Positions 1-64,000 of a stretch of 64,000 nt of DNA are shown here, piece after piece. Source of the DNA: Stutzerimonas stutzeri (GTDB lineage: Bacteria > Pseudomonadota > Gammaproteobacteria > Pseudomonadales > Pseudomonadaceae); contig NZ_JAMOII010000020.1 in NCBI RefSeq assembly GCF_024448985.1, positions 1-64,000 of the forward strand, given 5' to 3'. The position numbers were made by a program, and so were the translations under genes. The notes under the pieces were generated by a model, which was not told the origin of the DNA, did no database searches, and saw nothing but the letters and a program-made list of their open reading frames with translations. Each line of letters starts with the position of its first letter. The first letter of the stretch is position 1.

Positions 1-22
1 GATGATTCGCCTACTAACATGC

Positions 23-51
23 TTGCAATTTTGCGCGTAATCCGGATAATT
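23..51 (+). promoter_or_regulatory. Candidate sigma70 promoter for rplM-rpsI
   Basis: A TTGCAA box (23-28) lies 16 bp before GATAAT (45-50), which fits a sigma70 promoter. The resulting leader of about 200 nt includes two copies of GGGGATGCCTAGCC (67-80 and 102-115) and a small CCTGG/CCAGG hairpin near 179-193. In E. coli, L13 represses its own operon through the rplM leader; whether that happens here is not shown by the sequence. Confidence 0.4.
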
Positions 52-255
52 CCGCAGCCTGTCGCCGGGGATGCCTAGCCCGCTGACGCAAAACCAAGGT
101 AGGGGATGCCTAGCCTGCCGAACACTGCCGTAGCGGACGCGCTGACCCGAGCCCCCGATAGCGTCTGTTTCCGGCTGTCCTGGCCTTGCCAGGGCGAGCA
201 CCATTCAGTAAGATTCGCCGTCTTATTTTCAGGGCGGCCCCTGAGGCTATAACGA

Positions 256-684
256 ATGAAGACTTTTACTGCTAAACCGGAAACCGTCAAGCGCGACTGG
301 TTCGTCGTCGACGCTGCCGGCCAGACCCTGGGTCGTCTGGCAACCGAAATCGCTAGCCGCCTGCGTGGCAAGCACAAGGCGGAATACACGCCTCACGTCG
401 ATACCGGTGACTACATCGTTGTTATCAACGCTGAGCAAGTGCGTGTTACCGGTGCGAAAACCACCGACAAGATGTACTACTCTCACTCCGGCTTCCCGGG
501 TGGCATCAAGTCGATCAACTTCGAGAAGCTGATCGCCAAGGCGCCAGAGCGTGTGATCGAGACCGCGGTCAAAGGCATGCTGCCTAAGAACCCGCTGGGT
601 CGCGACATGTATCGTAAGCTGAAGGTGTACAAGGGTGCCAATCATCCGCACACCGCTCAGCAGCCCCAAGAACTGAAGATTTAA
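256..684 (+). CDS. rplM: 50S ribosomal protein L13
   Basis: This encodes large-subunit ribosomal protein L13, which binds 23S rRNA early in 50S assembly. The 142 residues equal the usual bacterial length. The family signature region near residues 104-125 is present, reading [12 protein letters not shown] followed by NHPHTAQQP. The ATG has a GAGG Shine-Dalgarno about 9 nt upstream. It sits 14 bp before rpsI in the near-universal rplM-rpsI pair. The first genes of this window follow the P. aeruginosa order rplM-rpsI-petABC-sspAB. The identification is secure. Confidence 0.98.
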
Positions 685-698
685 CGGAATAGTTCATT

Positions 699-1091
699 AT
701 GTCGGCGACTCAAAATTACGGCACTGGCCGTCGCAAGACTGCAACCGCGCGCGTGTTCCTGCGCCCGGGCACTGGCAAGATTTCCATCAACAATCGTGAG
801 CTGGACAACTTCTTCGGGCGCGAAACCGCTCGCATGGTGGTTCGTCAGCCGCTGGAGCTGACCGAAACCGTCGAGAAGTTCGATATCTACGTTACCGTTC
901 TTGGCGGTGGTGTAAGTGGTCAGGCTGGTGCCATCCGTCACGGCATTACTCGTGCGCTGATGGATTACGACGAAACACTGCGTCCTGCTCTGCGCAAAGC
1001 TGGCTTCGTTACTCGCGATGCTCGCGAAGTTGAACGTAAGAAAGTCGGTTTGCGTAAAGCGCGTAAGCGTCCGCAATACTCGAAGCGTTAA
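699..1091 (+). CDS. rpsI: 30S ribosomal protein S9
   Basis: This encodes small-subunit protein S9 (130 residues, the standard length), which packs in the head of the 30S subunit. Its basic C-terminal tail ends in RKRPQYSKR; in the family this tail reaches the P-site and touches the initiator tRNA anticodon stem. The N-terminal [15 protein letters not shown] is the family signature. It is the second gene of the rplM operon and is followed directly by a strong terminator. Confidence 0.98.
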
Positions 1092-1101
1092 TCCGCTTCA
1101 C

Positions 1102-1142
1102 AAAAAACGCCCAGCTTTATACAAAGTTGGGCGTTTTTTTTT
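1102..1142 (+). terminator. Rho-independent terminator of rplM-rpsI
   Basis: The stem AACGCCCA...TGGGCGTT is followed by a run of nine T residues and begins about 12 bp after the rpsI stop. It separates the ribosomal operon from petABC. Confidence 0.9.
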
Positions 1143-1230
1143 GGGCTGATTTTTATCCATGCGACAGCGTGTCGCGTTTAGAAAGTCCCGACTTTCGGGG
1201 CCTGGCGCCTGGTTGTGTCCGGTTATTACC

Positions 1231-1259
1231 TTGTCATGCAAGGGGCTTTTCTTTACCAT
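1231..1259 (+). promoter_or_regulatory. Candidate sigma70 promoter for petABC
   Basis: TTGTCA (1231-1236) and TACCAT (1254-1259) are separated by exactly 17 bp, in the gap between the rpsI terminator and petA. Transcription would start near 1266 and give a leader of about 88 nt. The match is good but untested. Confidence 0.45.
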
Positions 1260-1353
1260 TTGGCGAATTTTTTCGCGGCCTAGTTTTACGGTAGACGCAC
1301 GTAGTAGACGCCTGCTTTCGGTAGGCCATAAGAAACTGATGGGAGACGACTGA

Positions 1354-1947
1354 ATGAGCAATGACGGCGTGAATGCTGGCCGGCGTCGCTTCCTCGTAGC
1401 CGCTACTTCGGTAGTAGGTGCTGCAGGAGCGGTGGGTGCCGCGGTCCCGTTCGTGGGATCGTGGTTCCCGAGTGCCAAAGCCAAGGCGGCCGGTGCACCG
1501 GTTAAGGTAAATATCGGCAAGATCGAGCCAGGTCAGCAGATGGTTGCCGAGTGGCGCGGTCAGCCGGTGTTCATCGTGCGTCGTACCGAGGAGGCGTTGG
1601 CCAATCTGGGCAAGCTCACCGATGCGGTCGCTGATCCGAATTCCGAGGCTTCCGAACAGCCAACTTATGTTGATCCGGCGGTTCGCTCAATCAAGCCGGA
1701 AGTGCTAATTGTGGTCGGGCTTTGTACGCACCTCGGCTGCGCCCCGTCCTTCCGTCCTGAAGTCGCGGCGCCTGATCTGGGTGCCGACTGGCTCGGTGGC
1801 TATTTCTGCCCGTGCCATGGTTCGAAATATGACATGGCTGGCCGCGTCTACAAGGGGCAGCCTGCGCCCTTGAACCTGCCGGTTCCCCCTCACACCTACG
1901 AGACGGACTCTTTGGTCGTCATCGGCGTGGATCAGGAGAGCGCGTGA
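1354..1947 (+). CDS. petA: Ubiquinol-cytochrome c reductase, Rieske iron-sulfur subunit
   Basis: This is the Rieske [2Fe-2S] subunit of the cytochrome bc1 complex, which takes an electron from ubiquinol at the Qo site and passes it to cytochrome c1. The 197-residue protein starts with a twin-arginine region (GRRRFLVAA, residues 9-17) and a hydrophobic stretch that stays as the membrane anchor. Cluster ligands are visible as C124-T-H126 with C129 and C152-P-C154-H155, so both disulfide cysteines (C129, C154) are present. Its TGA overlaps the petB ATG (TGATG), the first of two such overlaps in petABC. Confidence 0.97.
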   Translation: MSNDGVNAGRRRFLVAATSVVGAAGAVGAAVPFVGSWFPSAKAKAAGAPVKVNIGKIEPGQQMVAEWRGQPVFIVRRTEEALANLGKLTDAVADPNSEASEQPTYVDPAVRSIKPEVLIVVGLCTHLGCAPSFRPEVAAPDLGADWLGGYFCPCHGSKYDMAGRVYKGQPAPLNLPVPPHTYETDSLVVIGVDQESA

Positions 1948-3158
1948 TGAGCAAATTCATGGAATGGGTCGACGCGCGCTTCCCCGCGACCAAGATGTGG
2001 GAAGACCATCTAAGCAAGTACTACGCGCCGAAGAACTTCAACGTTCTGTACTTCTTCGGTTCATTGGCGTTGCTGGTTCTGGTCAACCAAATTCTCACCG
2101 GCATCTGGCTGACGATGAGCTTCGAGCCGTCCGCAGAAGGTGCATTTGCATCCGTCGAATACATCATGCGTGACGTGGAATACGGCTGGATCATCCGGTA
2201 CCTCCACTCCACCGGCGCATCGGCGTTCTTCGTTGTCGTCTATCTGCACATGTTCCGGGGCATCCTCTACGGCTCCTACCAGAAGCCGCGGGAGCTGGTG
2301 TGGATCTTCGGCATGATGATCTATCTGGCTCTGATGGCCGAGGCCTTCATGGGCTATCTGCTGCCTTGGGGACAGATGTCCTACTGGGGTGCCCAGGTGA
2401 TCATTTCGCTGTTCGGTGCGATTCCTGTCATCGGCGCTGACCTGACCCAGTGGATTCGCGGTGACTACCTGATCTCCGGCATCACGCTGAACCGCTTCTT
2501 CGCGCTGCATGTCATCGCGCTGCCGATCGTGATCCTTGGCCTGGTGGTTCTTCACATCCTGGCACTGCACGAAGTGGGTTCGAACAACCCGATGGGTGTG
2601 GATATCAAGAAGACCAAGGATGAGGCTGGCGTGCCGCTCGATGGCATCCCGTTCCATCCTTACTACACGGTCAAGGATATTGTCGGTGTGGTGGTGTTCC
2701 TGTTCGTGTTCTGTGCTGTCGTGTTCTTCTTTCCGGAGATGGGCGGTTACTTCCTCGAGAAGCCGAACTTCGAAGCGGCGAACGCCTTCAAGACGCCCGA
2801 GCATATCGCGCCTGTTTGGTACTTCACGCCTTATTACGCGATCCTGCGCGCCGTTCCGGACAAGCTGCTGGGCGTAATCGCCATGGGTGCCGCGATCGCT
2901 GTGCTGTTCGTGCTGCCATGGCTGGATCGTAGCCCAGTCAAGTCCATGCGCTACAAGGGCTGGATGAGCAAGGTAGCTCTCGTGCTCTTCTGTATCTCCT
3001 TCATCATCCTCGGCGTGCTTGGCGTGCTGTCTCCTACTCCTGAGCGCACATTGGTATCTCGGATCTGTACTGCTTTCTACTTCGGTTACTTCATCCTGAT
3101 GCCGTTCTACACCAAGCTCGAGAAGACCAAAGTAGTTCCGCAAAGGGTGGCTGGCTGA
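1947..3158 (+). CDS. petB: Cytochrome b subunit of the bc1 complex
   Basis: This is the integral-membrane cytochrome b (403 residues), which carries hemes bL and bH and forms the Qo and Qi quinone sites. Heme-binding His pairs lie in the segments RYLHSTGASAFF...YLHMF and FALHVIA...LVVLHILALHE. The Qo loop reads PVWY rather than the mitochondrial PEWY; as I recall this is the normal form in beta- and gammaproteobacteria. A GTG three bases upstream is also in frame, but the ATG overlapping the petA stop fits coupled translation better. Confidence 0.97.
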   Translation: MSKFMEWVDARFPATKMWEDHLSKYYAPKNFNVLYFFGSLALLVLVNQILTGIWLTMSFEPSAEGAFASVEYIMRDVEYGWIIRYLHSTGASAFFVVVYLHMFRGILYGSYQKPRELVWIFGMMIYLALMAEAFMGYLLPWGQMSYWGAQVIISLFGAIPVIGADLTQWIRGDYLISGITLNRFFALHVIALPIVILGLVVLHILALHEVGSNNPMGVDIKKTKDEAGVPLDGIPFHPYYTVKDIVGVVVFLFVFCAVVFFFPEMGGYFLEKPNFEAANAFKTPEHIAPVWYFTPYYAILRAVPDKLLGVIAMGAAIAVLFVLPWLDRSPVKSMRYKGWMSKVALVLFCISFIILGVLGVLSPTPERTLVSRICTAFYFGYFILMPFYTKLEKTKVVPQRVAG

Positions 3159-3967
3159 TGAAAAAGCAATTTGCTGCATTGATTCTTGCACTGGTGCCGG
3201 CATTTGGTTTCGCCGCTGGTGGCGGCGTTCACCTCGATGAAGTCGATATCGATCTGACTGACAAGGTGGCGCTGCAGGACGGCCTGAAAACCTTTACCAA
3301 CTACTGCATGGGTTGTCACAGCGCGCAGTACCAGCGCTATGAGCGTGTTGCGACGGATCTAGGTATTCCAGAAGAAGTCATGCTCGACAATATCGTCTTC
3401 ACTGACGCCAAGATTGGCGATCACATGAAAATCGGTATGAAGCCGGATGATGCCAAGGGCTGGTTCGGTGCGGCTCCGCCGGATCTGACGCTGGTAGCGC
3501 GAGTGCGTGGCAACGACTGGCTATACTCCTACATGCGTAGCTTCTACGAAGATCCGGCGCGCCCGTATGGCGTCAACAATACGGTCTTCCCTAACGTGGG
3601 CATGCCGCACGTCCTGGCGCCGCTGCAAGGCCGTCAGGTCCTGCCGAGCAAGTTGCCGGAAGGGGAGTCGGTTGCCTGCAAGCAGGTCCAGGTTGTCGAG
3701 GATGGCCGCAAGCAGTTCGATCCGCTGACGGGTACGCCGATCACGCATGAAGACTGCAATGCAATGACGGTTGTGCCGGGCACCGGTGAGCTGACCGAAG
3801 CGGAGTACGACGAGAAGATCAAGAATCTGGTGACCTTCCTGGCCTACTCGGCCAACCCGGTCAAGCTGGAGAGCCAGCGCATCGGTACGTACGTGCTGCT
3901 GTTCCTGGCGGTCTTCTTCGTATTCGCCTATCTGCTCAAGCGGGAATACTGGAAAGACGTCCACTAA
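3158..3967 (+). CDS. petC: Cytochrome c1 subunit of the bc1 complex
   Basis: This encodes cytochrome c1 (269 residues), the periplasmic heme c subunit that passes electrons from the Rieske protein to soluble or membrane cytochromes c. It has an N-terminal signal peptide ending near residue 20, one heme-binding motif C50-M-G-C53-H54, and a single C-terminal membrane anchor (GTYVLLFLAVFFVFAYLL) before a short basic tail. The start ATG overlaps the petB TGA by one base. It is the last gene of petABC and is followed by a terminator. Confidence 0.97.
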   Translation: MKKQFAALILALVPAFGFAAGGGVHLDEVDIDLTDKVALQDGLKTFTNYCMGCHSAQYQRYERVATDLGIPEEVMLDNIVFTDAKIGDHMKIGMKPDDAKGWFGAAPPDLTLVARVRGNDWLYSYMRSFYEDPARPYGVNNTVFPNVGMPHVLAPLQGRQVLPSKLPEGESVACKQVQVVEDGRKQFDPLTGTPITHEDCNAMTVVPGTGELTEAEYDEKIKNLVTFLAYSANPVKLESQRIGTYVLLFLAVFFVFAYLLKREYWKDVH

Positions 3968-3992
3968 TCCTTCGCTGTTATGCGGTACCCTG

Positions 3993-4021
3993 CGCGCGCC
4001 CTTTTGGGCGCGCGTTTTTTT
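3993..4021 (+). terminator. Rho-independent terminator of petABC
   Basis: A GC-only stem (GCGCGCCC / GGGCGCGC, loop TTTT) is followed by seven T residues. It lies 26 bp after petC and just before sspA. Confidence 0.88.
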
Positions 4022-4056
4022 CTGCTGCGCCATAAATTTCAATGAGGAGGGACCCC

Positions 4057-4674
4057 ATGGCCGTGACCAATCGGTTGGCCTGCTATTCCGATCCCGCCGA
4101 TCATTATTCGCATCGGGTGCGCTATGTGCTTGCTGAAAAAGGTGTCGACGCCGAGATAATCGACGTCGATCCGGTGCGTTGTCCTGTCAGGCTGACAGAG
4201 GTGAATCCATACGCCAGCGTGCCTACGCTGGTGGATCGTGATCTGGCTTTGTATGAGCCAGGCGTAATCATGGAGTACTTGGAGGAGCGCTATCCGCATC
4301 CCCCGTTGCTTCCGGTGTATCCCGTGGCAAGAGCCAATACCCGTCTGCTAGCGCATAGAGTTCAAAGGGACTGGTGTGCTGTGGTGGACCGAATTCTCGA
4401 TCGCCGCACTACAGACGCGGTTCGGGTGCAGGCTCGCAAGGAGCTGCGCGAGAGTCTTACAGGCGTATCGCCCGTGTTCGCCGAAAAGCCCTATTTCATG
4501 AGTGAAGAGTTCAGTCTGGTGGATTGCTGTCTGTTGCCTATCCTGTGGCGTTTGCCCAAACTCGGTATCGAGTTGCCCCGGGCTGCAAAGCCGCTGCTCG
4601 ATTACATGGAAACCAATTTCGCTCGCGAGGCCTTCCAGGTCAGTCTATCCGCCGTTGAGCGCGGCATGCGCTAA
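4057..4674 (+). CDS. sspA: Stringent starvation protein A
   Basis: SspA is a glutathione-S-transferase-fold protein that binds RNA polymerase and alters promoter choice in stationary phase and stress. In pseudomonads and relatives it affects virulence and acid tolerance. The 205-residue product has the N-terminal thioredoxin-like half ([20 protein letters not shown]) and a helical C-terminal half. The start ATG at 4057 is preceded by GAGGAGG and gives the usual MAVTNRL beginning; an in-frame ATG 15 bases earlier overlaps the ribosome-binding site and is unlikely. sspB follows 12 bp downstream. Confidence 0.95.
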
Positions 4675-4686
4675 GAGAGGCTGCAT

Positions 4687-5100
4687 ATGACTTCAAGTCG
4701 TCCCTATCTGGTTCGGGCGTTGTATGAATGGATCGTGGATAACGATTGCACTCCGCATCTGCTGGTCAATTCCGACTATCCAGGTGTTCAGGTGCCTGAT
4801 GGTTTTGCCAGCGATGGCCAGATCGTGCTGAATGTCGCACCGAGTGCGGTTCGTGACTTGCAAATGAGCAACCAGACGATCACCTTCGAAGGCCGATTCG
4901 GTGGCGTACCGCATAGCCTATATGTCCCTTCCGCGGCGATCATGGCGATTTATGCTCGGGAAAATGGGCAGGGCATGGTGTTCGACATCGAGCCGACCCC
5001 GCCGGATGACGATGCGCCCACCGATGATGCCTCGGTTGGAGCAGGCGCACCATCACGCCCGGCCTCTGCGGGCCGTCCTAGTTTGAAAGTCGTTAAATAG
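4687..5100 (+). CDS. sspB: ClpXP protease specificity-enhancing factor SspB
   Basis: SspB is the adaptor that binds ssrA-tagged peptides released by trans-translation and delivers them to ClpXP. The 137-residue protein has the folded substrate-binding domain at about residues 1-105 (SSRPYLVRALYEWIVDN at the start). A flexible Pro/Asp/Ala-rich linker follows, and the C-terminal tail PSLKVVK is the ClpX-docking peptide. It is in an operon with sspA. Confidence 0.96.
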   Translation: MTSSRPYLVRALYEWIVDNDCTPHLLVNSDYPGVQVPDGFASDGQIVLNVAPSAVRDLQMSNQTITFEGRFGGVPHSLYVPSAAIMAIYARENGQGMVFDIEPTPPDDDAPTDDASVGAGAPSRPASAGRPSLKVVK

Positions 5101-5171
5101 AGAAGCCGAAGGCGCGCTTGGGGCTGGCTGGAAGGCTGAACGAAAAGCAGACCTGGCTGGGTCAGAGCGAT

Positions 5172-5197
5172 GGTGGATTGCAAAGGCAATATCCACC
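5172..5197. repeat. REP-like imperfect palindrome
   Basis: GGTGGAT and ATCCACC form the arms of a short inverted repeat with inner TTGC/GCAA pairing, followed by CCTACG. It lies between the convergent genes sspB and dolP. A second element with different arms but the same CCTACG tail is at 39204-39230. The layout recalls pseudomonad REP elements, and it may also act as a transcription end point. Confidence 0.5.
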
Positions 5198-5206
5198 CTA
5201 CGCTTG

Positions 5207-5241
5207 GCTTCCAGCTTCCAGCTTCCAGCTTCCAGCTTCCA
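5207..5241. repeat. Tandem heptamer array, five copies of GCTTCCA
   Basis: Five perfect head-to-tail copies of the 7-bp unit GCTTCCA sit 5 bp before the dolP stop codon. The reverse complement is a rotation of GCTGGAA, one base different from the GCTAGAA unit of the nine-copy array at 41010-41072. Function is unknown. Confidence 0.9.
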
Positions 5242-5246
5242 GCTCT

Positions 5247-6421
<1,175 letters not shown>

Positions 6422-6513
6422 TTAACCTTCAGGTGACGGGCTGGGCTGCTTGGGCCGCGCCGTAAGGAAATTGGTCAGATGCGGTTTTGGCGATACGCGG
6501 CGGAGCGTCCTGA

Positions 6514-6885
6514 TCAGCTGTCGAACGCATTTCGGATCCAGTTGGGCTTTTCCGAGGCGTTCGCTGTCGCCCCTATGGCGACTACGTCAAAGCGGCATGG
6601 GTGCCTCGCCCAGCGGGGCTCCTTCTGCAGGAAGAGCTGGGCTGCCTTGATCAGCTTCTGCTGTTTACGCAAGTCGACGCTTTCGAGAGCGCCACCCCAT
6701 GCGGCGTGGCGCCTGTAGCGAACCTCGACAAATACTACTGTATCGCCATCGAGCATGACCAGATCAAGCTCGCCACTGCGGCATGTCCAGTTTCGACAAA
6801 GCAGGCGCAGTCCGTGAAGCTGCAGGTGGCGCTGTGCGGAGTCTTCGGCGAGCTGCCCGCTAATCTGTTTGCTGGTTGTGCTCAA
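6514..6885 (-). CDS. yraN: UPF0102 (YraN) family protein
   Basis: YraN is a small conserved protein with a restriction-endonuclease-like fold and unknown role. The motif GELDLVMLDGDTVVFVEVRYR (with G-E-x-D and E-V-R) matches the family core. The best start is a TTG at 6885 that overlaps the lpoA TGA (TTGA), giving 123 residues, the usual family length. An ATG at 6936 would add an unconserved extension inside lpoA. It lies between lpoA and diaA on the same strand. Confidence 0.85.
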   Translation of the reverse strand: MSTTSKQISGQLAEDSAQRHLQLHGLRLLCRNWTCRSGELDLVMLDGDTVVFVEVRYRRHAAWGGALESVDLRKQQKLIKAAQLFLQKEPRWARHPCRFDVVAIGATANASEKPNWIRNAFDS

Positions 6886-8642
6886 TAGGGTGTGTCCGCG
6901 AGCGGTTGGACTTGACCATCGTGGAATTCGGCCCATGGCAGGCGTCGCTCGATTCGCTGTTCGGGGGTGATGCTGAGCGTGCCGGACAGGCCGTCAAGTA
7001 GTGTTTCCGGCAGCGCCAGCAGTTGATTCAGGCGCGGCGCGAGCAGGTAGGCATCAGCCCCCATGGCGTATAGCCTGCCCAGGCTTCCCCGCGCTTGCGG
7101 CCATTTGCGTTCGATTTCCTGGCGAAGGGGCAGCTGGGGATTCAGCAGCCAGGGTGTCTCGGTGAACCGGATACCTTCGAGGTCAAGGTATTGGGTGCGA
7201 TTGTCGGTTGCAGCGTGCAGGTGCGAGGTCGCGTATACGGGCAAATCCCCGGCATATTGGAATATCAGGGTGGGTTTAACCTGCTGCGCCTGTTGCGGTG
7301 TCGCTGCAAGGAACAGGAAGTCGACATCCTGGCGTCGCGATGGCTGTGATGCGGCGCCGCTGCTGCGTACCTGCAGCAGGTCAGCTATCTGATTGGCCAG
7401 TTCGACGGGTTCGGCCAGCGGCGCGGCGGCAGCCACGGTTCCACCTTGTTCCTGCCACTCCTGGCGGAAAGCTTCATATACGCGATTGCCCCAGTCACCA
7501 CGCGGCGTCAATGCTATCGCGCGGCGATGCCCATCGGCCCAGGCGCGGCGCGCAACCTCGCGCGCTTCGTCCTCTGCAGCGAGGCCGAACTGAAACAGCT
7601 GAGGCGGCGCCTCCTGGTTCGCGTCGCTGTAATTGAGAGCAAGGGTGGTTATCGGAAGCTGCTCACGGTCGGCCAGCTGGTGCACCATCTTCTTATCCAG
7701 TGGGCCGATGATCAGCTGGACCCCTGACGCCTCTGCCTGTTGATAGAAGTCATCAAGCGAAGATAGACGGGAGCTGTCGAACAGCTCGATTTTCAAATCT
7801 TGCTGTGCTTCTAGGTGCGCGGCGAGAAAACCGTCACGCAGTGCACGTGCTACGCTGGCCAGCGGGCCATCCATGGGTAGCAGTAACGCTACGTGAGTCA
7901 GCGGTTTGTCTGCCAGCTCTCGGAGTTTTGCCAGCGACTCGGGCAGGCGTCGCGCGGCGGGATGGTTGGGGTTCTGCTGCGCCCAGGCGTCAATCGCCCG
8001 CTGCTGCTGACTTATGGTTCCGGCCTGTTTCACCGTCGCGGCCAGCGCTAACCAGCCGGAAAGGTCCGCGTCTGCGGTCGGTTGCAGCTGATCTGCCGGC
8101 AGGCTCGAAACCAGCGACCAGATCGCTTCATGATTCCGCTCCGCTGCTTCGCCGCTCAGGAGTGGTGCGATGAAAGTGCGTTCGCGCGCCGCGTCGAGGG
8201 GCTGGACGTTGGCTTCAAACGCTTGCGCGCGCGCCAGTTGGGTGCGCAGCTGCTGATCTACCGGCAGCTCTGCGAGGCGTTGAAAGGCGGGATGTCGCAA
8301 GGCTTGAAGGGCGCGCTGTGGCTCTCCGTCCGCTATTGCCAGTTCCGCCTCCAGAGTTTTGGCGAACATCTGCTGAGCCGGCATCAACTGCTCGATATCG
8401 ATTTGTTCGAGTATCTGCCGAGCCTGCGCCTGGTTGCCTTGCTGGATGCTTTGGTCGGCAGCCGACAAACGCAACAGTGCAGCTTCGGCCGGGTCGCTGG
8501 CATCGGCTTCCGTCAGCAATTGTTGTGTCGACGCCTGGGGAGTGCGCGGCAGCTCGCCCAGGGTAGAGGACGGCGAGCTGGCGCATGCCGAAAGCACGGC
8601 GGCAATGCATAAGAAGAGAAGCGGGCGAAAGCGAGCCATCAT
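6882..8642 (-). CDS. lpoA: Penicillin-binding protein activator LpoA (LppC family) lipoprotein
   Basis: LpoA is an outer-membrane lipoprotein that reaches through the periplasm to stimulate PBP1a. The 586-residue product has a signal peptide with lipobox LSAC (Cys20). An N-terminal TPR-like helical part covers about residues 25-250, and a C-terminal periplasmic-binding-protein fold (LLPMDGPLASVARALRDGF onward) fills the rest. It is the first gene of the minus-strand group lpoA-yraN-diaA-dolP and is divergent from rsmI. Confidence 0.92.
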   Translation of the reverse strand: MMARFRPLLFLCIAAVLSACASSPSSTLGELPRTPQASTQQLLTEADASDPAEAALLRLSAADQSIQQGNQAQARQILEQIDIEQLMPAQQMFAKTLEAELAIADGEPQRALQALRHPAFQRLAELPVDQQLRTQLARAQAFEANVQPLDAARERTFIAPLLSGEAAERNHEAIWSLVSSLPADQLQPTADADLSGWLALAATVKQAGTISQQQRAIDAWAQQNPNHPAARRLPESLAKLRELADKPLTHVALLLPMDGPLASVARALRDGFLAAHLEAQQDLKIELFDSSRLSSLDDFYQQAEASGVQLIIGPLDKKMVHQLADREQLPITTLALNYSDANQEAPPQLFQFGLAAEDEAREVARRAWADGHRRAIALTPRGDWGNRVYEAFRQEWQEQGGTVAAAAPLAEPVELANQIADLLQVRSSGAASQPSRRQDVDFLFLAATPQQAQQVKPTLIFQYAGDLPVYATSHLHAATDNRTQYLDLEGIRFTETPWLLNPQLPLRQEIERKWPQARGSLGRLYAMGADAYLLAPRLNQLLALPETLLDGLSGTLSITPEQRIERRLPWAEFHDGQVQPLADTPY

Positions 8643-8762
8643 GTGATCATTCCTGGAGGCGCTGCGAGTGTCGGGGGATTGTACCCAAGGGTTGCAGGGG
8701 CTGCGATGTCGTGACCGCTAAACGGGCTACAATGCGCGTTTTCCGTGATTGAGGTACGCCCT

Positions 8763-9638
8763 GTGACTGCGCCAGATGATGTGAATTCCGCTGCAGGCAC
8801 GCTCTATGTCGTCGCCACGCCTATCGGCAATCTCGAAGATATCAGTGCACGGGCGTTGCGCGTGCTGACCGAGGTGGCGCTCATCGCGGCAGAAGATACG
8901 CGTCACTCGGCTCGTCTGTTACAACACTTCGGTATCTCCACTCCATTGGCTGCGTGTCATGAGCATAACGAACGGGACGAAGGTGGTCGCTTCATCAAGC
9001 GGCTTCTGGCCGGTGAGGATGTGGCGCTGATTTCCGATGCCGGCACGCCATTGATCTCCGATCCCGGCTATCACCTCGTCAGACAGGCGCGTGCGGTCGG
9101 TATAAGAGTTGTTCCGCTGCCTGGCGCTTGCGCACTTGTTGCAGCGCTTTCCGCTGCGGGTTTGCCATCTGACCGTTTCATCTTCGAAGGTTTTCTGCCG
9201 GCAAAGCAGGTCGCGCGTCGTGCTCGTCTTGAGCTTCTGAGAGAGGAGCCGCGGACGCTGATCTTCTACGAGGCGCCACATCGTATTCTCGATTCCCTGA
9301 CCGACATGGAGGAAGTGTTTGGTCCAGAGCGGCCTGCTGTTCTGGGGCGTGAGCTGACCAAGACATTCGAGACGCTGAAAGGATTGCCGTTGGCTGAATT
9401 GCGCGCCTGGGTGGCGTCCGATAGCAATCAACAACGTGGCGAATGCGTGCTGGTGCTGGGCGGCTGGCAGGCGCCACAAGGCGAAGAGACGGTCGATGCG
9501 AATGCGCTTCGTGTGCTGCGTTTGTTGTTGGCGGAGTTGCCCGTCAAGCGTGCGGCAGCTGTGGCCGCCGGAGTTACCGGTGTCAGGAAGAACGTGCTTT
9601 ACCAGCTCGCGCTGCAGGAAAAGGGTTCGGAGCAGTAG
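8763..9638 (+). CDS. rsmI: 16S rRNA (cytidine1402-2'-O)-methyltransferase
   Basis: RsmI methylates the 2'-OH of C1402 of 16S rRNA in the decoding centre, using S-adenosylmethionine. The 291-residue protein has the tetrapyrrole-methylase fold: GTLYVVATPIGNLEDIS at the N-terminus, then AEDTRH and SDAGTPLISDPG loops. The GTG at 8763 has GAGGT 7 nt upstream and gives the usual N-terminus. A GTG at 8745 is also open but has no ribosome-binding site. A TACAAT box at 8728-8733 may be its promoter. Confidence 0.93.
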   Translation: MTAPDDVNSAAGTLYVVATPIGNLEDISARALRVLTEVALIAAEDTRHSARLLQHFGISTPLAACHEHNERDEGGRFIKRLLAGEDVALISDAGTPLISDPGYHLVRQARAVGIRVVPLPGACALVAALSAAGLPSDRFIFEGFLPAKQVARRARLELLREEPRTLIFYEAPHRILDSLTDMEEVFGPERPAVLGRELTKTFETLKGLPLAELRAWVASDSNQQRGECVLVLGGWQAPQGEETVDANALRVLRLLLAELPVKRAAAVAAGVTGVRKNVLYQLALQEKGSEQ

Positions 9639-9680
9639 TCGCCCTCACCTTCGCACGGTGCGGGTGGACAGTCTGTCAGC

Positions 9681-9709
9681 TTGCAGGCTGGGGTTGCGCA
9701 AAGTACCCT
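9681..9709 (+). promoter_or_regulatory. rnpB promoter
   Basis: TTGCAG (9681-9686) and TACCCT (9704-9709) are separated by 17 bp, and the expected start falls on the 5' end of the RNase P RNA. The position makes this a convincing promoter. Confidence 0.7.
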
Positions 9710-9716
9710 AGCGCCC

Positions 9717-10076
9717 GGAGAGTCGATCGGACAGTCGCTGTCTCTTTTTGTTCCGGCAAAAAGGGAGGGAGGAAAGTCCGGGCTCCATAGGGCGAAGTGC
9801 CAGGTAACGCCTGGGAGGCGTGAGCCTACGGAAAGTGCCACAGAAAATAACCGCCTAAGCGCTTCGGCGCCGGTAAGGGTGAAAAGGTGCGGTAAGAGCG
9901 CACCGCGCGGCTGGCAACAGTCCGTGGCTAGGTAAACCCCACTTGGAGCAAGACCAAATAGGGATCCATTGGCGTGGCCCGCGCTGGATCCGGGTAGGTT
10001 GCTAGAGGCAGTCAGCGATGGCTGTCGTAGAGGAATGACTGTCCTCGACAGAACCCGGCTTACAGATCGACTCTCC
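9717..10076 (+). ncRNA. rnpB: RNase P RNA component (bacterial class A)
   Basis: This is the catalytic RNA of ribonuclease P, which trims the 5' leader of tRNA precursors. Both ends pair: GGAGAGTCGAT at the start and ATCGACTCTCC at the end form helix P1. The conserved core GGGAGGAGGAAAGTCCGGGC-type sequence (9768-9784), the ACAGAAAATA segment near 9840, TAAACCCC near 9933 and the AGAGGAATGACTG segment near 10029 are all recognisable. Length is about 360 nt. It lies between rsmI and mraZ, as in P. aeruginosa. No strong hairpin terminator was seen downstream. Confidence 0.95.
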
Positions 10077-10268
10077 GACTTCTTCCTCCGTAACACCCCT
10101 TCTTCTTAGTCCAAAATATTATTGCTCTTCACAAAGCACATTAACTTTGTGGTGCAGCATTTTGGTTTGCCTGTAAAAGACCGTCTCGCAAGTTCATTGC
10201 TTTGCCGTTCATCCCCTTCCCTTTCTCTAAATTGCCGTTCCGTAAGGCTTTTTCCGTTCAGGCTCACC

Positions 10269-10298
10269 TTGACGGTGGGGCTGCTGCATTTCTATAGT
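10269..10298 (+). promoter_or_regulatory. Promoter of the mraZ/dcw cluster
   Basis: TTGACG (10269-10274) is followed after 18 bp by TATAGT (10293-10298). Transcription would start at about 10305, immediately before three GTGG boxes. The roughly 190 bp between rnpB and this promoter are AT-richer and hold no recognised gene. Confidence 0.65.
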
Positions 10299-10306
10299 GC
10301 GCACGA

Positions 10307-10331
10307 GTGGTAAAAAGTGGAGTGAAGTGGG
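10307..10331 (+). promoter_or_regulatory. MraZ operator: three GTGG boxes at 10-bp spacing
   Basis: GTGG occurs at 10307, 10317 and 10327, exactly one helical turn apart, at the transcription start of the cluster. MraZ proteins in E. coli and mycoplasmas bind such TGGG/GTGG direct repeats and repress or activate their own operon. The position and phasing strongly suggest autoregulation. Confidence 0.7.
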
Positions 10332-10373
10332 TAATTATGGATACGGATAGCTAAATTCAGAGGAAGCGCAGCC

Positions 10374-10829
10374 GTGTTTCGCGGAGCAAACGCCATCAGT
10401 CTCGATGCCAAAGGGCGGCTAGCTATGCCCAGCCGGTATCGCGACGAGCTCGTTTCGCGCTGCGAGGGCCAGTTGATCATCACTATCGACGCCGTGGATC
10501 GCTGCCTCTGCATTTATCCACTTCCAGAGTGGGAGCAAATCGAAGCCAAGCTCCGCGAGTTGCCATCGCTGCATGAGGAAAGTCGCCGGTTGCAGCGTTT
10601 GCTCATCGGTAACGCAGTGGATCTGGAAATGGACGGTAGCGGGCGCGTGCTGGTGCCGCCACGCCTGCGTGAATACGCTGGTCTGGACAAGCGGGCCATG
10701 CTGGTAGGTCAGCTGAACAAGTTCAGCCTGTGGAACGAGGACGACTGGAACGCACAAGCGGATGCGGACCTGGCGGCCATAAAACAACCCGGCGCGTTGC
10801 CGGAAGCATTGCGTGATCTAATCCTGTGA
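10374..10829 (+). CDS. mraZ: Transcriptional regulator MraZ
   Basis: MraZ is an AbrB-fold DNA-binding protein that controls the division and cell wall cluster it heads. The 151 residues contain two MraZ repeats: [22 protein letters not shown] (residues 2-23), and [20 protein letters not shown] in the second half. The GTG start has AGAGGA 9 nt upstream. The last bases overlap rsmH (GTGA). Confidence 0.96.
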
Positions 10830-11769
10830 CCCAGACCAGCAGCTATAACCATGTCACCGTGTTGCTCAACGAGGCCGTTGCGGCGCTCGCTGTGCGCCCG
10901 AATGGCCGCTATCTGGATGGCACGTTCGGGCGCGGAGGCCATAGCCGCCTGCTATTGCGGCAGCTTGGGCCTGAGGGTTGTTTGCTAGGATTCGACAAAG
11001 ACCCGCTAGCAATCGCTACGGGGCAAGCACTGGCGGCCGAGGATGGCCGCTTTGTCGTTGTGCAGAGAAGTTTCGCCGAGCTCGGCGCCGAAGTTGCGCA
11101 GCGCGGCTGGACCGGTACGTTGAGCGGCGTGCTGCTGGACCTCGGCGTGTCCTCGCCTCAGCTGGACGATCCGGAGCGCGGCTTCAGTTTCCTCAACGAT
11201 GGCCCGCTCGATATGCGCATGGATCCCAGTCGCGGAGTCAGTGCTGCGGACTGGATCGCCACGGCCAGCGAGGAAGATATCGCGCGGGTATTCAAGGACT
11301 ACGGCGAAGAGCGTTTTGCCAAACGCATGGCGCGCGCCTTGGTGCAGCGGCGAACCGAGCGTCCGTTCGAGCGCACGGCCGATCTTGCTCAGGTGCTGAC
11401 CGTTGCCAACCCCGCCTGGGAAAAAGGCAAGAACCCGGCGACTCGCGCCTTTCAGGGGCTGCGCATCTTTATCAACAATGAGCTCGGTGATTTGGAGGCC
11501 GGGCTCGAGGCTGCCCTCGAGGTGCTCGACGTCGGTGGCCGGCTGGTCGTGATCAGCTTTCATTCGCTTGAAGACCGCATCGTCAAACAATTCATGCGCC
11601 GCCACGCCAAAGGCGAAGCCGACAACCTGCCGCGCGACCTGCCGATCATTCCTGAGAAGTTCGTGCCGCGTCTGAAGCTGTTGGGCAAGCCGCAGTACGC
11701 ATCCGCCGAAGAGGTCAAAGCCAATCCCCGGTCACGCAGTGCCGTGATGCGCGTTGCGGAGAAGCTGCG

Positions 11770-11773
<4 letters not shown>
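10826..11773 (+). CDS. rsmH: 16S rRNA (cytosine1402-N4)-methyltransferase
   Basis: RsmH (MraW) methylates N4 of C1402 in 16S rRNA, the same nucleotide that RsmI modifies on the 2'-OH. The 315-residue protein has the SAM site [14 protein letters not shown] and the motif [16 protein letters not shown] near the C-terminus. Translation starts at a GTG overlapping the mraZ stop, and the gene overlaps ftsL by four bases. Confidence 0.97.
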
Positions 11774-13783
<2,010 letters not shown>

Positions 13784-13784
<1 letters not shown>

Positions 13785-15259
13785 TGCCGATGCCGTTGAA
13801 TCAGTTGCTGCCTCAGGCCGACAGCGCCACCTTGATTCGTGAGCTGACTCTAGACAGCCGCAAGGTGCGGCCGGGCGACCTGTTTCTGGCTGTGCCTGGT
13901 TACCAGCAGGACGGTCGCGTGCATATTGCCGATGCCGTTTCCCGCGGCGCGGCGGCGGTGGCCTACGAAGCCGAAGGCGCGGGCGAAGGCGCGGGCGAAA
14001 TGACCGCCGCAAGTGCCGTGCTGGTTCCCGTGCGTCATCTGGCGGAACAGTTGTCGGCGATAGCCGGACGGTTCTATGGCGAGCCGAGCCGCAGTCTGCA
14101 CCTGGTCGGCGTTACCGGAACCAACGGCAAAACCAGCATTACCTATCTGGTCGCTCAGGCCCTGGATCGCCTAGGCGAGCGTTGCGGCATCATCGGTACG
14201 CTGGGCACCGGTTTTCATGGCGAGCTGATACTCGGCCAGCACACGACGCCCGATGCCATCGGCGTGCAAGCCAACCTGGCAAATCTGCGCAAGCAAGGCG
14301 CACGGGCCGTTGCGATGGAAGTGTCGTCCCATGGTCTGGATCAGGGACGGGTTGCCGCGCTGGCGTTCGATGTCGCCGTGTTCACCAATCTTTCACGCGA
14401 TCATCTGGACTATCACGGCTCCATGGAAGCCTACGGTGAGGTCAAGGCCCGGTTGTTCAAGATGCCGGAGCTCAGCTGCCGCGTGATCAATCTGGATGAT
14501 GCGTTCGGGCGCGTTCTTGCTGCTGAAAAAGGCGAATCGCGGCTGATCACCTACAGCCTGGACGATGCCTCCGCATACCTTTACTGCCCAGAGGCGCGGC
14601 TGGACGACAACGGAATCCATGCACGCCTCATTACCCCGCAGGGTGAACGCTCGCTGCGTAGCCCTTTGCTTGGCCGTTTCAACGTCAGCAATGTGCTCGC
14701 GGCGATCGGCGCGCTGCTGGGAATGAACTATCCGCTGGATGAAATCCTCGCCGTACTGCCGGAGATCGACGGTCCTGCTGGACGCATGCAGCGTCTGGGT
14801 GGTGGTGAGCGTCCGCTGGTCGTAGTTGATTACGCCCATACGCCTGACGCCCTGGAAAAGGTTCTCAGCGCACTGCGTCCGCATACTCGTGGCCGGTTGT
14901 TGTGCCTTTTCGGCTGCGGTGGCGATCGCGACCGCGGCAAGCGTGCGCTGATGGCGCAGGTCGCCGAGCGCCTGGCGGACAGCGTCGTTGTGACTGATGA
15001 CAATCCACGAAATGAAGATCCGCTGCAGATTCTCGATGAGATTCGTGCCGGCTTCGGCGCACCCGAGCAGGCTGCTTTCGTGCCGGGTCGCGCCGACGCC
15101 ATCGCCCGCTGCATCGCCGATAGCCATGTTGATGACGTAGTGCTGCTGGCCGGTAAGGGCCATGAGGATTATCAGGAGATAAAAGGAGAGCGCCTGCCGT
15201 TCTCCGATCTCGACCAGGCATCGATCGCCCTGGCTGCCTGGAGGGGTTCCGATGCTTGA
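13784..15259 (+). CDS. murE: UDP-MurNAc-tripeptide synthetase (meso-DAP adding)
   Basis: MurE adds meso-diaminopimelate to UDP-MurNAc-L-Ala-D-Glu using ATP. The 491-residue protein shows the P-loop GVTGTNGKTS (about residues 109-118) and the DNPR motif (TDDNPRNEDP) that marks meso-DAP rather than lysine specificity. Near residue 65 an exact 12-bp tandem duplication encodes EGAGEGAG in what should be a surface loop of the N-terminal domain. It overlaps ftsI by one base and murF by eight. Confidence 0.97.
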
Positions 15260-16628
15260 AACCATTCGCCTGAGTGATCTAGTCGAGTCGCTGTCCGCCA
15301 GGCTGTTGAATGCCGATGTGGCGTTCAGTTCGGTTAGCACCGACAGTCGTGCCATCGAGCCAGGGCAGTTGTTCGTGGCGCTGACCGGTCCCCGCTTCGA
15401 CGGCCATGCCTATCTGGCCGAGGTCGCTGCCAAGGGCGCCGTTGCCGCTCTGGTCGAGCGGCACGTGGACAATATTTCGCTGCCTCAATTGGTGGTGGCT
15501 GACAGCCGCATCGCGCTGGGTCAGCTGGGTGCGCTGAACCGCGCCGCCTTTACCGGACCGGTCGCGGCAATTACCGGCTCCAGTGGCAAAACCAGCGTAA
15601 AGGAGCTGCTCGCCAGCATCCTGCGCGCCGCCTTTGGCGCCGATGCGGTACTGGCCACTCGGGGCAATCTCAACAACGATCTTGGCGCTCCGCTCACGCT
15701 GTTGGAGCTGTCCCCTCAACACAAGGCCGCGGTGATCGAGCTGGGCGCTTCGCGGCTCGGAGAGATCGCTTATACCGTCAGCCTGACGCAGCCGGATGTC
15801 AGTCTTATTACCAACGCCGGAACCGCTCATGTCGGCGAGTTTGGCGGCCCCGAGAAGATCGTCGAGGCCAAGGGTGAAATTCTTGACGGCCTCGCGGCTG
15901 ATGGCATCGCCGTGCTCAATCGCGACGACCGCGCCTATGCCACTTGGCAGCAGCGGGTGGCTGGAAAATCGGTGCTCAGCTTCGCGATACAAAGCCCCCT
16001 GGCGGACTTTCATCCCTCATCGATCGCTTATGACCAACGCGGTTGCCCGAACTTCGTCTTGAACGGCCCGTCCGGGTCCGCTCGCGTCCAGCTCAATCTG
16101 CTCGGTCGCCACAGCGTGGCCAATGCGCTCGCCGCCGCGGCCGCCGCGCACGCGCTGGGTGTCGCGCGCGAACATATCGTCGCGGGCCTCGAGAGCCTGC
16201 AGCCGGTCAAGGGCCGGGGTGTTGCGCAGATGCTCGGCAATGGCGTTCGCCTGATCGACGATACCTACAACGCCAACCCAGCCTCCATCTGCGCCGCCAT
16301 CGACGTGCTGGCTGGCTTCGCCGGGCGTACCGTGCTGGCGCTGGGCGACATGGGCGAGCTGGGCGATTGGGCCGAACAGGGCCATCGCGAGGTGGGCAGC
16401 TACGCCGCAGGCAAGGTGGAAGCACTGTTCGCGGTCGGGCCGCTGATGAAGCATGCCGTCGATGCATTCGGGGCTGGCGGTCGTCATTTCGTCGATCAGC
16501 AGAGCCTGATCGATGCGTTGCGCCTGGAGCAGGGCAACGCCACAACAATATTGATCAAGGGATCACGGAGCGCCGCGATGGATAAGGTCGTCGCCGCGCT
16601 TTCTGCGTCCGGCATGGAGAAACATTGA
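15252..16628 (+). CDS. murF: UDP-MurNAc-tripeptide-D-alanyl-D-alanine ligase
   Basis: MurF joins the D-Ala-D-Ala dipeptide made by Ddl to UDP-MurNAc-tripeptide, the last cytoplasmic step of precursor synthesis. The 458-residue protein has the Mur-ligase ATP motif [13 protein letters not shown] near residue 113, [10 protein letters not shown], and the DDTYNANP motif in the C-terminal half. It starts inside murE (8-bp overlap) and ends on the mraY ATG. Confidence 0.97.
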
Positions 16629-17710
16629 TGCTGCTGCTACTCGCCGAGTATCTGCAACGGTTCCACACGGGCTTCGCGGTCTTCCAGTACCTGTCCCTGC
16701 GCGGAATCCTCGGCGTGCTTACCGCGCTGGTGCTCTCGCTGTGGATGGGACCCTGGCTGATCCGCACCCTGCAGCTGCGCCAGATCGGCCAGTCCGTACG
16801 GACTGATGGGCCGCAGACGCACCTGTCTAAATCCGGTACCCCGACCATGGGTGGCGCCTTGATTCTCAGCGCCATCGCCATCAGTACGCTGCTCTGGGCG
16901 GACCTGTCCAACCGCTACGTCTGGGTGGTGCTGGCCGTCACGTTGTTATTCGGGGCGGTGGGTTGGGTCGACGACTATCGCAAGGTGATCGAGAAGAACT
17001 CGCGCGGCTTGCCGAGCCGTTGGAAGTACTTCTGGCAATCGGTGTTCGGAGTCGGCGCGGCAATCTTCCTTTATATGACTGCGCAGACGCCCGTCGAAAC
17101 CACGTTGATCCTGCCGCTGCTGAAAAACATCGAGATTCCGCTCGGGATCGGCTTCGTGGTGCTGACCTACTTCGTCATTGTCGGCTCGAGCAATGCGGTC
17201 AACCTCACCGACGGCCTGGATGGTCTGGCGATCATGCCGACCGTGATGGTCGGTGGCGCGCTGGGTATCTTCTGCTACCTCTCGGGCAACGTGAACTTTG
17301 CCCAGTACCTATTGATTCCCTATATCCCCGGCGCAGGCGAACTGATCGTGTTCTGCGGTGCGCTGATCGGTGCCGGGCTCGGCTTTCTCTGGTTCAACAC
17401 CTACCCGGCTCAAGTCTTCATGGGCGACGTCGGTGCCCTGGCACTCGGCGCTGCACTGGGCACGATCGCCGTGATCGTTCGTCAGGAAGTCGTGCTGTTC
17501 ATCATGGGCGGTGTGTTCGTGATGGAGACCCTGTCGGTAATGATCCAGGTCGCCTCGTTCAAGCTGACCGGCAAGCGGGTCTTCCGCATGGCACCGATTC
17601 ACCACCATTTCGAACTCAAGGGCTGGCCCGAGCCGCGGGTCATCGTGCGCTTCTGGATCATTACGGTGATTCTGGTGCTGGTTGGTCTCGCCACCCTGAA
17701 ACTGAGGTAA
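16628..17710 (+). CDS. mraY: Phospho-N-acetylmuramoyl-pentapeptide transferase
   Basis: MraY is the integral-membrane enzyme that transfers phospho-MurNAc-pentapeptide to undecaprenyl phosphate, forming lipid I. The 360-residue protein has about ten membrane helices, the catalytic VDDYRK and [10 protein letters not shown] motifs, and a conserved [13 protein letters not shown] loop. The ATG shares one base with the murF stop; a TTG three bases upstream is also in frame. Confidence 0.97.
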
Positions 17711-17716
17711 TAAAGA

Positions 17717-19060
17717 GTGCTCATCGCTTCCGATCAGTTCCGCATCGTCGTCGGTCTCGGCAAGAGCGGCATGTCCCTGGTTCGCCATCTGGCGAGCCGT
17801 GGCGTGCCGTTTGCCGTGGTCGATACGCGCGCGAATCCGCCGGAACTGGCCACTCTGCAAGCGCAATATCCGAATGTCGAAGTCCGTTGTGGCGAGCTCG
17901 ATGCCGAGTTTCTCTGCCGCGCCAGCGAGCTGTTGGTCAGCCCCGGCCTGCCGCTCAGCACACCGGCGCTGCAAGTCGCCGCGTCCAGAGGCGTGAAGAT
18001 CTCAGGCGACATCGAGCTGTTCGCCCGCGAAGCCAAGGCGCCGATCATTGCAATCACCGGCTCCAATGCCAAAAGCACCGTAACCACGTTGGTCGGCGAA
18101 ATGGCCGCTGCAGCCGGTCGCAAGGTCGCGGTGGGCGGGAATCTCGGAACCCCCGCACTGGATCTGCTTGACGACGACGTCGAGCTCTATGTGCTGGAAC
18201 TCTCCAGCTTCCAGTTGGAAACGACCGATCAGCTGAACGCACAGGTTGCGACCTGTCTGAATATCAGCGAAGACCACATGGATCGCTACGACGGGCTGCC
18301 GGCGTATCACCAGGCCAAGCACCGGATTTTCCGCGGCGCACGGCAAGTCGTGATCAATCGTGACGATCGTCTGAGCCGTCCGTTGATCGGTGATGACGTG
18401 CCAGCATGGTCATTCGGCCTTGGCAAACCTGACTTCAAGGGCTTCGGGCTGTTCGAGGAGAACGGAGAAAAGTATCTGGCCTTCCAGTTCGATGCTCTGA
18501 TGCCTGCTAATCAGTTGAAGATTCGCGGTGCGCACAACCAATCCAACGCGCTGGCCGCTCTGGCCCTGGGGCATGCGGCGGGGCTGCCGTTCGAACCGAT
18601 GCTCGCTACGTTGCGCCGCTTCGCCGGACTTGCCCATCGTTGCCAGTGGGTGGGTGAGCGCAAGGGCGTTCACTATTACGACGACTCCAAGGCGACCAAC
18701 GTGGGCGCTGCGCTGGCCGCCATCGATGGTTTGGGCAGCGATATCGACGGCAAGCTGGTGTTGATTGCCGGCGGCGACGGCAAGGGTGCCGATTTCTCGG
18801 GGCTGCGTAGTCCGGTTTCGCATCACTGCCGCCATGTCGTTCTGCTGGGGCGTGATGCCGAGCTGCTCGCGGCTGCGCTCGATAGCGCTGCGCCGATTCA
18901 CCGTGTCCAGACCCTGCAGGAGGCTGTGCAGCAGGCGGCCAAGCTGGCGCAGCCTGGCGATGCGGTATTGCTGTCTCCGGCCTGCGCCAGCCTCGACATG
19001 TTCATCAATTTCGAAGATCGCGGACGTCAGTTCGCCGCTGCGGTGGGGGCGCTCAACTGA
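17717..19060 (+). CDS. murD: UDP-MurNAc-L-alanine:D-glutamate ligase
   Basis: MurD adds D-glutamate to UDP-MurNAc-L-Ala. The 447-residue protein starts at a GTG seven bases after mraY. It shows the N-terminal dinucleotide-like fold (VVGLGKSGMSLVRHL), the P-loop variant GSNAKST, and the DDSKATN motif typical of MurD. The Ala in the P-loop (GSNGKST in E. coli) is, from memory, common in pseudomonads and not a defect. Confidence 0.96.
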   Translation: MLIASDQFRIVVGLGKSGMSLVRHLASRGVPFAVVDTRANPPELATLQAQYPNVEVRCGELDAEFLCRASELLVSPGLPLSTPALQVAASRGVKISGDIELFAREAKAPIIAITGSNAKSTVTTLVGEMAAAAGRKVAVGGNLGTPALDLLDDDVELYVLELSSFQLETTDQLNAQVATCLNISEDHMDRYDGLPAYHQAKHRIFRGARQVVINRDDRLSRPLIGDDVPAWSFGLGKPDFKGFGLFEENGEKYLAFQFDALMPANQLKIRGAHNQSNALAALALGHAAGLPFEPMLATLRRFAGLAHRCQWVGERKGVHYYDDSKATNVGAALAAIDGLGSDIDGKLVLIAGGDGKGADFSGLRSPVSHHCRHVVLLGRDAELLAAALDSAAPIHRVQTLQEAVQQAAKLAQPGDAVLLSPACASLDMFINFEDRGRQFAAAVGALN

Positions 19061-20292
19061 TGCTCGCCTTCCTGCGCAGTGCGCCGTCTCCGCTATTCAG
19101 CCGCCGTGGCCTGGATCTCGATTTTCCGATGCTCGCGGGTTGCCTGGCGCTGTTGGGCCTGGGGCTCGTGATGATTACCTCAGCGTCTTCGGAAGTCGCT
19201 GCGGTGAATGCCGGCAATTCGCTGTACCACATGGTTCGCCATCTGGTGTACGTGCTGCTCGGTCTGGGGGCCGCGGCGGTTGTGTTGCTGGTGCCCTTGT
19301 CCGTATGGCAGCGGTCGGACTGGATGCTGCTGTTAGCCGCGTTTGCGTTACTAATCCTGGTACTGATCCCGGGCATTGGGCGTGAGGTCAACGGCTCCAT
19401 GCGCTGGATCGGCTTCGGCGCCTTCAACGTGCAGCCGTCGGAGTTGGCCAAGCTCTTCGTCGTAGTCTATCTCGCCGGTTATCTGGTGCGCCGTCAGCAA
19501 GAAGTACGCGAAAGCCTCTGGGGCTTTCTCAAGCCATTCCTGGTGCTGCTGCCGATGGCGATGCTGTTGCTGCTCGAGCCCGACTTCGGTGCGACCGTCG
19601 TCATGATGGGCGCGGCGGTGGCGATGCTGTTCCTTGGTGGTGTCGGCTTGATCCGCTTCAGTCTGCTGGTGCTGCTGGCGGTCGGCGCGGTGTTCATCCT
19701 GGTGCAGACCCAGGAGTATCGCCTGCAGCGTCTGATCACCTTCACCGATCCCTGGGCCGATCAATATGGCGCCGGCTACCAATTGACCCAGGCGCTGATC
19801 GCGTTCGGGCGGGGCGAATGGCTGGGTGTCGGTCTAGGTAACAGCGTGCAGAAGCAGTTCTATCTGCCTGAAGCGCATACCGATTTCGTGTTTTCGGTGC
19901 TCGCGGAAGAACTCGGCATGGTCGGCGCGTTGCTGACGATTTTGCTGTTCGCCTTCGTCGGCGTACGCGCTCTGTATATCGGGCTGGCAGCCGAGCGCGC
20001 ACGCCAGTTCTTCGCCGCCTATATCGCCTGGGGCGTGGCGTTTTTGTGGCTCGGACAGTTTCTGATCAACGTCGGTGTGAACGTGGGGCTCCTTCCGACG
20101 AAGGGGCTGACCCTGCCATTCCTGAGCTATGGCGGCAGTTCGCTGGTGGTGACCTGCGCCAGCATGGCTTTGTTGCTGCGTATCGAGTGGGAGAGCCGCA
20201 CCGTATTGGGTAGCGAAGACGCCGAGTTCAGCGAAGAAGACTTCGCCGAAGTGCCGGCGCCCAAGGCCAAGGGGGTCGCCCATGGCCGCTAA
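19060..20292 (+). CDS. ftsW: Septal peptidoglycan glycosyltransferase FtsW
   Basis: FtsW is the SEDS-family polymerase that extends glycan strands at the septum with FtsI. The 410-residue membrane protein has about ten helices, the signature loops GIGREVNGSMRWIGFGAFNVQPSE-like region (from residue 105) and GLTLPFLSYGGSSL near the C-terminus, and the catalytic Asp of this SEDS family in the extracellular loop. It shares one base with the murD stop, and its last 11 bases overlap murG. Confidence 0.96.
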   Translation: MLAFLRSAPSPLFSRRGLDLDFPMLAGCLALLGLGLVMITSASSEVAAVNAGNSLYHMVRHLVYVLLGLGAAAVVLLVPLSVWQRSDWMLLLAAFALLILVLIPGIGREVNGSMRWIGFGAFNVQPSELAKLFVVVYLAGYLVRRQQEVRESLWGFLKPFLVLLPMAMLLLLEPDFGATVVMMGAAVAMLFLGGVGLIRFSLLVLLAVGAVFILVQTQEYRLQRLITFTDPWADQYGAGYQLTQALIAFGRGEWLGVGLGNSVQKQFYLPEAHTDFVFSVLAEELGMVGALLTILLFAFVGVRALYIGLAAERARQFFAAYIAWGVAFLWLGQFLINVGVNVGLLPTKGLTLPFLSYGGSSLVVTCASMALLLRIEWESRTVLGSEDAEFSEEDFAEVPAPKAKGVAHGR

Positions 20293-21344
20293 CGTACTGA
20301 TCATGGCCGGTGGCACTGGCGGACACGTTTTCCCCGCGCTGGCCTGTGCGCATGAATTCCAGAGTCGCGGCTACAGCGTGCATTGGCTGGGCACGCCTCG
20401 CGGGATTGAGAACGAAGTGGTGCCGGCCGCCGGTCTGCCGCTGCATCTGATCCAGGTGAGCGGGCTGCGAGGCAAGGGTGTGGCCTCCTTGCTCAAGGCT
20501 CCTTTCCAGTTGCTGCGTTCGCTCGGGCAAGCCCGTCGGATCATGCGTGAGCTCAAGCCGGTCTGCGTACTGGGGCTCGGTGGCTACGTGACGGGGCCCG
20601 GCGGATTGGCCGCGAAGCTGGCCGGTGTGCCGTTGGTGATCCATGAGCAGAATGCCGTCGCTGGAACCGCCAATCGTAGTCTGGTGCCGTTCGCGCAGCG
20701 GGTCTGCGAGGCCTTTCCGAATACCTTCGCCAACAGCGCGAAGCGCCGCACGACCGGTAATCCGGTGCGCCACGAACTGTTTCTCGAAACGCCCCGGCAA
20801 ACGCTGCTAGGGCGTCGTCCTCGTCTGCTGGTGCTGGGTGGCAGTCTGGGCGCCGAGCCGTTGAACAAACTGTTGCCCGAAGCCCTCGGTCAGTTGGCGC
20901 ACGAGCTGCGCCCCGAGGTGTTCCATCAGGCGGGCAAGCAGCACGCCGATATCACCCGGGAGCGCTATACCGCCGCGGGCGTCGAGGCCGAAGTCGCTCC
21001 CTTCATCAAAGACATGGCCCGTGCCTACGCCTGGGCTGACCTGGTGATCTGCCGCGCGGGTGCGCTGACCGTCTGCGAGCTGGCCGCGGCCGGGTTGCCA
21101 TCGTTCCTGGTGCCTTTGCCCCATGCGATCGACGATCACCAGACCCGCAACGCCGAATATCTGGCGAAGGAGGGCGCTGCCGTTCTTCTCCCACAAGCAA
21201 AGACCGATGCTGCCGCGCTGGCCGCGCAGCTGACCGAGGTAATGATGCAGCCGGAAAAACTCAAGACCATGGGGGCCACGGCACGCCGCCTGGCTCGGCC
21301 GGACGCCACCCGTACCGTCGTTGATATCTGCCTGGAGGTGGCGC

Positions 21345-21352
<8 letters not shown>
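20282..21352 (+). CDS. murG: UDP-GlcNAc:lipid I N-acetylglucosamine transferase
   Basis: MurG is a peripheral membrane GT28 glycosyltransferase that converts lipid I to lipid II. The 356-residue protein has the N-terminal glycine-rich loop [14 protein letters not shown], the HEQNAVAG segment, and the C-terminal UDP-GlcNAc-binding region with the family's E-x-x-x-x-x-G-x-P motif ([10 protein letters not shown]). It starts inside ftsW (11-bp overlap) and extends 8 bp into murC. Confidence 0.97.
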
Positions 21353-23740
<2,388 letters not shown>

Positions 23741-23743
23741 CTC

Positions 23744-24601
23744 ATGATTACCACGCTGCGTCACTCACAACCCGCTACCGGCCGCGCTTCGCGCAAACCG
23801 GCGCAGCGGGGTGCGAGCCGGCTGGTGCAACGTGAACCGCTTTCCGCGCGCCTGCCGCGCCCAAGCCTGAGTTCGCTCAAGCGTGTCCTCTGGCCGGTGC
23901 TATTGGTTGCGCTGGTGGTCGGGCTTTACGAACTGGTCGAGCGGCTCGCGCCTTATGCCGATCGGCCCATCGCCAAGGTCAGCGTTCGGGGTGAGCTGAG
24001 CTATGTCGATCAGCAGGTCGTGCAGGCGCGCATGGCTCCGTTCGTCGAGGCCAGCTTCTTCAAGGTCGATCTCGATGCCCTGCGTCGCGACCTGGAACAA
24101 ATGCCGTGGATCGCGCATGTGGAAGCGCGCCGTATCTGGCCGGATGAGGTCATGGTGCGCCTCGATGAGCAATTGCCTATCGCCCGTTGGGGCGATGAGG
24201 CGCTGTTGAACAACAACGGTCAGGCCTTTGCGCCCAATGACCTGGCTCAGTATGAACACCTGCCGCAGTTGCATGGTCCGAAACGGGCCCAGCAGCGAGT
24301 GATGCAGCAATACCAGATGCTCAGCCAGATGCTTCGGCCGCTCGGGTTCTCCATTGCCCGTCTGGAATTGCGCGCTCGGGGCAGCTGGTTCTTGACGACC
24401 AGGCAGGGCGTTGAGCTGTTACTGGGAAGGGATCAGATAATCGAAAAAATGCGGCGCTTCACGGCCATCTATCAGCAGGAGCTGGCGCCGGAGAGCGAAA
24501 GAATTGCGCGGATCGACCTCCGCTACGCCAATGGCCTGGCCGTTGCGTGGCGCGAGCCGAGCCCGACCACGACGGACGAATCCGTCGTTGCGAAGAATTG
24601 A
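23744..24601 (+). CDS. ftsQ: Cell division protein FtsQ
   Basis: FtsQ is the bitopic scaffold of the FtsQLB complex. The 285 residues comprise an Arg/Pro-rich cytoplasmic tail of about 48 residues, one membrane helix ([18 protein letters not shown]), a POTRA domain ([17 protein letters not shown] onward) and the FtsQ beta domain. It starts three bases after ddlB and ends 12 bases before the ftsA start. Confidence 0.95.
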
Positions 24602-24613
24602 GGAATGAAACAC

Positions 24614-25861
24614 ATGTCTAGCGTGCAAAGCGGCAAGATGATCGTCGGCCTCGACATCGGCACCTCCAAGGTGGTGGCGCTGGTGGGTGAAGTGACGCCG
24701 GACGGCGAACTCGAAATCGTCGGGATCGGCACCCATCCGTCGCGTGGCCTGAAGAAGGGCGTGGTGGTCAACATCGAGTCCACCGTTCAGTCGATCCAGC
24801 GTGCTGTCGAAGAGGCGCAGCTGATGGCGGGCTGCCGTATCCACTCCGCCTTCGTCGGTCTGGCCGGCAATCATATTCGCAGCCTCAACTCCCATGGCAT
24901 CGTCGCGATCCGTGATCGCGAAGTCAGTACAGCGGATCTCGAACGCGTGCTCGATGCCGCGCAAGCGGTGGCGATTCCGGCGGATCAGCGGGTGCTGCAT
25001 ACGCTTCCGCAGGACTACGTGATCGATAACCAGGAGGGCGTTCGCGAGCCGTTGGGCATGTCCGGTGTGCGCCTGGAAGCGAAGGTCCATGTCGTCACCT
25101 GCGCCGTCAACGCAGCGCAGAACATCGAAAAGTGCGTACGTCGTTGCGGCCTGGAAGTCGACGACATCATTCTGGAACAACTCGCATCGGCCCACGCCGT
25201 ACTGACCGATGATGAAAAGGAACTGGGCGTCTGCCTGGTGGATATCGGCGGCGGCACCACCGACATCTGCATCTTCACCGAAGGCGCGATTCGGCATACG
25301 GCAGTCATTCCGATCGCCGGTGACCAGGTCACCAACGATATCGCCATGGCTCTGCGTACGCCGACGCAGTACGCCGAAGAGATCAAGATCCGCTACGCCT
25401 GCGCGCTGGCCAAGCTGGCGGGCCCTGGCGAAACCATCAAGGTACCGAGCGTCGGGGATCGTCCGCCGCGGGAACTCTCACGCCAGGCGCTGGCCGAAGT
25501 CGTGGAGCCGCGTTATGACGAACTCTTTACATTGATCCAGGCCGAGCTGCGTCGTAGCGGCTACGAGGATCTGGTCCCGGCAGGGATCGTTCTCACCGGC
25601 GGTACGGCGAAGATGGAAGGCGCCGTCGAGCTGGCCGAGGAAATCTTTCACATGCCGGTGCGCCTGGGCGTACCGCACAGCATCAACGGACTCACGGATG
25701 TGGTCCGCAATCCTATCTATTCAACGGGCGTGGGCCTGTTGCTATACGGCATGCGCAAGCAGACCGATGGCACGACCATGTCCGGTCTCGGCCACTTCGC
25801 CGAAGAACCCAAAACATCTGTCGTGGACCGGCTCAAAAGCTGGATCCAAGGCAATTTCTGA
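24614..25861 (+). CDS. ftsA: Cell division protein FtsA
   Basis: FtsA is an actin-like ATPase that anchors FtsZ filaments to the membrane and recruits later division proteins. The 415-residue product has MIVGLDIGTSKVVALVGEV at the N-terminus, the phosphate-2 loop VDIGGGTTD, and the amphipathic C-terminal anchor (VVDRLKSWIQGNF). The ATG at 24614 has GAGGA at a normal spacing; an in-frame ATG at 24605 almost touches that site and is unlikely to be used. Confidence 0.95.
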   Translation: MSSVQSGKMIVGLDIGTSKVVALVGEVTPDGELEIVGIGTHPSRGLKKGVVVNIESTVQSIQRAVEEAQLMAGCRIHSAFVGLAGNHIRSLNSHGIVAIRDREVSTADLERVLDAAQAVAIPADQRVLHTLPQDYVIDNQEGVREPLGMSGVRLEAKVHVVTCAVNAAQNIEKCVRRCGLEVDDIILEQLASAHAVLTDDEKELGVCLVDIGGGTTDICIFTEGAIRHTAVIPIAGDQVTNDIAMALRTPTQYAEEIKIRYACALAKLAGPGETIKVPSVGDRPPRELSRQALAEVVEPRYDELFTLIQAELRRSGYEDLVPAGIVLTGGTAKMEGAVELAEEIFHMPVRLGVPHSINGLTDVVRNPIYSTGVGLLLYGMRKQTDGTTMSGLGHFAEEPKTSVVDRLKSWIQGNF

Positions 25862-25914
25862 GCAGTGCGGCAGTAGCAGTAACCACAACTAGAAAGCTGG
25901 AAGGAGAGAGGGAA

Positions 25915-27099
25915 ATGTTCGAACTCGTAGATCATACCCCGCAAAGTGCAGTGATTAAGGTCATTGGCGTAGGCGGAGGCGGCGGCAACGCCGTCAATCA
26001 CATGGTGCGCAACAGCGTCGAAGGCGTCGAATTCATCTGCGCCAACACCGATGCTCAGGCGCTGAAGAAAATCGAAGCGCGGACCGTACTGCAGTTGGGT
26101 TCCGCTATTACCAAAGGACTGGGCGCCGGCACCAATCCCGATATCGGTCGTCAGGCTGCCATGGATGACCGTGAGCGCATCGCCGAAGTGCTGCAGGGCG
26201 CCGACATGGTGTTCATCACCACCGGCATGGGCGGCGGTACCGGTACCGGCGCTGCGCCGGTCATCGCTTCGGTTGCCAAGGAAATGGGCATTCTGACCGT
26301 AGCAGTAGTGACCCGCCCGTTCCCGTTCGAGGGGCGCCGCCGCATGCAGGTCGCCGACGAGGGTATTCGTCAGCTCTCCGAGTGCGTCGACTCGCTGATC
26401 ACCATCCCCAACGAAAAGCTGCTGACCATACTGGGCAAGGATGCGAGCCTGCTCGCGGCTTTCGCTAAGGCCGACGACGTACTCACCGGCGCCGTGCGCG
26501 GTATTTCCGACATCATGCAGCGCCCCGGCCTGATGAACGTCGACTTTGCCGACGTGAAGACCGTCATGGGTGAAATGGGCATGGCGATGATGGGTACGGG
26601 TTGTGCCACCGGCCCCAACCGCGCTCGCGAAGCCACCGAAGCGGCTATCCGCAATCCGCTGCTCGAAGACGTCAATCTGCAGGGGGCTCGCGGCATTCTG
26701 GTCAACATCACCGCTGGTCTTGATCTTTCGCTCGGTGAATACGCCGCCGTCGGCGAGATCATCGAGGCGTTCGCGTCCGATGAAGCGACCGTCAAGGTGG
26801 GTGCTGTGATCGATCCCGATATGCTCGACGAATTGCACGTTACCGTCGTCGCTACCGGACTCGGCCCACGTCATGAGAAGCCGGTCAAGGTTGTTGACAA
26901 CACTCTGCAAACCGCAGCGGTCGCGCCGCAGGCAGCGCCGGCGCCTCGTCAGGATCAGGCAGCGGTGAACTATCGTGATCTGGACCGTCCGACCATCATG
27001 CGCAATCAGGCCAACGTGGCGACTGCGGCGAAAATGAATCCTCAGGAGGACTTGGACTACCTTGATATTCCGGCTTTCTTGCGTCGTCAGGCTGATTGA
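25915..27099 (+). CDS. ftsZ: Cell division GTPase FtsZ
   Basis: FtsZ is the tubulin-like GTPase that polymerises into the Z ring. The 394-residue protein has the tubulin signature GGGTGTGAAPV, the N-terminal nucleotide loop VGGGGGNAVNHM, a variable linker of about 50 residues, and the conserved C-terminal peptide DYLDIPAFLRRQAD that binds FtsA and ZipA. GGAGAGAGGG precedes the ATG, a strong ribosome-binding site fitting its high expression. It lies 53 bp after ftsA. Confidence 0.98.
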   Translation: MFELVDHTPQSAVIKVIGVGGGGGNAVNHMVRNSVEGVEFICANTDAQALKKIEARTVLQLGSAITKGLGAGTNPDIGRQAAMDDRERIAEVLQGADMVFITTGMGGGTGTGAAPVIASVAKEMGILTVAVVTRPFPFEGRRRMQVADEGIRQLSECVDSLITIPNEKLLTILGKDASLLAAFAKADDVLTGAVRGISDIMQRPGLMNVDFADVKTVMGEMGMAMMGTGCATGPNRAREATEAAIRNPLLEDVNLQGARGILVNITAGLDLSLGEYAAVGEIIEAFASDEATVKVGAVIDPDMLDELHVTVVATGLGPRHEKPVKVVDNTLQTAAVAPQAAPAPRQDQAAVNYRDLDRPTIMRNQANVATAAKMNPQEDLDYLDIPAFLRRQAD

Positions 27100-27210
27100 T
27101 TTGATTTATCAGGAGTATTGGGTTGATTGGTATTCAGCAAACTGGGGTTCTGCTATGATCGCCACCTTTGTTGGAAACCATTCGCAACAGCGCAATAGCG
27201 AAACCAAGCC

Positions 27211-28122
27211 ATGATCAGACAACGCACCTTGAAGAACATCATTCGCGCCACTGGCGTCGGCCTGCATTCGGGGGAAAAGGTATACCTGACCCTGAAGCCG
27301 GCACCCGTGGATACTGGAATCGTGTTCTGTCGCACCGACCTCAACCCGCCCGTGCAGATCGCCGCACGGGCCGAGAACGTCGGCGAGACAACCATGTCGA
27401 CCACCCTGGTAAGCGGTGATGTCAAAGTCGACACGGTGGAGCATTTGCTTTCGGCCATGGCTGGACTTGGCATCGATAACGCTTATGTCGAGCTTTCCGC
27501 ATCGGAAGTGCCGATCATGGACGGTAGCGCTGGCCCCTTCGTATTCCTGATTCAATCAGCCGGCCTGCAGGAGCAGGACGCCCCGAAGAAGTTCATCCGC
27601 ATCATCCGCGAGGTCACGGTGGAGGACGGCGACAAGCGCGCCACGTTCATACCATTCGAAGGCTTCAAGGTGAGTTTCGAGATCGACTTCGACCATCCGG
27701 TATTCAAGGGACGCACCCAGACTGCCAGCGTGGATTTCTCCAGCACTTCCTTCGTCAAGGAAGTCAGTCGTGCACGAACGTTCGGTTTCATGCGCGACAT
27801 CGAATTCCTCCGCTCGCATAACCTGGCCTTGGGTGGAAGCGTCGAAAACGCGATCGTGGTCGACGAAGACCATGTGCTCAACGAAGACGGCCTGCGTTAT
27901 GAGGACGAATTCGTGAAGCACAAGATACTCGATGCGATCGGTGATCTTTACTTGCTGGGCACCAGTCTGATCGGCGAATTCCGCGGCTTTAAATCCGGAC
28001 ATTCGTTGAACAACCGCTTGCTACGCACCTTGATGGAACAGAAGGATGCGTGGGAAATGGTGACGTTCGATGATTCCCAGACCGCACCGATCTCCTACAT
28101 GCGTCCGGCAGCTGCCGGCTGA
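27211..28122 (+). CDS. lpxC: UDP-3-O-acyl-N-acetylglucosamine deacetylase
   Basis: LpxC is the zinc-dependent deacetylase that commits UDP-3-O-acyl-GlcNAc to lipid A synthesis. The 303-residue protein has the zinc site with [11 protein letters not shown] (His near residue 78) and [14 protein letters not shown], plus the catalytic C-terminal [12 protein letters not shown] region. The 111-bp gap after ftsZ contains a TATGAT box (27154-27159) without a clear -35, so lpxC may have its own promoter. A terminator follows. Confidence 0.98.
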
Positions 28123-28144
28123 GTAGTACTCTCCTTCTTTTTTG

Positions 28145-28170
28145 AGGCCACCTTAGGGTGGCCTTTTTTT
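28145..28170 (+). terminator. Rho-independent terminator of the dcw-lpxC cluster
   Basis: A perfect 8-bp stem AGGCCACC/GGTGGCCT with loop TTAG and seven T residues closes the plus-strand cluster. Confidence 0.92.
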
Positions 28171-28181
28171 CGTCTTGCGGT

Positions 28182-28715
28182 TCAGTTCATTCCGTCGAGC
28201 AGGCTGGCCATGTCGTCGGCATGCTCTTCTTCCTGCGCGAGGATGTCCTCGAAGATCCGTCGTGTGGTTGGGTCCTTGTCACCGATGTACTGCACGATCT
28301 CGCGGTAGCTGTCGATGGCGATGCGCTCGGCAACCAGGTTTTCGAAGACCATATCGCGCAAACCATTGCCCTCGGCATATTGCGCATGCGCTCGCTCGGT
28401 GAGGCTGTCCGGATTGAAGTCAGGCGCACCACCCAGCTGTACGATGCGTTCGGCCAGTCGGTCGGCATGTTCCTGTTCTTCGTTGGCGTGCTCGAGGAAT
28501 TCGGCTGCTGCAACGCTCGATTTCAATCCGGTCGCCATGTAGTAATGGCGTTTGTAGCGCAGGTAGCAGACCAGTTCGGTGGCCAATGCCTCGTTGAGCA
28601 GATTGATCACTGTGTCGCGATCCGCCGAATAGCTTTCGGTCACCGCACCGTTCTCGACATGTTGCCGGGCTCGCTCGCGCAACGTCTGTTTGTCGCTCAG
28701 TTGTACATAGCTCAT
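28182..28715 (-). CDS. Ferritin-like domain protein (bacterioferritin-related)
   Basis: This is a 177-residue four-helix ferritin-like protein. Iron-ligand motifs occur as EALATELVCYLRYKRH, EFLEHANEEQEHAD, NLVAERIAIDSYREI and AQEEEHADDM, the E-x-x-H pairs expected of a di-iron site. It resembles the P. aeruginosa protein annotated as a probable bacterioferritin (PA4880, from memory), not BfrA or BfrB. A role in iron storage or oxidative protection is inferred. It starts at ATG 28715; an in-frame GTG three bases upstream is possible. It is convergent with lpxC and marks the start of the accessory segment. Confidence 0.85.
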   Translation of the reverse strand: MSYVQLSDKQTLRERARQHVENGAVTESYSADRDTVINLLNEALATELVCYLRYKRHYYMATGLKSSVAAAEFLEHANEEQEHADRLAERIVQLGGAPDFNPDSLTERAHAQYAEGNGLRDMVFENLVAERIAIDSYREIVQYIGDKDPTTRRIFEDILAQEEEHADDMASLLDGMN

Positions 28716-28829
28716 CACGGTCTCCTGGTTCTGTAGGGCTATTCAGCTATACCGCCGCCGCGCCTGTTGGCGTCTCGCTGGGCGTTAGGTCTGTTGACCT
28801 TTGTTGTGATGGACAATAGCTAAGAAAGT

Positions 28830-28976
28830 TTATCCGGCTCCGTCTTTCTCTGGCCGGTCAGGGTTGCCGGGCTCCTCGATGGGAACCGGCTCGCCCGGGT
28901 CCTTGCGCTCCGGTTCCGGAATAGGACTGGGCGTTCCATCGTCCCGCGGATCGGGGGCATGCATGTCGGTCTCCAT
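28830..28976 (-). CDS. Small acidic proline-rich protein (48 aa)
   Basis: This is a 48-residue open frame whose ATG overlaps the stop of the preceding gene (TGATG), so it is probably translated by coupling. Composition is extreme: Pro about 27%, with many Asp, Glu and Gly, no Cys, Trp or Phe, and Pro-Glu/Pro-Asp dipeptides throughout (for example PSPIPEPERKDPGEP). It has no signal peptide or membrane helix and is predicted to be disordered. Similar tiny Pro/acid-rich hypothetical proteins occur in pseudomonads, as I recall. Function is unknown. Confidence 0.7.
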   Translation of the reverse strand: METDMHAPDPRDDGTPSPIPEPERKDPGEPVPIEEPGNPDRPEKDGAG

Positions 28977-29374
28977 CAGCTGAGCGCCTTGATCAGCTCA
29001 TCCTTGCGCATCTTCGATCGGCCACGGACGTCCCGCTCGCGGGCCTTCTGCATCAGTTCGTCCCGCGTCAGCTCCGTGAGCGAACTGCTGCCGGAGCGAT
29101 TGCTGCGTGCCGAGCCCTTGTTGGGCGAGTCGCCCGCACGTGTCTTCGCTGCGCGATGTGCAGAATCCTTGCGGTCGGCGCGCTTGGCTGTCTCGTTTTT
29201 CTTCTGGCCCGAGCCACCCTTGCGCTCGCCGCCGCCCGACTGCTTGTTCACGGTGGCCCACGCACGGGCTTCGGCCTCCTTCTCTGGCACGCCGCGTTCT
29301 TCGTAGCTCTGTTCGATATGTTCGGCTTTGCGCTGTTGCTTGTCGGTGTACTTGGTTTTCTCACCTCTAGGCAT
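28976..29374 (-). CDS. Rho-N/SAP-like domain protein, often annotated plasmid stabilization protein
   Basis: This is a 132-residue highly charged protein. The N-terminal half (MPRGEKTKYTDKQQRKAEHIE, then EERGVPEKEAEARAWATVNK) is a conserved pseudomonad module. A Gly/Ser/Lys/Arg-rich low-complexity linker follows, and the last 40 residues (LTRDELMQKARERDVRGRSKMRKDELIKAL) match the Rho termination factor N-terminal helical domain, which can bind nucleic acid. The start at 29374 has GGAGGAACC upstream. The role is unknown; the plasmid-stabilization label is only an inherited name. It is in an operon with the 48-residue protein. Confidence 0.75.
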   Translation of the reverse strand: MPRGEKTKYTDKQQRKAEHIEQSYEERGVPEKEAEARAWATVNKQSGGGERKGGSGQKKNETAKRADRKDSAHRAAKTRAGDSPNKGSARSNRSGSSSLTELTRDELMQKARERDVRGRSKMRKDELIKALS

Positions 29375-29730
29375 AACGGTTCCTCCACGGCATGAGCGAT
29401 GCGAGGCGTGTGGGTCCGGGCGTCTCAGGCCCCGCATTAACACCTCTTTGTGTTGGTCCCCACCAGCTGTGCCGAGTTTCACGCCGGTTGGCATTGCCGG
29501 CTTTGCGAGCAGTGGTCATGAAGTTGCAATCACGCTGCCGCCATGCTTGGGCGACGAACTGGGAATAATTCTTATCGGACCTTGCTTTCGACGGAACAAA
29601 ATTCGTTTATGCTGGCCTGACCTAGCTTCAACCGCGCTATCTCGGCGGTTACAGCGATGCGTATGTGTCGAATCTGTTTTACGAAACCGGTTTGCCGTTG
29701 TCGGCGAGCTTTGACTGAGGTGATAACCAG
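29375..29730. other. Intergenic region between divergent genes
   Basis: These 356 bp separate the Rho-N protein (minus) from the RmlD-like gene (plus). I see only weak promoter-like boxes (TTTCGA with TATGCT near 29587-29614, plus strand). A plus-strand open frame spanning much of it (29328-29714) has no family resemblance and overlaps the neighbouring start, so I do not call it. Confidence 0.5.
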
Positions 29731-30654
29731 ATGCGAATCCTTGTATGCGGTGCCGGTGGCCAAGTTGGCCACGAATTGGTAGACCGTGCGAATAAGTATG
29801 GTCTAGAGGCGCTTAGCATGACTCGTGGGCAGCTGGACATCACCGATGCCGATCAGGTGGCAGCGGTCGTGGCCCTGTTCAAGCCAGGGATGATCATCAA
29901 CGCGGCAGCCTACACGCACGTCGACAACGCCGAGACGCATAGGGAACAGGCGTTCGCCGTGAACTGCGAAGGTCCCGCCAGACTGGCCGAAGCCGCCCGG
30001 TATGCCTCCATCCCGTTGCTACATATCTCCACGGATTATGTGTTTTCCGGCGAAGCCCGAACGCCTTACCGCGAAGATGACGAGATCGCGCCAACAGGGG
30101 TATACGGCGCGAGCAAGCTGGCGGGTGAAGAGGCCATTCGTGCTGTGCTGGATGAGCACCTGATTCTGCGGACCAGCTGGGTCTACGGCGCGCAGGGTCA
30201 CAATTTCGTCAAGACCATGCTGCGCCTGGGGCGTCAGCGCGATTCGCTTTCGGTGGTCGCTGATCAGTTCGGTTGCCCTACCCAGGCCGGCAGCATTGCC
30301 GACGCGCTGCTGCAGCTGGCTCGGCGCTATGCTCGCGAAGGCTCGCTTGCCTGGGGCCTCTATCACTACAGTGGCCGATCGCCCTGCACCTGGTTCGATT
30401 TTGCGGTAGAGATTTTTCGCCAGGCAGCCGCCAAGGGCATGCTGGCCAAACAGCCGCAAGTCTCCTCGATCACGACCGCGCAATACCCGACGCCCGCACG
30501 CCGGCCAGCCTGGTCGGTGCTCGATTGCACCCGTTTCGAAACGACCTTCGGCATCGACACGCATGACTGGCACGACGACCTGTCGGTCGTGCTCGATACG
30601 CTGGCCGTAGCGGAGAAGAATACTGCGAAGGTCGCTGCGCCTCCCCAGGTCTGA
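29731..30654 (+). CDS. rmlD: dTDP-4-dehydrorhamnose reductase (RmlD-like)
   Basis: This is a 307-residue extended short-chain dehydrogenase. It shows the nucleotide-binding GAGGQVGHEL at residues 7-16, INAAAYTHVDNAE, STDYVFSG and the catalytic YGASKLAGE (Tyr-x-x-x-Lys). RmlD makes dTDP-L-rhamnose, a precursor of O-antigen and rhamnolipid. The usual partners rmlB, rmlA and rmlC are absent here, so it is either a second copy or a reductase for a related nucleotide sugar. The fold is certain; the exact substrate is not. Confidence 0.8.
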   Translation: MRILVCGAGGQVGHELVDRANKYGLEALSMTRGQLDITDADQVAAVVALFKPGMIINAAAYTHVDNAETHREQAFAVNCEGPARLAEAARYASIPLLHISTDYVFSGEARTPYREDDEIAPTGVYGASKLAGEEAIRAVLDEHLILRTSWVYGAQGHNFVKTMLRLGRQRDSLSVVADQFGCPTQAGSIADALLQLARRYAREGSLAWGLYHYSGRSPCTWFDFAVEIFRQAAAKGMLAKQPQVSSITTAQYPTPARRPAWSVLDCTRFETTFGIDTHDWHDDLSVVLDTLAVAEKNTAKVAAPPQV

Positions 30655-30784
30655 CCGTCAGCTGCGAATTTCGACGCCGCACAAGCTGGGCTACGCCTGA
30701 TTGGTGATCCTGCCCCCGAGTCGGTATTCTTTGCCACCTTCTTACGGGGCGGCATAAGGCCGTACCGGTCGCTGGAGACGCCAC

Positions 30785-31684
30785 GTGGTCGTGTTCGAGG
30801 CAATCCTGCCCATCTTTGGCTTGATCATGCTCGGCTATCTGTTGGGCTGGAGAGGCTGGCTCGCTGGCGAAGCGGCAACCGGACTTGCCAACATCACCTT
30901 CAAGTTGTTCATGCCGACCGTCCTGTTCACCGGTATCGCTCGCGCTCAGCTGAGCGACGGCATGTCACCGATGTTGTTGCTGGCGTATTTCGGTCCGGTG
31001 CTCGCCGTATTCATTTTCGTGGGGCTGATTGCGCATCGCGTGCTGGGGCGCGCCTCGCCGCTGGGGCTGACGGCCGCCTATTCCAACAACGTGCTGGTCG
31101 GGATCCCACTGGTGACCACCTTGCTCGGGCAGCCGAGCCTGGTGTACGTGTTCGCCATTCTGGTTTTTCACAGCCTGATCCTGTTCTCGCTGCAAAGCTT
31201 CTACAGCGCATTCGGCTCGGGGCAAAAGGTCAGTGGCAAGGCGCTGCTGAAGAATCTGGCCAATCCGCTTATCGTGGGGCTGCTGCTCGGCGCCTTGCTG
31301 AACGTTTCGGGCTTCGGTCTGCCGCAGCCGATCTGGCGCATCGCCGAATGGCTGGCCCAGGCGGCGTTGCCTTGCGCGTTGCTGGTGCTGGGCATCAGTC
31401 TGTCACGCTACCGGCTGCGCCCCAGCACTGCTGCGTTGGCGCTGACACTCGTCAAGCTGGGCTTGTTTCCGTTGCTGGTGTGGTACGTCAGCGGATTGTT
31501 GCCCGGACTGAGTCATGAAGCCCGTAGCGTGCTGGTACTGCTGGCGGCCTGTCCGAGTGGCGTGAACGTGCTCGCTTTCGTGTCCAATCCGGACGATACC
31601 CGCGCGGTTAGTTCGACGGTGTTTCTCTCGACCATGCTTGCGGCGATCAGCCTGCCGTTGTGGATGTTGCTGATGTCGGCGTGA
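30785..31684 (+). CDS. AEC-family (auxin efflux carrier-like) transporter
   Basis: This is a 299-residue membrane protein with about ten helices arranged as two five-helix repeats. Family features include NITFKLFMPTVLFTGIA in the first repeat, AAYSNNVLVGIPL, and VLVLLAACPSGVNVLAF in the second. Bacterial members are proposed to export small carboxylates such as malonate or malate; the substrate here cannot be told. It starts at a GTG. It is monocistronic, and the convergent neighbour ends 12 bp away. Confidence 0.85.
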   Translation: MVVFEAILPIFGLIMLGYLLGWRGWLAGEAATGLANITFKLFMPTVLFTGIARAQLSDGMSPMLLLAYFGPVLAVFIFVGLIAHRVLGRASPLGLTAAYSNNVLVGIPLVTTLLGQPSLVYVFAILVFHSLILFSLQSFYSAFGSGQKVSGKALLKNLANPLIVGLLLGALLNVSGFGLPQPIWRIAEWLAQAALPCALLVLGISLSRYRLRPSTAALALTLVKLGLFPLLVWYVSGLLPGLSHEARSVLVLLAACPSGVNVLAFVSNPDDTRAVSSTVFLSTMLAAISLPLWMLLMSA

Positions 31685-31696
31685 TCGCCGAGGCGG

Positions 31697-32452
31697 TCAG
31701 GATTTTCCATCACGCCGATCGGCGTGCGCGTGCGGGGCGATGATGTCCTCGAGGCGCAGGCCGGTCAGGCCGTGAATGGTGCGCCAGAGGTAATAGAAGA
31801 TCGCCATCATCATCAACATGCTCGGGATCGCGATCATCGGATAGCTGAGCAGGGTCATGCGACCCAGCTCGGCGTTGAAGGCTTCACTGCCGGCCGGGCT
31901 GTTGACGATCCATTTGGCCAGTACATAGTTCATGAAAGAAGAGAAAAAGAAGGTGCCGCTGAGAAAGTAAGTGGCGCGCAGCAGCCGCGTTTCGAAGTGA
32001 GCGGTTTGCCCGTTGCGCTCGAGTTGCTCGTGGACCTTGTCGACGTTGAGCACCTTGGGGTTGTAGAGCAGGGTGCGGATCAGCGGGAAGCGGGTGCGGG
32101 TCGAGGCCAGTACCGCAATGCCGATGATGCCGGGAATCGCGGCTTCCTTGACTGCCAGCCATTGGGGGTCGAGTTGCAGCAGGCCGATGCCGCCGGTAAG
32201 CAGCACGCTGACGAGGCCCAGCAGGGCGATCCAGTTGAATTTACGATATTTCGCCAGTTCGAAGAGACCCCAGCCGAGCGGAAACGCCAGCGCCAGCAGA
32301 AGTGCGCCGTCGGCGCCAAGGCGGTTCTCGCCGCTAAGCTTCATCAGGATCAATGATGGGATCACGATGCTGATCGCCAGGTCCATCAAGGGCCTTGGCT
32401 TGTGCTCGGGCGGTTGATTGGAGCCTGGTCGGGTGGTGCGGGTATCGGTCAT
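31697..32452 (-). CDS. VC0807-family membrane protein
   Basis: This is a 251-residue protein with six likely membrane helices. It resembles the VC0807 family, which has no assigned function: LMDLAISIVIPSLILMKLSG, FPLGWGLFELAKYRKFNWIA, then a soluble region around STRTRFPLIRTLLYNPKVLN, and MMMAIFYYLWRTIHGLTGL near the end. It is convergent with the AEC transporter and downstream of an MprF-like membrane protein on the same strand, with an 88-bp gap. Confidence 0.7.
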   Translation of the reverse strand: MTDTRTTRPGSNQPPEHKPRPLMDLAISIVIPSLILMKLSGENRLGADGALLLALAFPLGWGLFELAKYRKFNWIALLGLVSVLLTGGIGLLQLDPQWLAVKEAAIPGIIGIAVLASTRTRFPLIRTLLYNPKVLNVDKVHEQLERNGQTAHFETRLLRATYFLSGTFFFSSFMNYVLAKWIVNSPAGSEAFNAELGRMTLLSYPMIAIPSMLMMMAIFYYLWRTIHGLTGLRLEDIIAPHAHADRRDGKS

Positions 32453-32540
32453 TTGATTTCGTGTTTCATCTCGGATGGAGGCGAATGATCACCCGAGCGA
32501 GCGAACATAGCCATACTGCAATGGTGGTGTTCTCCGTAGT

Positions 32541-33494
32541 TTACTGACCGGAGCCGATGCCGGTGCGTCGTTTTGCCGACCACTGGGTGGCTTCGAATAC
32601 CATCACGATCAATATCGCCAGGGCGAATGGCAGCAGAAGGTAGAAGGCCCTGAATACGATCAGTGCAGCCAGGACATCGGCGGTAGGCAGCTCCGGCAAG
32701 GCTGCGATGAAGGTCACTTCGAGCACCCCGAGCCCGCCGGGTGCATGGGACAACAACGCCAGCGAGAAGGATGCGAGAAATACTCCCAGTACCACCAGGT
32801 AGCCGGGGTTCTGCGCTTCGGGCAGTGCAAAGTAGATGATTGCCGCGGCGCAGGCGAGCTCCAGTGGTGCGGCAATCAGCTGCCTGCCGACGATCGGAAG
32901 GCGTGGGTAATCGATTCGCCATTTCCCAAGATGCATGGGTGCGAAATGTCGCCAGGCCCCAATCACGTAAAGACCGACTAGGCACAGCAGGGACGTCCCA
33001 ATGGCGAACGAAAGCCAAGGCTCTGCGTCGATGAGCCTGCTCAGCAAATCCGGCCGCAGAATCAGAACGGCCCCGCCAGCCAGCAAGGTGCCAAGAAAAA
33101 ACGTGAGGGAACAGAATACGATCAGTACGCCGATCTCATGCGGACTGAGTCCCTTGCTGCGATATGCGCGATAACGCACGACCGCGCCGGAAAACACCGA
33201 CGCGCCCACGTTGTGCGCCAGGGCATAGGTGGTGAACGAGCAAAGCGTGATGAACCACCAGGAGATGTTCTTGCCCAGGTGGGCTATGGCAATCCGGTCA
33301 TACCAGGCTAGCGCAGTGTAGGCACCAAGCGTCGCCAGGCCGGCCAGCAGCCAGTCCCGATAGCTGATGGCCTCGAGACTTTCGGTGAGGTCGGCCAACG
33401 AGAGATTGTGAATTTCCTGATAGAGCAGATAGCCGGAAAGCAGTACCGCGGTGATGCCGACAAAGGTCCAGACGACATCGCTCCTCTTCATCAT
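32541..33494 (-). CDS. Lysylphosphatidylglycerol synthase TM-region family protein (UPF0104)
   Basis: This is a 317-residue protein with about eight membrane helices, matching the flippase-like transmembrane half of MprF and related proteins. Visible features are YALAHNVGASVFSGAVVRYRAY and LLSHAPGGLGVLEVTFIAAL. The C-terminal aminoacyl-transferase domain of true MprF is missing, so it should not make lysyl-PG itself; lipid or hopanoid-type translocation is a guess. The ATG at 33494 has AAGGAG upstream. It is divergent from the P450 gene. Confidence 0.75.
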   Translation of the reverse strand: MMKRSDVVWTFVGITAVLLSGYLLYQEIHNLSLADLTESLEAISYRDWLLAGLATLGAYTALAWYDRIAIAHLGKNISWWFITLCSFTTYALAHNVGASVFSGAVVRYRAYRSKGLSPHEIGVLIVFCSLTFFLGTLLAGGAVLILRPDLLSRLIDAEPWLSFAIGTSLLCLVGLYVIGAWRHFAPMHLGKWRIDYPRLPIVGRQLIAAPLELACAAAIIYFALPEAQNPGYLVVLGVFLASFSLALLSHAPGGLGVLEVTFIAALPELPTADVLAALIVFRAFYLLLPFALAILIVMVFEATQWSAKRRTGIGSGQ

Positions 33495-33698
33495 TGGGTT
33501 GGCTCCTTGGCGACGGCTTATGCCTCGAAGCGAAGGTTCGGACAATGGGTCACAAGCGTCGCGGAATAGTTCGGCCAGTCTTTTATCGGCATCGGAGCGC
33601 GCGTTTTGTTCATTCTGGCATCGGTGTGAGCAGGAACGGGCACCGAGACAACGGGATGAGGTCCACCGTAGTGCCAGACATCAAGGGAGGAAACAGTA

Positions 33699-34961
33699 GT
33701 GCCTGATATCCCGCGTGATCTACAAGCAGAGAGTTCGCTTTCGTTGCTCAGCGAAGGGTACTCGTTCATACCCAGCCGATGTCAGCGGCTTGGATCAGAC
33801 ATCTTCCAGGTCCGCCTGCTGCTACAGAACACGATCTGCATGAGCGGCGAAGAGGCTGCGAAGTTGTTTTACGACGAGCAGCTATTCGAGCGTCAGCACG
33901 CCGCACCGCGCATGCTGCAGAAAACGCTGTTTGGCCAAGGCGGTGTGCAGGGGCTGGATGGTGAGGCCCATCGGCATCGCAAGCGACTATTTATGTCGTT
34001 ACTGACCGACGGTGCGGTCGCTGAATTGGTGCGGCTGAGCGAGACCCACTGGCAGGCAGCGATCGAGACGTGGCAGCGTAGCGATCGCATCGTCCTCATG
34101 CCCGAGGTCCAGGCGATTCTCACCCGTTCGGTGTGTGAGTGGGCCGGCGTACCGCTCGCCGAGGGTGAAGTACTACTGCGTCGTGATCAGCTGGCCGCCA
34201 TGATCGATGGCGCAGGTGGTATTGGAGCCCGCCATTTGCGAGCGCGTAAGGCGCGTAAAGAGGCGGAAAATTGGATGATCGGGCTGATCAGCCGAGTGCG
34301 AGCCGGGGAGCTGCAGGTCGATGAAACTCGGGCTCTGGCCGTGGTTGCGCGGTATCTCGATTTGGGCGGAAAGGCGCTTGATGAGAGAGCGGCGGCGGTC
34401 GAAATGCTCAACCTGCTGCGCCCGACTGTAGCGGTTACACGCTTCATCATCTACGCCGCGCTGGAGTTGCTGGCGCATCCAGAATGGCAGCAGCGGTTGC
34501 AGCGAGATGATGCTGCGCTGGAACCCTTTGCACAGGAAGTTCGCCGACTCCATGCCTTTTTTCCTTTCACGGCGGCGCGCGTGCGAAAGGATTTCGAATG
34601 GCGGGGCTATCACTTCCCAAAAGGTACGCGAGTGCTCCTGGACCTCTACGGGACCAATCGAGACTCGCGGCTCTGGACTGAGCCTGAAGCGTTTCGTCCC
34701 GAACGTTTCGCCACCTGGGATGGCAGCGCGTTCAATTTCATCACTCAGGGCGGTGGCGATGCCGCGACAGGGCATCGCTGTCCCGGCGAGCCCTTGGCGA
34801 TCTCACTGCTGATGAGTGCACTGCGCATGCTGACGCGACGGATGACTTACGCGGTCCCTGCTCAGGATTTACGGATGGACGCTTCACGAATGCCAGCGCA
34901 ACCGGAAAGCCTCCTGATAATTGAGGATGTGCGCAGCGTGCCGCCAATTTCCCAGCTTTGA
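33699..34961 (+). CDS. Cytochrome P450, CYP152-type fatty acid peroxygenase
   Basis: This is a 420-residue P450 resembling Bacillus P450-BSbeta (CYP152A1) and Sphingomonas P450-SPalpha, which use H2O2 to hydroxylate long-chain fatty acids without a reductase. The heme ligand lies in GHRCPGE (Cys361). LRPTVAV holds Arg241-Pro242, matching the Arg that binds the fatty acid carboxylate and replaces the usual acid-alcohol pair. VQGLDG holds Gln84, the position that is Gln in hydroxylases and His in the decarboxylase OleT, so hydroxylation is favoured. No ferredoxin or reductase gene is adjacent. The GTG start has AAGGGAGG 8 nt upstream. Its TGA abuts the convergent retS stop with no gap. Confidence 0.92.
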   Translation: MPDIPRDLQAESSLSLLSEGYSFIPSRCQRLGSDIFQVRLLLQNTICMSGEEAAKLFYDEQLFERQHAAPRMLQKTLFGQGGVQGLDGEAHRHRKRLFMSLLTDGAVAELVRLSETHWQAAIETWQRSDRIVLMPEVQAILTRSVCEWAGVPLAEGEVLLRRDQLAAMIDGAGGIGARHLRARKARKEAENWMIGLISRVRAGELQVDETRALAVVARYLDLGGKALDERAAAVEMLNLLRPTVAVTRFIIYAALELLAHPEWQQRLQRDDAALEPFAQEVRRLHAFFPFTAARVRKDFEWRGYHFPKGTRVLLDLYGTNRDSRLWTEPEAFRPERFATWDGSAFNFITQGGGDAATGHRCPGEPLAISLLMSALRMLTRRMTYAVPAQDLRMDASRMPAQPESLLIIEDVRSVPPISQL

Positions 34962-37763
34962 TCAGGGGCGGTTGTGCCGATCCGCAGAGGCTGCCGTTCG
35001 GATATCTACCCAACGTTCGATCAGTTCACGCAGTTGCGACATCTCGACGGGTTTGGACATGTGCCCATCCATGCCGGCTTCGCGGGCGCGCTCTCGATGC
35101 TCGCTGAGAATATGAGCTGTCAGCGCCACCACAGGCGTTCGCGGGCGGCCTGCCAAAGACTCCCAGGCGCGTAGCCTCGCGGTCGCCTCGAAGCCGTCCA
35201 TGACAGGCATCTCGCAGTCCATCAGCACCAGATCGTAGGGTTGCGTCTTGATCAGTTCGAGCGCTTCCTCGCCGTTGCTGGCCGTGTCCGGCTTGAGGTT
35301 CAGCTTGTTCAGCATGCCTCGGATGACTTTGGTGGAAATACTGTTGTCCTCGGCGACCAGGATGCGGAAGTCGTCCGGTACCGAAAACGATGTGTTGGAT
35401 TGAATGGCGGTGGAGGCTACGGTAGTGGTGCGGCGAGAGATCTCATCGGCGAGGGTGGTTTTCAGGGTGTAGCCGGCAACGGGTTTGGCCAGGATGCGCT
35501 TGATTCCGGCGTTGCGCGCAATGATCTTGCTCGGCGCGCTGCTCATACCGGTCAGCATGATCAGCAGAATGTCGTGGTTGATGCTGAAGTCTTCCTTGAT
35601 CTTGCTGGCCAGCTGCATACCCGTCATGCCGGGCATGTCCTGATCGAGCAGGACGACATCGAAGTATTCGTGCAGGTGCGCTTTGGTGCGGAGCAAGGCA
35701 AGCGCCTCCTTGCCAGAGGCCACGGCACTGACATCCAGGCCCCAGCTGCTGCACTGCTGGCTGATTACCTTCCGACAGGTGTCGTTGTCATCGACCACCA
35801 GCAGGCGTGCCCCTTTCAATTGGCTGTCGAGATCGCTGGCGGGTTGTTCGGTAAGCTCAGCACCCAACGGCAGGCTTATCCATAACGTGTTGCCCGAGAT
35901 GCCGCCGGTCTGGATGCCGAACTCACCGTCCATCAAGTGAACGAGTTGTCTGGCGATGATCAGACCGAGTCGGCCGCCGTGGCGGGTAGCGGCGAGGAAG
36001 TCGCGGCTATCTAGGGCTGCATTGAGCAACGCATCGCGTTCCTGCGCTTCCAAGGGTCGCCCGCTGTCTTGCACAGTGATGCGCAGACGCGGAGGCGCTT
36101 CGTGCTCGTCCACCGCTGCGATCAGCAGGACTTCGCCTTCTTCCGTCTGCTTGAAGGCATTTTCAAGCAGGTTCAGTAAGGCCTGGCGCAGACGGGTGGG
36201 GTCGCCTGCGACGACGTGTGGAATCTGCGGTTGAACAAAGCTGATCAACTCGACCTTCTGCTGTTCGGCCTTGGCCCGGAAGATGCTCAGACAATCCTCG
36301 ATCAGCGCATTGAGGTCGAACTGAACATCGTCCAGTTCGATTTGTCCGGACTCCAGCTTGGAAATATCTAGGATCTCGTTGATCAGGTTGAGCAGTTCGT
36401 TGCCGGAGCTGTGAATCGTCTGTACGTAATCGCGCTGTTTGGCCGACAGGGAAGTGTCCAGCAACAACTCGCTCATACCCAGCACCCCGTTCATGGGGGT
36501 GCGAATTTCGTGGCTGATCTTGGCCAGAAAGTCTGCCTTGGTCCGTAGCTCAGCGCTGGTGACCGCCTCAGCAGTGTGTTGATTGCGACTGTTGGCTTGG
36601 ATCTGCCGTTGTCGCTCCAGCAATGCGAAGCTGAGGATCAGCCCTGAGCATGTCGCGACGCTGAACATGATGCCGGTCAGCCAGTTGGGATCGAGCTGGT
36701 CGAAGCCCAGCAGAATGGGCAGAACGAATACAAAGCCGCCATCGAACAGCAGCATACCGGCGACCACTAGTCTGGCGGGCTCATAGCGCTGCCGCCAATG
36801 ATGGATCGCCACCGCGGTAACGCTGAGCGCAGTGACCAATACCGAGACGTAGATCAGCCAGCTGAACCACAATTCGCCGGTGAGCAATATGATGGTTGCC
36901 AAAGCGATGACAACGCCTGCTAGCGTCGCCAGCAACCACGTCACCCAGGGTCGCGTGCGGTGCTGGAAGAAACCAAAGGTGTAGGCAAGCAAGGACAGGC
37001 AGGTGAGCAGCGCCGCCATATCGGCAATCAATGGCTGGCTATAGATCAGGTTCGGTATCCATACCGCCAGCAATCCGAGGTTCGCCATGGCGCAGATCAG
37101 CAGCGCGCCGTGTAGCAAAGCCAGCCATACATGGCTGTAACTGAGCGTGTAGGCGAAGCGCAGCAGGTTGTAGACCATCAGCAGCGCCAGGGCACCGAAC
37201 AACGCACCGAACAGGTACGCCGGGCGGGCCTGCTCGACCAGCCCAGCTTCGTCGATCGTATAGAACCAAGTCATGATCGGGTGCGACGACTGCAACCGAA
37301 CGTAGGCCTCGCGAGGCGCATCGTCGTTGGGCAGCGAGAACAGGTAAGCGCGCGTCGGCAGAGGGCGCGAATCCAGCGGTCTCAGCTCGCCGGTTTCAAT
37401 ATGTTGCTCGAGCTGCCCATCGCGTAGCAGGTAGAAATCGAGATATTGCACGCGAGGGGCGAATACCCACAGCCAGTTCGGCTGAGTGAAGGGGGGGAGG
37501 CTCACCTGTAGCCAAACGGCGCTGTCGCTTGCCGGAGCAGCATAGGAGCGGGTGTCGATTCGCTGGAACAGACTACGCTGATCCAGAACCTCGTCGAGCG
37601 TAAGCAGGCCTGACTGGTCGACGAGCAATCGCCAGTTGGGTTCCGTTTGTTGCGTGGCGGCAGCGGGGTCGGGAGGGAGTGGCTCGGCTACCGCGTCGAA
37701 TGACGACAGCGCAGCCAGCAATAGACTGAAGGCAAAAGCAATGGCGACTCTGAGTCGACGCAC
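34962..37763 (-). CDS. retS: Hybrid sensor histidine kinase RetS
   Basis: RetS is an inner-membrane regulator that, in P. aeruginosa, binds GacS and blocks the Gac/Rsm pathway, favouring acute over biofilm behaviour. The 933-residue protein has a signal peptide, a periplasmic 7TMR-DISM extracellular domain (about 40-180), seven membrane helices (about 185-380), HisKA with His418 in [14 protein letters not shown], a HATPase domain, and two receivers with acceptors Asp707 and Asp849. There is no HPt. The ATPase G1 box reads DSGRPL and lacks the normal second Gly. The GTG at 37763 with AAGGGA is the best start. The location beside purD matches P. aeruginosa. Confidence 0.93.
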
Positions 37764-37878
37764 GATTGAAGTCCCTTCATCTGTCTGACGGCAGATTATA
37801 GCCATCGCCATGTGCCCCTGTAATGCGTGCAACGGAAGATAAGCTCTGCCGTTGCGCACATTCCAGCGAGTTTCTCGC

Positions 37879-39168
37879 TCAGCTTTTGCCCTGTTCGCGC
37901 GCAATTGCACGGTAGCCGATGTCATGGCGGTAGAAGTGGCCGTCCCATTCGACGCGTGCAGCCAGCGCGTAGGCGTTCTGCTGGGCTGCCGAGACCGTTT
38001 CGCCCATGGCCGTTGCGCAGAGCACGCGTCCACCTGAGGTGGTGATCGCTCCGTCCGCCAGCGTCGTGCCGGCATGGAAGATCTTGCCTTCCAGTTGCGC
38101 TGCAGCCTCCAGGCCGCGAATCGTCGCGCCCTTGCTGTAATCGCCGGGGTAGCCTCCAGCCGCGAGAACGACGCCCAGACTCGGGCGAGGATCCCATTGT
38201 GCCTCGATCTTATTCAGCGCCTTCGCCAGTGCGGCCTCGACCAGGAGCACCAGGCTCGATTGCAGGCGCAGCATGATGGGCTGGGTTTCTGGGTCGCCGA
38301 AGCGGCAATTGAACTCGATGACCTTCGGTGCGCCGGCCTTGTCGATCATCAGGCCGGCATAGAGAAAGCCGGTGTAGACGTTGCCTTCGGCGGCCATGCC
38401 CTTGACGGTCGGCCAGATGACCTCGTCCATGACACGCTGATGAACCTCAGCAGTGACCACCGGAGCGGGCGAGTAGGCGCCCATGCCGCCGGTATTCGGC
38501 CCGCTGTCCCCGTCACCGACGCGCTTGTGATCCTGGCTGGTGGCCATCGGCAGGACGTTCTCGCCATCGACCATGACGATGAAGCTGGCCTCTTCGCCAT
38601 CGAGAAATTCCTCGATCACGACGCGTGCGCCGGCATCACCGAAGGCGTTGCCCGAGAGCATGTCGCGTACGGCTTCTTCAGCTTCGGCCAGGGTCATGGC
38701 GACGATCACGCCCTTGCCGGCGGCCAGGCCGTCGGCCTTGATCACGATGGGGGCGCCTTTCTCGTGCAGATAAGCCAGCGCCGGCTCCACCTCGGTGAAG
38801 TTCTGATAGTCGGCGGTAGGAATCTGGTGACGAGCGAGGAAGTCTTTGGTGAAGGCCTTCGAGCCTTCCAGCTGTGCGGCGGCGGCGGTAGGGCCGAAGC
38901 AGTCCAGGCCACGCGAACGGAACAGATCGACCACGCCTTTGACCAGCGGCGCTTCCGGACCGACGATGGTCAGTTGCACGTTCTGCTCGGCGAAGTCCGC
39001 CAGTTGCTCGATGGCCAGCACGTCGATGGCGACGTTCTGGCACTTGGCCTCGGTCGCCGTACCGGCATTGCCTGGCGCGACGAAAACCTTCGCAACGCGC
39101 GGATCCTGCGCGACCTTCCAGGCCAGCGCATGCTCGCGGCCGCCGCTGCCGATGATCAGTACGTTCAT
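37879..39168 (-). CDS. purD: Phosphoribosylamine-glycine ligase (GARS)
   Basis: PurD is an ATP-grasp ligase that joins glycine to 5-phosphoribosylamine in purine synthesis. The 429 residues are standard. Motifs include [18 protein letters not shown] at the N-terminus, [14 protein letters not shown], and [24 protein letters not shown] precedes the ATG. The purH-purD order and the retS neighbour downstream match P. aeruginosa. Confidence 0.98.
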
Positions 39169-39203
39169 GAAATTCTCCTGATGGGTCCGGACGATGCCGG
39201 ATC

Positions 39204-39230
39204 GTTGGGTATCGCTTCGCTCCTCCCAAC
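39204..39230. repeat. REP-like inverted repeat
   Basis: GTTGGG and CCCAAC arms flank a 15-nt loop containing the small palindrome AGCGAAGCGAT-type core, followed by CCTACG. It sits in the 197-bp purH-purD gap. The arm plus CCTACG tail parallels the element at 5172-5197 and fits the REP style of the P. stutzeri group. Confidence 0.6.
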
Positions 39231-39365
39231 CTACGGATCTCGAGGTCGTAATCGGGTCGGTAGATGCAATGCGCCCGGCTCTTCACCAAGCGGTTGCCTT
39301 CTGGCAAATGAGCATTGGGAAAGAGCCGGGCAACCAGCAGGTGCCAATCCGAGTGCGACCGTCAG

Positions 39366-40970
39366 TTAGTGCCTGAAATGACGCATGCCGGTGAACACCA
39401 TGGCAATGCCTGCTTCGTCTGCTGCGGCGATGACTTCGGCGTCGCGCATCGAGCCGCCCGGTTGGATCACCGCGGTGATGCCGGCTTTGGCGGCATTGTC
39501 GATACCATCGCGGAAGGGGAAGAAGGCATCCGAGGCCATGACCGCACCGGGTACCGGCAGGCCAGCATGTTCGGCCTTGATGGCGGCGATGCGGGCTGAG
39601 TTGACCCGGCTCATCTGACCGGCGCCGACACCGACGGTCTGGCGGTTCTTGGCGTAGACGATGGCGTTGGATTTGACGAACTTTGCCACCTTCCAGGCGA
39701 AGATCAGGTCGTGGATTTCCTGCTCGGTCGGGGCGCGTTGAGTCACGATCTTCAGGTCGTCCGCGGTAATCATGCCGATGTCGCGGCTTTGTACCAGCAA
39801 GCCGCCGTTGACCCGCTTGTAGTCCCAACCCGGCGCGCGCTCGGCCGGCCACTGGCCGCATTCGAGCAGCCGCACGTTGGCCTTGGCGGCGACAACCTCA
39901 CGGGCTTCGGCGGAAATGCTCGGCGCAATGATCACTTCGACGAACTGACGCTCGACGATGGCGCGGGCGGTTTCACCGTCCAGCTCGCGGTTGAAGGCGA
40001 TGATGCCGCCGAACGCCGATTCGCTGTCGGTGGCATAGGCCAGCTCGTAGGCCTGGCGGATGCCGCCTTCGTCTTCCGGCACCACGGCGACGCCGCAAGG
40101 GTTGGCGTGTTTGACGATGACGCAGGCCGGCTTGACGAAGCTCTTCACGCATTCCAGTGCGGCGTCGGTATCGGCCACGTTGTTGAACGACAGTTCCTTG
40201 CCCTGCAGTTGGGTAGCGGTCGCGACGCAGGCTTCATCGGGCTGCTCGACGTAGAAGGCGGCGATCTGGTGCGGGTTCTCGCCGTAGCGCATGTCCTGCG
40301 CCTTGACGAACTGCGTGGTGAAGGTGCGCGGCAGCAGGCTGCGACCTTCGGTGGAAAGGGTTTCGACGCTCTGGTCGATGGTGCCCAGGTAGTTGGCAAT
40401 CATGCCGTCGTAGGAAGCGGTGTGTTCGAAGGCTTTGAGGGCCAGATCGAAGCGCTGCGCGTAAGTCAGGCCGCCGTTGCGCATATTCTCAATGATGCCG
40501 GCGTAGTCATCAGCATTGACCACGATGGCCACGTCTTTATGGTTTTTCGCAGCGCTACGAACCATAGTCGGACCGCCGATATCGATGTTTTCGATGGCGT
40601 CCGGGAGCGTGCAGCCGGGTTTGGCGACGGTGGCGGCGAACGGGTAGAGGTTGACCGCGACCAGATCGATCGGGGCGATGCCATGCTCGGCCATGACCGC
40701 ACTGTCCAGATCGCGGCGGCCGAGAATGCCACCGTGGATCTTCGGATGCAGGGTCTTGACCCGACCGTCCATCATTTCCGGGAAGCCGGTGTAGTCTGCG
40801 ACTTCGACGGCGGCGATGTCGTTCTCGCGCAGCAGCTTGAAGGTGCCGCCAGTGGACAGGATCTCGACTCCGAGGGCGGCGAGTTCACGGGCGAATTCAA
40901 CGACGCCAGTCTTGTCGGACACGCTGATCAGCGCGCGGCAGACGGGAAGGCGGAGGGAATGGTCGGTCAT
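39366..40970 (-). CDS. purH: Bifunctional AICAR formyltransferase / IMP cyclohydrolase
   Basis: PurH carries out the last two steps of IMP synthesis: formylation of AICAR with 10-formyl-THF, then ring closure. The 534-residue protein has the N-terminal MGS-like cyclohydrolase domain (about 1-150, with [15 protein letters not shown] and [13 protein letters not shown]) and the C-terminal transformylase domain with the catalytic KHANPCG motif. It is upstream of purD and downstream of fis, separated from fis by the heptamer array. Confidence 0.98.
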
Positions 40971-41009
40971 CTTTATTCCAGTCGATGGAGGCGGATTCGG
41001 GTCAGCTAG

Positions 41010-41072
41010 CTAGAAGCTAGAAGCTAGAAGCTAGAAGCTAGAAGCTAGAAGCTAGAAGCTAGAAGCTAGAAG
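41010..41072. repeat. Tandem heptamer array, nine copies of CTAGAAG
   Basis: Nine perfect copies of the 7-bp unit CTAGAAG run head to tail between fis and purH, with a partial copy at the left edge. The unit rotates to GCTAGAA, one base from the GCTGGAA rotation of the array at 5207-5241. Each copy contains CTAG, a tetranucleotide that is usually rare in such genomes. The purH ribosome-binding region lies 36 bp to the left. Confidence 0.95.
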
Positions 41073-41123
41073 TCGAGCCGTATGCCGAGGCTGGAAACGT
41101 CCGGCTTCCAGCTTTGGTTCGGC

Positions 41124-41444
41124 TTACAGCAGGTCGTACTGCTTGAGTTTCTTGCGCAGAGTGCCGCGATTCAGGCCCAGCAGTTCTGAGGCCTTGGTCT
41201 GGTTGCCCTTGACGTAATTCATTACGGTTTCGAGCAGTGGTGCTTCCACTTCGGAAAGGACCAGGTTGTAAACGTCCGTGACGTCCGCACCTTCCAGATG
41301 GGCAAAGTAATTGTGCAACGCCTTCTCGACACTGCCACGCAGGGTCTGGCCTGCTTCGCTCGGCGTGTTGAGGTGTTGCTTGAGGTTCACGTTGTCGCTC
41401 ACGGATGTTGTTCCAGTTACCAGTGTTTCGTTCAACAGCGTCAT
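41124..41444 (-). CDS. fis: DNA-binding protein Fis
   Basis: Fis is a nucleoid protein that bends DNA and activates rRNA and other growth-rate-controlled promoters. The 106-residue product has the N-terminal beta-hairpin region and the C-terminal helix-turn-helix ([26 protein letters not shown]). It overlaps the dusB stop by four bases; dusB-fis is the standard operon. Confidence 0.97.
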
Positions 41445-42454
41445 GCAGCCACCCCTTTCCCTTCCCCCGAGTCAGGGCCTGTTCGGCGTTCGGCAAAGAA
41501 TGCTCGAACACTGGCGCATTGCGCGTCCCTGTCTTCCAAACCATTGAACCGGGCGCGATATTCACGCGCGCCGGGTAGTGTTGCGAGATACCAGCCGACA
41601 TGCTTGCGCGCGATGCGCACACCCATGACATCGCCATAGAAGGCGTGCAGCGCGCTCAGGTGTTCCAGCAGAATGTCTTCGATTTCGGCCAGACCCGGCG
41701 GAGCCAGCAGCTCGCCGGTCGCCAGGTAGTGATTGATCTCGCGAAAGATCCAGGGCCTGCCCTGTGCCGCTCGGCCAATCAAAAGTGCATCGGCACCTGT
41801 TGCGCTCAACACCTGACGCGCCTTTAGCGGCGTATCGATATCCCCATTGGCAAATACCGGTATCGACACCGCCTGCTTGATCGCCGCGATGGTGTCGTAC
41901 TCGGCGTCGCCCGTATAAAGGTCGGCACGGGTACGGCCATGTACGGCCAGGGCTGCGATTCCGGATTGTTCGGCGATCTTCGCCACCGTCAATCCATTTT
42001 TGTTCTGCCTGTCCCAACCGGTGCGGATCTTCAAGGTCACCGGAACATCAACCGCACCGACGACGGCCTCCAGAATTTCAGAGACGAGCCGTTCATCTTT
42101 CATCAACGCCGATCCGGCGGCCTTGTTACAAACTTTCTTCGCCGGGCAGCCCATGTTGATGTCGATGATCTGCGCGCCCAGCTCGACATTGCGAGCGGCG
42201 GCTTCGGCCAGCATCTGCGGATCGCCACCGGCGATCTGCACTGAACGCGGCTCCGGATCACCTTCATGCAGCAGGCGCAGTCGCGATTTGCGGCTGTTCC
42301 ACAGGCGTACGTCACTGGTCACCATTTCTGACACCACCAGACCTGCGCCGAGACGCCGACAAAGCTGGCGGAACGGCTGATCGGTCACACCGGCCATGGG
42401 TGCGAGGATCAATCGATTCGGAAGGGTATAGGGGCCGATGCGTACCGCTGACAT
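41441..42454 (-). CDS. dusB: tRNA-dihydrouridine synthase B
   Basis: DusB reduces U17 of tRNA to dihydrouridine with FMN and NADPH. The 337-residue TIM-barrel protein has [14 protein letters not shown], the catalytic cysteine in [20 protein letters not shown] and the FMN phosphate loop [10 protein letters not shown] possible promoter on the minus strand is TATTAT at 42513-42518 with a weak -35. It is the first gene of the dusB-fis operon. Confidence 0.96.
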
Positions 42455-42642
42455 GAAGATTCCCTGCTTGGAGCCTGCTTGTTAGGTCGATCGGGACAGC
42501 AAAAAAGGGTGTGCATAATACCCGCTCCGGATGACGGGTTAAAGGTTGTTTTGAACAAAATCTGAGCAGCCCTAAGCTTATAACCAGCGCAGGGATTGGC
42601 ACGCCGATACGACAGGCGGTGGAGGCTATAGCGTGCTTGGCA

Positions 42643-43914
42643 CTAATCCGGCGAGCGGAAGCTCAGGCTGTAGTTAACTGCCTTTGCGCCTGGGTCGAGG
42701 ATGTCCAGGGCGATATGAATGGGAATCTGCGATGGCATTTCCCGCCGACCGGCAAGCTCCCCCGACAGGTACTCGCCAGGTTTGAACGTGCGCTGCGCCA
42801 GTGTCTGCCCGTTGATGTCGGCGAAGCGGATTTCCAGCAGCGGAAACGGTTGGGCGAACGACGCGCGGTTGTAGATGATCGCATCGACCACCAGCGCTCC
42901 GGCGAAGTCGGGGTGGCTGCGCACCACCAGATTGCTGCTCTTGATCTGGCTGATATCGACCCTGGGCGGCAGCTCGCAGCCCAGAGCGGGACAGACTCGC
43001 TCCAGCCACGGGCGATATTGGTCCTGTCGCGACACTTCATCAAAGTTGTACGCAACATATTGGCCAGCGAGCGCAAGCAGGGCGATTAAGTTCAGCAGGC
43101 CCCAGCCCAGCCAGCGTCCCCAGGGGCGGCGGTGCGCCTCCCAGCCGAGTTGCAGGGGCTCGTCGTCGAGTTCGAACAGCGGGTCCTCACGGTTCCTGCG
43201 AGTCGTTCGGTCAGGAGCCTGCTCCGCGTCGCCCCTCGGTTCGGCCGCGACTTCCGGCTCGATCAGGCTGGTGAAGACAGGCTCGACGCGCTCCCGCGAA
43301 TCGGGGTGCTCGTTCAGCGGAACGGACCGGCTTGTCAATGGACTTGGCGGCACGGGATGCTCGGCGCTTACAGGCGTGAAGCGAAGATCGGCCGTCTTGG
43401 CCAATGGCTCTGCAGTGAGCGCTGGCTCCGCTTGCGTTCGGTTGTGGTTTGTCGGCGTGTCAGTTTCCGCGCTCAGCAGCTGCTCGGCCCAGGCCTCGTC
43501 ATCGGCCGACGAGAGTTCATCCGTTGGCGCGCGCAGGCGTTCGCCAGGTTGAGGCTCCAGCTCCAGAAACTCTCGCGACAACTCCAATTCCTGGCGTTCG
43601 AGCTTCGCCAGTTCCTCGTCCAGGTCGAGGCTGTCCAGATCAAGGTCATCATGGATCCAGAGCGTTTCGTCAGCGGTGGGATGCGCGGGTGACGTCGCGT
43701 GAGCCGGTGCCGGTTCGCTGCGGGAGGGCTGGCTGGCTGCTGCCGAATCGAGGGCAACGTCGCTTGCGATATCGTCCCCTTGCAGGTAGCGGGCTGCATT
43801 GAACAGTTCCATGCAGGCGCCGCAACGCACTACGCCTTGGGCAGCTGCGAGTTGAGCGCGGCTGACACGAAAGCTTGTACGGCAATGAGGACACTGAGTG
43901 ACGAAGCTGGTCAT
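42643..43914 (-). CDS. Zinc-ribbon and DUF3426 domain membrane protein
   Basis: This is a 423-residue protein. The N-terminus holds an MJ0042-type zinc ribbon with two Cys pairs (CPHCRTSFRV and VVRCGACMELFNA, residues 8-38). A long acidic, Pro/Ser-rich disordered part covers about 50-260. One membrane helix (GWGLLNLIALLALAGQYVAYN) follows, and the C-terminal DUF3426 domain ends the protein. Function is unknown. The position between prmA and dusB is conserved in pseudomonads. An in-frame start far upstream lacks family similarity, so 43914 was chosen. Confidence 0.85.
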   Translation of the reverse strand: MTSFVTQCPHCRTSFRVSRAQLAAAQGVVRCGACMELFNAARYLQGDDIASDVALDSAAASQPSRSEPAPAHATSPAHPTADETLWIHDDLDLDSLDLDEELAKLERQELELSREFLELEPQPGERLRAPTDELSSADDEAWAEQLLSAETDTPTNHNRTQAEPALTAEPLAKTADLRFTPVSAEHPVPPSPLTSRSVPLNEHPDSRERVEPVFTSLIEPEVAAEPRGDAEQAPDRTTRRNREDPLFELDDEPLQLGWEAHRRPWGRWLGWGLLNLIALLALAGQYVAYNFDEVSRQDQYRPWLERVCPALGCELPPRVDISQIKSSNLVVRSHPDFAGALVVDAIIYNRASFAQPFPLLEIRFADINGQTLAQRTFKPGEYLSGELAGRREMPSQIPIHIALDILDPGAKAVNYSLSFRSPD

Positions 43915-44023
43915 GCGTTGGTCCGGCGAAAAATGCCCGTAGTCTAGCGCATGCGCATCAATGTACGGCAGTGGCGTCTCGCAACGGAAATCGCGGCATT
44001 GCTGCCGCGATTCGACGCTTTGC

Positions 44024-44905
44024 TCAAGAGCGTCGAGTTCCCGTGATCCGCACCCAGCCGTCTTTTTCAGCGGTGGGGTCCAAGTCGAAGTGGCCCGCGT
44101 AAGCGGCGCGAACCTCTTCGGCTTGTTCAGCCAAAATTCCGGACAAAGCCAGGCGCCCACCAAGTTTGGCGCGCTCAATGATCTGTGGCGCCAGTTCCAC
44201 CAGCGGTCCGGCCAGGATATTGGCGACTACGACGTCGGACTGGCCTTCCGGCAGTTGCTCGGGCAGATACAGCGGGAAGCGTGCCGGGTCGATGCCGTTG
44301 CGTCCGGCATTGTCGCGAGAGGCCTCGATGGCCTGAATATCGATATCGGTACCAACCGCCTTGGCAGCACCCAGCAACAGCGCGGCAATGGCGAGAATGC
44401 CCGAGCCGCAACCGAAATCCAGCACCTGCAGGCCGGTCAGCTCTTGAGAATCCAGCCATTCCAGGCATAGCGCGGTGGTGGGGTGGGTGCCGGTGCCGAA
44501 GGCAAGGCCGGGATCGAGCAACAGGTTCACCGCTTCTGGCTCGGGCGCGGCATGCCAGCTGGGCACTATCCACAAACGACGGCCGAAGCGCATGGGTTGG
44601 AAGTTGTCCATCCAGCTGCGCTCCCAGTCCTGGTCCTCGATGCGCTCCAGTTCGTAGGCGGGCAATTGGCCGTCGACCAGCAACCGCAGATGCGCGAGCA
44701 GGTTGCTTTCGTCCACATCGGCCTCGAACAGGGCCAGCAGATGGGTATGCGACCACAGCGGCGTGGTGCCCAGGTCCGGCTCGAAAATGGGTTGGTCCTC
44801 GGCGTCCATGAAGGTCACCGATACCGCGCCGACGCCGAGCAAGGCGTCTTCAAGGGGCTGTGCCTGTTCGGGGCTGATGGCGAGGCGGAGTTGTAACCAG
44901 GGCAT
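44024..44905 (-). CDS. prmA: Ribosomal protein L11 methyltransferase
   Basis: PrmA trimethylates several amino groups of ribosomal protein L11 with SAM. The 293-residue protein has an N-terminal L11-binding domain (about 1-60, [10 protein letters not shown] onward) and a class I methyltransferase domain with motif [15 protein letters not shown] and the NILAGPL motif. It lies downstream of accC beyond a terminator. Confidence 0.96.
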
Positions 44906-44951
44906 GCGAAGCTCCCTTCGAAAGCGGCTTCAGGCGACAAGCCTCAAGCTG

Positions 44952-44987
44952 CAAGAAAAAGAAAGGGAGCGGCTAAGCCGCTCCCTT
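44952..44987 (-). terminator. Rho-independent terminator downstream of accC
   Basis: On the minus strand the stem AAGGGAGCGGCT/AGCCGCTCCCTT is followed by a T-rich tract (TTCTTTTTC). It lies just past the accC stop and ends the aroQ-accB-accC operon. Confidence 0.85.
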
Positions 44988-45013
44988 CGGGTGCACATCA
45001 TATCGCTTGCAGC

Positions 45014-46363
45014 TTAGTGCTTATCCATACCCAGTTTCTTTTCCAGGTAGTGGATGTTCACGCCGCCTTTGCAAAAGCCTTCGTCACGGACCAGATCCCG
45101 GTGCAGCGGGATATTGGTCTTGATGCCGTCGACGACGATTTCGTCCAGGGCATTACGCATGCGCACCATGGCTTCTTCGCGCGTGGCGCCGTAGGTGATC
45201 AGCTTGCCGATCAGCGAGTCGTAGTTCGGCGGAACCGAATAACCGCTGTACAGGTGCGAATCGACGCGAACGCCGTTGCCGCCCGGTGCGTGGAAGTGCT
45301 TGACCTTGCCGGGGCTCGGGAGGAATTTCTCCGGGTCTTCGGCGTTGATCCGGCACTCCAGAGAATGACCGCGAATGACGACGTCTTCCTGCTTGATCGA
45401 CAGCTTGTTACCGGCGGCGATGCTGAGCATTTCCTTGACGATATCAACGCCAGTCACCATTTCCGTCACCGGGTGTTCGACCTGCACGCGGGTGTTCATC
45501 TCGATGAAGTAGAAGCGCCCGTCTTCGTAAAGGAACTCGAAAGTGCCGGCGCCACGATAGCCAATCTCGACGCAGGCGTCGGTGCAGCGCTTGAGTACTT
45601 CCGCCCGGGCCTTTTCATCGATGTAAGGGGCTGGCGCTTCTTCCAGGACCTTCTGATGGCGACGCTGCAGGGAGCAGTCGCGATCGCCCAGGTGAATGGC
45701 GTTGCCCTGACCGTCGGAAAGCACTTGAACTTCGACGTGGCGCGGGTTGCCGAGGAATTTTTCCAGGTAGACCATTGGGTTGCCGAAGGCAGCACCGGCT
45801 TCGGTGCGGGTCAGCTTGGCCGACTTGATCAGGTCTTCTTCCTTGTGCACCACACGCATGCCGCGACCACCGCCGCCGCCGGCGGCCTTGATGATCACCG
45901 GATAGCCCACTTCACGGGCGATGCGCAGCGCTTCCTTCTCGTCTTCCGGCAGCGGGCCGTCCGAGCCGGGCACCACGGGTACGCCGGATTTGATCATGGC
46001 GTCCTTGGCAGACACCTTGTCACCCATCAGGCGGATGGTCTCCGCTTTTGGGCCGACGAAGGCGAAGCCGGATTTTTCCACCTGTTCGGCGAAGTCGGCG
46101 TTCTCGGCGAGAAAACCGTAGCCGGGGTGAATGGCGGTGGCACCGGTCACCTCTGCCGCGGCGATGATCGACGGGATGTGCAGATATGAATTGGTGGCAA
46201 GGGGCGGGCCGATGCAAACGGACTCATCCGCCAGGGCCAGGTGCATCAGTTCGCGGTCGGCAGTGGAATGCACCGCGACGGTCTTGATACCCAGCTCCTT
46301 GCAGGCTCGCAAGATCCGCAGGGCGATTTCACCGCGGTTTGCGATCAATACTTTTTCCAACAT
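45014..46363 (-). CDS. accC: Acetyl-CoA carboxylase, biotin carboxylase subunit
   Basis: AccC carboxylates the biotin carried by AccB with bicarbonate and ATP, the first half reaction of malonyl-CoA synthesis. The 449-residue ATP-grasp protein has [17 protein letters not shown], the glycine-rich loop [10 protein letters not shown] and the [14 protein letters not shown] active-site segment. The start at 46363 (MLEKV) is the family norm. accB lies directly upstream. Confidence 0.98.
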
Positions 46364-46380
46364 CGCTGGCTCTCCGCGGT

Positions 46381-46836
46381 TCAAACGATGGTGAACAGCG
46401 GCTGGTCGTATTCGACCGGCTGACCATTCTCCACCAGGATGGATTCGATGGTGCCGCTGGTTTCGGCCTCGATGTGGTTCATCATCTTCATGGCTTCGAC
46501 GATGCAGAGAATGTCGCCCTTCTTGACGCTCTGGCCAACATCGGCGAACGGCTTGGATTCTGGCGAGGAGGCGCGGTAGAAGGTGCCGACCATCGGCGAG
46601 CGAACCACGGTGCCGTTCAGCTTCGGAGCAGCTGGAGCGGCATCAGCGACCGGGGCAGCAGCCACTGGTGCCGCTGCTGGTGCGGCGGGGGCCTGTGCAT
46701 AGATCGGCTGTTGCATGGCTACTTGTTTGCTGTGGCGGCTGATGCGTACCGACTCCTCACCCTCGTGGATCTCCAGTTCGTCGATCCCGGACTCTTCCAG
46801 CAGTTCGATCAGTTTCTTGACTTTGCGAATATCCAT
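46381..46836 (-). CDS. accB: Acetyl-CoA carboxylase, biotin carboxyl carrier protein
   Basis: AccB carries the biotin that moves carboxyl groups between AccC and AccAD. The 151-residue protein has an N-terminal helical region ([15 protein letters not shown]), an Ala/Pro-rich mobile linker (about 45-72) and the biotinyl domain with the biotinylation motif E-A-M-K117-M. It lies between aroQ and accC. Confidence 0.98.
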
Positions 46837-46915
46837 GAAGCGTTGACTCCCAGGTAAGTTCAAAGGGTGTTGCCGCTCGCTTTATCGAGCCCCGGCATGC
46901 TTGCGCGCAGGCCCG

Positions 46916-47359
46916 TCAGGAAGCAGCGAGTTGTTCCAGGGCGGCCTCCAATGCCAGCCGATAGCCGCTGGCGCCCAGGCCGCAGATCACACCTACCGCG
47001 ACATCCGAAAAGTAGGAGTGATGGCGGAAAGGTTCACGTTTGTGCACGTTTGAGAGGTGCACTTCGATGAATGGGATGCTCACTGCCAGCAACGCGTCAC
47101 GTAACGCGACACTTGTATGTGTGAAGGCGGCAGGATTAATGAGAATGAAATCGACACCCTCATTTCGAGCGGCGTGAATGCGCTCGATCAATTCGTATTC
47201 GGCGTTAGATTGCAGGTGCAGCAGATGATGGCCAGCATCGCGCGCGCGCTGCTCCAGATCCTGATTGATCTGCGCCAGCGTCATCGAGCCGTAGACGCCC
47301 GGTTCGCGGGTGCCGAGCAAATTCAGATTCGGGCCGTGAAGGACCAGAAACGTCGCCAT
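46916..47359 (-). CDS. aroQ: Type II 3-dehydroquinate dehydratase
   Basis: AroQ dehydrates 3-dehydroquinate to 3-dehydroshikimate in the shikimate pathway. The 147-residue dodecameric type II enzyme shows the [19 protein letters not shown] active-site loop, the catalytic His region [16 protein letters not shown], and [19 protein letters not shown]. It is the first gene of aroQ-accB-accC, the usual pseudomonad order. A longer in-frame start is less likely, as MATFLVLHG is the family N-terminus. Confidence 0.97.
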
Positions 47360-47481
47360 GAATATTCCTTGTTGTTGTGCCCGATCGCGCCAGTAGGGCG
47401 GGGCTGATCGAGAAGGGGAAAAACTATGCACGAAGCAGGGGCTGACTGTCCAGTCATGCTGCGATCGGCGTAAATGCCCGC

Positions 47482-47487
47482 ATTATA
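47482..47487 (-). promoter_or_regulatory. Candidate -10 box for the aroQ-accBC operon
   Basis: The minus strand reads TATAAT in the aroQ-dsbD gap, about 120 bp before the aroQ start. No good -35 hexamer lies at 16-18 bp, so this is tentative. Confidence 0.35.
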
Positions 47488-47558
47488 AGTGGAGATTGCC
47501 GCAAGGTTGCTGGGGCGTAATCCCGTTTCGCTGTGATCGCGGCGAAGCGGGGCAGGCG

Positions 47559-49328
47559 CTAGCGCAATGCTTCCGCGCGGTTCAACCGTTCAGCGAATTG
47601 AGCTACGTCGATTTCGCCGACGACACGGGCATCGGAGATTTCCTGGCCGCTGTGATCGAAGAACAGGACGGCCGGTGGGCCGAACAGTTTGTAGCGATCG
47701 AGAAGTGCTCGCTGCTGCGCATTGCTCTCGGTGATATCGAAGCGGATCAGGCGGTAGTCCGCTAGGCGAGGCGCGATCAGCGGATCGGCAAATACTTCGC
47801 GCTCGATCACCTTGCAGCTGATGCACCAGTCGGCATACCAGTCGAGCATCAGCGGTTCTCCGGCAGCGCGAGCGGCTGCCAGTTGCGCGTCGAGTTCCGC
47901 TGGGGTCGACAGGGTGTGCCAGTTTTCAGCCTGCGCGGCCCCGCTGCCTGCAACGAATGTGGCATGTGGCAGCGGCCGCAACGGATCGGAGCCGCCCTGT
48001 AATGCCCCGATCCATGCGGCCAGGGCGTAAACCAGCAATACCAGGCCAAGCAGCTGTGCGAGCTTCTGTCGAGGCGTCTTGGAAGTGAGTTCAAGCGTGC
48101 CCAGAAACAACGCCGTACCAGCGGCCAGCAACCCCCACAACGCCAGCGCCAGCGGGCCCGGCAGCACGCGTTCGAGCATCCAGACCGCCACGGCGAGTAG
48201 CAGCACGCCGAAGGTGTTGCGTACGCTGATCATCCAAGGGCCGCTCTTGGGCAGCAGCGCACCGCCACTGGTGGCGAACAGTACCAGCGGGGCGCCCATG
48301 CCGAGGCCCAGCGCGAACAGTTTCAATCCCCCGCCCAGCGCATCGCCGCTGGCGCTGATATACAGCAGGGCGCCGGCCAATGGCGCTGATACGCATGGAG
48401 AGACCAGTAGACTGGAGACGCCGCCGAGCAGGGCGGCGCCAGTGAACGAGCCGCCCTTGGCGTTCCCGGCTAGACGATCGAGACGACTGCTCAGTGCCTG
48501 TGGCAGGCGCAGTTCGTACAGACCGAACATCGCCAGCGCGAACGCCGCGAAGAACAGCGCGAAGGGCACCAACACCCAGGGAGATTGCAGGCGTGCCTGC
48601 AGGTTCAGTTCGGCGCCGAACACGCCCATCAGTGCGCCCAACAGGGCAAATCCGCCGGCCATCGGCAATACGTAGGCGAGCGACAACAGGAAGCTGCGCA
48701 TGCCGCCGGGTTGACCGCGCAGCACCACGCCGGAAAGGATCGGCAGCATCGGCAGCACGCAGGGTGTGAAGGTCAGGCCCAGGCCGGCGAGAAAGAACAG
48801 CGCTACGGAGCGCCAAGAAAGCGTATCGCCATCGCTGGTATCGCTGGGTGCAGCGGCGGCCGGAGTGCCACTTGCGGTGATCTCGAACGACTCGGTTTCA
48901 GGTGGATAGCACAGCCCCTTGTCGGCGCAGCCCTGGTAGCCGACCAGCAGCGTGAAGGGTCGGTTGTCGGGGTTCTGCACCGGCAGCTCTATATCGAGAA
49001 TGCCGTAATAGACTTCGACCTCACCGAAATACTCGTCCGTCTTCTGCTCGCCTGCCGGAAGCTGTGCGTCGCCGAGAATCACACCGGCGTCGCTCGTCTT
49101 GAACTCGAAGCGATGCCGGTAGAGGTAGTAGCCCTCGGCGCCGATGAAGCGCAGTTTGATCCGCTCGGGCGTTGCGTCTACCAAGCTCAGGCGGAAGGCT
49201 TCACGCACCGGTAGAAAGTCGGCGCTGTTGTCCAGGCCGCCCAGGGTGGCACTCGGGCGACCATCGAACAGGCCCGCGGTGGCAGGAAGGGTGAATAGCA
49301 GGATCAGCAGACACAGCAAACGGCGCAT
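47559..49328 (-). CDS. dsbD: Thiol:disulfide interchange protein DsbD
   Basis: DsbD moves electrons from cytoplasmic thioredoxin across the inner membrane to periplasmic DsbC, DsbG and cytochrome c maturation. The 589-residue protein has a signal peptide, a periplasmic alpha domain with a Cys pair (GCADKGLCYP), an eight-helix membrane domain with Cys in TPCVLPMLP and SPCVSAPLAG, and a C-terminal thioredoxin domain with CISC. All six redox cysteines are present. An alternative ATG lies six bases upstream. Confidence 0.96.
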   Translation of the reverse strand: MRRLLCLLILLFTLPATAGLFDGRPSATLGGLDNSADFLPVREAFRLSLVDATPERIKLRFIGAEGYYLYRHRFEFKTSDAGVILGDAQLPAGEQKTDEYFGEVEVYYGILDIELPVQNPDNRPFTLLVGYQGCADKGLCYPPETESFEITASGTPAAAAPSDTSDGDTLSWRSVALFFLAGLGLTFTPCVLPMLPILSGVVLRGQPGGMRSFLLSLAYVLPMAGGFALLGALMGVFGAELNLQARLQSPWVLVPFALFFAAFALAMFGLYELRLPQALSSRLDRLAGNAKGGSFTGAALLGGVSSLLVSPCVSAPLAGALLYISASGDALGGGLKLFALGLGMGAPLVLFATSGGALLPKSGPWMISVRNTFGVLLLAVAVWMLERVLPGPLALALWGLLAAGTALFLGTLELTSKTPRQKLAQLLGLVLLVYALAAWIGALQGGSDPLRPLPHATFVAGSGAAQAENWHTLSTPAELDAQLAAARAAGEPLMLDWYADWCISCKVIEREVFADPLIAPRLADYRLIRFDITESNAQQRALLDRYKLFGPPAVLFFDHSGQEISDARVVGEIDVAQFAERLNRAEALR

Positions 49329-49399
49329 GATCATCTCACTTGGGGCAGTGGGCGAATGATACCCAACGTGGCGAATCGTCGCCTGGGCGCAACGTCGCA

Positions 49400-49723
49400 C
49401 TACCGCGCGTTTTGCAACCAGATGATGCCGTCGCGCTCGGTGCTTGGCAGTGCTCGCAGGGCTTGACCGGCACAGGGGCCGGCAACGCACTCGCCGCTGT
49501 CGATGAGAAACAGCGCGCCGTGGGTGGCGCACTGGATCAGGCTGCCGCTGCTGTCGAGAAACCGGTCCGGAACCCATTCCAAGGGTATCCCTCGATGCGG
49601 ACAGCGGTTCTCGTAGACATGCACGATGTCGTCCTTGCGTATAACGAGCAGGCGCTGCCCCTGTATTTCCAAGCCTTTGCTCTGGCCTTCGGCGATATCG
49701 CTCGCGGCGCATAATCGAATCAT
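49400..49723 (-). CDS. Small Rieske [2Fe-2S] protein
   Basis: This is a 107-residue soluble protein with a complete Rieske site: C-P-H-R-G-I-P-L-E-W and, 20 residues later, C-A-T-H-G-A-L-F. It resembles Rieske ferredoxins that serve oxygenases or act as stand-alone electron carriers. It is not a respiratory Rieske protein, as it lacks a membrane anchor. No oxygenase lies nearby, so the partner is unknown. The start at 49723 (MIRLCAASD) was preferred over longer in-frame starts that lack similarity. Confidence 0.82.
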   Translation of the reverse strand: MIRLCAASDIAEGQSKGLEIQGQRLLVIRKDDIVHVYENRCPHRGIPLEWVPDRFLDSSGSLIQCATHGALFLIDSGECVAGPCAGQALRALPSTERDGIIWLQNAR

Positions 49724-49756
49724 GTTTCCCCCTGTCAGCCCGGGATTATCACCTAG

Positions 49757-49906
49757 GTGCTCGGATTGGTGGAGAACCAAGACGGATTAAAGGTGGCGGA
49801 CCGGCTGGCTGGCTTTTCCTTCGCCCGAGTGGCTGCAGCGGGCATGATCGGGTTCGTTGGGTTGCTGGTGCCCCATTTGGGAAGTCTGTTGGTCGGCCCC
49901 GGTTAA
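49757..49906 (+). pseudogene. Remnant of a FecCD-type heme/iron permease (phuU-like)
   Basis: A plus-strand open frame of 49 codons contains GMIGFVGLLVPHL followed by LLVGP, which closely matches the FecCD/BtuC permease signature (G-x-I-x-F-V-G-L-x-V-P-H, then LLVGP). The rest of the permease, over 270 residues, is missing on both sides. In P. aeruginosa the heme importer genes phuSTUV lie directly upstream of phuW, in this position and strand, so this is best explained as a scrap of phuU. The frame directly upstream of phuW also contains RHPGKGNPFAIAP, possibly a tail of the ATPase phuV; that is much weaker. Confidence 0.6.
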
Positions 49907-50026
49907 TCGGCGCGCCCGGGCAGTGCTGTGTGCCGATTCGCTGAGATCGGTATTCGGCCTCGATGTTTGATACAACGGCACCCTGGAAAGGGAAACCCGT
50001 TTGCCATTGCACCTGAGGAGCTGTCG

Positions 50027-50899
50027 ATGCGAATTTTGTTACCTATTGCCCTGATCTTGCTGGCGGCGTGTCAATTGCCCCCGCCATTGCCGTCCTGGCA
50101 GAGCCCCGAGGGCCTGGCGCATTCTGATCTTGGTCAGATCATAGATCTGCGCAGCGGTGAACGGCTTTCGGCGCAGCAGCTGGTGAGCGAATTGGCCGAT
50201 GTCGATCAGGTGTTGATTGGTGAGCGCCATGATAACCCCGACCATCACACGCTACAGCGCTGGCTTCTTCAGGCGCTGGCTCAGCGGCGCGAGCAGGGCA
50301 GCCTGCTATTGGAAATGCTAAACCCGGATCAACAGAAGCGCGTCGCGCGCGTGCAGGCGTCTATCGGGCGAGGGCAATGGCCGGCGGATCTGCCCGAAGC
50401 GCTTGCATGGCAAAGGGGCTGGGATTGGGACCTTTACGCGCCAGTAGTCGAGTATGCCTTGGCGCAACCTTATCCGATGCTGGCGGCGAATCTCGATCGC
50501 GCTGAGATCACCGATATCTACCGCCGCAAACCGCAGTTGAGGGGGCGCGCAGCTGCGGAGCCAGTGCAAAAGAAACTGCTAGCGCAGATACGCGCTTCTC
50601 ATTGCGACATGCTACCTGAGGCCCAGCTGCCGCCAATGCTGGCCGTGCAACAGCAGCGTGACCGCCGGATGGCCGAGCAACTGAACGCGGCCCCGAAACC
50701 TGCGGTGCTGCTGGCAGGAGCCTTTCATGTGCGACGTGACCTCGGCGTGCCCTTGCATCTTGCGAATCGTGACACGAAGGTCTTGGTGCTCGTCGAGGTA
50801 GGCGAGACCTTGAGTGCGGAGCAGGCTGATTTCGTTTGGTTCACACCGGCCCAGCCGCAGCAGGACCATTGCGCCGAGTTTGGTAAGAAATTGCAGTAG
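50027..50899 (+). CDS. phuW: ChaN/PhuW-family heme-related lipoprotein
   Basis: This is a 290-residue lipoprotein with signal peptide MRILLPIALILLAAC (Cys15). The ChaN domain begins with DVDQVLIGERHDNPDHH, has the central LLLEML and WDWDLYAPVVEYA, and ends with AVLLAGAFHVRRDLGVPLHL. Campylobacter ChaN binds heme as a dimer; PhuW is the last gene of the P. aeruginosa phu operon. TGAGGAG precedes the ATG. Here no intact phuSTUV is upstream, so the partner importer is missing. It is convergent with prrF, as in P. aeruginosa. Confidence 0.88.
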   Translation: MRILLPIALILLAACQLPPPLPSWQSPEGLAHSDLGQIIDLRSGERLSAQQLVSELADVDQVLIGERHDNPDHHTLQRWLLQALAQRREQGSLLLEMLNPDQQKRVARVQASIGRGQWPADLPEALAWQRGWDWDLYAPVVEYALAQPYPMLAANLDRAEITDIYRRKPQLRGRAAAEPVQKKLLAQIRASHCDMLPEAQLPPMLAVQQQRDRRMAEQLNAAPKPAVLLAGAFHVRRDLGVPLHLANRDTKVLVLVEVGETLSAEQADFVWFTPAQPQQDHCAEFGKKLQ

Positions 50900-50939
50900 C
50901 TGTTTCAGGCAAGCGAGCCGGAATGCATTTATCTCAGGC

Positions 50940-50966
50940 AAAAAAAGACCCGGCAAGAGCCGGGTC
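50940..50966 (-). terminator. Rho-independent terminator of prrF
   Basis: An 8-bp perfect GC-rich stem with an AAGA (minus-strand TCTT) loop is followed by seven T residues on the minus strand. Confidence 0.92.
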
Positions 50967-51051
50967 AAAACCGTGATTAGCCTGATGAGGAGATAACCTG
51001 AAAGTCCGACTGCCTGGCCTTCCAGCTTACCAACTGATCTCTCGATCAGTG
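50940..51051 (-). ncRNA. prrF: PrrF-type iron-responsive small RNA
   Basis: This is an sRNA of about 112 nt on the minus strand, matching P. aeruginosa PrrF1/PrrF2 in sequence as I recall them. It has a 5' hairpin (ACTGATCGAGAGATCAGT), the conserved target-pairing core TTATCTCCTCATCAGGCTAA, and a terminator stem GACCCGGC/GCCGGGTC followed by seven T residues. PrrF is made when iron is low and, with Hfq, represses mRNAs for iron-rich proteins such as sodB and TCA enzymes. The flanking genes phuW and cbpA are those of P. aeruginosa, but only one copy is present. Confidence 0.92.
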
Positions 51052-51056
51052 GTGCT

Positions 51057-51085
51057 AATAGTAACAATTCTCATTTCGACGTCAA
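51057..51085 (-). promoter_or_regulatory. prrF promoter overlapped by a Fur box
   Basis: On the minus strand, TTGACG (51085-51080) and TACTAT (51063-51058) are 16 bp apart and place the start at the 5' end of prrF. A Fur-box-like sequence AATGAGAATTGTTACTATT (51075-51057) covers the spacer and -10, and its core TGAGAAT-T-GTTACTA resembles the 7-1-7 Fur consensus. This gives iron-dependent repression. Confidence 0.85.
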
Positions 51086-51135
51086 TGGCTAATTCGAAAT
51101 AATTTCCGTCAGAATAAATCGGCTTCATTGCGCGC

Positions 51136-51933
51136 TTAAGCGGGGATTGGCAGGCGCAACTGCGTGACTTCCTTGTTGAGCAGGTCGATCCGCCTGGCCA
51201 TGCTTTCTATCAGGCTATGCGCGATCTTTGGGTTGTTCTGCATCAAACCGAGGAACTGATACTTGGGAATCAGCATGACGGTGCAGGCGGACGTCGCAAC
51301 GACGCTCGCGCTGCGCTTTTCGTGAGTGAACACAGCCATCGCGCCGAAGATTTCATCGCGCTGGACATCACCGACCTTCTGACCGTCGACAATCGCTTCG
51401 GCGTGACCCTCGATGATGATGAATACATTGTCTGCATCGTCGCCCTGACGGATCAGCTCTTCGCCAGCAGCAAAATGCTGGAATCCGGTCGTCGGATGAA
51501 TTTCGGGCTGCTTCAGGCGGGCCAGCGCATCGGATAACAGTACCGTCTGGCCGATGAGATATTGCGTGAAGAGCTCCTGTCGGTGCTGATCGGCATGGAT
51601 ATGTTGAAACACCGCGCTGCGTGAATACGGAATCAGGCGGATCGATTCGTCGCTGCGATAACGACAAGCCGGCAAGTCGATGCCTTGGCGAAGGCCGAGA
51701 AGATCCCCTTCCTGCATATAGAACAACGGTCGCTCATCAACGAGGGCATGCAGTAGCCCGCTCTCGATGATGAACAGTTGCTGTTCGGGCAATTCATCGG
51801 TGAAATCGTCAGAACCCTTGATTTCGATAGGTGGGGCAGTAGGTGCCAGGCCATCCAGAAGTTGCGCGGGGATCCCCTGCAAGCGGTTGATCAGCTGATC
51901 GGCATAAGCCGGTTGTTCCCCGAGTAGATACAT
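51136..51933 (-). CDS. cbpA: Cyclic-nucleotide-binding-domain protein CbpA
   Basis: This is a 265-residue protein with a C-terminal cNMP-binding domain (FAAGEELIRQGDDADNVFIIIEGHAEAI, then DEIFGAMAVFTHEKRSASV, the phosphate cassette region). The N-terminal half is a degenerate second domain of the same kind. There is no DNA-binding helix-turn-helix, so it is not a CRP-type activator. P. aeruginosa CbpA binds cAMP, is controlled by Vfr, and lies beside prrF just as here. Confidence 0.87.
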   Translation of the reverse strand: MYLLGEQPAYADQLINRLQGIPAQLLDGLAPTAPPIEIKGSDDFTDELPEQQLFIIESGLLHALVDERPLFYMQEGDLLGLRQGIDLPACRYRSDESIRLIPYSRSAVFQHIHADQHRQELFTQYLIGQTVLLSDALARLKQPEIHPTTGFQHFAAGEELIRQGDDADNVFIIIEGHAEAIVDGQKVGDVQRDEIFGAMAVFTHEKRSASVVATSACTVMLIPKYQFLGLMQNNPKIAHSLIESMARRIDLLNKEVTQLRLPIPA

Positions 51934-52038
51934 GACGACAGTCCTTGAACAGCGGGCTCAGAACGGTTGAGCGATGCGCGCACTCACGATAATGCTGCCG
52001 AGGGGTAGGAGTAAATCACGCTACGTAGAGGTTGTGAG

Positions 52039-52311
52039 CTAGCTCTTGTCTCCAGCGTCGCTGCCATTGAGCCGCTGATTCAATTCATTCTTGAGCGTGT
52101 CCGGAAGCTCCTTCCAGTTCATGTCCCGCAATGCCCCTTCGATGGCATAAAGCAACACGCGCGATGCGTTGAATCCACGTGACTTGACCGCCTGGTAAGC
52201 GTTGACCGCGCCGAGCCGATGCAAGTCATCGGCTGTATGGATACCCGAGGCGTGCAGCCATTGCGCGGATGTCTTACCGAGGTTTTTCAGGGTCAGCAGC
52301 TCGTCGTGCAC
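52039..52311 (-). CDS. TfoX C-terminal domain protein
   Basis: This is a 90-residue protein equal to the C-terminal domain of TfoX/Sxy: LKNLGKTSAQWLHASGIHTADDLHRLGAVNAY onward, a helix-hairpin-helix-like fold. The N-terminal domain of full TfoX competence regulators is absent, which is common in pseudomonads. GTG at 52311 with TAGGAG upstream is the chosen start, eight bases after the methyltransferase stop, so the two are probably coupled. Confidence 0.82.
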   Translation of the reverse strand: MHDELLTLKNLGKTSAQWLHASGIHTADDLHRLGAVNAYQAVKSRGFNASRVLLYAIEGALRDMNWKELPDTLKNELNQRLNGSDAGDKS

Positions 52312-52319
52312 GGTTGCTC

Positions 52320-53072
52320 CTATCGGCCCGGATAGCCGGCAACGAAGTGAAGCGGCCAGCGAACCCTGCGCTGTCGCTCCGGATCGCCCCAACACTGCGC
52401 GAGTTCGGGTTCGAGCTGAGTTATCGGATCGTTCCCATGGACCTTTTGCCACTGTTTGACGGCTGACCATGTCCGCATATAGCCGAGCAGTTGGGGCAGA
52501 TTCCAATGGGCCTCGATTGCGAAGTTCGGAGGCTCGAGGGCTTTGAAGGGCGCCTGAATATCGCGATAGCCTGCATCGACACTGGCGCGTCCTTGTGGCC
52601 AGTAGCCGTTCAGTGTATCGCCATGCAGACAAGCAATGACCGCATCCAGCATCGGCTCGATACGAAGCAGGGAATAGCACCAGGCGCAGAAGAAACCGTC
52701 GGGCGCGAGCACTCGCTTTGCCTCGGCGAAGAACGCTGGGGTAGCAAACCAGTGCAACGCCTGCGCGACGACTAGTAGATCGGCCATGCCTTCGCGCAAC
52801 GGCAGCCGCTCGGCCTCGGCAGCGAGGCGCGTTGCGGACCGCCAGCCCGAACTGCCGCTCAGTTGGTGAGGGCTGGCATCGCAGGCAAGGACCTGCTCGA
52901 AATGATCCAGCAGAGGAAGCGTCGCCTGGCCACTGCCAGCCGCGACATCTAAGGCATAGCGACGTCGTGGACTCCTATCAGCGAGCCAGCGGAACAAGTC
53001 GTCCGGATAGGTAGGGCGGAACTGTGCATATTCGTCGGAGCGAATCGAAAAAAGCCGGACGCTGTCACCCAT
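52320..53072 (-). CDS. Class I SAM-dependent methyltransferase
   Basis: This is a 250-residue methyltransferase of the ubiE/Tam-like type. Motif I is ALDVAAGSGQATLPLLDHF, and the segments DLLVVAQALHWFATPAFFAEAKRVLAPDGF and FFCAWCYSLL are typical. Its N-terminus (FSIRSDEYAQFRPTYPDDLFRWLADRSP) recalls trans-aconitate-type or yeast Crg1-like enzymes. The substrate is unknown. It lies upstream of the TfoX-C gene. Confidence 0.82.
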   Translation of the reverse strand: MGDSVRLFSIRSDEYAQFRPTYPDDLFRWLADRSPRRRYALDVAAGSGQATLPLLDHFEQVLACDASPHQLSGSSGWRSATRLAAEAERLPLREGMADLLVVAQALHWFATPAFFAEAKRVLAPDGFFCAWCYSLLRIEPMLDAVIACLHGDTLNGYWPQGRASVDAGYRDIQAPFKALEPPNFAIEAHWNLPQLLGYMRTWSAVKQWQKVHGNDPITQLEPELAQCWGDPERQRRVRWPLHFVAGYPGR

Positions 53073-53225
53073 GGTGATGGTCCGGCAGCACTAGAGGCAG
53101 AGCGCAGTGTGGCATGGTCGACTTCCGCAGGCAGGCATCGCCAAGTATAGAAGCACCGCCGGGTTCTGCCCGTAGCGGTGCGCTAATGCTGTCGCGTTGC
53201 GCCTGCGGGATGTCGTATCCGTGCG

Positions 53226-54794
53226 TTAGAGCCCTGGCAGCCGCTGGCGAACCACACTGACGAGGTTGTCGAGGCTGCCTGCCTCGGGCGTGTTGATCTG
53301 GCGGCTGAGCAAATGTTCGCGTTCGGTCAGCGGCTCACGGGAGGCCTGTTGCGCCTTGATCACGGCCATGGTCGCGTCGGATGGGTCACCGCCTTCGGCC
53401 TGCCGCTGGGTAAGCCATTGCTCGATCACCGCCTCGGGCGCTTCGCACGTGAGGATCAGGAACGGGACGCCGGTCGACTCAGCCACTTGCCACGCCGTCT
53501 GACGCTGCTGCTGCTTGAGATACGTTGCATCGATCACCACCGAAAAGCCGGCATTCAGTGCGGTCACAGCCACTGAGTGCAGCCGCTGGTAGGTCGCTTC
53601 GCCCGCTTCGGCGCTATAAATGCCAGCGTCCAGCTCGGCGACAAGGCCTTGCGGCTGCTCACCATGCAACCGCTTGCGCTCGATATCCGAACGCAACCTG
53701 ATGGCGCCCAACGCCTCGACCAGACGTAGCGCAACCTGGCTTTTGCCCACTGCCGAGACGCCATGGGTGATGGCGAGAAAGCGAGAAGGAATGGCGCTGT
53801 AGCTTTCCGCCAGATTGGCGTAGCTGCGGTACTGGCGCAGGATCACGCGGCGCTGTACCGCGTCCTGCTCCTGATGCAGCCGGAAAAGGCTGACCTTGGC
53901 ACGAACCATCGCCCGATAGGCTTTGTACAGGCTGAGCAATTCGAGCGAGGCGTAATCTCCGGTGCGCTCCAGCCAGCCGTTGATGAAGCGGCGTGCTTGG
54001 CACTTCAGGCCGCGGTCTTCCAGGTCCATCGCCAGGAACGCCGCATCGGAAGCGATATCGATCAGGCGGAAGGGCTCGTTGAATTCAATGCAATCGAACA
54101 GCACGACCTTGTCGTCGATGATCGTTGCGTTGCCGAGGTGCAGGTCGCCATGGCATTCACGGATGAACCCCTGCTGGGTGCGCTGCTGCAGCAGCGGTTG
54201 CAATCGGGCAATGCTCGTTTCGGTCCAATCGAGTAGCGCGTCGAGTTGTTGCAGGTCGGACTGCTCGCTTAGTAAGGGGCGGATCTGCTCGAAGTTTTGC
54301 CGCATCGGCGCGACGATCGCGTCGGCGCTGTTCAGCGAGTGGCCCGCCGGCACCTGAGGGATACTCAGATGAAACTGGGCGATTTGCTCGGCGAGGGCGT
54401 CGATATGTGCGTCGGTCAGCTCGCCGCGTGCCTGCACTTCGGCCATTAGTTGAGTCTGCGGAAACTCGCGCATTTGCAGAAGGTAATCGATCGGCTCGCC
54501 GTCGCCGTCGATCACCGGGGCGTCAACGCTGCCGGTAATAGGCAGGACGCGCAGATAGATGTCTGGAGCCATTCGCTGATTCAAACGCAGCTCTTCTTCG
54601 CAGTAGTGCTTGCGAGCCGTCAGGTCGGTAAAGTTGAGAAAGCCAAAATCCACCGGCTTCTTCATTTTGTAGGCATAGGTGCCGGTGAGGATGACCCAGG
54701 AGATATGGGTTTCGATGACCCGGAAGCCGTCGACCGGATGTGGGTAGAGGGCCGGATCTTGCAGTGCGGCGATCAATGCTTGGCTCACGGTCAT
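53226..54794 (-). CDS. Two-domain protein: aminoglycoside phosphotransferase-like kinase plus P-loop kinase
   Basis: This is a 522-residue protein. The N-terminal part (about 1-330) is a kinase-fold domain of the APH/choline-kinase kind, with HGDLHLGNATIIDDKVVLFDCIEF holding the catalytic Asp (H-G-D-x-H) and the metal-binding D-C. The C-terminal part (about 345-522) is a P-loop kinase with Walker A GVSAVGKSQVALRL and DATYLKQQQRQ. Such COG2187/COG0645 fusions are widespread, but the substrate is unknown; antibiotic resistance should not be assumed. The start MTVSQAL was chosen by family usage, though its ribosome-binding site is poor. Confidence 0.8.
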   Translation of the reverse strand: MTVSQALIAALQDPALYPHPVDGFRVIETHISWVILTGTYAYKMKKPVDFGFLNFTDLTARKHYCEEELRLNQRMAPDIYLRVLPITGSVDAPVIDGDGEPIDYLLQMREFPQTQLMAEVQARGELTDAHIDALAEQIAQFHLSIPQVPAGHSLNSADAIVAPMRQNFEQIRPLLSEQSDLQQLDALLDWTETSIARLQPLLQQRTQQGFIRECHGDLHLGNATIIDDKVVLFDCIEFNEPFRLIDIASDAAFLAMDLEDRGLKCQARRFINGWLERTGDYASLELLSLYKAYRAMVRAKVSLFRLHQEQDAVQRRVILRQYRSYANLAESYSAIPSRFLAITHGVSAVGKSQVALRLVEALGAIRLRSDIERKRLHGEQPQGLVAELDAGIYSAEAGEATYQRLHSVAVTALNAGFSVVIDATYLKQQQRQTAWQVAESTGVPFLILTCEAPEAVIEQWLTQRQAEGGDPSDATMAVIKAQQASREPLTEREHLLSRQINTPEAGSLDNLVSVVRQRLPGL

Positions 54795-54927
54795 TCCTTG
54801 CAGTTTGTCGATGGGGTGTGCGGGTCCAATGGGACGCAGATCACACAGTCGAAAGCGCTCCATTATGTCTTCCCCGACCAGACCTGCAAACCGCCAGGAG
54901 GCCGTCTTCCGGGCAAATCAAAGTGCG

Positions 54928-54933
54928 TATAAT
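54928..54933 (+). promoter_or_regulatory. -10 box implying a leaderless mrcB transcript
   Basis: A perfect TATAAT ends 8 bp before the mrcB ATG, so transcription would begin at or next to the A of the start codon. No Shine-Dalgarno sequence is present between them. The -35 region (TCTTCC) is poor. Confidence 0.5.
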
Positions 54934-54941
54934 GCGCCGCC

Positions 54942-57254
54942 ATGACTAAAGCACGCTCCTCTCGATCCCGTACCAAGCGCCGTTCCAGTGGGTCTCGCCC
55001 CTGGCTGGGCTGGGTAATCAAGCTATCTATCGTGGCCCTGGTGATACTCGCCGGCGTCGCCGTTTACCTCGATGCCGTGGTGCAGGAGAAATTCTCCGGC
55101 AAACGCTGGACCATTCCGGCGACGGTCTATGCGCGACCGCTGGAATTGTTCGTTGGGCAAAAGCTCGCCAAGGACGACTTCCTGACGGAGCTCGATGCGC
55201 TGGGGTATCGCCGCGAAAAGGCTGTCAGCGGTCCTGGCAGTATGTCGGTTGCCGCAAGCACCGTGGAAATGCACACCCGCGGGTTCCGGTTTTACGAAGG
55301 GATCGAAGAGTCGCAGCGCATCCGCGTGCGTTTTTCTGGCGATTTCGTCGCCGGTCTCACTCGCGCCAATGGTGACGAGCTGCCGGTGGCCCGCCTCGAG
55401 CCTGTAACAATCGGTGGACTTTATCCGGCTCATAACGAAGACCGCATCCTGATCCAGCTCGAGCAGGCGCCGCCTTATTTGGTCGAGACATTGGTCGCGG
55501 TCGAGGATCGGGAGTTTTTCAATCACTTTGGTGTTTCACCCAAATCCATCGCGCGCGCCGTCTGGGTTAACCTGACTGCCGGCGAAGTGCGCCAGGGTGG
55601 CAGCACGCTCACCCAGCAGCTGGTCAAGAACTTCTATCTGACTAACGAGCGCAGCCTCAGCCGCAAAGCCACCGAAGCGATGATGGCCGTGTTGCTGGAG
55701 CTGCATTACGACAAGAACGAAATCCTCGAGGCCTACCTCAATGAGGTGTTTCTCGGGCAAGACGGTCGCCGAGCCATTCACGGGTTTGGTCTGGCCAGTC
55801 AATACTTCTTCGGTCGTCCACTGGCCGAATTGAAGGTTCAGCACATCGCGCTGTTGGTCGGCATGGTGAAGGGTCCGACTTACTATAATCCGCGGCGCCA
55901 TCCGGAACGGGCGCTCGAACGCCGCAACCTTATCCTCGACCTTCTGGCCGAGCAGCAGGTACTCACTTCCGAAGAAGCGGAAGCGGCTCGGAAAGCTCCG
56001 CTCGGGGTGACGCAGCGGGGCAGCCTGGCGGACAGTTCCTATCCGGCATTCCTCGATCTGGTCAAGCGCCAGCTGCGCGAGGATTACCGCGACGAGGATC
56101 TGACGGAAGAGGGGCTGCGGGTCTTCACCAGCTTCGATCCGATTCTGCAGATGAAGGCCGAGAGGGCGATGAGCGAAACGCTGAAACGCCTCGGCAAGGC
56201 CGCCGAAGGCGTCGAAGGAGCGATGCTCGTGACCAACCCGGAAACCGGAGAGTTGCAGGCGATGCTTGGTGGTCGTCAGCCTGGGTTCGCCGGTTTCAAC
56301 CGTGCGTTGGATGCGTCGCGACCCATCGGGTCGCTGATCAAGCCAGCAATCTACCTCGCGGCGCTGGAGAAACCGAGTCAGTACACGCTGACCAGTCTGC
56401 TGGAAGATGAACCCTTTTCGGTCAAGGGCGCCGATGGCCAGGTATGGAAGCCGCAGAATTACGGGCGCACCGCGCACGGTACCGTTTATCTCTATCAGGC
56501 GCTGGCCAATTCCTACAATCTGTCGACGGCGCGCCTCGGTCTCGATTTGGGGGTGCCTCATGTATTGAAGACCCTGGAACGACTGGGCGCTTCGCCGGAT
56601 TGGCCAGCCTATCCCTCGATGCTGTTGGGTGCTGGCGGGCTTCGGCCTATCGAGGTTGCAGACATGTACCAGACGCTGGCCAACGGAGGTTTCAATACGC
56701 CGCTACGAGGTATTCGCAGTGTCGTGGCCGCCGACGGAGAGCCGCTGAGTCGCTATCCGTTCAAGATCGAACAGCGTTTCGATGCCGGCGCTATCTATCT
56801 GACCCAGTACGCCATGCAGCGCGCCATGCGCGAGGGGACGGGCCGCTCAGCATACAATCACGTGCCGAAGTCATTAGCGCTGGCGGGCAAGACAGGCACC
56901 ACCAACGATTCACGTGATAGCTGGTTCGCCGGGTTCAGTCAGGACCTGCTTGCGGTGGTCTGGCTGGGGCGTGATGACAATGGCAAAACGTCGCTGACCG
57001 GCGCCACCGGAGCGTTGCAGGTATGGGCAGATTTCATGCGCCGTGCCGATCCGCTGCCGCTGCAGGCCGCGTTGCCTGAGAATGTCGAGATGGCCTGGGT
57101 AGATGCTCGAACCGGTGAGGGGACGCTGGAAAACTGTCCTGACGCCGTACAGATCCCCTACATTCGCGGTAGCGAGCCTGCGCCGGGCCCTGGTTGTGGA
57201 ATCCAGGCGCCGGCCGAATCGGTCATGGATTGGGTTCGTGGCTGGTTACCCTGA
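54942..57254 (+). CDS. mrcB: Bifunctional penicillin-binding protein 1b
   Basis: PBP1b polymerises and cross-links peptidoglycan during growth. The 770-residue protein has a basic cytoplasmic tail, one membrane helix (LGWVIKLSIVALVILAGVAVYL), a UB2H domain (about 60-145), a GT51 glycosyltransferase domain with catalytic Glu in VAVEDREFFNHFG and QGGSTLTQQLVKNFYL, and a transpeptidase domain with SRPIGSLIKP, SYN and KTGTTNDS. It appears to be translated without a ribosome-binding site. A TPR lipoprotein gene follows at 33 bp. Confidence 0.97.
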   Translation: MTKARSSRSRTKRRSSGSRPWLGWVIKLSIVALVILAGVAVYLDAVVQEKFSGKRWTIPATVYARPLELFVGQKLAKDDFLTELDALGYRREKAVSGPGSMSVAASTVEMHTRGFRFYEGIEESQRIRVRFSGDFVAGLTRANGDELPVARLEPVTIGGLYPAHNEDRILIQLEQAPPYLVETLVAVEDREFFNHFGVSPKSIARAVWVNLTAGEVRQGGSTLTQQLVKNFYLTNERSLSRKATEAMMAVLLELHYDKNEILEAYLNEVFLGQDGRRAIHGFGLASQYFFGRPLAELKVQHIALLVGMVKGPTYYNPRRHPERALERRNLILDLLAEQQVLTSEEAEAARKAPLGVTQRGSLADSSYPAFLDLVKRQLREDYRDEDLTEEGLRVFTSFDPILQMKAERAMSETLKRLGKAAEGVEGAMLVTNPETGELQAMLGGRQPGFAGFNRALDASRPIGSLIKPAIYLAALEKPSQYTLTSLLEDEPFSVKGADGQVWKPQNYGRTAHGTVYLYQALANSYNLSTARLGLDLGVPHVLKTLERLGASPDWPAYPSMLLGAGGLRPIEVADMYQTLANGGFNTPLRGIRSVVAADGEPLSRYPFKIEQRFDAGAIYLTQYAMQRAMREGTGRSAYNHVPKSLALAGKTGTTNDSRDSWFAGFSQDLLAVVWLGRDDNGKTSLTGATGALQVWADFMRRADPLPLQAALPENVEMAWVDARTGEGTLENCPDAVQIPYIRGSEPAPGPGCGIQAPAESVMDWVRGWLP

Positions 57255-57287
57255 TCGGCCAGCTGTATGGAATTTCAAGAGGTTCGA

Positions 57288-58001
57288 ATGTTGAGCAAAC
57301 AATGGATGATAGTTGTGATGGCCGCTGTGCTGGTGCAAGGCTGCGCAACGGTTAAGCGAGGGGCGATACCCGTCGTCGACTCGGGAACGCCTGTTTCCGA
57401 AGAGGTTTCGGCGCGGCAGGCTCAGCGTCCGGCTGTTCCGCCTGCCATGACAAGTCCTGCTGCTGCGCAAGAGTCGGGCGTCACGGTTATGGTGCCGCAG
57501 CAGAATTCGGAACCGCTGCAGACGTTCGCGGCTCCGGATAGCTCATTCTCTGGATCTGTAGCGCCGGCACCGGATGCACCAGCGCAATGGAGGGCGCCGG
57601 AACCGGCTCCGGTGCCGAGCCAATCCGTGCCCACCGGTATTCCGTCCAGTAGTGGAACGCTTTCGGCGGATGAGCGACTCGATGGCCCCGTGCTGGCATT
57701 GCTGACCACGGCTCAGCAACAACAGGGTGGCGGCGACCTGAATGGCGCTGCGTCCAGCCTCGAGCGTGCTCAGCGTATCGCGCCCCGTGAACCTCAGGTG
57801 CTTTACCGCCTGGCCCAGGTGCGCCTGGCTCAAGGTGATCCGGTGCAGGCCGAGCAGCTTTCCCGGCGGGGCTTGAGCTATGCCGGTGGCCGTCCGGCGC
57901 TGCAGGCAAGTCTGTGGGAGCTGATCGCCCAAGCGCGCGAGCGTCAGGGTAATGCCGCAGGCGCCGCGCAGGCTCGTGAGCGAGCCAAGGTAACGATGTA
58001 A
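57288..58001 (+). CDS. TPR-containing lipoprotein
   Basis: This is a 237-residue lipoprotein with signal peptide MLSKQWMIVVMAAVLVQGC (Cys19). A Pro/Ala/Ser-rich disordered part covers about 20-130, and two to three TPR-like repeats fill the C-terminus (LLTTAQQQQGGGDLNGAASS, APREPQVLYRLAQVRLAQGD). The location directly after mrcB is conserved in pseudomonads and suggests, without proof, a PBP1b accessory role. The ATG at 57288 has AGAGG upstream. Its stop overlaps the next ATG (TAATG). Confidence 0.85.
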   Translation: MLSKQWMIVVMAAVLVQGCATVKRGAIPVVDSGTPVSEEVSARQAQRPAVPPAMTSPAAAQESGVTVMVPQQNSEPLQTFAAPDSSFSGSVAPAPDAPAQWRAPEPAPVPSQSVPTGIPSSSGTLSADERLDGPVLALLTTAQQQQGGGDLNGAASSLERAQRIAPREPQVLYRLAQVRLAQGDPVQAEQLSRRGLSYAGGRPALQASLWELIAQARERQGNAAGAAQARERAKVTM

Positions 58002-58333
58002 TGGATAATCGTGTTCCTGATTTGGCTGAGCAATTGTTGGTCATCGAGCGGGAGCTGCGTGTGTGCGGGCTATGGGCTTCGTCGCCACCAGAGGCTCAGG
58101 CATTTGCGAGCCAAGAGCCTTTTTGCGTCGACACGCTATCGTTCGAGCAGTGGCTGCAATGGATTTTTCTTCCGCGGATGAAGGACATTCTGGAGCGCGA
58201 TGATCCGCTACCGACCGTTTCGGGCATTCTGGCGATGGCGGAGATGGTCTATCAGCGCCGGCCGCTGGAGATGGCTGGGCTGCTGAGGGCGCTAGAAACC
58301 TTCGATGAGTTGATCAGTCGCGGCGAGGCGTGA
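58001..58333 (+). CDS. yqcC: YqcC-family protein
   Basis: This is a 110-residue helical protein of the YqcC family (VPDLAEQLLVIERELRVCGLW at the start, then PFCVDTLSFEQWLQWIFLPRMKDIL). It has no assigned function; the E. coli gene is next to the pseudouridine synthase truC. Here it is translationally coupled to the TPR lipoprotein. Confidence 0.85.
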   Translation: MDNRVPDLAEQLLVIERELRVCGLWASSPPEAQAFASQEPFCVDTLSFEQWLQWIFLPRMKDILERDDPLPTVSGILAMAEMVYQRRPLEMAGLLRALETFDELISRGEA

Positions 58334-58367
58334 CGCGCGCCAGCCGGAAGGCTGGCGCTGACTTTGT

Positions 58368-58802
58368 TCATTGGTTGCAGGTGTCAGCGATTTTTTGGCT
58401 GGTTTCGGTAATGCGTTCCTGACGCTCTTCTTCCCTTAGCCGACGCATTTCCCCATCTTCTTCTACGCGCACTCGAGGATTGTTCTGGAGCTGCGCTAGG
58501 TTGGTTCGTAGCGTTGTGCAGTAGCGCTGACGCTCCGCTTCTTGTTCGGCCACCTGTTTCTTCACTTGGCGATCTATCTCGCGCTGTTCCGATTCCTCGG
58601 AAGGTTCCGAGGTGGCAGCCGCGGCAGGAGTAGGTCTGGGTGGCGGTGTTGCAGTGTTGAGCACTTCGGCGGGTTGGCCCTGCGGAGGTTGCGCACCAAA
58701 GTGAGTGATGCCTTGTGCATCCACCCACTTGTAAACCTGGCTGGCCATGACGCTGCTGCTCAAGGCAAGCAGCAGACCGCCAGCGAAAATCGTCAAACGC
58801 AT
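58368..58802 (-). CDS. DUF4124-domain periplasmic protein
   Basis: This is a 144-residue protein with a cleavable signal peptide (MRLTIFAGGLLLALSSSVMA) and the short DUF4124 domain right after it (QVYKWVDAQGITHFGAQPPQG). A Pro/Ala linker and a long charged helix (about 70-140, probably coiled coil) follow. Function is unknown. It is convergent with yqcC. Confidence 0.85.
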   Translation of the reverse strand: MRLTIFAGGLLLALSSSVMASQVYKWVDAQGITHFGAQPPQGQPAEVLNTATPPPRPTPAAAATSEPSEESEQREIDRQVKKQVAEQEAERQRYCTTLRTNLAQLQNNPRVRVEEDGEMRRLREEERQERITETSQKIADTCNQ

Positions 58803-59206
58803 GCTAATCCCTTCTGTGGAATGCAGAACCAGGTCGGTACTATACGCAAAAGCCGAGCGCCTTCATTCTGCGCTGGATCACAGCTGAAACAGCCGGAAGG
58901 CCAACTGTAGACTTGACTTGGCCAGGCCTAATCCGAACAATTCCATGCTTGCTGTTCTGATTGGTCGGTGAAACGGCCCTTTCAGCAATCATGAAGGTGC
59001 ACACCCGCGCCGACTTGTAACATCCGCAACGCGTTACCTCGCGCTGGGAGGGAAGGCTCCGCAACACTTTGGGGCGTTCCTGAATACTCGCTAATCAGCA
59101 GCTGACGTAGTCGGCGACCACCGTCGCTCATGCGCTGTCTGGCAGTAAACCAATTTCTGGCCGGTCCAACGCGGGGCGGCTATCTGGCGTTTTAGAGGTG
59201 AACAAC
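58803..59206 (+). other. Long leader region upstream of ilvI
   Basis: These 404 bp lie between the divergent DUF4124 gene and ilvI. I see no branched-chain-rich leader peptide or classical attenuator. A nine-codon ATG frame (58991-59020, MKVHTRADL) is present but has no Shine-Dalgarno. The length suggests regulation upstream of ilvIH, for example by Lrp; this is inference. Confidence 0.4.
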
Positions 59207-60931
59207 GTGGAACTTTTATCCGGCGCTGAAATGGTCGTCCGCTTCTTGCGCGACGAAGGCGTTAAGTACATCTATGGCTATCCGGGCGGAGCCTTACTGC
59301 ACATCTACGATGCGCTGTTCAAGGAAAAGGAAGTCACGCACATCCTCGTTCGCCACGAACAGGCCGCCACGCACATGGCCGATGGTTACGCCCGCGCGAC
59401 CGGCAAAGCTGGCGTGGTGCTGGTGACCTCTGGCCCCGGCGCAACCAACGCCATCACCGGTATTGCCACCGCCTATATGGACTCGATCCCGATGGTGGTG
59501 ATTTCCGGCCAGGTGCCGAGCACCATGGTCGGCACCGACGCCTTCCAGGAAACCGACATGATCGGTATCTCCCGGCCCATCGTGAAGCACAGCTTCATGA
59601 TCAAGCATCCTTCGGAAATCCCCGAAGTGATGAAAAAAGCGTTTTATCTCGCTGAGTCTGGCCGCCCTGGGCCGGTTGTCATCGACATCCCGAAGGATAT
59701 GACCAACCCGGCCGAAAAATTCGAATACGTTTACCCGAAGAAAGCCAAGCTGCGGTCTTACAGTCCGGCGCTACGTGGTCATTCGGGGCAGATCCGCAAG
59801 GCGGCGGAGCTGCTCCTGTCAGCCAAACGGCCAATCATCTACGCAGGTGGTGGTGTGGTCATGGGCGGCGCCTCAGCGCAGCTGACCGAACTGGCTAAGA
59901 TGCTCAACCTTCCAGTAACCAATACCTTGATGGGGCTTGGTTGCTATCCGGGTAGCGACCGCCAGTTCGTCGGCATGCTCGGTATGCACGGCAGTTATAC
60001 CGCCAACCTGGCAATGCATCACTCCGACGCGATTCTTGCGGTCGGCGCGCGTTTCGATGATCGCGTGATCAACGGTGCGACCAAATTCTGCCCGAACGCC
60101 AAAATCATTCACATCGACATCGATCCGGCCTCTATCTCAAAAACCATCAAGGCTGACATTCCGATCGTCGGACCGGTCGACAGTGTGCTCACTGAGATGG
60201 TCGCTATCGTCAAGGAAATCGGCCAGGCGCCGAATACCGAAACCATCGCGAGCTGGTGGAAGCAGATAGAAGAGTGGCGCGGCAGTCGCGGCCTATTTCC
60301 GTATGACAAGGGCGACGGCACTATCATCAAGCCGCAAGCTGTTATTGAAATGCTATGCGAAGTGACCAAGGGCGAGGCCTATGTTGCCTCTGACGTTGGT
60401 CAGCACCAGATGTTCGCTTCCCAGTACTACCGGTTCGACAAGCCCAACCGCTGGCTCAATTCCGGTGGCCTTGGCACCATGGGCTTCGGTTTCCCAGCGG
60501 CTATGGGCGCCAAGTTAAATTTCCCAGAGGCTGACGTTGCCTGTGTCACTGGCGAAGGCAGCATCCAGATGAATATTCAGGAATTGTCGACCTGCTTGCA
60601 GTACGACCTTCCAGTGAAAATCATCAACCTCAACAATGGCGCGCTGGGCATGGTCCGCCAGTGGCAGGACATGATGTACAGCAGCCGCTACTCGCACTCT
60701 TACATGGAGTCGCTGCCTGACTTCGTCAAGCTGGTCGAGGCTTATGGGCATGTGGGCATGCGCATCACCGATCTGAAGGATCTCAAGCCGAAGATGGAAG
60801 AGGCCTTCGCCATGAAAGACCGGCTGGTGTTCCTCGATATCGCCGTTGATACCAGCGAGCACGTCTATCCAATGCAAATCAAAGACGGCGCGATGCGCGA
60901 TATGTGGCTCAGCAAGACGGAGCGGACCTGA
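59207..60931 (+). CDS. ilvI: Acetolactate synthase III large subunit
   Basis: IlvI condenses pyruvate to acetolactate or acetohydroxybutyrate with thiamine diphosphate, the first common step of branched-chain amino acid synthesis. The 574-residue protein has [14 protein letters not shown], the catalytic Glu in [15 protein letters not shown], and the ThDP/Mg motif [14 protein letters not shown]...NNGALG. GTG at 59207 with AGAGGTG six bases upstream is the best start; an in-frame GTG nine bases earlier lies within that site. Confidence 0.97.
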
Positions 60932-60933
60932 TC

Positions 60934-62488
<1,555 letters not shown>

Positions 62489-62504
62489 TAGCGGTTCTGC
62501 TTGG

Positions 62505-62532
62505 AAAGAACGCGGCCTAGGCCGCGTTCTTT
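62505..62532 (+). terminator. Terminator of ilvIHC, a perfect 28-bp palindrome
   Basis: AAAGAACGCGGCC and its exact reverse complement meet without a loop around TA, followed by a short T-rich stretch. Being symmetrical it could end transcription from either direction. Confidence 0.8.
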
Positions 62533-62638
62533 CGTTACGCCTATTGGCATCTGGTATAAATCGATTGCTTGAAGCCCAGCTGAACCCGTGATCCTGGGGT
62601 CTGTCGAAATTATTCAAACCTGCTGTAAGGTAAATTGC

Positions 62639-63472
62639 ATGAGTGAGCATCCCGAAGAGCCGAACAAGTCAGTCGAGCCGGAAAGCTTGCTGCCGATCGA
62701 CGAGCATGTCGAAGAGATCCAGGATTCAGAGGGACGAAAGGTTCGTCACCGTGGGATCTATCTGCTTCCCAACCTGTTCACCACTGCCAATCTGTTCGCC
62801 GGCTTCTTCTGCATCATTACGGCCATCAATGGCAACTTCTACGTAGCGGCCGCGACGGTATTCGTGGCGATGGTGCTAGACAGTCTCGATGGACGAGTGG
62901 CGCGGCTGACTAACACGCAGAGTGCCTTCGGTGCTGAATATGATTCGCTGTCCGACATGGTCGCCTTTGGTCTGGCGCCGGCTGTTCTGGCGTATGAATG
63001 GGCGCTATCAGGCTTGGGCAACGTAGGACTTACCATCGCGTTTATCTATGTTGCATGCGCCGCGTTGCGCCTCGCACGGTTTAACACTCAGATCGGCAAA
63101 GTCGACAAGCGCTGGTTTATCGGTTTGGCCAGTCCGGCTGCTGCGGGTGTGGTTGCCGGCTCGGTATGGGCGGTATGGGCGTTGGACGAGCCGGGTATTC
63201 GGGGCGTGGATTTGCCGATCGCGGTGGTGATGCTGTTTGCGCTGCTGGTCGCCACGGCCGGCCTGCTGATGGTTAGTAATATCAAGTACTACAGTTTCAA
63301 GGACCTCGATCTCAAAGGTCGGGTGCCCTTCGTGGCGATCCTGGTGGTGGTTCTGGTTTTCGCGGTGGTGTTCAGCGATCCGCCGCGCATTTTGCTGTTG
63401 ATCTTCCTTGCTTACGCCGTCTCCGGACCCGTGCAGTTCTTGATGCGTCGTCGTAAGCGCGTCGAAAGTTGA
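62639..63472 (+). CDS. pssA: CDP-diacylglycerol-serine O-phosphatidyltransferase
   Basis: PssA makes phosphatidylserine from CDP-diacylglycerol and serine, leading to phosphatidylethanolamine. The 277-residue membrane enzyme of the type II CDP-alcohol phosphatidyltransferase family has the catalytic motif D-S-L-D-G-R-V-A-R, followed after eight residues by G-A-E-Y-D-S-L-S-D, and about eight membrane helices. An acidic N-terminal tail of 45 residues precedes the first helix. The ATG follows TAAGG by eight bases. Confidence 0.95.
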   Translation: MSEHPEEPNKSVEPESLLPIDEHVEEIQDSEGRKVRHRGIYLLPNLFTTANLFAGFFCIITAINGNFYVAAATVFVAMVLDSLDGRVARLTNTQSAFGAEYDSLSDMVAFGLAPAVLAYEWALSGLGNVGLTIAFIYVACAALRLARFNTQIGKVDKRWFIGLASPAAAGVVAGSVWAVWALDEPGIRGVDLPIAVVMLFALLVATAGLLMVSNIKYYSFKDLDLKGRVPFVAILVVVLVFAVVFSDPPRILLLIFLAYAVSGPVQFLMRRRKRVES

Positions 63473-63530
63473 TTTCTCCGGTGATCCGCTGTCTATTGAA
63501 TGGCCCAGGCCTCAGGCAGCGGAGCACATC

Positions 63531-64000
63531 ATGCTTATCAAAATTCCTCGTCGCAGCGATTGCCGTGAATCCGAGGTAACGCCCGAAGCGCTTTATCTGA
63601 ATCGCCGGCAAATATTGCAGGGGACTGCGATCTCGGTCGCCTGCGCGGGCTTCCCGCTGATGGCGTGCGCGCAGGAGGGGCGATACGAAGGGGTGGACGC
63701 GGCAGATGCTCCTGCTTGGTTCAATGCCAAGCGCGATAAAGCGCGTTGGGAAGCCGTCGTCGCGAAAGGTGAAGCCATCACTCCCTATCGCGATGCTACG
63801 CACTACAACAACTTCTATGAATTCGGCCCGGACAAGGGCGACCCCGCGGCTTATGCCCCCAAGCTAGTCACCGAACCCTGGACGGTCATGGTCGATGGCG
63901 AAGTAGCGAACCCGGGGACCTACTCCGTCGAGGAACTGTTTGCCGCGCCCCGGCTTGAGGAGCGTATATATCGCTTGCGCTGCGTCGACGCGTGGTCGAT
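63531..64000 (+). CDS. msrP: Protein-methionine-sulfoxide reductase catalytic subunit MsrP (5' part)
   Basis: MsrP (YedY) is a periplasmic molybdenum-cofactor enzyme that reduces methionine sulfoxide in envelope proteins, with electrons from the membrane heme protein MsrQ. The first 156 residues are present; the gene runs off the window. The N-terminus holds a Tat signal (NRRQILQGTAISVACAGFPL) and the molybdenum-ligand cysteine in RCVDAWS near the edge. The family motif WFNAKRDKARWEAV is present. In pseudomonads msrP follows pssA, as here, usually with msrQ next. Confidence 0.93.
   Translation, partial: MLIKIPRRSDCRESEVTPEALYLNRRQILQGTAISVACAGFPLMACAQEGRYEGVDAADAPAWFNAKRDKARWEAVVAKGEAITPYRDATHYNNFYEFGPDKGDPAAYAPKLVTEPWTVMVDGEVANPGTYSVEELFAAPRLEERIYRLRCVDAWS

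Follow-up and report, generated by a model that had tools for sequence, protein, structure and literature searches.

How does phuW, the gene closing the heme-uptake locus phuSTUVW of Pseudomonas aeruginosa, come to stand open in Stutzerimonas stutzeri behind little more than debris of the importer genes, and what would it still do there? The question is raised by a stretch of 64,000 nucleotides (contig NZ_JAMOII010000020.1, positions 1 to 64,000 of the forward strand; assembly GCF_024448985.1), here called the window, in which a preliminary description had noticed a 49-codon open frame between a Rieske gene and phuW. With high confidence, this interval can be regarded as the deletion scar of a phuU-phuV pair, i.e. 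of the inner-membrane permease and the ATPase of a heme-type ABC importer. The arrangement used for comparison, Rieske - phuU - phuV - phuW, is that of the two genomes closest to the window's (G041 and G024), and the anatomy of the scar is described against L009 (S. stutzeri 28a39, the nearest relative and the same as genome G041), the phuW of which, the closest named record, is 93% identical to that of the window. The features of the locus are the following:

49400..49723, minus strand: gene for a Rieske [2Fe-2S] protein, bordering the scar on the left; PF00355 with 58.1 bits, 97% identical in L009.
49724..49828: former Rieske-phuU leader; agrees with L009 8056-8162 at 96 of 107 columns, with 2 gaps.
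49757..49906, plus strand: 49-codon frame; joined form in 0 of 55 other genus genomes searched.
49828..49829: deletion junction 1; 818 bp gone compared with L009 (8163-8980), 1 bp shared (A).
49829..49901, plus strand: phuU scrap with the FecCD motif region, 73 of 1038 bp; 68 of 73 identical to L009 8981-9053, PF01032 E 1.6e-5.
49900..49902: deletion junction 2; 819 bp gone compared with L009 (9054-9872), CG shared.
49902..50016, plus strand: phuV scrap, left over from the final 118 bp of the ATPase gene; agrees with L009 9873-9990 at 94 of 118 columns.
50027..50899, plus strand: phuW, with an open frame for a ChaN-type lipoprotein of 290 aa; PF04187 with 158.5 bits (cut-off 27.7).
50939..51085, minus strand: PrrF small RNA; RF00444 with 145.7 bits (gathering score 90).
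51136-51933: CRP-like (cbpA-like) gene; cNMP-binding domain (Pfam).

Both phuW and PrrF are thus located where the preliminary description had placed them, as supported by PF04187 and RF00444, and this PrrF gene is the only copy found in the window's genome. The cbpA gene claimed to follow phuW is present as a gene with a cNMP-binding domain, here called cbpA-like.

In order to place the locus in its genus, the Rieske-phuW site was surveyed in 56 genomes, one per species, with the site of G022 being pieced together from two contigs. Since the Rieske gene is present in all 56 genomes and dsbD was seen in 55 of them (it is missing from G019, where the contig measures 3665 bases), both neighbors are ancestral in the genus. 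The dsbD gene of G012 (L162) matches in two pieces, and the cbpA-like gene of G040 (L121) matches over residues 196-264 only. Three states of the site were found, namely phuT-U-V-W in two genomes (G009 and G025), phuU-V-W in 40, and phuW without full U and V in 14 (G000, G001, G002, G003, G011, G012, G013, G014, G015, G038, G045, G049, G051 and G055), with scraps of U and V at the site in G045 and G000. The phuUVW form (G041, G024 and 38 others) shares its neighbors and their order with the window, the leader having been aligned with those of five of these genomes; in contrast, U and V are full-length there, and the window is shorter by 1642 bp compared with L009.

Protein searches with reference PhuU, PhuV, PhuT and PhuS, all bearing the expected Pfam domains, gave PhuU at E 1e-60 in 51 of the 56 genomes, or 50 if a 43% match in G038 is not counted, PhuT at E 1e-20 in eight and HemS in six, the absence of T and S being less sure in G019 and G022, which are 73% and 71% complete; heme oxygenase (PF01126) was found in five. 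Six genomes have S-T-U-V elsewhere, with phuW still beside Rieske, and in G045 a TonB-dependent receptor adjoins this set. PhuU, PhuT and HemS are all uncounted in another group of six (G000, G003, G013, G015, G038 and G051). G038 carries a further set with 43, 26 and 39% identity to PhuU, PhuT and PhuV, so that it may have a related importer after all; G055 likewise has such a set, beside its own phuSTUV. A quick tree of 58 rows, built on phuW and four other genes of the site, places the window's genome together with G024 and G041, both of the phuUVW form, with an SH-aLRT of 100, and on it the character "UV present or phuW only" changes at least eight times, G019, L017 and L020 being represented by less than half of the columns and several branches being long, including those of G001, G052, G025 and G012. 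The states lacking U and V would represent losses rather than gains.

For the window's genome as a whole, the search for another heme importer turned up none of the phu type: there were no matches for PhuU at E 1e-60, PhuT at E 1e-20, HemS, heme oxygenase PF01126 or hemP, and no phu importer composed of R, S, T, U and V was found. The idea of a further phu importer at another place in the genome was rejected, since no PhuU, PhuT or HemS was found. The TonB-hemin model TIGR01785 gave 21 matches, none of them over the cut-off of 316.85; the best receptors reach about 202-205 bits, and the two best score higher on siderophore or ligand-gated-channel models, also under the respective cut-offs. A search for HasA is of little use here, as no control genome gave a match. 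Five FecCD matches are present in the genome, comprising the scrap itself, two beside NRPS and siderophore-type genes, one of btu type and one weak match, which is the permease of a zinc-type ABC set named by reading its proteins. The full-length FecCD genes belong to a btuB/btuF/btuD-like set, in which binding protein and ATPase were confirmed by Pfam, and to a siderophore-type set beside NRPS genes, both named from reading the proteins. With its frame open over 50027-50899 and no phu-type importer found in the genome, phuW is the open orphan it had been taken for.

The phuW product matches PDB 2g5g (titled putative lipoprotein), presumably ChaN, with E 5.2e-26 over residues 37-270, gave no NCBIfam family at E 1e-10, and has near its N-terminus MRILLPIALILLAACQ, in which a candidate lipobox was read by eye against the consensus. 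In Pseudomonas toyotomiensis JCM 15604, phuW (L020 10001-10874) is matched by two segments that lie in different frames and may be frameshifted. When the window was compared with G041 and G024, its phuW branch showed 7 nonsynonymous and 34 synonymous changes (ratio 0.07), compared with 5/13 (0.12) for G041 and 7/14 (0.16) for G024, and with 11/55 for dsbD, 1/4 for Rieske and 5/15 for the cbpA-like gene on the window branch; such three-way counts rest on three genomes and are unrooted, with the stem common to G041 and G024 going to the window's count, and part of the window's branch may predate the loss of U and V. By these counts, phuW is under purifying selection in the window. Moreover, an open phuW was found in every one of the 56 genomes; among them are the 14 lacking full U and V at the site as well as the six with no counted phuU, phuT or HemS, of which one has the 43%-identical set. 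The survival of phuW is real and general among the genomes examined.

Could phuW nevertheless be a relic on its way out, idle without its importer? This explanation competes only with the phuW part of our reading, and it can draw on the pairs of genomes lacking phuU. In G038-G051 and G003-G015 (with phuU, phuT and HemS counted as present in none of the four), dN/dS of phuW amounts to 0.14 and 0.25, compared with 0.07 and 0.14 for dsbD and 0.16 and 0.16 for Rieske; in both pairs constraint on phuW is weaker than on dsbD. The window's genome also holds no heme receptor over the cut-off for PhuW to serve, and a motif conserved ahead of phuU has been disrupted in the window. This motif, CTYTTATNCT, occurs in 37 of the 40 phuUVW genomes (it is missing in G007, G016 and G044), compared with 0.01 genomes on average after shuffling, and in two of the 16 other genomes, window included, namely before phuW in G001 and G013; in the window (49810-49825) it is disrupted by a 2-bp deletion near 49815. 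Against a relic stand the ratio of 0.07 with 34 synonymous changes as well as the frame being open in all 56 genomes, including the 14 without full U and V at the site, and we consider this alternative unlikely.

The fact that phuW has stayed open and under selection rather suggests that it works independently of the importer, a possibility already raised in the preliminary description and supported by the selection on phuW and by the other genomes. PhuW would then act in the cell envelope independently of PhuUV, e.g. as a putative heme-binding partner of an outer-membrane receptor, which is the role we lean towards. According to one report, the PhuW homologue CjrA of E. coli is found in the inner membrane fraction and lies beside TonB-like and receptor-like proteins (PMC7412671), while a table in another lists PhuW as 'Possible PhuR auxiliary protein' (PMC7857532). 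The match to 2g5g over residues 37-270 links the window's phuW product to the ChaN/CjrA family; unlike those systems, however, phuW of the window has no adjoining TonB, receptor or working ABC gene. Among the literature matches listed, PhuW receives passing mentions only, and none of those listed for phuW, ChaN and Stutzerimonas heme or phu is a paper on this loss of U and V.

The way in which the importer genes were lost can be read from the comparison with L009, where Rieske, phuU, phuV and phuW follow one another and the distance from the Rieske match to phuW is 1946 bp. In the two closest genomes this distance, 1946 bp (G041) and 1944 bp (G024), is filled by U and V. The 818-bp loss in the window extends from just before phuU into phuU and the 819-bp loss from inside phuU to late phuV; together with 5 bp in small gaps, these losses account exactly for the missing bases (818 + 819 + 5 = 1642 = 1946 - 304), and the ribosome-binding site of phuW is untouched by both. 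Because the deletion ends share only 1 bp and 2 bp, the second within an imperfect 11-bp repeat, illegitimate recombination or slippage would be a plausible mechanism, and the deletions would have occurred in the window's lineage after its parting from G041 and G024.

The preliminary description had proposed instead a single deletion of phuR, phuS, phuT and phuV together with the greater part of phuU, reducing the importer to a permease fragment alone. A longer locus did exist in the wider family, with S-T-U-V-W in a row in L020 (Pseudomonas toyotomiensis) and T-U-V-W in L017, L018 and L019. The window shares with the phuSTUVW locus of Pseudomonas the order of phuW, PrrF and the CRP-like gene, and its U and V scraps stand in the right order before W; compared with that locus, it lacks R, S and T, and U and V are down to 73 and 115 bp. 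However, there are two junctions instead of one, neither deletion reaches beyond leader-phuU-phuV, and phuV has kept its tail. In addition, the interval is taken up by U and V in G041 and G024, and U-V-W without T at the site is the state of 40 of the 56 genomes. A single event is thereby contradicted for the window's lineage unless G041 and G024 lost R, S and T separately, and we regard it as very improbable. Since these two genomes carry only U-V-W, R, S and T had gone from the site earlier and were not removed by the event that left the scar. An independent multi-deletion scar of U and V beside an open phuW is found in G045 (L160); unlike that of the window, it has longer remnants with a Rieske-phuW gap of 776 bp, and phuSTUV is present elsewhere in the genome. 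Three blocks of it can be matched to G046, one to the leader with the beginning of U, one to an early part of U and one to the later half of V.

As to the 49-codon frame, it is present between Rieske and phuW as first described (49757..49906, plus strand, GTG start, 49 aa, translation VLGLVENQDGLKVADRLAGFSFARVAAAGMIGFVGLLVPHLGSLLVGPG), and its identification as a FecCD permease scrap holds for its second half. Residues 23-47 match Pfam FecCD (PF01032) with E 1.6e-5 and 24.5 bits, a score slightly below the cut-off of 26.5 bits that covers only profile positions 233-257 of 311. Far stronger evidence comes from the DNA, in which bases 89-162 of the query 49740-50035 show 93% identity with phuU of G041 and G024 (E 2.5e-25 and 2.7e-25). 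The PhuU of L009 is itself FecCD with 303.7 bits (Pfam). The permease match is well beyond chance, and by descent this part of the frame is FecCD permease, derived from phuU; with 73 of the 1038 bp of phuU left, the scar encodes no full-length FecCD membrane permease. The first half, in contrast, is leader: the frame is made up of 24 codons of old non-coding leader, 24 codons of phuU and one junction codon, and the stop sits in phuV DNA. It is thus a chimera, a chance open frame over the leader, the phuU scrap and the start of the phuV scrap. In the latter, which differs from L009 by three 1-bp deletions and 21 substitutions, no PhuV/HmuV nucleotide-binding domain was found, only the last 118 bp of the gene being represented, whereas the stretch before phuW (50017-50026) is identical to L009 at 10 of 10 positions.

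One might still regard the frame as a small functional gene in its own right, as it is open with a GTG start and keeps the FecCD motif in its phuU part. When 56 genus genomes were searched at the DNA level with 49740-50035 (at most 13 candidates scored per genome), matches were obtained in 28 of them, the window's own included, while a full-length, joined match was found in the window's own genome only; G041 and G024 match as three separate pieces. The check on conservation in relatives was thus negative, the joined form being absent from the matches of all 55 remaining genomes. Furthermore, half of the frame is former non-coding leader, the conserved upstream motif has lost 2 bp, and HLVRLL of L009 has become HLGSLL. 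A gene of its own is therefore hardly to be expected here.

Decay is also what the substitutions in the scraps point to, in agreement with the decayed phu locus first described. In the likewise unrooted three-way comparison with G041 and G024, 23 window-specific substitutions were counted in 189 aligned bases, in addition to 3 lost bases. Of these, the phuV part carries 19 in 115 bases (5/39, 6/38 and 8/38 by codon position) and the phuU part 4 in 74 (2/25, 1/24 and 1/25), with 14 of 126 changed at codon positions 1 and 2; in G041 or G024, the same regions show 0 to 2 changes per position class. No preference for the third codon position is seen, and such codon-blind substitutions combined with small deletions are a pattern of decay. 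The age of the deletions can be given only roughly, because the phuU scrap has changed less (4/74) than the phuV scrap (19/115). That the scar arose through an error of sequencing or assembly, the genome being a draft in 52 contigs and each species being represented by one genome, is extremely unlikely, as 23 window-specific substitutions and 3 single-base deletions go beyond a misjoin and the assembly has a completeness of 99.98 and a contamination of 0.08.

The phuU-phuV pair whose scar is seen here is itself peculiar in Stutzerimonas. Both genes stand beside phuW in 40 of the 56 genomes without PhuT or HemS being found, e.g. in L114 (G041) and L115 (G024). Between phuUVW genomes, dN/dS of phuU and phuV lies at 0.02-0.15 in seven of eight pairs and at 0.23 and 0.25 in the nearly identical pair G010-G004; U and V are hence constrained, though T and S were not found. 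At a second site, on the minus strand of G012 (L147 8273-10215) and G049 (L148 8207-10011), U and V likewise occur where S is lacking and T is not complete, G012 having kept residues 229-291 of T as a scrap, and adjoin ctaB/SCO-like genes (named by reading). The TonB-dependent receptor and S-T-U-V of G045 lie at a place similar to this second site. Without PhuT, PhuUV may use another binding protein or a non-heme substrate. It is conceivable, if somewhat doubtful, that PhuUV of Stutzerimonas works without PhuT and PhuS and that, independently, the envelope function of PhuW outlives the transporter.

As pseudogene decay, the UV scar is ordinary; more unusual is the wide retention of phuUV, under constraint, in the absence of PhuT, and a constrained permease-ATPase pair lacking its binding protein in most genomes examined is perhaps unexpected to the specialist. 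The value of the scar lies in a natural experiment, in which the UV state has changed at least eight times on the quick tree of the genus and phuW is always open (56/56). Hence, genomes with phuW but without U and V would allow the function of PhuW to be tested without the importer.
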